This document shows positions 1-28,379 of a stretch of 28,379 nucleotides of DNA, piece by piece; position 1 is the stretch's first letter; every line of letters begins with the position of its first letter. Source of the DNA: a virus; the IMG/VR virus record IMGVR_UViG_3300020416_000046, positions 1 through 28,379 of that record. One strand, written 5' to 3'. A program made the position numbers and the translations under genes. The notes under the pieces are model-generated. The model made no database searches, was not told the origin of the DNA, and was given only the letters and a program-made list of their open reading frames with translations.

Positions 1-18
1 GAGTGTGAATTCAAATGA
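1..18 (+). CDS. C-terminal tail of an upstream gene (possibly gp44)
   Basis: The first five codons (Glu-Cys-Glu-Phe-Lys) followed by TGA at 16-18 read as the end of a gene that begins outside the window. The stop overlaps the ATG at 15 in the ATGA pattern used throughout this window. In T4-like phages the large clamp-loader subunit gp44 normally precedes gp62, which begins at 1611, so gp44 is a reasonable guess. Only five residues are visible, so this is an inference from context. Confidence 0.35.
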   Translation, partial: ECEFK

Positions 19-491
19 TTACTAGAGAAGAATGTCTAGGAAAGAAAGGTCTTGTAGGAATTTTTGAAGGAATGACTACTGTAGAAAAAACACGCAGAGG
101 TGTCATGAGAGCATGTATGTGGGCAGAAGAAAATAATTATACAGTATTCTGGGGTCCTCCTGATTACAACTGTGATTTTGATTTCTTAATTTGCAAACCT
201 AATGAGCAACCAAAGAAAGTTCAAGTAAAAACTAGTGGTCAAATAAGTCCTAATGGAAACAGTTGGATCTTTGGTTACAAGTCAGGAAATTATAGTCTAG
301 ATAATGAGTGTATGGAAGGAAAAACATGTAGAAAAGTTCCATTTGATTTTGATATATTTTTTGGATTAGATGCTGATGGGAATGAGCATGTATTGACTCG
401 TGATGAGGCAACTAAAATATCAACTGGAAAAAGTAGATTACATTCTATCACTGTAAAAAGAAAATTATCTAAAGCGAAACTACCACTATGA
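15..491 (+). CDS. PD-(D/E)XK-type nuclease-like protein
   Basis: This 158-residue protein carries a spacing typical of PD-(D/E)XK nucleases: acidic residues D54 and D56 in CDFDFLI, then Q70-V71-K72 in KKVQVKTSG, where Q stands in for the usual E. Such folds cut DNA using metal ions; phage members include homing-type and host-DNA-degrading enzymes. No membrane segment or signal peptide is seen. It starts with ATG overlapping the previous stop by 4 bases, and its own stop overlaps the Dam methylase start by 4 bases, so the two are probably translated together. That pairing suggests either a restriction-modification-like pair or a nuclease whose target is masked by methylation, but this is inference. 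The fold call rests on a short motif and could be wrong. Confidence 0.5.
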   Translation: MITREECLGKKGLVGIFEGMTTVEKTRRGVMRACMWAEENNYTVFWGPPDYNCDFDFLICKPNEQPKKVQVKTSGQISPNGNSWIFGYKSGNYSLDNECMEGKTCRKVPFDFDIFFGLDADGNEHVLTRDEATKISTGKSRLHSITVKRKLSKAKLPL

Positions 492-1312
492 AAGCATTAA
501 AAACTCCTCTCAGATATCCTGGCGGAAAGTCTAGAGCATGTACTAAATTAGCAACAGTCTTCCCAAATTTAAACACATACAAAGAATATAGAGAACCATT
601 TTTAGGAGGTGGTTCTGTAGCATTATATGTTACCAAGATGTATCCTCATCTCAAAGTATGGGTAAATGATTTGTATGTACCTTTAATTAATTTTTGGAAA
701 GAGTTGCAGTATGATGGTCAAGCATTGGAAGATACTTTATTGAGACATAAAAATGAAAATCCTGATAGAGAAACTGCTAAAGAATTATTCAAAAAATCAA
801 AGGAAGATATAAACAACCAAGAATTATCTAACCATGATCGTGCTGCAGCATTTTATATTGTAAATAAATGTTCTTTCTCTGGTCTAACAGAGGCAAGTTC
901 TTTCTCACCTCAAGCAAGTGAGTCTAATTTTTCTCGTAGGGGTATTGAAAAACTATCGCAGTATGGTAAATTAATTGAGAACTGGAATATTACAAATTAT
1001 AACTGGTCAGAATTGTTATCTGATAGTAAAGATACTTTTATATACTTAGATCCACCATATGATATTAAAGATAATTTATATGGCAAGAAAGGTGAAATAC
1101 ATAAGAGATTTAGTCATGACGATTTTGCAACAATATGTGATGGGTTTACAGCAACACAGTTGATATCATATAATAGTAGTCAATTGATAAGAGACAGATT
1201 TAAGAATTGGTATACTGCAGAATTTGATCACACATATACCATGAGATCTGTTGGTGATTATATGCAAGATCAACAGGGTCGAAAAGAATTATTAGTTTTT
1301 AATTATGAGTGA
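488..1312 (+). CDS. dam: DNA adenine methylase (Dam/D12 class)
   Basis: The protein transfers a methyl group from S-adenosylmethionine to the N6 position of adenine in DNA. The hallmarks of the D12-class (Dam-like) methylases are present: YPGGK at residues 10-14, the AdoMet-binding motif PFLGGGS at about 37-43, and the catalytic DPPY at 188-191. At 274 residues it is full length for the family. The target is often GATC in this family, and GATC occurs many times in the window, but specificity cannot be read from sequence. It overlaps the nuclease-like gene before it and the small membrane protein after it. Likely roles are protection of phage DNA from a host or phage nuclease, or marking of phage DNA. 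Confidence 0.9.
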   Translation: MKALKTPLRYPGGKSRACTKLATVFPNLNTYKEYREPFLGGGSVALYVTKMYPHLKVWVNDLYVPLINFWKELQYDGQALEDTLLRHKNENPDRETAKELFKKSKEDINNQELSNHDRAAAFYIVNKCSFSGLTEASSFSPQASESNFSRRGIEKLSQYGKLIENWNITNYNWSELLSDSKDTFIYLDPPYDIKDNLYGKKGEIHKRFSHDDFATICDGFTATQLISYNSSQLIRDRFKNWYTAEFDHTYTMRSVGDYMQDQQGRKELLVFNYE

Positions 1313-1514
1313 GTTTTGGAAGGTCTGGAAATATGCTTTAGGATCATTCAACGATAGAACAACCAAAAAATATGATAATTGGATATGTGTTATTAGAACG
1401 ATTATTATGATACAATTAGTTGTAACTAACTGTTTTATTGTTGGTGGTAATATCAGACATTGGAACGACCATCACATCCCACCATCTTATGAAAAGAAAG
1501 AAAGCACCATTTAA
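1305..1514 (+). CDS. small membrane protein, unknown function
   Basis: This 69-residue protein has one predicted membrane segment at about residues 28-48 (ICVIRTIIMIQLVVTNCFIV), preceded by a charged N-terminal part that includes the motif YALGSF and KKYDNW. It ends in a charged tail. Similar short membrane proteins occur in T4-like cyanophages as I recall, with no known function. It overlaps the dam stop by 8 bases and the next small gene by 26 bases, which fits tight translational coupling. No catalytic motif is visible. Confidence 0.6.
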   Translation: MSEFWKVWKYALGSFNDRTTKKYDNWICVIRTIIMIQLVVTNCFIVGGNIRHWNDHHIPPSYEKKESTI

Positions 1515-1611
1515 ACTTAATATATTTGGACTTATTGGTATCCTATTAATGCTTAGTGGTATTATGTCTGGGGTTGTGGTATACTACAGTATTATGGAGG
1601 TTTACAAATAA
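1489..1611 (+). CDS. very small membrane protein (40 residues)
   Basis: A short ATG-initiated reading frame fills the gap before gp62. It encodes a Lys/Arg-rich start (MKRKKAPFK) followed by one strongly hydrophobic stretch (IFGLIGILLMLSGIMSGVVV) and a short tail ending EVYK. Its TAA at 1609-1611 overlaps the gp62 ATG in a TAATG junction, and the sequence GGAGG at about 1596-1600, inside this gene, can serve as the gp62 ribosome binding site. The positive-inside pattern suggests an N-in membrane anchor. Function is unknown; the perfect fit between its neighbours is the main support. Confidence 0.55.
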   Translation: MKRKKAPFKLNIFGLIGILLMLSGIMSGVVVYYSIMEVYK

Positions 1612-1985
1612 TGGAACTTAAAGACTGGTTAAGATCAATTAATCTAACAAAAGAAAATTTATTAGAGGAAGATCCTACACTTAAGTATCCTGCTTTTATT
1701 GTAAACAAATGTTTGTCTGGGATATTAGATAGTGTAATGTTTTCTAATGAGATGAATAAGTATCCTAACTTAGACCCTAAGTTGCAGTATGATTTCTTAT
1801 TACATTCTTTGAGAAAAAGAAAAAGGTTTGCTCCTTGGTTAAGGAAAGATAAGATAGATGATTTAGAAGCAGTTAAAAAGTATTATAGATACAGTAATGA
1901 GAAAGCATTGCAAGCAATGAGAATTCTCAGTAAAGAGCAAATAAAATTTATTAAACAAAAGTTAAACACAGGTGGGAGAATATGA
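1611..1985 (+). CDS. 62: clamp loader small subunit gp62
   Basis: In T4, gp62 joins gp44 to form the ATPase that loads the gp45 sliding clamp onto DNA for the gp43 polymerase. This 124-residue protein shows the pattern I associate with cyanophage gp62: DWLRSINLTKENLLEEDP near the N-terminus, YPAFIVNKCLSG and NEMNKYP in the middle, then RKRKRFAPWL and a Tyr-rich helix (KKYYRYSNEKA). T4 gp62 is longer (about 187 residues); the short form is usual in marine phages. It has a good ribosome binding site (GGAGG about 10 bases upstream) and overlaps the next gene by 4 bases. Confidence 0.85.
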   Translation: MELKDWLRSINLTKENLLEEDPTLKYPAFIVNKCLSGILDSVMFSNEMNKYPNLDPKLQYDFLLHSLRKRKRFAPWLRKDKIDDLEAVKKYYRYSNEKALQAMRILSKEQIKFIKQKLNTGGRI

Positions 1986-2212
1986 ATGACCTATTTGTTT
2001 TTGTGTATGGGTTAATGTTTGCAGCAATAACAGGTGCAACATTTGCCTTTATGTGGAGAAGCATGGGTATGGTCAGAGATGAATTTGACAAACCCAGAAA
2101 GAAAAGAAAAACAAACATCCATCCTGAGATGGAAGATGTTAAGTCAGGTGAGACACTTCTAGTTTTTAAAGGACTAGAAATTGAAGAAGAAAATGAAGAT
2201 TCTAAGTATTGA
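1982..2212 (+). CDS. small membrane protein following gp62
   Basis: The 76-residue product has an N-terminal membrane segment (LFVFVYGLMFAAITGATFAFMW, about residues 4-25), a basic cytoplasmic-type stretch (KPRKKRKT), and an acidic tail containing HPEMEDVKSGETLLVF. I recall proteins with this layout between gp62 and regA in cyanophages, all of unknown role. The start overlaps the gp62 stop (ATGA), and the tail overlaps the next gene by 20 bases when the ATG at 2193 is used for that gene. No enzymatic motif is seen. Confidence 0.6.
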   Translation: MNDLFVFVYGLMFAAITGATFAFMWRSMGMVRDEFDKPRKKRKTNIHPEMEDVKSGETLLVFKGLEIEEENEDSKY

Positions 2213-2924
2213 TCTAGATTTTATTTCAGCACCTGCAATTAACGAGTTTTACACTAGTGGGATGCATGAGCATTACAAAGATTCTCATGCAGTAATCCAA
2301 TGGAAAGAATATCAATCAAAAATGCCAGAGGTATTTGAGAGCATATCTCATAAGATAGATATAGACAACTATGATTATTGTTTAAGAACATATTTAAGGG
2401 CACTCAAACACTGCGAAGATGTGCATTTTGGTTATGATCATGACAATATTTTATATGGTTTAGAAGGACACACCGACATAGAAGTAGTTAATATAGATCA
2501 TCATAGTGATATACTTACCAATACTAGGGATTCTACAGAGGAAGAAATAAAACAAATAGATGAGGATGAAAGAGTAGTAGAGGGTAACTGGGCATATTAT
2601 TTACAATCACAGAAAAGATTAAAATCCTTTCATTGGATTATGAATGTAACCTCAGAAGAGTTTACTGATGTAATGCATGGACACAAGTATCTGGATAATT
2701 TTACTTGGTCATTCAAAGAGGATTATGATTTTGGTGATTATAAGTTTGATCAAATATTTGTATGTCTATCACCTTCATATATTCCACCATTACATTGGCA
2801 CATGATGAGCACATTTATAAAAGTCTATGAAGAACTCACTGGGAAAAAAATAAATATAAATTATCTACATAGAAAATATGAGATGGAACTATATTACAAG
2901 GGTGTAACTAAAATTATTTACTGA
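2193..2924 (+). CDS. UPF0489-like protein, unknown function
   Basis: A protein of 243 residues that begins MKILSIDLDF and contains an internal VNIDHHSDI followed by EGNWAYYL and FVCLSPSYIPPLHWH. The paired Asp/His motifs resemble the UPF0489 family, which may have an arginase-like metal-binding fold; I know of no proven reaction. I chose the ATG at 2193 because it is preceded by the purine-rich GAAGAAGAAA; a TTG at 2181 would add four residues. The stop overlaps the next ATG by one base region (TGATG). Its last codons share an 11-base sequence with the end of the following gene. Confidence 0.5.
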   Translation: MKILSIDLDFISAPAINEFYTSGMHEHYKDSHAVIQWKEYQSKMPEVFESISHKIDIDNYDYCLRTYLRALKHCEDVHFGYDHDNILYGLEGHTDIEVVNIDHHSDILTNTRDSTEEEIKQIDEDERVVEGNWAYYLQSQKRLKSFHWIMNVTSEEFTDVMHGHKYLDNFTWSFKEDYDFGDYKFDQIFVCLSPSYIPPLHWHMMSTFIKVYEELTGKKININYLHRKYEMELYYKGVTKIIY

Positions 2925-3553
2925 TGAAAATTAATTACTTGAGTCAGGATTCACCTGACGATTACATTATAAAACAATCTGAGTTTAAGGACTCTAGTGG
3001 CATGCCATATACTAGGTGTCCATGTTTTAATCATAGGAACGAAAGAACTTTTATAATATCATCACCTATTGACTATGAGTTTAGAGTTGATGAACCAATA
3101 GACTCAAATTTTTTACACCATAATCAAGAGCATTTAGATACTTTAGTCTTTCATTTAACAACACCACATTTTTTATTGTGGACATCAGATGATGATGTGT
3201 GGTTAGAAGCAAATGATCATCCTATGACTGCTTTGGATAATAATATGATTATGGTTCCTGGTTGGGTACAGTTATCTACATGGCCGTCTAAGGCAAGTAT
3301 CGGATTTCAAGTAGTAGATAAAACAAAACCAGTAAAGTTCAGAAAAGGTGATCCTCTATGCAGGTTATCCTTTCATTCTCCTGATCTAAATGCAGAAGTG
3401 GACTTACAAAGAATTGAAGATCATGCTATAATAGATGAAATCTTAGAAATTTATGAAACAAAACGAGAAGAGGCAATGGATAATGGAGAATGGAAAGATA
3501 GATTATTTAAAAAGGGTAAATCCAAATGCCCTTTTGCGAGAATTATTTACTAA
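2924..3553 (+). CDS. conserved hypothetical protein (DUF6065-like)
   Basis: I do not recognise a function. The 209-residue product has no membrane segment; it has a Cys pair near the N-terminus (RCPCFNHR), a Trp-rich core (LLWTSDDDVWLEANDHP, VPGWVQLSTWPS) and a beta-rich region ending KFRKGDPLCRLSF. This resembles a family I know as DUF6065, but the match is from memory. The start ATG overlaps the stop of the previous gene, and the stop TAA lies inside a late-promoter-like CTAAATA. It sits between gp62 and regA, an interval that otherwise holds small phage-specific genes. An 11-base direct repeat brackets it. Confidence 0.5.
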   Translation: MKINYLSQDSPDDYIIKQSEFKDSSGMPYTRCPCFNHRNERTFIISSPIDYEFRVDEPIDSNFLHHNQEHLDTLVFHLTTPHFLLWTSDDDVWLEANDHPMTALDNNMIMVPGWVQLSTWPSKASIGFQVVDKTKPVKFRKGDPLCRLSFHSPDLNAEVDLQRIEDHAIIDEILEIYETKREEAMDNGEWKDRLFKKGKSKCPFARIIY

Positions 3554-3556
3554 ATA
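3550..3556 (+). promoter_or_regulatory. T4-like late promoter candidate (CTAAATA)
   Basis: CTAAATA differs by one base from the T4 late -10 element TATAAATA read over its last seven positions. It lies 23 bases before the regA start in a short non-coding gap, and it contains the TAA stop codon of the upstream gene. The same arrangement recurs at 13093 and 26865. No transcript data support it. Confidence 0.45.
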
Positions 3557-3579
3557 ACTTTACGCAATGAATTAAAACA

Positions 3580-4011
3580 ATGAGTGTAGTGACTGAACCG
3601 ACCGTTGATTGGTCGTCCGATAAGATGGTAGAAGTATCATTAAGTGAACCAGATGATTTTTTAAAGGTTAGAGAAACCTTGACAAGAATTGGTGTAGCAT
3701 CGAGAAAAGAAAAAAAACTTTATCAAAGTTGTCATATCCTACATAAACAAGGAAGATACTATATAGTTCACTTCAAAGAACTATTTGCATTGGATGGAAA
3801 AAGAGCTAACCTTACTATTAATGATGTTCAGCGTAGGAACCGTATTTCTCAGTTGCTTGCTGATTGGGGACTCATTAGTATATTAAATGTCGATCAGATA
3901 TCCGACATTGCACCATTAAACCAAATAAAAGTGTTGTCATATAAAGACAAAGGCGAGTGGATATTAGAAACAAAGTACAATATAGGAAGAAAAAAAACAG
4001 AGGAAGATTGA
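3580..4011 (+). CDS. regA: RegA translational repressor of early genes
   Basis: RegA binds the start regions of early phage mRNAs and blocks ribosome entry. The match to T4 RegA is strong along the whole length: EPDDFLKVRETLTRIGVA, LYQSCHILHKQGRYYIVHFKE, a mid-protein RRNRISQLLADWGLI, and the closing KYNIGR. The T4 protein starts at the equivalent of Met16 here (position 3625), so the extra 15 N-terminal residues are either a cyanophage extension or a wrong start. Neither ATG has a clear ribosome binding site. In T4, regA lies beside gp62 and gp43, and it is close to both here as well. It is followed after one base by a gene with a TTG start. Confidence 0.9.
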   Translation: MSVVTEPTVDWSSDKMVEVSLSEPDDFLKVRETLTRIGVASRKEKKLYQSCHILHKQGRYYIVHFKELFALDGKRANLTINDVQRRNRISQLLADWGLISILNVDQISDIAPLNQIKVLSYKDKGEWILETKYNIGRKKTEED

Positions 4012-4012
4012 T

Positions 4013-4720
4013 TTGAAAAAATTTATTTTTGATGTTGACGGGACTCTCACACCCGCCAGAAAAGAAATTGATGGTGAGTTCTTACCATTTTTCTATGACT
4101 TTGCCACAAAACATGATGTCTACTTAGTAACAGGTAGTGACAGAGAGAAGACATTAGAACAACTCACACCAAGTTTATATAACAAATGTACCAGAGTATA
4201 TAATTGTTCTGGTAGTGATGTGTATGAGGGCACTAAGAATGTCTATAGGGACGATTGGGAATTGCCTGATGATGTAAAAAGACACCTAGAAAATGAATTA
4301 TTATTCAGTAGGTTTCCAATTCGTAATGGAATTCATATAGAGGTTAGACCTGGCGGTGTAAACTTTAGCATACTGGGTAGAGCAAATACATGCTTTATAG
4401 AAAGAGAAGAGTATGTTAAATGGGACAACTTAACCCATGAAAGAAAAGAAATTGCTAGAAGACTTAGACTAAAGTTTCCAGAACTAGAGGTACAGATAGG
4501 AGGACAAACAGGTTTAGACCTAGCACCACTAGGAAGAAACAAAAGTCAAATCCTTAGAGACTTTCAAACTACTGACGAGTTACACTTCTTTGGTGATATG
4601 ATGGAGAAAGGTCAGAATGATTATGCTTTAGCAAAAGCAGTACAAGAAAAGGGCGGTTTTCACTACCATGTAAAAGATTGGGTGGACACCCGAACCAAGT
4701 TAGTCGGTATAACCGATTGA
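4013..4720 (+). CDS. HAD-family phosphatase, phosphomannomutase-like
   Basis: The N-terminus FDVDGTLTPARKEI holds the HAD motif DxDGT (D7, D9) in the form typical of eukaryotic-type phosphomannomutases. Motif II is at VTGSD (residues 39-43). Later come GGQTGLDLAPLGRNKSQ (K178 region) and FFGDMMEKGQNDY (D195), which match the cap/core pattern of that family. Such enzymes interconvert mannose-6- and mannose-1-phosphate, but a simple sugar-phosphatase role is equally possible. At 235 residues it is near the usual length. Translation starts at a TTG just after the regA stop. The gene sits between regA and hsp20. A 7-bp hairpin (4702-4718) ends at its stop codon. Confidence 0.7.
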   Translation: MKKFIFDVDGTLTPARKEIDGEFLPFFYDFATKHDVYLVTGSDREKTLEQLTPSLYNKCTRVYNCSGSDVYEGTKNVYRDDWELPDDVKRHLENELLFSRFPIRNGIHIEVRPGGVNFSILGRANTCFIEREEYVKWDNLTHERKEIARRLRLKFPELEVQIGGQTGLDLAPLGRNKSQILRDFQTTDELHFFGDMMEKGQNDYALAKAVQEKGGFHYHVKDWVDTRTKLVGITD

Positions 4721-4750
4721 CCATATATAATATTTCTGTTTAAATAGTAA

Positions 4751-4767
4751 TGTCGCCTTCGGGGACA
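4751..4767 (+). promoter_or_regulatory. UUCG-capped hairpin in the hsp20 leader
   Basis: TGTCGCCTTCGGGGACA folds into a short stem (TGTC/GACA plus a C-G pair closing a TTCG tetraloop, with a G-G mismatch between). It is 28 bases before hsp20 and is not followed by a T-run, so it is unlikely to be an intrinsic terminator. A TTAAATA element (4740-4746) and a TATAAT-like box (4726-4731) lie just upstream. It may protect or regulate the hsp20 mRNA. Confidence 0.45.
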
Positions 4768-4795
4768 CAATTACACTCGCTTAATAAGGAGAACT

Positions 4796-5224
4796 ATGGA
4801 CATTCAGAAGTATCATTCTGCCGATCTACCAACTATCATAGATCGCATTTCAAGGAATAGCATCGGATTAGATAATTATTTCGATCAATTCTTTACAACA
4901 GATTTTAACACTAGTTACCCACCATACAATTTGGTTAATGTTAGTAATGTTGAATCAAGACTAGAAATAGCATTAGCAGGGTTTTCTAAAAAACAAGTTA
5001 AGGTTTACACAGAGTATGGTAAACTAGTTGTAGAAGGTAACAAAGAAAACAAAAAAGAACCTGAGAACTATACTCACAGGGGATTAGCACAAAGAGCGTT
5101 TACTAGATCATGGACTATCGCAGACGATACAGTTGTCAAGAAGGTAGTGTTTGAAGACGGTTTATTAACTGTCACATTAGGTAAGATCGTTCCAGAGCAT
5201 CATGAACGAAAAGACTGGATTTAA
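4796..5224 (+). CDS. hsp20: small heat shock protein Hsp20
   Basis: A 142-residue alpha-crystallin-type chaperone, a common gene of T4-like cyanophages. The alpha-crystallin domain runs from about residue 43 to 132: YNLVNVSNVESRLEIALAGF, then KLVVEGNK, RAFTRSWTIADD, and the closing FEDGLLTVTLGK, which carries the conserved G-x-L-T-V pattern. These proteins hold unfolding proteins in an ATP-independent way and may help virion assembly or protect the host photosystem during infection. It has the best ribosome binding site in the window (AAGGAG, 6 bases before ATG), its own leader with a hairpin, and a strong terminator directly after, so it looks like a separate transcription unit. Confidence 0.92.
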   Translation: MDIQKYHSADLPTIIDRISRNSIGLDNYFDQFFTTDFNTSYPPYNLVNVSNVESRLEIALAGFSKKQVKVYTEYGKLVVEGNKENKKEPENYTHRGLAQRAFTRSWTIADDTVVKKVVFEDGLLTVTLGKIVPEHHERKDWI

Positions 5225-5235
5225 ACACATTTCTC

Positions 5236-5261
5236 TGGGGGTTGGCAAACCCCCATTTTTT
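5236..5261 (+). terminator. intrinsic terminator after hsp20
   Basis: An 8-bp perfect stem, TGGGGGTT (5236-5243) with AACCCCCA (5248-5255), has a GGCA loop and is followed at once by six T. This is a textbook rho-independent terminator placed 11 bases after the hsp20 stop. Confidence 0.93.
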
Positions 5262-5271
5262 ATGTTATAAT
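5242..5271 (+). promoter_or_regulatory. sigma70-like promoter within the terminator
   Basis: TTGGCA (5242-5247) and a perfect TATAAT (5266-5271) are separated by 18 bases, a near-ideal host-type promoter. The expected transcript start is near 5278, at the beginning of the hairpin-rich region 5278-5467. The -35 box lies in the terminator loop and stem, so termination and initiation are packed together. Cyanophage early genes are commonly driven by host sigma70, so this could be the early promoter for the gp43 operon. Confidence 0.55.
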
Positions 5272-5275
5272 AACT

Positions 5276-5467
5276 GGGTAACGACGGTTACATTGGGTGT
5301 GACTGAATAAACTTACTGGCATATAGCTGGTTAAGGTGATGCGACAGAGGTGGTGCTCGCTACTGGCAACAGTAGAACTTCTCAACCAAGAAGGTCGTAG
5401 GCAGGGGAGTTTTTCTAATCTGTAGAAATGCCCTCCTCTTGTTGGTATACAGGAATCCAACCACCCA
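5276..5467 (+). ncRNA. candidate structured RNA upstream of the gp43 operon
   Basis: No convincing protein is encoded between 5262 and 5489, but the sequence is rich in perfect helices: GTAAC/GTTAC with a GACG loop (5278-5291); CTACTG/CAGTAG with a GCAA tetraloop (5360-5375); CTTCT/AGAAG (5378-5393); TGCGAC/GTCGTA (5340-5345 with 5394-5399) enclosing the last two; GGGGAG/CTCCTC (5404-5409 with 5433-5438) with inner TTTCT/AGAAA; GTTGG/CCAAC (5441-5461). TGGGTG (5294-5299) can pair with CACCCA (5462-5467), which would compete with the last helix at 5461-5462 or close the whole fold. TGGTT (5328-5332) can pair with AACCA in the loop at 5384-5388, a possible pseudoknot. It follows a sigma70-like promoter and precedes two small genes and gp43. 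It could be a riboswitch-like leader or a separate RNA; I do not recognise the class. Confidence 0.55.
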
Positions 5468-5489
5468 CCCTACACTACATGATGGTATT

Positions 5490-5801
5490 ATGTCTATTAA
5501 AGTTGGAATATTAAATGACGGTACACAACTTCTTGCTGATATAAAAGAAGTTTTGGATGGTGATACTAAACAATATATGGTCATAAAACCATTTGAGATT
5601 GTGTACACAGACGCAATGGAATTGTTAGAAGAAAATAATGCCACAAAAGCAACAACTAAACAAGTTGGATTAAAAACTTGGTTAGAAATATCAGAGGATG
5701 ATACATTCATTATAAATCCTAATACAGTCACTACAATATGTGATCCTGTACCTGATTTACGATCAATGTATGAAGACCTAACTGCAGGAAGAAGAATCTA
5801 A
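5490..5801 (+). CDS. small conserved phage protein, first of a related pair
   Basis: I chose the ATG at 5490 (MSIKVGILNDGTQL), giving 103 residues; an upstream TTG at 5439 would extend the frame into the structured RNA and adds a sequence unlike a protein start. The product begins with a beta-rich half (KVGILNDGTQLLADIKEVLD) and ends with FIINPNTVTTICDPVPDLRSMYEDL. The following gene has the same layout, so the two look like an old tandem duplication. I recall similar proteins before gp43 in cyanophages, with no known role. The first half is loosely reminiscent of Sm-like folds, but that is weak. The stop overlaps the next ATG by one base (TAATG). Confidence 0.65.
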   Translation: MSIKVGILNDGTQLLADIKEVLDGDTKQYMVIKPFEIVYTDAMELLEENNATKATTKQVGLKTWLEISEDDTFIINPNTVTTICDPVPDLRSMYEDLTAGRRI

Positions 5802-6085
5802 TGGCATCACCTATCATAAAATTACTCGTTCTAAAAAACGATTCTAAAGTTTTAATTACTAAAATTAGAGAAGTACAAAGTGAATTAGGAGAACCTGATT
5901 GTCAATTGACAGATCCTGTTGAATTTAGAATTGAAGAAGGAACAGATTGGAAAGAAAGATTACAAAGGTGGCCAGGTAAACAACTGACACAAGACCACCA
6001 GTGCATGATATCATCTGATGCTATACTAACAATTGTAGATCCTCAACCAGAATTGTTGGAGGCATATCAAGAGGTTATTAGTTGA
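5801..6085 (+). CDS. small conserved phage protein, second of a related pair
   Basis: A 94-residue protein parallel in layout to the gene before it: PIIKLLVLKNDSKVLITKIREV at the start corresponds to the first copy's IKVGILNDGTQLLADIKEV, and ISSDAILTIVDPQPELLEAYQEV at the end to its INPNTVTTICDPVPDLRSMYEDL. The middle parts differ. No membrane segment or catalytic motif is visible. The last codons overlap the TTG start of the polymerase gene, so its translation may feed gp43 expression. Function unknown. Confidence 0.65.
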   Translation: MASPIIKLLVLKNDSKVLITKIREVQSELGEPDCQLTDPVEFRIEEGTDWKERLQRWPGKQLTQDHQCMISSDAILTIVDPQPELLEAYQEVIS

Positions 6086-8577
6086 AGTTTTATACAAATG
6101 TTTGCATGATCGGGGACAAGTTTCTCGTCCGTGGATACGATAATGGCGAGTATTTTCAGATCCGTGACGATTATCAACCTACCCTATTTGTATCATCAAA
6201 TAAAAAAACACATTACAAAACTCTCGATGGTAAAAGCGTAGCACCTATTAAACCTGGTACTGTGCGAGAAACCAGAGATTTTATAAAACAATATGAGTTT
6301 GTAGATAATTTCCAAGTATTTGGTAATGAAAGATTTATTTACCAATACATATCAGACAAATATCCTCAAGACGAAGTTAAGTTTGATGTTAGTAAGATTC
6401 GTCTATACACGATGGATATTGAAACTAGATCAGAGAATGGATTCCCTGATGTAGAGGCAGCAGATCAAGAGATGTTATTGATCTCTATGCAAGATTATAA
6501 TACAAAAGAGATTATTACATGGGGTATTGGTAAGTTCAAGTTAAAGCAAGAGAATGTATATTACAAACAATTTAATAATGAGTTTGATTTACTAAGTGAT
6601 TTTATACAATGGTGGATTAAAAATACTCCAGACATTGTGACTGGTTGGAACATACAAATGTTTGATATACCATATCTCGCAAAAAGATTGTATAGAGTTC
6701 TAGGTGAGAAAACTGCTAGAAGATTGTCCCCTTGGGGTCTAGTGTCTCCAAAAGAACTTTACATCAAAGGTCGTCGTCATGTTGTATATGATATAGGTGG
6801 TATCACACAATTAGATTACCTAGATCTATACAAGAAATTTACATATAAAGCACAAGAATCTTACCGACTAGAATACATTGCACAGGTAGAACTAGGACAC
6901 ACAAAACTAGATCACTCTGAGTTTGATACATTCAAAGATTTCTACACTCATGGGTGGCAAAAATTTGTAGAATATAACATTGTCGATGTGGAACTAGTTG
7001 ATAAACTAGAAGACAAAATGGGTCTTATTCAGTTGGCATTGACTATGGCATATGATGCCAAAGTAAATTACAATGATGTGTTCTATCAGGTTCGCATGTG
7101 GGACAATATAATTTACAATTATCTAAAGAAAAGAAATATTGTTATTCCTCCTAAATTATCTGAACAAAAGGATGAAAAATATGCAGGTGCATATGTAAAA
7201 GAACCTATACCTGGCAAGTATGATTGGGTGGTATCCTTTGACCTTAACAGTCTGTATCCTCATTTGATTATGCAGTACAATATATCACCAGAAACATTAT
7301 TAGAAAGCAAACATCCTACTGTATCAGTCAAAGATATACTTGAAAAAAATATAACTTTTGAAATGCATAAGGATAATTCTATTTGTGCTAATGGTGCAAT
7401 GTATCGCAAAGACAAGAGAGGGTTCTTGCCTGAGTTGATGGAAAAGATGTATAATGAAAGAGTCATTTTCAAGAAGAGAATGATCAAAGCAAAGAAAGAA
7501 TATGAGAAAACTCCCACTAAAGATCTTGAGAAAGAGATTGCTCGATGTAACAACATCCAGATGGCAAAGAAGATATCTCTTAACTCTGCCTATGGTGCGA
7601 TTGGTAATCAATACTTCCGCTATTATCAATTAGCAAACGCAGAAGCGATTACTTTATCTGGACAAGTTTCTATTCGTTGGATAGAAAACAAAATGAATGC
7701 TTACCTCAACAAAATCTTAAAGACCAATGACAAAGATTATGTTATTGCTAGTGATACTGATTCTATCTATCTTAACCTCGGTCCTCTCGTCGATGTTATT
7801 TACAAAGATAAGGAGAAAAATTCTGAAAGCATTGTCTCATTTCTTGATAAAATTTGTGAGGAGAAATTTGAACCCTTCATCGACCAGTCCTACAAAGAAC
7901 TAGCAGAGTATGTAAATGCCTATGACCAAAAGATGTTCATGAAGAGAGAGAACATCGCTGACAGGGGCATATGGACTGCTAAGAAGAGATATATTTTAAA
8001 TGTATGGAACAGCGAAGGTGTGCAATATACCGAACCTAAACTAAAGATGATGGGTATTGAGGCAGTCAAGTCATCAACACCTGCACCTTGTCGCACAATG
8101 ATTAAAGATGCACTTAAGTTGATGATGAATGGCACTGAAGATGATGTAATTAAATTCATCGAAGACAGTCGTAAGAAGTTTAGGAAGTTGCCTCCAGAAG
8201 AAATAGCATTCCCAAGATCTGTTTCTGATGTGACCAAATATAAATCAAACAACATGATCTATATAAAAGGCACACCTATTCATGTGCGTGGTGCACTACT
8301 GTTTAATCATTACATTAAACAAAACAAATTGACGAATAAGTATTCGTTAATTGGTAATGGTGAGAAGATTAAGTTCTGCTACCTTAAAAAACCAAACAAA
8401 ATACATGAAAATGTGATATCATTTATTCAAGACTTTCCTAAAGAATTGGGTATTGACAAATACATTGACCATGACTTACAATTCAATAAGAGTTTTCTTG
8501 AACCTTTGAGAATTATTCTTGACTCTATCGGTTGGAGAGTTGAGAGAACTGCAAACCTTGAATCATTTTTTGTATAA
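6082..8577 (+). CDS. 43: family B DNA polymerase gp43
   Basis: The replicative polymerase with 3'-5' proofreading. The exonuclease part has D112 and E114 in TMDIET (Exo I), the GWNIQMFDIPYL block (Exo II) and YNIVDVELV (Exo III). The polymerase part has motif A DLNSLYP (387-393), motif B KKISLNSAYG (496-505) and motif C DTDS (558-561), so all catalytic Asp residues are present. At 831 residues it is shorter than T4 gp43 (898), mainly between motifs A and C, where the distance is about 40 residues less than in T4. Translation starts at a TTG overlapping the stop of the preceding gene by 4 bases. The stop overlaps the uvsX start by one base. There is no intron or intein: the motifs are continuous in one frame. 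Confidence 0.97.
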   Translation: MKFYTNVCMIGDKFLVRGYDNGEYFQIRDDYQPTLFVSSNKKTHYKTLDGKSVAPIKPGTVRETRDFIKQYEFVDNFQVFGNERFIYQYISDKYPQDEVKFDVSKIRLYTMDIETRSENGFPDVEAADQEMLLISMQDYNTKEIITWGIGKFKLKQENVYYKQFNNEFDLLSDFIQWWIKNTPDIVTGWNIQMFDIPYLAKRLYRVLGEKTARRLSPWGLVSPKELYIKGRRHVVYDIGGITQLDYLDLYKKFTYKAQESYRLEYIAQVELGHTKLDHSEFDTFKDFYTHGWQKFVEYNIVDVELVDKLEDKMGLIQLALTMAYDAKVNYNDVFYQVRMWDNIIYNYLKKRNIVIPPKLSEQKDEKYAGAYVKEPIPGKYDWVVSFDLNSLYPHLIMQYNISPETLLESKHPTVSVKDILEKNITFEMHKDNSICANGAMYRKDKRGFLPELMEKMYNERVIFKKRMIKAKKEYEKTPTKDLEKEIARCNNIQMAKKISLNSAYGAIGNQYFRYYQLANAEAITLSGQVSIRWIENKMNAYLNKILKTNDKDYVIASDTDSIYLNLGPLVDVIYKDKEKNSESIVSFLDKICEEKFEPFIDQSYKELAEYVNAYDQKMFMKRENIADRGIWTAKKRYILNVWNSEGVQYTEPKLKMMGIEAVKSSTPAPCRTMIKDALKLMMNGTEDDVIKFIEDSRKKFRKLPPEEIAFPRSVSDVTKYKSNNMIYIKGTPIHVRGALLFNHYIKQNKLTNKYSLIGNGEKIKFCYLKKPNKIHENVISFIQDFPKELGIDKYIDHDLQFNKSFLEPLRIILDSIGWRVERTANLESFFV

Positions 8578-9581
8578 TGGATTTTCTAAAAGACATCGTA
8601 AAAGAGATTGGTGATGACTACACACAACTCGCATCAGATATTGACGAAACTGAAAAATATGTGGACACAGGTTCGTACATTTTTAATGGACTTGTATCAG
8701 GGAGTATATTTGGTGGTGTATCTAGCAACAAGATTACTGCTGTGGCTGGGGAGTCTAGCACTGGAAAAACTTTTTTCTCTCTCGCTATTGTTAAAAATTT
8801 TCTGGATAACGATCCTAACGCTTATTGTTTATATTTTGATACCGAATCCAGTATCACAAAGTCTCTACTCGAAGATCGTGGGGTAGATACAAGTCGTTTA
8901 GTTGTTATCAATGTTGTAACAATTGAGCAGTTTAGATCAAAGGCACTTAAAGCAGTAGATATATATCTTAAGTCCAAGACAGAAGATCGCAAACCATGTA
9001 TGTTTGTGTTAGACTCTCTTGGTATGCTGTCCACCGAAAAGGAAATTGACGATGCACTAAACGATAAGCAAGTTCGTGACATGACTAAATCACAACTTGT
9101 TAAAGGTGCTTTTAGAATGTTGACATTGAAGCTTGGACAGGCAAACATACCTATGATCGTTACAAACCACACTTATGATGTTATTGGAGCTTATGTCCCT
9201 ACAAAAGAAATGGGTGGCGGTAGTGGCCTTAAGTACGCTGCTTCTACCATTATTTACCTCTCGAAGAAAAAAGAGAAAGACGGTAAAGATGTCATCGGAA
9301 ATCTTATCAAAGCTAAGACACACAAATCTCGTCTAAGCAAAGAGAATAAAGATGTTACAGTTCGTCTGTTCTATGATGATCGTGGTCTTGATAGATACTA
9401 CGGTCTTTTAGATCTTGGCGAAGAGGCAGGTATGTGGAAAAATGTAGCAGGTAGATATGAGATGAATGGTAAAAAAGTATATGCTAAAGAAATATATAAA
9501 AATCCTGAGAAATATTTTACTGAAGATGTAATGAATAAACTAGACGAAGCATCTAAAAAATTGTTTAGTTATGGATCTTAA
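8577..9581 (+). CDS. uvsX: UvsX recombinase (RecA-like)
   Basis: UvsX forms filaments on single-stranded DNA and drives strand exchange for recombination-dependent replication and repair. The Walker A motif GESSTGKT is at residues 58-65 and the Walker B strand at MFVLDSLGML (about 142-151). NHTYD and the loop MGGGSGLKYAAST follow the RecA-family order. Its 334 residues are typical for the marine phage form (T4: 391). The start overlaps the gp43 stop (TAATG), and the end overlaps the following oxygenase-like gene by 11 bases. Its codons are visibly richer in C than those of most neighbours. Confidence 0.95.
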   Translation: MDFLKDIVKEIGDDYTQLASDIDETEKYVDTGSYIFNGLVSGSIFGGVSSNKITAVAGESSTGKTFFSLAIVKNFLDNDPNAYCLYFDTESSITKSLLEDRGVDTSRLVVINVVTIEQFRSKALKAVDIYLKSKTEDRKPCMFVLDSLGMLSTEKEIDDALNDKQVRDMTKSQLVKGAFRMLTLKLGQANIPMIVTNHTYDVIGAYVPTKEMGGGSGLKYAASTIIYLSKKKEKDGKDVIGNLIKAKTHKSRLSKENKDVTVRLFYDDRGLDRYYGLLDLGEEAGMWKNVAGRYEMNGKKVYAKEIYKNPEKYFTEDVMNKLDEASKKLFSYGS

Positions 9582-10239
9582 ATCTCTTCCTGTATTTCCT
9601 ATACCAATAGGGTTATACAATTTTGAGAAAGAGAATCATGATCTAAACAAAGCTTTGATAGATGATATTCAGAATGAGTTAGACAAAGATCAGCAAGGTC
9701 AGGTTCGCAGTAATATGGGAGGTTGGCATAGTGCTGATGATCAAGAAAAATATTATGATAGTTTTAAGAAATTAAGTGTTATAATAGAAGAGCAATCCGA
9801 TACCTATTGCAAGATGCATGGGTACAAAGGTGGTCTACAATGTAGCAACTTGTGGGCAAATGTAAATCAAGCAGGAGATTTTAATCTAAGTCATCATCAT
9901 GGCACTGCAGCATTAACAGGTGTTTACTATCCATGTGGTATGATTGTAGACAAAAAACTAGTTTTCAATTATACTAAGAATGTTTCATTAATGCCTGGTG
10001 TTTGGGATGGTCAAACTGGAGGATCTATTGTTCTCTATGATCCTTCCTATAGTAAGAAGACTAAACTCATCAAAGATAGAGATAAACCAAGTCCTTACAC
10101 ATTCGATACCTACTTTACATATCCTATTGCAGGATTATTAATCCTATTCCCATCTTATATTATTCATACTGTCACACCCTTCAAAGAAAACATGAAGAGA
10201 GTCAGTATATCTTTTGTCTTAAACTATGGAAAAACTTGA
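9571..10239 (+). CDS. 2OG-Fe(II) oxygenase-like protein (1 of 5)
   Basis: A 222-residue protein with the metal and 2-oxoglutarate pattern of the Fe(II)-dependent oxygenases common in marine phages: a His cluster SHHHGTAALTGVYYP (H108/H110), GGSIVLYDP in the jelly-roll core, then a distal His (H199 in YIIHT) and R210 in MKRVSISF, the usual 2OG-binding arginine. These enzymes hydroxylate or otherwise oxidise proteins, nucleic acids or small molecules; the substrate is unknown. It is nested between uvsX and gp41, overlapping both (11 and 14 bases), so it is made together with the replication genes. Confidence 0.72.
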   Translation: MDLKSLPVFPIPIGLYNFEKENHDLNKALIDDIQNELDKDQQGQVRSNMGGWHSADDQEKYYDSFKKLSVIIEEQSDTYCKMHGYKGGLQCSNLWANVNQAGDFNLSHHHGTAALTGVYYPCGMIVDKKLVFNYTKNVSLMPGVWDGQTGGSIVLYDPSYSKKTKLIKDRDKPSPYTFDTYFTYPIAGLLILFPSYIIHTVTPFKENMKRVSISFVLNYGKT

Positions 10240-11602
10240 ACTTACTATACTAAGCAACCTCATTCATAATGATGAGTATGCTAGGAAAGTAATTCCTTTT
10301 ATAAAATTAGATTATTTTGAACTAAGATCAGAAATGATTTTGTGTCAAGAGATAATAGATTTTATCGCAAAGTATAATAAGTGTCCAACACAAGAGATAT
10401 TAGATATAGAGATACAGAATAGAGAAGACATTACAGAACAAGAATATAAAGATATAAAAGATATAAATCAAACATTATCTAAATCATCTGACACTAATTG
10501 GTTAGTAGATGCAACAGAAAAATGGTGTCGTGATAGAGCAATATACTTAGCATTGATGTCCTCTATAAAAATAGCAGATGGACAAGATGCCAATAAAGGA
10601 AGAGGTGAGATACCACATATATTATCAGATGCTTTAGCAGTATCTTTTGATAACCATGTAGGACATGATTACCTTGAAGATTATGAAGCAAGATACGAAT
10701 CATATCATAAGAAAGAAGAAAAGATTCCTTTTGATCTAGAGTTCTTTGATAAGATTACAAAAGGTGGAGTTCCTAATAAAACTCTTAACATTGCTCTAGC
10801 AGGTACAGGTGTAGGAAAGTCTTTGTTTATGTGTCACTTTGCCTCTTCTGTCCTCCTCCAAGGAAAAAATGTTTTATACATCACTCTGGAAATGGCAGAG
10901 GAAAAAATAGCAGAGCGTATTGATGCAAATTTATTAGATGTAAACATAAGAGATCTTACTGATTTACCTCGTGTTATCTTTGAAAACAAGGTGACAAAAC
11001 TAGCAGAGAAAACACAAGGTCAATTGATTATAAAAGAATATCCTACTGCATCAGCACATACAGGACATTTTAAAACTTTATTAAATGAGTTAACACTTAA
11101 AAAATCTTTTAAACCTGACATTATATTCATAGATTACTTAAATATATGTGCGTCAAGTCGCTACTCTAAACTAGGAAATGTTAACTCCTATTCATACATC
11201 AAAGCAATCGCAGAAGACCTTCGTGGACTTGCAGTTGAATACAATGTCCCGATTGTTTCCGCTACTCAAACTACTAGGTCTGGTTATGGTAATAGTGATA
11301 TCGACCTTACTGATACTTCAGAATCCTTTGGTCTACCTGCCACTGCTGATCTCATGTTCGCTCTTATCAGCACTGACGAATTAGAGGGATTGAATCAGAT
11401 AATGGTTAAACAATTGAAGAATAGATATAATGATCCTACTATTAACAAAAGATTTGTTCTAGGAATTGATAGGGCAAAGATGAGATTGTTTGACTGCGAA
11501 CAAAACATAGGTGGAGAACTAATAGATAATGGACAAGAACAAGAAACTATAAAAGAAGATGCAAAACAAATGAAAAATAAATTTGCTAAATTACAATTTT
11601 AA
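10226..11602 (+). CDS. 41: replicative DNA helicase gp41 (DnaB-like)
   Basis: The hexameric helicase that unwinds DNA at the fork and works with the gp61 primase (at 21021). Residues 1-160 form the helical N-terminal domain. The RecA-like motor follows with Walker A AGTGVGKS (192-199), ITLEMAEEKIAERID (the DnaB-type H1a region) and Walker B IIFIDYLNI. SATQTTRSGYGNSDIDLTDTSESFGLPATAD is the H3/H4 region and contains the arginine expected near the subunit interface. Its 458 residues are close to T4 gp41 (475). It overlaps the oxygenase-like gene before it by 14 bases and is separated by 2 bases from the gene after. Confidence 0.95.
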   Translation: MEKLELTILSNLIHNDEYARKVIPFIKLDYFELRSEMILCQEIIDFIAKYNKCPTQEILDIEIQNREDITEQEYKDIKDINQTLSKSSDTNWLVDATEKWCRDRAIYLALMSSIKIADGQDANKGRGEIPHILSDALAVSFDNHVGHDYLEDYEARYESYHKKEEKIPFDLEFFDKITKGGVPNKTLNIALAGTGVGKSLFMCHFASSVLLQGKNVLYITLEMAEEKIAERIDANLLDVNIRDLTDLPRVIFENKVTKLAEKTQGQLIIKEYPTASAHTGHFKTLLNELTLKKSFKPDIIFIDYLNICASSRYSKLGNVNSYSYIKAIAEDLRGLAVEYNVPIVSATQTTRSGYGNSDIDLTDTSESFGLPATADLMFALISTDELEGLNQIMVKQLKNRYNDPTINKRFVLGIDRAKMRLFDCEQNIGGELIDNGQEQETIKEDAKQMKNKFAKLQF

Positions 11603-11604
11603 TT

Positions 11605-12462
11605 ATGGTAAAAACAGTTACTGATACTTGGCAGGAAATCTCAGTCGTCAACAATTTAAAATGGGAGTTTAAATTACTAGGAAGTAAACAAGACATTCCT
11701 GTATTGGTTGCACAAGATTATTGGAAATTTCCTGATAGCATTAAAGATTTTTTTGATAATGGATACTGGTATGATAATTTTTCTACAAACAATATTAGAC
11801 CAGGTAAAAGTTTTCATATACAATCAGAAGTTCTTGAGTGGTTTACTACACCAATAAAAAAATCCTTAGCACCTTTGTTTGGTCTGACTGATTTTATTAC
11901 TGATTGTACCTTTGGTAATTGTTTCAATACTAATATGAAATTGACTCAAATACAATCTGCCTTTCCTCATGTAGATATTGATAACAATGTACCACTTATT
12001 CATGATGTTCATATAGCAGCAAATATTAATATAACAAAATCAGAACATCCTGTACAAACTGGGTTCTGGTCATTCAATCAATTGAAATCAACTTTAGATT
12101 TTAGTCATAATGATAAAGCAGTTTTTAGAGATTTTTATTTTAAAATGGGATCTAATGCACTAACTGATAACGCATCATGGTTTCAGATAGAAGATTACGG
12201 TCCTTGGGTGCTTGAAGATATTATAACTATGTGCTATAATACCATCGTAGTATATCCAAGTCATTTTTTTCATAACCCTATTATGAAAGACTCTTGGTTT
12301 GATGATAGTGATAGAGTGACCATTAGTTCATTTCTAAATACATCGCCATCTAACTTAGACTTCCATCAAAAAGACATTGATAACATATCATATGCTTGGG
12401 AGTTTTTCCATTTAGATAAGATACACGACTATCATCCACAAAAAACTATCGTACCAGTATAA
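11605..12462 (+). CDS. 2OG-Fe(II) oxygenase-like protein, DUF6445 type (2 of 5)
   Basis: The 285-residue protein shows a metal-binding H-x-D at H122/D124 (FPHVDID), a distal His at 220 or 223 (PSHFFHN) and an arginine in DRVTISSF (R237). The spacing matches 2-oxoglutarate oxygenases. The layout resembles the DUF6445 group, which also fits the gene at 26281. The N-terminal 110 residues are Trp/Phe/Tyr-rich and have no recognisable motif. Substrate unknown. The gene lies directly between gp41 and mazG, with only 2-4 bases on either side. The assignment depends on three short motifs. Confidence 0.6.
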   Translation: MVKTVTDTWQEISVVNNLKWEFKLLGSKQDIPVLVAQDYWKFPDSIKDFFDNGYWYDNFSTNNIRPGKSFHIQSEVLEWFTTPIKKSLAPLFGLTDFITDCTFGNCFNTNMKLTQIQSAFPHVDIDNNVPLIHDVHIAANINITKSEHPVQTGFWSFNQLKSTLDFSHNDKAVFRDFYFKMGSNALTDNASWFQIEDYGPWVLEDIITMCYNTIVVYPSHFFHNPIMKDSWFDDSDRVTISSFLNTSPSNLDFHQKDIDNISYAWEFFHLDKIHDYHPQKTIVPV

Positions 12463-12466
12463 CATT

Positions 12467-13096
12467 ATGCCTACTTATTCAGACGCTATTTCTAATAACG
12501 ATTTCACAACACCACAAAAACCAACACCAAAACTAAACAGACCCAAAAAATTAAAAGAGTTTTGGGATCTAGAACCTGGCGATTCTGGTACAGAAGGTTG
12601 GTCTGATAATCCTGATGATCCAACAGGTGCACAACTTGGTGTAGGAGATGCAAATGTAGTTGTTACTCCAGATAAAACAACACAGACAGTTCCAAATCCA
12701 AAATGGACAGAGTATTTACAGTTTACAGATGCAGTAACCAGTAATGAATCTAAAAATACGGGTGCATTTATAAATCGCATCAAGGATTTAGAATCAAAAG
12801 GATGTAAAATTGAAAGACTTTTGACTGCTGCCATAGGTATCAACGCTGAAGGTGGTGAGTTCCTTGAGATTGTCAAGAAAATTGCATTCCAAGGAAAAGA
12901 ATTTACTCCTGCAGAGAAAGAACATTTGTTAATTGAATTGGGTGATGTTTTATGGTATGTTGCTCAAGCAACTATTGCTTTAGACTTATCTCTTGATGAG
13001 GTTATTGGTAGAAATATATCAAAACTTGCCAAAAGATATCCAGAAGGACACTTCAATGCTTACTTTTCAGAGAATAGACGCATAGATGATCTCTAA
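12467..13096 (+). CDS. mazG: MazG-like nucleotide pyrophosphohydrolase
   Basis: MazG enzymes hydrolyse nucleoside triphosphates to monophosphates; cyanophage MazG has been proposed to act on host (p)ppGpp or to favour dNTP supply. The catalytic helix pattern is present as E128-x-x-E131 (AEGGEFLEIVKK) and E157-x-x-D160 (LIELGDVLWYVA). A 100-residue N-terminal part rich in Pro, Thr and Asp has no clear domain and makes the protein longer (209) than the bare MazG fold. The stop TAA lies inside a CTAAATA element, and a terminator-like hairpin begins about 30 bases later, which suggests that this gene closes a transcription unit. Confidence 0.88.
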   Translation: MPTYSDAISNNDFTTPQKPTPKLNRPKKLKEFWDLEPGDSGTEGWSDNPDDPTGAQLGVGDANVVVTPDKTTQTVPNPKWTEYLQFTDAVTSNESKNTGAFINRIKDLESKGCKIERLLTAAIGINAEGGEFLEIVKKIAFQGKEFTPAEKEHLLIELGDVLWYVAQATIALDLSLDEVIGRNISKLAKRYPEGHFNAYFSENRRIDDL

Positions 13097-13099
13097 ATA
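13093..13099 (+). promoter_or_regulatory. T4-like late promoter candidate (CTAAATA)
   Basis: CTAAATA includes the mazG stop codon, as at 3550 and 26865. It is only 5 bases from the next ATG (13105), so a transcript from it would have almost no leader; this makes it weaker than the other sites. Confidence 0.3.
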
Positions 13100-13104
13100 A
13101 GTGT

Positions 13105-14517
13105 ATGGCAGATACAAGCACCACAAAAAAGACCTCATTAGAACCTTCTGAGGTCTTTTGTGCTCTTGGATTACTTATAAAAAACTCATTAATAGATGCA
13201 CTTTGCAAAGATGTCTCAGGTGAGGCACTATTGCAGTGGTCTGCTGTAGAGGGACTTGCTTTATCTAAAAAAATTAAGGCACTTGATCCTAAATTCACAA
13301 AAATGATTCAAGATGCAGGAAAAGTAAAAGATAAGAAGAAAAGAACTGACTTAGTTGCTAATATAGTAGCAGGATTTTCGGGTGCTAAGGGTGTTAAAAA
13401 GTTCTTAGACAAGATGGATACTAAAGTAGATACTGTAACTGCTGTTTATATGACAGGTGCTACATGGCCACAGGAGGTATCAAAGTTTAGATTGAAAGAA
13501 AAGGGAGAAAATTTTGATTATAACTCATCTGATTTGGTTGTACAGGTTGGTCAGAAAAAATTCTTTGGTATTTCATTAAAGAAAAAACCAAAACCAAATT
13601 CTCCTGATCCTACTATTATAAACAAAGCATTCAGCACTTTTTTAGAGGGAACAGATCAAAAAAATAGAAAAGCATTAGAAGATTTAAACAAAGTAAGGCA
13701 AAATTACTTTGCAGATATGGTAAGAAAGGCACAAAAAGAGGGTATAATAAATGTAAGAGGTCTAGAACAGTTAAAAAATGAAGAGATATGGAACTACAAA
13801 CTACTAAAACCAAATGGTAAAGACAAAGTTGCCCTGATTAACTTAAAAGGTTTCAACGAAAAAGATGATCCTATTGAGTTAACTGATGTGCCTGGTACAG
13901 TAGAACAGATGACAGTCTATGATAAACCAAAAGGAAGATTAGGTTTAAAAGATTTTATTAACAAAGATCTAGCAACACTTGATAACGATTTATTTACTAA
14001 TTTTACAGATATTATCAATGATAATGCTGAATATTTTGCTAATAAGTTGATTGATATGGTTCTCAAAGTTAGATTAGGTAGTAAACTAGAGGCAAAAAAC
14101 ATAGCAGATTTTAATTTTGAGTTTGCTTTGGTCACTGGGTTTGCAACTTATAGTCCACATAGAACAGATCCTACTAAAGATACATTAGTTTTGAAACCTG
14201 CAAAGTTCATTCCCCTACATACTGTATTATGTGGTCTTGCAAACTTGGCAGGTAATAAAAAACCATATAAAATCGAGTTGGATAAAGAAAAAAAATTAAA
14301 AGCAAATGCTGCAAAGGTATTCTATAAACTTTCTAGGTCTGGAGTACCAATTTTAGATTTAGAATTACGATATAAAGGTGATTTTAAATCTATGCCACAG
14401 TTTTTTGCTACGATAACAGATGAGTTTCAGACACAAATGGATGAAAAATGTCTTGTTACTAAACCAACTAAACCTCCACAGCAAACTTTAATTCTTAATC
14501 AAACATTTTACACCTGA
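13105..14517 (+). CDS. conserved cyanophage protein of 470 residues, possible nuclease fold
   Basis: I do not know the function. The protein is soluble and Lys-rich. Residues 140-160 read NSSDLVVQVGQKKFFGISLKK, with D143, S157 and K159. The order Asp, then a beta strand, then G-x-S-L-K is seen in some restriction-endonuclease-like folds in which Ser replaces the usual Glu. The rest has no motif I can name; FEFALVTGFATYSP (about 345-360) and the Gly/Asn-rich GLANLAGNKKPY (about 374-385) look like conserved blocks. I recall relatives in T4-like cyanophages after mazG. A perfect hairpin with T-run covers codons 8-19, an unusual place. The stop overlaps the ndhP start by one base (TGATG). Confidence 0.75.
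   Translation: MADTSTTKKTSLEPSEVFCALGLLIKNSLIDALCKDVSGEALLQWSAVEGLALSKKIKALDPKFTKMIQDAGKVKDKKKRTDLVANIVAGFSGAKGVKKFLDKMDTKVDTVTAVYMTGATWPQEVSKFRLKEKGENFDYNSSDLVVQVGQKKFFGISLKKKPKPNSPDPTIINKAFSTFLEGTDQKNRKALEDLNKVRQNYFADMVRKAQKEGIINVRGLEQLKNEEIWNYKLLKPNGKDKVALINLKGFNEKDDPIELTDVPGTVEQMTVYDKPKGRLGLKDFINKDLATLDNDLFTNFTDIINDNAEYFANKLIDMVLKVRLGSKLEAKNIADFNFEFALVTGFATYSPHRTDPTKDTLVLKPAKFIPLHTVLCGLANLAGNKKPYKIELDKEKKLKANAAKVFYKLSRSGVPILDLELRYKGDFKSMPQFFATITDEFQTQMDEKCLVTKPTKPPQQTLILNQTFYT
13127..13159 (+). terminator. terminator-like hairpin inside the start of a gene
   Basis: AAAAGACCTCA (13127-13137) and TGAGGTCTTTT (13149-13159) form an 11-bp perfect stem with an 11-base loop. On the + strand the right arm ends in four T, and on the - strand the left arm gives six T, so it could work in both directions. 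It lies 31 bases after the mazG stop and inside codons 8-19 of the 470-residue protein. Confidence 0.6.
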
Positions 14518-14672
14518 TGTTAGAAACAATTTTGTTACTTTTATCAATTCCCTTTGTAACATTTACACTTTACTTTGGGACGAAAGGAGGGTATTATGAT
14601 AGTGATGACTATGATGGTTATGGTACTGCCCACACTGTTCTAATGGATGAGGATGATCAAGGGAATACTTAA
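14517..14672 (+). CDS. ndhP: NdhP-like small subunit of photosynthetic NDH-1
   Basis: A 51-residue protein: one hydrophobic segment at residues 4-20 ([17 protein letters not shown]) followed by [20 protein letters not shown]. From memory, cyanobacterial NdhP is about 40-45 residues, with a single membrane helix and a closing motif of the form LYFG..GGYY..DDY.G.GTAH, which this fits very well. NdhP is needed for the large NDH-1 complex in cyclic electron flow. The gene begins at an ATG overlapping the previous stop and overlaps ndhI by 26 bases. A phage pair of ndhI with ndhP has, as I recall, been reported in Prochlorococcus phage P-TIM68. The identity rests on motif memory and context. Confidence 0.68.
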
Positions 14673-15228
14673 ATATCTGGCAGAGATAAAAGATTCTGCT
14701 AAATATATGCTACAAGGATTATCTGTTACCCTTGACCACATGGGTCGCAGACCTGTAACTGTTCAGTATCCCTACGAAAAACTCATACCATCTGAAAGGT
14801 ATCGTGGTCGCATACATTATGAATTTGATAAATGCATTGCATGTGAAGTATGTGTTAGAGTATGCCCAATCAATCTGCCAGTAGTAGATTGGGTAATGAA
14901 CAAACAAACAAAGAAAAAAGAACTAAGAAACTATTCAATTGATTTTGGGGCATGTATATTCTGCGGTAATTGCGTTGAGTATTGTCCTACAAATTGTTTA
15001 TCTATGACGGAGGAGTATGAACTTGCTACATTTGACAGACATCAACTTAACTATGATAATGTCGCTCTTGGACGATTGCCCACAAATGTTACAACTGATC
15101 CCAGTGTTAGGGCATTGCGTGAGTTACCTTACCTACCAAAAGGAGAAATGGATCCTCACACAGTCAAGGACTCTGACCCTAGGGTAGGCAAACTACCTGC
15201 TGAAGTATTAGAATGGATGACTAAATGA
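14647..15228 (+). CDS. ndhI: NdhI, NDH-1 subunit with two 4Fe-4S clusters
   Basis: Subunit I of the cyanobacterial NDH-1 complex, which carries electrons from ferredoxin to plastoquinone at the thylakoid membrane. Two ferredoxin motifs bind the clusters: C63, C66, C69, C73 ([12 protein letters not shown]) and C103, C106, C109, C113 ([12 protein letters not shown]). The N-terminal amphipathic part ([18 protein letters not shown]), the link [20 protein letters not shown] and the C-terminal [15 protein letters not shown] are as in cyanobacterial NdhI, and 193 residues is full length. All eight Cys are kept, so it is likely functional. It overlaps ndhP upstream and the thyX start by 4 bases. It is an auxiliary metabolic gene taken from a cyanobacterial host. 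Confidence 0.95.
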
Positions 15229-15863
15229 CAGCAAAACTTGTAAGTATCACACCAGATGCTGAAAAAACTATGGCATATATTGCCAGAGTTTCTAACCCTG
15301 CAAACCAAGAGAACGATAATTACTCAGGGTTATTAAAATATTGTATCAAACATAATCATTGGTCTGTTTTTGAACAGTCAACAATGACATTAGAGATAGA
15401 AACTACTCGTGCTATAGCAGCACAAATATTAAGACATAGATCATTTACTTATCAGGAATTTAGTCAGAGATATGCAAAGAGTAATGAACTAGGAAAAATA
15501 GAATTGCCAGAGTTGAGAAGGCAAGACACAAAGAATCGTCAGAATTCAACAGATGATCTTGATCCATTTATAAAACAGAAGTTAGAACTTCAAATGAAGA
15601 CTCTGTTTGAATCTGCACAGTCATTATATAATCAAATGATTGATGATGGAGTTGCAAAAGAATGTGCTAGAATGGTATTACCACTATGCACACCGACTAG
15701 AATTTATATGACAGGTTCTTGTCGTTCTTGGATACATTATATCAATTTAAGATCTGCAAATGGTACACAAAAAGAACACATGTTGATTGCTCAAGCAGTC
15801 AAAGATATATTCATTGAGCAATTTCCTGCTGTGAGTGAGGCATTAGAGTGGAATGAATCATGA
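15225..15863 (+). CDS. thyX: flavin-dependent thymidylate synthase ThyX
   Basis: ThyX makes dTMP from dUMP with methylene-tetrahydrofolate and FAD/NADPH, unlike the folate-oxidising ThyA. The signature RHR-x7-S is present at R70-H71-R72 to S80 ([11 protein letters not shown]), followed by QRY. The later [11 protein letters not shown] segment and the QKEHMLIAQ helix are typical for the family's nucleotide-binding part. The length (212) is normal. It follows ndhI with a 4-base overlap and works in the same pathway as nrdA and nrdB further on. ThyX is a frequent cyanophage gene. Confidence 0.95.
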
Positions 15864-16485
15864 AATTATGTTTGGAGTCCCATTGTTTAGATATCATTTA
15901 GACTCCGCAGAAATAAAAAAAATTGCAGAAGAAAAATTTACTTTAAGTCAAGGGTTTCCTATAGATGAGACACCTGGCGGGTGGGATTGTACTGTCAAAA
16001 GTGATTTTGATAATAGTCAGGCAAATTTATATACAAAATATTATGATGGAGTTATGAAACAATTTGGTAAAGATGTAGGATTAGAAAGTGGAACTGCCAT
16101 GATGCATGAATCTTGGTTAAATTATTATGTTAAAGGTATGAATCAGGAAGAGCATGATCATCTACCATCATTTTACTCTGGAGTGCATTATATAAAGTAT
16201 GATCCAAGAGTGCACGAGGCAGTTCATTTCTTAAATCCACTATTTCAAATATACAGTTGCACATATTCATTAACATCTAAAATTTGTCGTGGTGAGGACG
16301 CATTAAACGCTCATCCATTCTCAAGACAATTCATAATACCAGATGTAAAAGAAGGTGATGTAATAATATTTCCATCCTTCTTAAGGCATAGAGTTAATAA
16401 ATCAGAAACGGATGTCCCTAGGATTACCTGTTCATTTAATATAAATACCATCAAGGGATCTACTCGTAGAGTTTTTAGTCAATGA
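15853..16485 (+). CDS. 2OG-Fe(II) oxygenase-like protein (3 of 5)
   Basis: A 210-residue protein with the oxygenase pattern H101-D102-H103 (EEHDHLPSFYSGVHYI), H179 (FPSFLRHRV) and R190 (VPRITCSFNI). The closing GDVIIFPSFLRH strand is typical of phage 2OG oxygenases of the kind also present at 9571 and 21974. A start at the ATG at 15868 (MFGVPLF) is also possible, since the first residues add nothing conserved. It overlaps thyX by 11 bases and the next gene by 4. Substrate unknown. Confidence 0.72.
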   Translation: MNHEIMFGVPLFRYHLDSAEIKKIAEEKFTLSQGFPIDETPGGWDCTVKSDFDNSQANLYTKYYDGVMKQFGKDVGLESGTAMMHESWLNYYVKGMNQEEHDHLPSFYSGVHYIKYDPRVHEAVHFLNPLFQIYSCTYSLTSKICRGEDALNAHPFSRQFIIPDVKEGDVIIFPSFLRHRVNKSETDVPRITCSFNINTIKGSTRRVFSQ

Positions 16486-17687
16486 AATCATTTGCGACTT
16501 TTATATCTGAATCACAATCAAACGCAGCAAAGCAAGCAAAAAAACTTGGTTTGAAAGGCGATGGTCATGGTTCTTGGGTTGATCCAAACGGTCGTATTGT
16601 CGGACGCACCGTTGAAGGTGAATTAGTATTTAATAGTGGAAGAAAACCCGCAAGAGGAACAGACCCTCTCAATCCAGGTTCTGCAGCAAGACCGCAGGTA
16701 TCAGAAGTTCCTCCGCCATCTCAAGAGGGTTCAGCATCTCAAGCAATGCCCCCTTCAGAAGAACAAGGAGAAGTGGAGAAAACAAGAGGAACGCTTACTC
16801 TTGGTTTTGGTAGGTTTAACCCACCGACAATTGGGCATGAAAAATTATTAGATAAGATTAAAGATACATCAGAAGGTGGTGCATACACAGTTTATCCATC
16901 ACACTCTCAGGATAATGAAAAAAATCCCATAGGTGCAGAAGATAAAGTTCTCTTTATGAAAAAACTTTTTCCTGCACATGCAAGTAATATAGTATATGAC
17001 CAGTCTATTCGTACAATTATTGATGCTTTAACCCATGCGGATGTCCAAGGATACTCAACCATTAATCTCGTGGTTGGCAGTGATAGACAAAAAGAGTTTG
17101 AGGGTCTTGCCAACAAATACAACGGGCAACTCTATAATTTTGATGCGATTAATGTCATATCAGCAGGGGACAGGGATCCCGATGCTGAAGGGACAGAGGG
17201 TATGTCTGCTTCCAAACTTCGAGCTCTAGCAGCAGATGGAGATTTTGAAGCATTTAAAAAAGGATTACCTAAAGCAGCAAAGGGTACGGTAGCACAAGAA
17301 TTATTCAACACAGTTCAAAAATCTATTGGTAAAAAAGCAGTAACCAAAGAGGGTATACAACTATGGAGAATAGCACCCAAGTTTGATTTTAAATCTTTAC
17401 GAGAAAATTTTGTAGCAGGAAACATATTTAATATAGGATCATTAGTAGAAAATTTAAACACAGGATTAATTGGTCGTATCCTTAGAAAAGGTACAAATTA
17501 TGTAATTGCGGTGACCAACGAAGGCATTATGTTTAAGAGTTGGATCAACGATTTAACAGAAGCAAAGGTTGTATCTGGGGTAGTCGCATCCAAAAGAGAA
17601 GTGGGTACAGATTCATATCGTGAGTATGTACAAGCGTTGACTCCGATGGAGAAGGTTAGGTCATTTATAAATAATAACAGAAAATAA
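16482..17687 (+). CDS. nucleotidyltransferase-like protein with head-targeting-like N-terminus
   Basis: Three parts can be seen. Residues 1-11 (MKSFATFISES) resemble the T4 capsid-targeting sequence (MKTYQEFIAEA in an internal head protein, from memory), including an I-x-E site of the kind cut by the gp21 prohead protease. Residues 14-50 hold a small module (AKKLGLKGDGHGSWVDPNG). Residues 105-255 form a cytidylyltransferase-like fold: GFGRFNPPTIGHEKLL with the FNPPTxGH nucleotide-binding motif (112-119) and MSASKLR (241-247), the counterpart of the ISSTxxR motif. Such enzymes include NMN adenylyltransferases. The C-terminal 140 residues are unassigned. The product may be packaged in the capsid; no ribosome binding site is evident at its ATG, which overlaps the previous stop. 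Confidence 0.65.
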   Translation: MKSFATFISESQSNAAKQAKKLGLKGDGHGSWVDPNGRIVGRTVEGELVFNSGRKPARGTDPLNPGSAARPQVSEVPPPSQEGSASQAMPPSEEQGEVEKTRGTLTLGFGRFNPPTIGHEKLLDKIKDTSEGGAYTVYPSHSQDNEKNPIGAEDKVLFMKKLFPAHASNIVYDQSIRTIIDALTHADVQGYSTINLVVGSDRQKEFEGLANKYNGQLYNFDAINVISAGDRDPDAEGTEGMSASKLRALAADGDFEAFKKGLPKAAKGTVAQELFNTVQKSIGKKAVTKEGIQLWRIAPKFDFKSLRENFVAGNIFNIGSLVENLNTGLIGRILRKGTNYVIAVTNEGIMFKSWINDLTEAKVVSGVVASKREVGTDSYREYVQALTPMEKVRSFINNNRK

Positions 17688-17702
17688 TTCCTGACTTGGC
17701 AG

Positions 17703-18671
17703 ATGAGCAATTTTATTGAGAAATCAGTACAAGAAATATTTGATGAAAGCATGGCAAATGCGTTTATCAGAGAAAAGGTAGAACCTGTACAAGAAAGAGA
17801 ACTAACCTTCCGAGAGAGTCTTGCGTCTAAGATGGAGGAAGATAGACTTGCTAAGTATGAGGAAGAAAAAAGACTTGTAGAAGAACAGGAATTAAAAGAA
17901 AAAGCAGTCAAGATGTATAAATCTGATGGTGCTACTACATCAGATGAAAAGAATAAGGAGATTACTGAGAAGAGTGTAAAGAATACTATTACAATTAATC
18001 CAGATATCAAAGAAACAATTGTAGGTAAAATATACGCAGCATACAATGAAAGGTATCTAACTGAAAAGAAAGCAAAGAAAGATTATGATGGTGATGGTAA
18101 AGTAGAAAGTGGTGCTAAGGAATACCGTGGTGTCATTCACAATAAGATACAAAAAGCAAGAGGTGGTAAGGCAGATGGTCAGGATACTTCTAGTGTTAAA
18201 GAAACATATACAGTAACTAACGCTGATAAGAAAGGTAACACACCTGCATATCAAGGTTTTAAAGCAGGTAAGAAGAATGCCAAGACTGGCAAACCTTTAT
18301 ACAAGGCAGCAGATCATATGAAAGAAGAGGAGTCTATTGAAGAAGGTAGTCTCAAACAAGCAAGAAAAAATGTAGGTGCATCTAAATGTTGGGACGGTAA
18401 AAAAATTGGTAATCCTCCAACTAAAATGAAGGGTGGTAAATCAGTTCCTAATTGTGTACCAGAAAACAGACAGGTTGCTTACGAACCTGAGAAGCATAAA
18501 GATCCAGACGAGTCTGATAAACCATACAGACAGAGATCTAGAGCTGCTAGAATGAGAGATCCAAAGAGAGGAATTAACTCTCCTGCATTTAAAAAGTTCA
18601 TGGCAGATCGAGGCATGAGTGCATCATACGAACCCACGCTACCAATGGTCGAGAGTAAAAAAAAACTCTAA
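17703..18671 (+). CDS. Lys/Glu-rich modular protein, likely virion-associated
   Basis: A 322-residue, highly charged protein. Residues 1-75 form a probable coiled coil (RLAKYEEEKRLVEEQELKEK). Around 125 is KDYDGDGKVESGAKEYRG, which looks like a Ca-binding EF-hand or dockerin-type loop, though it is a single copy. Around 227-255 is a Cys pair module (CWDGKKIGNPP...VPNCV) that recurs in the protein at 26896. The protein ends MVESKKKL at a run of nine A, and the -1 frame continues open for 150 codons, so this may be the first part of a longer frameshifted product. It starts 15 bases after the preceding stop. No enzyme motif is visible. Confidence 0.65.
   Translation: MSNFIEKSVQEIFDESMANAFIREKVEPVQERELTFRESLASKMEEDRLAKYEEEKRLVEEQELKEKAVKMYKSDGATTSDEKNKEITEKSVKNTITINPDIKETIVGKIYAAYNERYLTEKKAKKDYDGDGKVESGAKEYRGVIHNKIQKARGGKADGQDTSSVKETYTVTNADKKGNTPAYQGFKAGKKNAKTGKPLYKAADHMKEEESIEEGSLKQARKNVGASKCWDGKKIGNPPTKMKGGKSVPNCVPENRQVAYEPEKHKDPDESDKPYRQRSRAARMRDPKRGINSPAFKKFMADRGMSASYEPTLPMVESKKKL
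18657..18665 (+). other. A9 run, possible -1 ribosomal frameshift site
   Basis: Read in the upstream gene, AGT AAA AAA AAA CTC TAA contains the slippery heptamer A-AAA-AAA. Slipping one base back gives AAA ACT CTA ACG and an open frame to 19138. No strong downstream structure is seen, only a weak AT-rich stem (18685-18699). An assembly error or a phase-variable tract would look the same. Confidence 0.4.
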
Positions 18672-18766
18672 CGATTGAAGAACAAGATAAAATTTATCTA
18701 GTAAAAGCAAACGAACCTGAGCAAGCATATGAGGTTACAGATCTTGTTGTCGGAGACATATCTGAA

Positions 18767-19138
18767 TTGAATCGTTACGGAAAAGAAACGGGTAAGGCAA
18801 CGGGTTCTATGAATAAGAAGGCAGGTAGTCCTGTCAAAAAAGGTGGAAATAGAAACGATGTTGCATTAAATTATGTCAGAAATAAAATTCGTAAAGAGAC
18901 AGGTAGACCAGAGGGGCAACGCAAAAAGATAAAGGGTGAGAAAAAACAAGAAGGACCTAGTGCAGGAGTAAGAAAAGCAAGAGAAAAAATAGCAAGAGCA
19001 AAGGAAAACAAAGCATTTGCTGATAGAGGAAAGAAAGCAGGGTTTAAGAGCACCCAAGATTATGCAAATACAGTTGCTAGATATGGTGGCGAAAAAAACT
19101 ACAACAATCCTAACAAACATGGCGGACTTGGATCTTAA
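18767..19138 (+). CDS. Lys-rich phage protein module, possibly reached by frameshift
   Basis: The frame encodes a basic protein with the block RYGKETGKATGSMNKKAGSPV, then LNYVRNKIRKETGRPEGQRKK, and a C-terminal Lys/Glu-rich helix. I recall this block in cyanophage virion proteins. There is no ATG: the first available start is a TTG at 18767, with GGAG 11 bases upstream. The frame is in fact open from 18659 and adds IEEQDKIYLVKANEPEQAYE, a protein-like sequence, so translation probably enters by a -1 shift from the gene at 17703. The 3' end overlaps the next ATG by 20 bases. Confidence 0.5.
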   Translation: MNRYGKETGKATGSMNKKAGSPVKKGGNRNDVALNYVRNKIRKETGRPEGQRKKIKGEKKQEGPSAGVRKAREKIARAKENKAFADRGKKAGFKSTQDYANTVARYGGEKNYNNPNKHGGLGS

Positions 19139-19511
19139 CGAAGTAGCACCACCTTCTGCAAAGCATGAAAGGATGGTAAAACATATAAAAAAATCCTACA
19201 AAAAGGATGGTAAATTGACTGATGATGAGAAGTCAATAGCGTATGCTACTGCGTGGAAAAATTATAATAAAGTTAATGAAAGATATAGCACCTTTGACTA
19301 CACCTCATTACAGAAAGCAAGAAAAGAAAACGAAGCAGAAAATAAATTTCGTAAAGATAGAATGCAACATGGTAAGAAGGCTACAGGCACATCTAGGAAG
19401 AGTGTAAAGTATAAAGATTTTGTAAAAAAAGCAGAAGCAAGTAAAACTAAATTGAGAAAAGGTGAGTATAAAAAATATGTTGGTGGTAAGTTAGTGTCCA
19501 ATAAAGCTTAG
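19119..19511 (+). CDS. small basic phage protein, likely virion-associated
   Basis: A 130-residue protein from the ATG at 19119 (MADLDLNEVAPP); the upstream part of the frame is not protein-like. Residues 10-52 carry PSAKHERMVKHIKKSY, KLTDDEKSIAYATAWKNYN, a block I recall from many T4-like cyanophage proteins, also seen as a module in larger ones. The remainder is Lys-rich and low in complexity. It is in the same reading frame as the gene at 17703, with the middle frame between them. No ribosome binding site is evident. A perfect late promoter follows its stop. Confidence 0.6.
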   Translation: MADLDLNEVAPPSAKHERMVKHIKKSYKKDGKLTDDEKSIAYATAWKNYNKVNERYSTFDYTSLQKARKENEAENKFRKDRMQHGKKATGTSRKSVKYKDFVKKAEASKTKLRKGEYKKYVGGKLVSNKA

Positions 19512-19517
19512 TAATAG

Positions 19518-19525
19518 TATAAATA
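19518..19525 (+). promoter_or_regulatory. T4-type late promoter (TATAAATA)
   Basis: A perfect match to the T4 late -10 consensus in a 45-base gap between genes. The transcript would begin near 19532 and leave a leader of about 25 bases before the structural-type gene at 19557. This is the best promoter of this class in the window. Confidence 0.8.
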
Positions 19526-19556
19526 CATTTAGATAAATCGTAACTGGGTAAAAGAC

Positions 19557-20054
19557 ATGGCTCTCTGGGGTTCTAATGATAATATTACGACATTCGGTAC
19601 TGTCGCAGTTGATGGTACTACTGTAACTGGCACTGGTACTACTTTCACCTCCGATGCAGTCGTTGGACAAGTAATCCGAATTGGTGTTCGAGGTGGTGTC
19701 GGTACATATTATGGCGACGCAGTAATTACAGGTATTACTAGCGATAGAGTATTGAAAATTGATACTACAGATGGTTTAAGTGCTACAAGTATTGCAGCAA
19801 CTTCTTACTATCTCAGTGAACTTCCTAAGAGTTCAGTGTTAGATAGCGTTTATCAGGAAGGAAGATCTGATGCTGATTCATTAGTCTACGGTACAGCAAC
19901 AGAGAACACAGGACTATACAAAGTAGGACATACAGGTTGGGTCGGTGTAACGACATATATAGATTGTCATGGTAATCTAAGGGTCAAATCAGAAACCTTA
20001 GTCGCTATGTCTGGTATTTCCACTGGTAACATACCATATCCAACTGATGAGTAG
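19557..20054 (+). CDS. beta-rich virion protein
   Basis: A 165-residue protein of Gly, Thr and Val-rich beta sequence: MALWGSNDNITTFGTVAVDG at the start, VVGQVIRIGVRGGVGTYYGD and ITGITSDRVLKIDTT in the middle, and SSVLDSVYQEGRSDADSLVYG later. I recall similar MALxGxxDN proteins in cyanophages, listed as structural and placed near baseplate or tail genes. No catalytic motif is seen, and Lys is scarce, unlike the preceding genes. It is the first gene after the perfect late promoter, which supports a virion role. Confidence 0.7.
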   Translation: MALWGSNDNITTFGTVAVDGTTVTGTGTTFTSDAVVGQVIRIGVRGGVGTYYGDAVITGITSDRVLKIDTTDGLSATSIAATSYYLSELPKSSVLDSVYQEGRSDADSLVYGTATENTGLYKVGHTGWVGVTTYIDCHGNLRVKSETLVAMSGISTGNIPYPTDE

Positions 20055-20065
20055 TATGTAAATCA

Positions 20066-20437
20066 ATGAGATTTGACGAATTGAATGACAACAATTATCT
20101 ATTATTTGCTATAAAAAATTATGACAATCCACAGGCAGTAACTGAGGATGATTTTTATGATGACCTTAAGCGAATAAAGTATATAAAAAGATTACTTAAA
20201 AGGTACAGGAACACTGGAGAGTTGAGGACTCATCTTATTCTCAACCACTTCATTGTTCTTTTTAATGTGTTTGGTGATGCAGGAATACCTCTATTGTTCT
20301 TTAAATTAGATAAAGAATTGTGGTCTTGCACTAAAAGTTTCCTGACATATCTTGGTAGAGTCCCGCAATACCCTATTACTGGACTAAATAGAATATTAGA
20401 TGATGATTTTTGTTTAAAACAATTACACGATCTCTAA
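20066..20437 (+). CDS. conserved T4-like phage protein, unknown role
   Basis: A 123-residue soluble protein beginning MRFDELNDNNYLLFAIKNYDNPQ, with an acidic/basic helix DLKRIKYIKRLLKRYRNTGEL and then LILNHFIVLFNVFGDAGIPLLFFKL. I recall this protein as widely conserved in T4-like cyanophages, where it lies beside structural and DNA-metabolism genes. The hydrophobic stretch at about 58-70 is probably buried rather than a membrane helix because His and Asn interrupt it. The stop overlaps the next ATG by one base (TAATG). Confidence 0.7.
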   Translation: MRFDELNDNNYLLFAIKNYDNPQAVTEDDFYDDLKRIKYIKRLLKRYRNTGELRTHLILNHFIVLFNVFGDAGIPLLFFKLDKELWSCTKSFLTYLGRVPQYPITGLNRILDDDFCLKQLHDL

Positions 20438-20637
20438 TGGATCCTCGTTTAGACAAGGTAATAAAGTATTTCCGAGAGGAAATGATGGCAGCAAATGCTG
20501 TTGGACAGTCTGGTGGTTTCAGTTCTAGTGCTGATGCCAAAGGACCTGTGGCAGGATATGATAAACCAATGAAAAAGAAACCTCAGAAAAGATATGCGTC
20601 AGGTGGTGTGGGATCTAGAAAAAGATGGATGAAATAA
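20437..20637 (+). CDS. small basic phage protein
   Basis: A 66-residue protein from the ATG at 20437 (MDPRLDKVIKYFREEMM); the frame can be read from a TTG at 20410, but the TAATG junction favours the ATG. A short N-terminal helix is followed by a Ser/Gly-rich part (SGGFSSSADAKG) and a very basic end (KKKPQKRYASGGVGSRKRW). I recall short proteins of this layout next to the preceding gene in cyanophages. Function unknown. Confidence 0.6.
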   Translation: MDPRLDKVIKYFREEMMAANAVGQSGGFSSSADAKGPVAGYDKPMKKKPQKRYASGGVGSRKRWMK

Positions 20638-20638
20638 C

Positions 20639-21034
20639 ATGGCAGAGAACATTAACACCGCTATTATAGAAAGACTAGAGAAAGTTGTTGAGTCTCTGCA
20701 GGAAAATTCTGTGAAGATGGGTCAACTTCTTGCTGTGCATAATGAAAAATTAGACAAGCAAGACAAGGTTGATGAAGTATTGTTTGAGAAAGTAGATAAT
20801 TTACACAGGGATTTAAACAGAGAAACCAATGCAATCAAAAAAGGATGCGAAAGGGATATTAGAAAAGTTGACGAGCGTTTACGCACGATTGAAAAGAAGA
20901 TGTGGTCTATTTGTGGTGCTCTTGCTATTGTATCTTTCCTCGTTAGTCCAATCGGATCGAAAATCTTGACAGGTATCGTAAGCAATGCTACAATGACTCT
21001 TGAAGAGAAACCCTTTGTGAATGGATCTAATTGA
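20639..21034 (+). CDS. coiled-coil protein with C-terminal membrane segment (holin-like layout)
   Basis: A 131-residue protein with an extended coiled coil (about 8-85, rich in Leu, Glu, Lys and Asp) and one hydrophobic segment at about 88-115 (MWSICGALAIVSFLVSPIGS), followed by a short tail. This is the layout of XhlA-type phage proteins that assist holins, and also of some tail or membrane-anchored proteins. There is no sequence match I can name, so holin-like is a hypothesis. The stop overlaps the primase start by 14 bases. Confidence 0.55.
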   Translation: MAENINTAIIERLEKVVESLQENSVKMGQLLAVHNEKLDKQDKVDEVLFEKVDNLHRDLNRETNAIKKGCERDIRKVDERLRTIEKKMWSICGALAIVSFLVSPIGSKILTGIVSNATMTLEEKPFVNGSN

Positions 21035-21989
21035 TTCAAAATATATTACTTTAGTTTCTGCAAGATTAGACAAGTTTAAAAGAGTAAAAGACAACCTTTA
21101 TAATTTTAGATGTCCTCTATGTGGTGACTCACAAAAGCATAGAAATAAAGCAAGAGGATATTTCTATCAAGTCAAAGTAAATACAAATTACAAGTGCCAT
21201 AACTGTGGTGCTTCCATGTCATTCAACAATTTCCTTAAGAAGTTGGATGGCACTCTTCATGGAAAGTATTCTATGGAGAAATTTAAGGCAGGGTTTACAG
21301 GAAAGAATTTCCCTGCAGAAAAACCAAAGTTAAAATATAAAAAACCAGTATTCAAAGCAAAAATAGATCTACCTTTTTGCTCTGATGTTACCAAAGGCAA
21401 AACTTACTTAGAGAATCGTGGGATTGATCCATCTAAGTTCTATTATGCTGACAAATTTTGTGCGTTTGTTAACACTTACAAACCCACTTTCTCATCAAAA
21501 GTAATCGAAGAACCTAGAATAGTAATACCTTTGTATTACAACAAAGAAGTTGTAGGTTTTCAAGGCAGAAGTCTAAATTCAAACTCTGTTAAATATATCA
21601 CGATCATGCTTGATGATGATGCTCCAAAAATATATGGACTTGATGACATTGACAAAACTTCACAAATTTATATCACTGAAGGACCGTTTGATTCGACCTT
21701 CCTCGACAACTCCATCGCCTTATGTGGGGCAGATGGTGATGTTCACAAGTGGGGTATTAGCAATCCTACTTGGGTTTATGATAACGAGCCACGCAATCGT
21801 GAGATTTGTAAACGAATCTCGGACACCATTGACAGAGGTGAAAAGGTGGTAATATGGCCATCCAATATACAGGAAAAGGACATAAACGATATGATCATAG
21901 GTGGACATGATGTAAAAAAAGTGGTAGAATTAAATACATATTCTAAACTTCAAGCGAAAGTTAAATTTACTGAATGGAAAAGAGTTTAG
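21021..21989 (+). CDS. 61: DNA primase gp61
   Basis: The primase makes RNA primers at the fork and works with the gp41 helicase. The N-terminal zinc domain has C31, C34, C59 and C62 (CPLCG...CHNC). A TOPRIM-like segment follows: YITEGPFDSTFLDNSIA (about 213-230), with later acidic residues in DND-type loops (EKDINDMI). The 322 residues are near T4 gp61 (342). It overlaps the coiled-coil gene by 14 bases and the next oxygenase-like gene by 16. Confidence 0.93.
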   Translation: MDLIDSKYITLVSARLDKFKRVKDNLYNFRCPLCGDSQKHRNKARGYFYQVKVNTNYKCHNCGASMSFNNFLKKLDGTLHGKYSMEKFKAGFTGKNFPAEKPKLKYKKPVFKAKIDLPFCSDVTKGKTYLENRGIDPSKFYYADKFCAFVNTYKPTFSSKVIEEPRIVIPLYYNKEVVGFQGRSLNSNSVKYITIMLDDDAPKIYGLDDIDKTSQIYITEGPFDSTFLDNSIALCGADGDVHKWGISNPTWVYDNEPRNREICKRISDTIDRGEKVVIWPSNIQEKDINDMIIGGHDVKKVVELNTYSKLQAKVKFTEWKRV

Positions 21990-22507
21990 AAATACATACA
22001 ATCTCTAAAGTAGATGTATGTAAAGGACAATCAAGTATCAATCTAGATGGACTCGCTGATCTTATACTAGGATTAGAGAATGACAGACTAGACAATGATG
22101 AATGGAGCACTCATTATGAGGATTCTAAAGCTCCTGACTCACCCATCATAGATGCTATAGTTGATGAAATGATAACTGCATTTCATGCTGCTACGGGATT
22201 GCAATTGAGGTTAAATGATAAGTGGGCACATATTCATCAAAAGAATATGAGCACCAATATACATAATCATTACCCAGTTGATATTTCTTCTGTCTTTTAT
22301 GTCTCTGTCCCAGAGAATGCAGGTGCACTTCTGTTGCATCCGCACCACAACAAATATCATCTTGCCACTGTTCCATTTAAACCACAGGAAGGCATGTTTA
22401 TAATATTTCCAGGTGCACTAGAACATTCTGTAACTAGGAACCATTCAGATAAACCAAGGATATCACTAGCGTTTAATTTCAATTTATACAAAGAAGAGGG
22501 CAAATGA
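21974..22507 (+). CDS. 2OG-Fe(II) oxygenase-like protein (4 of 5)
   Basis: A compact 177-residue protein with H97-x-H99 (NIHNHYPVDISSVFYVSVPE), distal H151 in IIFPGALEHSV and R162 in DKPRISLAFNFN. The motif order matches the phage oxygenases at 9571 and 15853. Short length suggests the catalytic core only. It overlaps the primase end by 16 bases and the nrdA start by 4, so it is expressed with the DNA-precursor genes. Substrate unknown. Confidence 0.75.
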   Translation: MEKSLEIHTISKVDVCKGQSSINLDGLADLILGLENDRLDNDEWSTHYEDSKAPDSPIIDAIVDEMITAFHAATGLQLRLNDKWAHIHQKNMSTNIHNHYPVDISSVFYVSVPENAGALLLHPHHNKYHLATVPFKPQEGMFIIFPGALEHSVTRNHSDKPRISLAFNFNLYKEEGK

Positions 22508-24804
22508 GCAACGGAACTAATGTTCGTAAGAGATCAGGATTGTATGAGTCTCTTGATCTTAATAAGATGCATAAGATGGTTGAGGAGGCATGTAAGGATC
22601 TTGCAGGAGTATCAGCAAGTCAAGTTGAAATAAATTCTGGAGTACAATTCTATGATGGAATTACTACAGGAGAAATTCAAGAGATACTTATCAAAAGTGC
22701 AAGTGACTTAATAGATTTAGAGTCTCCTAATTACCAGTTTGTTGCTGCTAGATTGCTTCTCTTTGGTTTAAGAAAAAGATTATGGGGTAGACTTCATGAG
22801 TCACCCTCTCTAGGTGATCACATCACCAGATGTATTATGGAAGGTGTCTATGATAGACACTTTACTAGTAAATATACTGACGAAGAAATAGATGAATTGA
22901 ATTCTTTTGTAGATCATGACCGTGACTACCTATTCACCTATGCAGGTCTGCGTCAGGTTTGCGATAAATATCTCGTACAAGATCGCAGCACAGGAGATCT
23001 CTACGAAACTCCGCAGTTCATGTATATCATGATCGCTGCAACAATGTTTTCCAACTATCCAAAAGAAACAAGACTCGATTATGTCAAACGCTACTACGAC
23101 GCAATCTCCAGACACAGAATCAACATCCCAACACCAGTCATGGCAGGGGTCAGAACACCCATTCGTCAGTTTGCATCTTGTGTTCTGGTTGATATTGATG
23201 ACACCCTCGATAGTATCTTTTCTAGCGATATGGCTATTGGCAAATATGTCGCACAGAGGGCTGGTATTGGGATTAACGCAGGTAGAATCCGTGGGATCAA
23301 CAGTAAGATCAGGGGCGGAGAAGTTCAACATACAGGTGTTGTCCCCTTCCTTAAAAAATTCGAGGCAACTGTTAGATGCTGTACTCAAAACGGGATCAGA
23401 GGAGGGTCAGCTACTGTCCACTTTCCAATCTGGCATAAAGAAATCCGTGACATCATTGTACTCAAAAATAACAAAGGGACGGAAGACAACCGAGTAAGAA
23501 AACTCGATTACAGTATACAAATTTCTAAACTATTCTATGAACGCTTTATCCAAAATCAAAAAATCTCGCTTTTTTCCCCTCATGATGTTCCTTCTCTGTA
23601 TGAGAATTTTGGGACCGATAGGTTTGATGAGTTATATTGCAGTTACGAATCTGATCAATCAATCCCCAGAACCGAAGTCAGTGCTCAAGAACTCATATTA
23701 GATCTACTAAAAGAAAGAGCAGAGACAGGTAGAATTTATATAATGAACATTGACCATTGTAATAGTCATAGTTCATTTAAAGACAAAGTAGAAATGAGTA
23801 ACCTCTGTCAAGAGATTACTTTACCAACTAAACCATTGCAGCACATAGATGATGAGACTGGTGAAATTGCTTTGTGTATATTGTCTGCTATCAATGTAGG
23901 AACTATAAGAAATCTTGATCAACTTGAAGAACTATGCGATCTATCTGTCCGTGGATTAGATGCTTTGATTGATTTCCAAGGGTATCCTGTTAAGGCAGCA
24001 GAGATTGGAACTAGGAATCGTAGGTCATTGGGAATTGGTTACATAGGGTTGGCACATTACCTTGCCAAGCATAAGGTATCTTACGATAATCCAGAGGCAT
24101 GGAAGTTGGTTCATGACCTATCAGAAGCATTTCAATACTATTTACTTAAGGCATCAAATGAACTTGCAAAAGAGCAAGGAAGGTGTGGTTATTTCGACAA
24201 AACAAAGTACGCAGATGGAATACTTCCAATTGATACATATAAGAAGGATGTAGATGAGATTGTAAAAAACAACTTAACTTATGATTGGGAATCTCTTAGG
24301 TCATCAATTCTAGAATACGGACTTAGAAATAGCACATTGTCCGCACAGATGCCCTCTGAGAGTAGTTCTGTTGTCTCTAATGCTACGAATGGTATTGAAC
24401 CACCACGAGGATACTTATCAATCAAGAAGTCAAAGAAAGGACCTCTTAAACAGATAGTTCCTGCATATCAATCTCTTAAATCATATTATACTTTGTTATG
24501 GGATATGAAAAACAATGATGGATACATCAAAGTTGTCTCTGTAATGCAAAAGTTTTTTGACCAAGCAATAAGTGGTAACTGGTCTTATAATCCAGAGAAC
24601 TATCCTAACAATGAGATCCCCATGCAACAGATGGCACAAGATTTCTTGAGCACATTTAAGTATGGTTGGAAGACATCATATTATCAGAACACTTATGATA
24701 ACAAAACAGACGAGATAGAAGAAGATAAACCAGAAGAAACAAATTTAGACAACCTACTAGACAACCTATCAACTGCTAACGAGTGCGATGCCTGTGCAAT
24801 CTAA
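22504..24804 (+). CDS. nrdA: class Ia ribonucleotide reductase, alpha subunit NrdA
   Basis: Reduces ribonucleoside diphosphates to deoxyribonucleotides in a complex with NrdB. Catalytic cysteines fit E. coli closely: C226 (FASCVLVDID), C435 (NLCQEI) and C458 (ALCILSAINVG), with the same 23-residue spacing between the last two as in E. coli (439, 462). The tyrosine pair for radical transfer lies in SYYQNTYDN, and the C-terminal shuttle pair is the CDAC in ECDACAI. An ATP-cone-like region covers residues 1-90. The length (766) is normal. Codons between about 22920 and 23560 are richer in C than on either side. A ribosome binding site (GAAGAGGG) precedes the ATG. Confidence 0.97.
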   Translation: MSNGTNVRKRSGLYESLDLNKMHKMVEEACKDLAGVSASQVEINSGVQFYDGITTGEIQEILIKSASDLIDLESPNYQFVAARLLLFGLRKRLWGRLHESPSLGDHITRCIMEGVYDRHFTSKYTDEEIDELNSFVDHDRDYLFTYAGLRQVCDKYLVQDRSTGDLYETPQFMYIMIAATMFSNYPKETRLDYVKRYYDAISRHRINIPTPVMAGVRTPIRQFASCVLVDIDDTLDSIFSSDMAIGKYVAQRAGIGINAGRIRGINSKIRGGEVQHTGVVPFLKKFEATVRCCTQNGIRGGSATVHFPIWHKEIRDIIVLKNNKGTEDNRVRKLDYSIQISKLFYERFIQNQKISLFSPHDVPSLYENFGTDRFDELYCSYESDQSIPRTEVSAQELILDLLKERAETGRIYIMNIDHCNSHSSFKDKVEMSNLCQEITLPTKPLQHIDDETGEIALCILSAINVGTIRNLDQLEELCDLSVRGLDALIDFQGYPVKAAEIGTRNRRSLGIGYIGLAHYLAKHKVSYDNPEAWKLVHDLSEAFQYYLLKASNELAKEQGRCGYFDKTKYADGILPIDTYKKDVDEIVKNNLTYDWESLRSSILEYGLRNSTLSAQMPSESSSVVSNATNGIEPPRGYLSIKKSKKGPLKQIVPAYQSLKSYYTLLWDMKNNDGYIKVVSVMQKFFDQAISGNWSYNPENYPNNEIPMQQMAQDFLSTFKYGWKTSYYQNTYDNKTDEIEEDKPEETNLDNLLDNLSTANECDACAI

Positions 24805-24814
24805 AGTCGAGGGT

Positions 24815-25906
24815 ATGACTGTCTTTAATAAAGAACAAGTCGATACCAAAAAACAACCTATGTTCTTCGGAGAACCTCTAGGAATACAAAGATATGACGA
24901 ATACAGATATCCTGTATTTGAAAAACTAACACAACAAATGTTAGGATATTTCTGGCGACCAGAGGAAGTTTCTCTACAGAAAGATCGTGCTGATTATGAA
25001 GCACTTAGACCAGAACAAAAGCATATCTATACTTCCAACCTTAAGTATCAGATCATGCTTGATAGTGTGCAAGGTAGAGCACCAGGTATGGCATTGACAC
25101 CTTACTGTTCTATACCAGAACTAGAAGGTGCTATGAATATTTGGCAAACTATGGAAATGATTCATAGTAGATCATACACATACATCATCAAAAACATATA
25201 TCCAGATCCATCAGAAGTATTTGATACCATTATTGGTGACAAAGAAATCATAGCAAGGGCAGGTTCAGTTACTGAAGCATATGATGACTTCCTAAATTCT
25301 GCACAGGCATATGATAAGGGTGAAGTAGAATTAAAAGAGATAAAGAGAAAACTATATCGTGCTGTTGCTAATGTAAACATCCTAGAGGGTATCAGATTCT
25401 ATGTTTCATTTGCTTGTAGTTTTGCTTTTGGCGAACTTAAGATGATGGAAGGTAGTGCAAAGATTGTTTCTTTGATTGCTAGAGATGAGAACCAACATCT
25501 AGTAGTAACACAAACCATCTTGGATAAGTGGAAGAAAGGTGACGATCCTGTGATGGTAGAAATTATGAAGGAAGAGGAAGAATGGTTATACGGGGCATTT
25601 GCTAAGTGTGTAGACGAGGAGAAAGCATGGGCATCATACTTATTCAGAGATGGTTCTATGATAGGTCTAAATGAAAAACTATTATCACAATATGTTGAGT
25701 GGATTGCAAACAAAAGAATGAAAGCAATAGGACTAAAACCACAGTATGACATTGCTATGAGAGCAAACCCATTACCTTGGACTACTCATTGGATTAGTTC
25801 TAAAGGTTTACAGGTAGCACCACAAGAAACAGAGGTTGAATCATATATAGTTGGAGGAATCAAGCAGGATATGAAGAAAAATTCTTTCGCAGGTTTTAAA
25901 TTATGA
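24815..25906 (+). CDS. nrdB: class Ia ribonucleotide reductase, beta subunit NrdB
   Basis: Carries the diiron centre and tyrosyl radical for NrdA. The E-x2-H-x3-Y pattern occurs in WQTMEMIHSRSYTYI, matching E115, H118 and Y122 of E. coli; FYVSFACSFAFGE and IARDENQH supply the other ligands. I placed the start at the ATG at 24815 (MTVFNKEQVD), which matches cyanophage relatives as I recall; an upstream ATG at 24788 would add nine residues and overlap nrdA by 17 bases. From 24815 the protein has 363 residues, and the start lies 10 bases after the nrdA stop. The stop overlaps a short gene (ATGA). Confidence 0.96.
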   Translation: MTVFNKEQVDTKKQPMFFGEPLGIQRYDEYRYPVFEKLTQQMLGYFWRPEEVSLQKDRADYEALRPEQKHIYTSNLKYQIMLDSVQGRAPGMALTPYCSIPELEGAMNIWQTMEMIHSRSYTYIIKNIYPDPSEVFDTIIGDKEIIARAGSVTEAYDDFLNSAQAYDKGEVELKEIKRKLYRAVANVNILEGIRFYVSFACSFAFGELKMMEGSAKIVSLIARDENQHLVVTQTILDKWKKGDDPVMVEIMKEEEEWLYGAFAKCVDEEKAWASYLFRDGSMIGLNEKLLSQYVEWIANKRMKAIGLKPQYDIAMRANPLPWTTHWISSKGLQVAPQETEVESYIVGGIKQDMKKNSFAGFKL

Positions 25907-26058
25907 GTGGTGATGTAGGGTTAGAGTATGAACCTGTAATCTTTTACAGCGATGAGATGACTATGGCAAAGTTAATTATGTTAAGTCATAAAGGAATCAA
26001 CATTGCACTGTATAATAATGTCATAGAAAAAATCAACAAAAAAAGAGGAAGGCGATGA
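25903..26058 (+). CDS. short unknown protein after nrdB (51 residues)
   Basis: An ATG-to-TGA frame fills the gap between nrdB and the next gene exactly, with ATGA overlaps at both ends. It encodes a short strand (PVIFYSD), a helix (EMTMAKLIMLSHKG), a second strand (INIALYNN) and a basic tail (KKRGRR). This strand-helix-strand order is like the first part of glutaredoxin, which often follows nrdB in cyanophages, but the redox CxxC is absent, so it may be only a resemblance. Its end carries a purine-rich ribosome binding site (AGAGGAAGG) for the next gene. Confidence 0.5.
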   Translation: MSGDVGLEYEPVIFYSDEMTMAKLIMLSHKGINIALYNNVIEKINKKRGRR

Positions 26059-26300
26059 GTTATGATGACTCCAATTGGAGAAGTGAATACCTTGATCTTT
26101 GTGCATGGAGACTAACTAAAAGACAAGTTGAGTTGTTAGAGAAAGGACCACATAGTTTGAGTCAGGCATGGTTGATAGGTGCTATGCATAATGACTGGAA
26201 ACGAATCAAGGGTTATAAAGACGAATACCCAAACGAGAATACAGGTCAATTACAATCATCATTTAAAGAGTGGAACGACAATGTTGAACATAATAAATGA
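26055..26300 (+). CDS. conserved cyanophage protein, unknown role
   Basis: An 81-residue protein, MSYDDSNWRSEYLDLCAWRLTK at the start, followed by QVELLEKGPHSLSQAWLIGAMHNDW. I recall near-identical blocks in other cyanophages near nrd genes, without known function. No membrane segment; two Trp-rich motifs suggest a small helical fold. It begins in an ATGA overlap behind a good ribosome binding site and overlaps the next gene by 20 bases. Confidence 0.68.
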   Translation: MSYDDSNWRSEYLDLCAWRLTKRQVELLEKGPHSLSQAWLIGAMHNDWKRIKGYKDEYPNENTGQLQSSFKEWNDNVEHNK

Positions 26301-26868
26301 AGATGTTGTATTCCATGTATCAGACAATCACGATGTCGATATAGTTAAGTTTGATGATATTGAAATCCTAGTAGTAGATAATTTTTATAAGAATCCACAT
26401 TTAGTTCGTAAACTTGCTTTCGATATACCTGCAACAAACTTTACTAATAGAAATGGATACCCTGCAGCACAGATAAATGTGTCATATAATATGCGACCTG
26501 TTGTAGGAATATACCAATATTATATTCAAAAATATTTTCCCAACTGTCTGTCTGATGATTACATTATAGGTATCATGAGTCAGGCAAGTTTTATGGTCAA
26601 TGTCATGCAAAGTGACGGTAATGAATACCTACCACCACATACCGACTGTCCATCATTTAACAATTTAGCAAGTGGTATCTATCTAAACTCTCCAGAGGAA
26701 TGCTCAGGAGGAACTTCATTCTTTAAGGATGATGAGTATCTAGGATGCGTTGATATGAAATACAATCGTATGATTATCTACCACCAAAATGTTCAACACA
26801 CTGCCCGTATGGAATTTAATTCCTTTGTAGGCAACACTTATCGAATCAATCAGATGTTTTTTATCTAA
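26281..26868 (+). CDS. 2OG-Fe(II) oxygenase-like protein, DUF6445 type (5 of 5)
   Basis: A 195-residue protein starting at the ATG at 26281 (MLNIINEDVV); the frame extends upstream, but there it only shadows the preceding gene. The metal motif H120-x-D122 (LPPHTDCPS), a conserved SGGTSFF, the distal H173 (NVQHTARM) and R188 (YRINQMFF) follow the DUF6445/oxygenase order also found at 11605. The N-terminus has VVDNFYKNPHLVRKLA, typical of this group. Substrate unknown. The TAA stop is part of a late-promoter-like CTAAATA. Confidence 0.68.
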   Translation: MLNIINEDVVFHVSDNHDVDIVKFDDIEILVVDNFYKNPHLVRKLAFDIPATNFTNRNGYPAAQINVSYNMRPVVGIYQYYIQKYFPNCLSDDYIIGIMSQASFMVNVMQSDGNEYLPPHTDCPSFNNLASGIYLNSPEECSGGTSFFKDDEYLGCVDMKYNRMIIYHQNVQHTARMEFNSFVGNTYRINQMFFI

Positions 26869-26871
26869 ATA
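26865..26871 (+). promoter_or_regulatory. T4-like late promoter candidate (CTAAATA)
   Basis: Located 24 bases before the ATG of the large Lys-rich gene at 26896, in a short non-coding gap; contains the upstream stop codon. Distance and position are those expected of a late promoter. Confidence 0.5.
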
Positions 26872-26895
26872 ATATAGTAGATAATACCAGATGAC

Positions 26896-28379
26896 ATGAA
26901 GTTTGATACCTTTGCATCGACTCTAGAAGAAAAAAGAGGTCTTTGGGACAACATGCATGCTAGACGCAAGGCAGGTAAACCTAAAAGAAAACCTGGTGAT
27001 AAGAATTATCCTAAGACATTAAATGTTGAGGAAACATGTGGTAAAGGTGAATACTTCTGTAATGATGAACAGAAATGTAAACCAATACCAGAGGGTCATA
27101 AGGTAAAGGACAATGGTGAGTTAGTATCAGAAGCATCTGCAGCATGGCAAAGAAGTGCAGGTAAGAATAAATCAGGTGGTTTAAATGAGAAAGGCCGTAA
27201 ATCATATGAAAGAGAAAATCCTGGCAGTGACTTAAAAGCACCTAGTAAAAAGAAAGGTAACAAGAGAAGAGCATCATTCTGTGCAAGAATGAAAGGTATG
27301 AAAAAGAAACTTACTTCTGCTAAGACTGCAAGAGATCCAGATTCAAGAATTAATAAGTCTCTTAGAGCATGGAACTGTGAGTATGAGTGGGAACTAGACC
27401 TACTAGAAGATGCAAAGATGGCAAGACAAAGTGATGAGAATCTTGCTGCAGCACATAAAAAATTTAGTGGCATGGATCAGTCATCTCCTGCTAATAAATT
27501 CATGTTGAAAAGAATTGAGAAAGAACAAAAGAGAAGAAAGAAAGCAGTCAGCGAACATCATCAAAAAGATAAAGATGGTAATACAATTCCTCATGAGGAC
27601 GATATAAAAGAAGCAAAGGTAGATAATCTGATTCCTGATTGGAAGAGATCAGCAGCAAGAAACAAACGCTATGGTAATCCTCATGGATCTCTAGCATTGG
27701 GTGGCGGTATCCAAAGAGATAGAAGAGATGACCATTACAATAGAAGAGGGAAGAAAACTAAAGGTGTGAAAGAGGAAATTGCTAACGAAGCAATGATCTT
27801 AAGCAAGAGATCAAAAGGTCCAGACAGGAGTACCCCCTATAGAAATAGACCTGAAAAAGGAACTGTTCCACCAGAACTTGTTGGTAAGTTAAAAGTTGGT
27901 AAGGATCCTCGTTTTAAATCTAAAGGTGTAAAAGAAGAGATTGTAAATGAATTGAAAGTACCTAAAGGGACTTCTTATGAGAAGATGTCATATAAAAAAT
28001 TTAAAAACACACATAAAGACTTTAAGAGTGACGGTGTACCAGGCAAAACTCTTCCAAGAGTTACAGCATTAGATAAGAAAACAGGTGGCACTGTATCCAG
28101 ACCTGTTAAGTTTGTACCTGAGTCATTGAGACAGGCCAAGATAAACATTGGTAGAGATCCTGATAAAAAAACTTGTTGGGATGGTTACAAAGCAAAGGGA
28201 ACTAAGAAAAAAGATGGTAGAGATGTTCCTAATTGTGTCAAAGAGGATCAAGTTGATGAGGGAATGCTAGTCAATGTTGCTAAGGGTGTAGAGTCTGGTG
28301 TCAAAAAATTTAATAAGTTTGATGACAGAGTAACTAAAGCAGCAAAGAAAAAAGTTGGAAAGGTTGCTAAGAAAGTTGG
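26896..28379 (+). CDS. large Lys-rich modular phage protein, cut by the window end
   Basis: An open frame of 494 codons with no stop before the end of the window. It starts MKFDTFASTLEEKRGLWDN at the ATG 26896. In order it holds a Cys-containing block (ETCGKGEYFCNDEQKCKPIP, about 50-70), a block AWQRSAGKNKSGGLN to FCARMKGMKKKLTSAKTARD (about 82-150), which resembles the DUF6321 module of marine phages, and a later CWDGYKAKG...VPNCV module near 423-443, also present in the protein at 17703. The sequence is basic, with few hydrophobic stretches. A virion role is likely from the late promoter and from family context; the function of each module is unknown. Confidence 0.7.
   Translation, partial: MKFDTFASTLEEKRGLWDNMHARRKAGKPKRKPGDKNYPKTLNVEETCGKGEYFCNDEQKCKPIPEGHKVKDNGELVSEASAAWQRSAGKNKSGGLNEKGRKSYERENPGSDLKAPSKKKGNKRRASFCARMKGMKKKLTSAKTARDPDSRINKSLRAWNCEYEWELDLLEDAKMARQSDENLAAAHKKFSGMDQSSPANKFMLKRIEKEQKRRKKAVSEHHQKDKDGNTIPHEDDIKEAKVDNLIPDWKRSAARNKRYGNPHGSLALGGGIQRDRRDDHYNRRGKKTKGVKEEIANEAMILSKRSKGPDRSTPYRNRPEKGTVPPELVGKLKVGKDPRFKSKGVKEEIVNELKVPKGTSYEKMSYKKFKNTHKDFKSDGVPGKTLPRVTALDKKTGGTVSRPVKFVPESLRQAKINIGRDPDKKTCWDGYKAKGTKKKDGRDVPNCVKEDQVDEGMLVNVAKGVESGVKKFNKFDDRVTKAAKKKVGKVAKKV

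What the first reader, a model, noticed from the sequence alone, without database searches (positions are those of the whole stretch)
5262..5489. Candidate structured RNA between hsp20 and the gp43 operon
In a window where genes overlap, this 230-base stretch encodes no convincing protein. It starts with a near-perfect sigma70 promoter (TTGGCA, 18 bases, TATAAT) and contains at least five perfect hairpins, one with a GCAA tetraloop and one with a GACG loop, plus a possible long-range closing helix (5294-5299 with 5462-5467) and a possible loop-loop pairing (5328-5332 with 5384-5388). It ends just before the first of two small genes leading into the polymerase. This looks like a riboswitch-type leader or a stand-alone phage RNA. 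Cyanophages are known to carry structured RNAs such as the manA and wcaG motifs; I cannot tell whether this is one of them or new.
Basis: partly seen in the sequence, partly recalled or inferred. Interest (0 to 1): 0.75.

Follow-up and report, generated by a model that had tools for sequence, protein, structure and literature searches.

The report
Cyanophage manA RNA at polymerase operon
The stretch is a full-length copy of manA, a large folded RNA of ocean cyanobacterial viruses known since 2010 but of unknown function; comparing relatives suggests it is an optional insert placed at the start of various early viral transcripts, and possibly a free-standing RNA, rather than a switch tied to one gene.

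Summary
Confirmed and identified. Window 5277-5471 (+) is a full-length manA RNA (Rfam RF01745, 184 bits, gathering score 55). Its structure is backed by covariation in 63 relatives. It starts 6 nt after the -10 box of an 11/12 sigma70 promoter (5242-5271). The -35 box lies inside the intrinsic terminator hairpin of the upstream hsp20 gene (5236-5255). The family is known, so the feature itself is a new member.

The function usually assigned, cis-regulatory leader, fits poorly. manA occurs once in each of 32 records searched, 12 of them complete phage genomes, at unrelated sites: before gp32, talC, purS or DUF6561, after gp23 or pstS, or next to tRNAs. Two phages of one species carry it at different loci. 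Most gp43 operons lack it. Where present, it sits exactly at the start site of a strong promoter. About 40% of loci have a tRNA, terminator or terminator-like motif before the next gene. I favour a discrete, early-transcribed RNA acting in trans; in this window it is also the 5' leader of the DUF6561-gp43 operon.

A new optional 3' domain of manA (118 contigs, 117 directly after manA) is absent from Rfam but not present in this window.

The parts
4796..5224 (+). hsp20 gene upstream
   Evidence: PF00011 E 8e-13, phrog_432 E 1e-50
5236..5261 (+). intrinsic terminator of hsp20: 8-bp hairpin TGGGGGTT-GGCA-AACCCCCA plus TTTTTT
   Evidence: hairpin -14.6 kcal/mol, z -3.0
5242..5271 (+). sigma70 promoter: -35 TTGGCA (5242-5247, inside the terminator hairpin), 18-nt spacer holding the T-run, -10 TATAAT (5266-5271) with TG before it
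   Evidence: 11/12 match; near-perfect promoter at the same place in at least 86 of 91 relatives
5277..5471 (+). manA RNA, full length; start coincides with the expected +1
   Evidence: RF01745 184.1 bits, E 4.8e-50, model 1-192 of 192
5278..5291 (+). 5' terminal hairpin with GACG loop
   Evidence: GACG is the loop in 69 of 91 relatives
5295..5466 (+). closing helix, 5295-5299 with 5462-5466
   Evidence: 100% paired in 63 sequences, double changes at 2 of 5 pairs
5351..5388 (+). possible kissing interaction UGGU 5351-5354 with ACCA 5385-5388
   Evidence: pairing kept in 98.8% of cells but no covariation
5360..5375 (+). hairpin with GCAA (GNRA) tetraloop
   Evidence: covarying stem, 4 of 5 pairs with double changes; GNRA loops frequent in relatives
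5490..5801 (+). first downstream gene, DUF6561 family with weak Sm_like similarity
   Evidence: PF20198 E 1.5e-8 over cut-off; PF16243 Sm_like E 2.6e-4 below cut-off
5801..6085 (+). second downstream gene, DUF6561
   Evidence: PF20198 E 6.5e-25
6082..8577 (+). gp43 DNA polymerase
   Evidence: phrog_262, 1203.9 bits

Best explanation
Window 5277-5471 is a manA RNA. Host RNA polymerase with a sigma70-type factor starts at its first hairpin, from a promoter fused to the hsp20 terminator, so the RNA forms the extreme 5' end of an early transcript. I infer that manA is a discrete structured RNA that acts in trans, at one copy per phage genome, and that it exploits whichever early promoter it sits behind. 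In this phage it has been inserted between the existing DUF6561-gp43 promoter and the first gene, so here it also serves as a roughly 210-nt leader. Shown here: identity, structure, promoter position, single copy, variable site, presence/absence at homologous promoters, tRNA neighbours. Inferred: early timing, a stable or processed RNA, action in trans. Its molecular target is unknown.
For: Identity. Covariation: 26 pairs with double changes, 0/500 shuffles. Promoter at the RNA start: 86 of 91 non-redundant loci score at least 9/12 against 2.2% of random positions; 78 score at least 11/12 against 0.04%. One copy in each of 32 records, 12 of them complete phages, at unrelated sites and before 30 different downstream gene clusters. 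P-HM1 and P-HM2, same species: manA follows gp23 in one, with its own terminator before a late-type promoter, and precedes gp32 in the other; the P-HM1 gp32 promoter is intact without manA. Three homologues of this window's promoter-gene junction lack manA, and 57 of 60 gp43 loci lack it. tRNA within 130 nt downstream in 10 of 93 loci, with gaps of a few nt in several; L116 has manA between two tRNAs with 0-1 nt gaps and no promoter. Intrinsic terminator directly after manA in another 15 loci.
Against: In 44 of 93 loci, and in this window, a gene starts within 60 nt and no terminator was seen. 21 of 24 close homologues of the first gene keep manA upstream, as a cis element would. The terminators after manA could be regulated attenuators. 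The loci are related and were picked by an exact core pattern, so the counts are not independent. No expression data were available. No trans target is known.
Confidence: 0.55

Rival explanations
1. manA is a cis-acting leader (riboswitch or other sensor), as catalogued: it controls the gene that follows, here the DUF6561-gp43 operon, through its fold, by termination or translation.
For: Rfam type is cis-reg and Weinberg 2010 (PMC2864571) lists it as cis-regulatory and possibly a riboswitch. 5' leader position here and in 44 of 93 loci. Terminator-like hairpins follow some copies. In L238-L241 a motif with a T-run lies between manA and the DUF6561 gene. The conserved complex core is typical of aptamers.
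Against: Single copy per genome at unrelated genes. Same-species relocation. Next to or between tRNAs. Homologous promoters are found without it.
Confidence: 0.33
2. manA is a cis-acting transcript module without gene specificity: it stabilises the 5' end or tunes the timing or output of whatever early transcript carries it.
For: Nearly always at +1 of strong promoters; starts with a stable hairpin; gene identity does not matter.
Against: Copies with their own terminator or followed only by tRNA carry no mRNA. A stabiliser would hardly need some 195 nt with dozens of invariant bases, nor be limited to one copy.
Confidence: 0.1

Closest known systems
manA RNA (Rfam RF01745)
   Same: Full-length match at 184 bits, same core and helices, cyanophage setting, upstream of replication-related genes, hsp20 (ibpA) nearby
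   Different: The published view is a cis-regulatory 5' UTR element. Here it is downstream of hsp20, and comparison shows an optional insert at +1 of a shared promoter.
wcaG RNA (RF01761)
   Same: Another orphan structured RNA of cyanophages
   Different: No match in this window
T4 stable RNAs C and D (rnaC, rnaD)
   Same: Works-like comparison only: discrete small stable RNAs beside tRNA genes of a T4-like phage (annotation)
   Different: Shorter (139 and 119 nt); no manA match in that region even at E up to 1

Membership tests
manA RNA RF01745 | covariance model score over the gathering cut-off | tested here: met
   184.1 against 55.2 bits
manA RNA RF01745 | complete consensus structure with covarying helices | tested here: met
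   model 1-192 of 192; covariation in 63 sequences
manA RNA RF01745 | conserved core GUGACUGAAUAAACUU ... GGUGGUGC ... AAUGCC | tested here: met
   exact core at 5299-5356; alignment
manA RNA RF01745 | pseudoknot marked with a question mark by Weinberg 2010 | tested here: inconclusive
   UGGU/ACCA nearly invariant, no covariation; the original figure was not readable, so it may not be the same pairing
manA RNA RF01745 | lies in the 5' UTR of a downstream gene | tested here: met
   met in this window (gene start at 5490); across the family only about half of the loci
metabolite riboswitch | binds a ligand and controls the adjacent gene | not testable with these tools
   no binding or expression data
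metabolite riboswitch | tied to functionally related genes across genomes | tested here: not met
   30 downstream gene clusters; homologous operons lack it
wcaG RNA RF01761 | covariance model match | tested here: not met
   no match at gathering or up to E 10 in 5150-5650
T4 RNA C / RNA D | shared sequence and structure | tested here: not met
   manA model finds nothing in the T4 region at E up to 1

The most novel reading that the evidence does not exclude
manA is not a riboswitch but a trans-acting phage RNA, one per genome. It moves between start sites of early promoters (including tRNA operons), and a subset of it carries a previously undescribed 3' domain (CCUAAGAUGCAAC...GGGCAGAUGG).
Probability: 0.5. 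Interest if true: 0.72.

Novelty: new member of a known kind. Interest (0 to 1): 0.48.

Why it matters
manA has been an orphan riboswitch candidate since 2010, and the papers found here still call it cis-regulatory. If it is a free-standing RNA, ligand searches keyed to neighbouring genes were aimed at the wrong question. Deletion, northern blot and pull-down in culturable phages such as P-HM1, P-HM2 and P-SSM2 become the direct tests. The P-HM1/P-HM2 pair and the manA-lacking gp43 promoters are ready-made natural comparisons.

Tried and rejected
wcaG or another Rfam family: no match. Protein-coding reading: annotated ORFs over manA in P-HM1, P-HM2, P-SSM4 and S-SSM5 lie on covarying RNA and look spurious. 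Folding energy alone: weak (z -1.6). T4 rnaC/rnaD homology: none. Link between the 3' motif and GNRA loops in the GCAA-loop hairpin: loop types are alike with and without the motif. PDB relatives of the two DUF6561 proteins: none. Sm-like protein as dedicated partner: DUF6561 follows manA in only 9 of 93 loci, so not specific. First automatic promoter count was spoilt by a wrong hairpin choice and was replaced, which still misplaces the hairpin for the window itself, L030 and L042.

Full report
What it is. Rfam's manA model (RF01745) matches window 5277-5471 (+) over its full length at 184.1 bits, E 4.8e-50, against a gathering score of 55.2. It is the only Rfam match in the window. The window is a 28-kb linear virus record, similar to Prochlorococcus phage P-SSM2 and related T4-like cyanophages. 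Gene order is PMM-like (4013-4720), hsp20 (4796-5224), manA, two DUF6561 genes (5490-5801, 5801-6085), gp43 (6082-8577).

Is it real structure? In an alignment of 63, the model structure has 95.4% of cells paired, 26 pairs with changes on both sides, and no measure reached by any of 500 shuffles. Sliding the partners by 1-3 columns drops pairing to 35-51%. The loop at 5384-5388 more plausibly meets 5351-5354; those bases hardly vary, so this stays untested.

The promoter is fused to a terminator. The -35 box TTGGCA lies in the 8-bp intrinsic terminator hairpin of hsp20 (5236-5255, then TTTTTT), and the -10 TATAAT follows at 5266-5271. In relatives the same design recurs: the closing T-A pair and TGAC loop of the hairpin spell TTGACA, and the T-run serves as spacer. 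A strict scan finds such a composite in 39 of 93 non-redundant loci, against a terminator in 1.1% of random 60-nt windows. It is not private to manA: 11 more were found elsewhere in the same loci and many before DUF6561 genes without manA. A sigma70-type promoter of at least 9/12 ends 3-9 nt before the manA hairpin in 86 of 91 loci, against 2.2% of random positions. Three of the five misses, the window among them, are errors of the hairpin finder, since the promoter can be read by eye. So the RNA begins at, or within a nucleotide or two of, the expected transcription start.

Is it tied to its neighbours? Each of 32 records searched, 12 of them complete phage genomes, has exactly one manA. Sites differ: after gp23 (P-RSM4, S-SSM5, P-HM1, metaG-MbCM1), between regA and the purine gene (P-SSM2), after pstS (P-SSM3, P-SSM4), before talC (P-RSM6, P-TIM40), before gp32 (P-HM2), after a ferredoxin gene (P-SSM7). 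Across 93 loci, downstream proteins fall in 30 clusters; the largest are gp32 (14), talC (11) and DUF6561 (9) (gp32 and talC named from the annotated phage homologues and by sequence).

Natural comparisons. P-HM1 and P-HM2 belong to one species and are about 90% identical in this region. In P-HM1, manA follows gp23 with a terminator/promoter before it, a terminator-like hairpin after it, and then CTAAATA, which I read from general knowledge as a late-type promoter. P-HM2 has no manA there. In P-HM2, manA sits between the gp32 promoter and gp32; P-HM1 keeps that promoter without manA. For this window's own operon, 21 of 24 close homologues of gene 5490 have manA upstream, and three have the composite promoter joined directly to the gene. 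Of 60 gp43 loci with enough upstream sequence, 57 lack manA, and about 20 show a promoter of this type just before the DUF6561 gene. So manA is an optional insert at +1 of an existing promoter; whether it was gained or lost at each site was not polarised on a tree.

Stand-alone or leader? In 10 of 93 loci a tRNA follows within 130 nt, in several with gaps of a few nucleotides; in 15 others a terminator follows; in 14 others a new motif follows; in 44 an ORF starts within 60 nt. ARAGORN tRNAs are rare in these contigs (11 in 676 kb), and 7 of them lie directly after manA; these loci may share descent. In L116 manA fills the space between two tRNAs, and in L092 it abuts a tRNA, both without a promoter. 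I read this as a discrete RNA, with moderate confidence. The cis-leader reading is not excluded for this window, where no terminator separates manA from the gene.

A new 3' domain. Many manA copies are followed after 7-19 nt by ACCUAAGAUGCAAC-loop-GGGCAGAUGG. A search not conditioned on manA found 118 IMG/VR contigs; 117 have manA directly upstream and the last is cut off by its contig end. Three loci with it gave no Rfam match to the motif at E up to 1. Its outer stem has G-C/A-U and A-U/U-A changes; most inner pairs are invariant, partly because the search pattern fixed them. 58 of 118 are followed by a T-run. The CCUAAG/AUGG part recalls a tetraloop receptor or a kink-turn; this is a resemblance from memory, not tested. 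The window lacks it.

Literature. Weinberg 2010 (PMC2864571) lists manA as certainly an RNA, cis-regulatory, possibly a switch, in 5' UTRs of mannose/fructose, nucleotide, ibpA and photosynthesis genes. Rfam 14 (PMC7779021) corrected its structure. S-CREM1 (PMC9964418) and a 2025 review (PMC12197685) repeat the cis-regulatory label. I found no paper in the library that treats it as stand-alone or reports the 3' domain; the library is incomplete.

Limits. Loci are related and were sampled by an exact core pattern; promoter and terminator controls are random positions, mostly coding; no expression data were available.

Noticed in passing
L010:523-555, L012:3493-3526 and 116 other contigs: Conserved hairpin motif ACCUAAGAUGCAAC...GGGCAGAUGG, not in Rfam, found only directly 3' of manA RNA; likely an optional extra domain of manA, often followed by a T-run.
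   Followed up: partly
window 5236-5271; L018, L019, L022, L037, L072; L265-L325: Compact terminator-promoter fusions in cyanophages: the -35 hexamer lies in the loop and closing pair of an intrinsic terminator hairpin and the T-run is the spacer. Recurs upstream of several early genes, with or without manA.
   Followed up: partly
L018 (- strand) and L072 (about 10231 onward), also L330: Another conserved leader starting right after such a promoter (GTCAGAGAAATACTGGCTGCGGTTATGCCCTTTGGTAGGTTCAG...), upstream of DUF6561-like genes; no Rfam match in L018 or L072 at gathering. Possible undescribed structured RNA.
   Followed up: no
window 4749-4795; L020, L025, L037: hsp20 5' leader with conserved GTCGCCTTCGGGGACA hairpin and ACACTCGCTTA...AAGGAGAACTATG shared among cyanophage hsp20 genes.
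   Followed up: no
window 5490-6085: Tandem DUF6561 genes before gp43; the first has weak similarity to the Pfam Sm_like domain (E 2.6e-4, below cut-off), so may have an RNA-binding-type fold.
   Followed up: partly
window 4013-4720: Phage gene with similarity to eukaryotic-type phosphomannomutase (PF03332, E 2e-22); its PHROG family (phrog_29277) has no function assigned. Similar genes also follow manA directly in several relatives.
   Followed up: no
GU071101 PHM1_121, GU075905 PHM2_011 and PHM2_012, AY940168 PSSM4_169.1, GU071097 SSSM5_127: Hypothetical proteins annotated across manA RNA in public phage records are probably spurious.
   Followed up: no
L122 (Prochlorococcus single-cell contig), L123 (gammaproteobacterial MAG contig): The only two GTDB matches to the manA core pattern; both may be phage DNA in cellular assemblies.
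   Followed up: no
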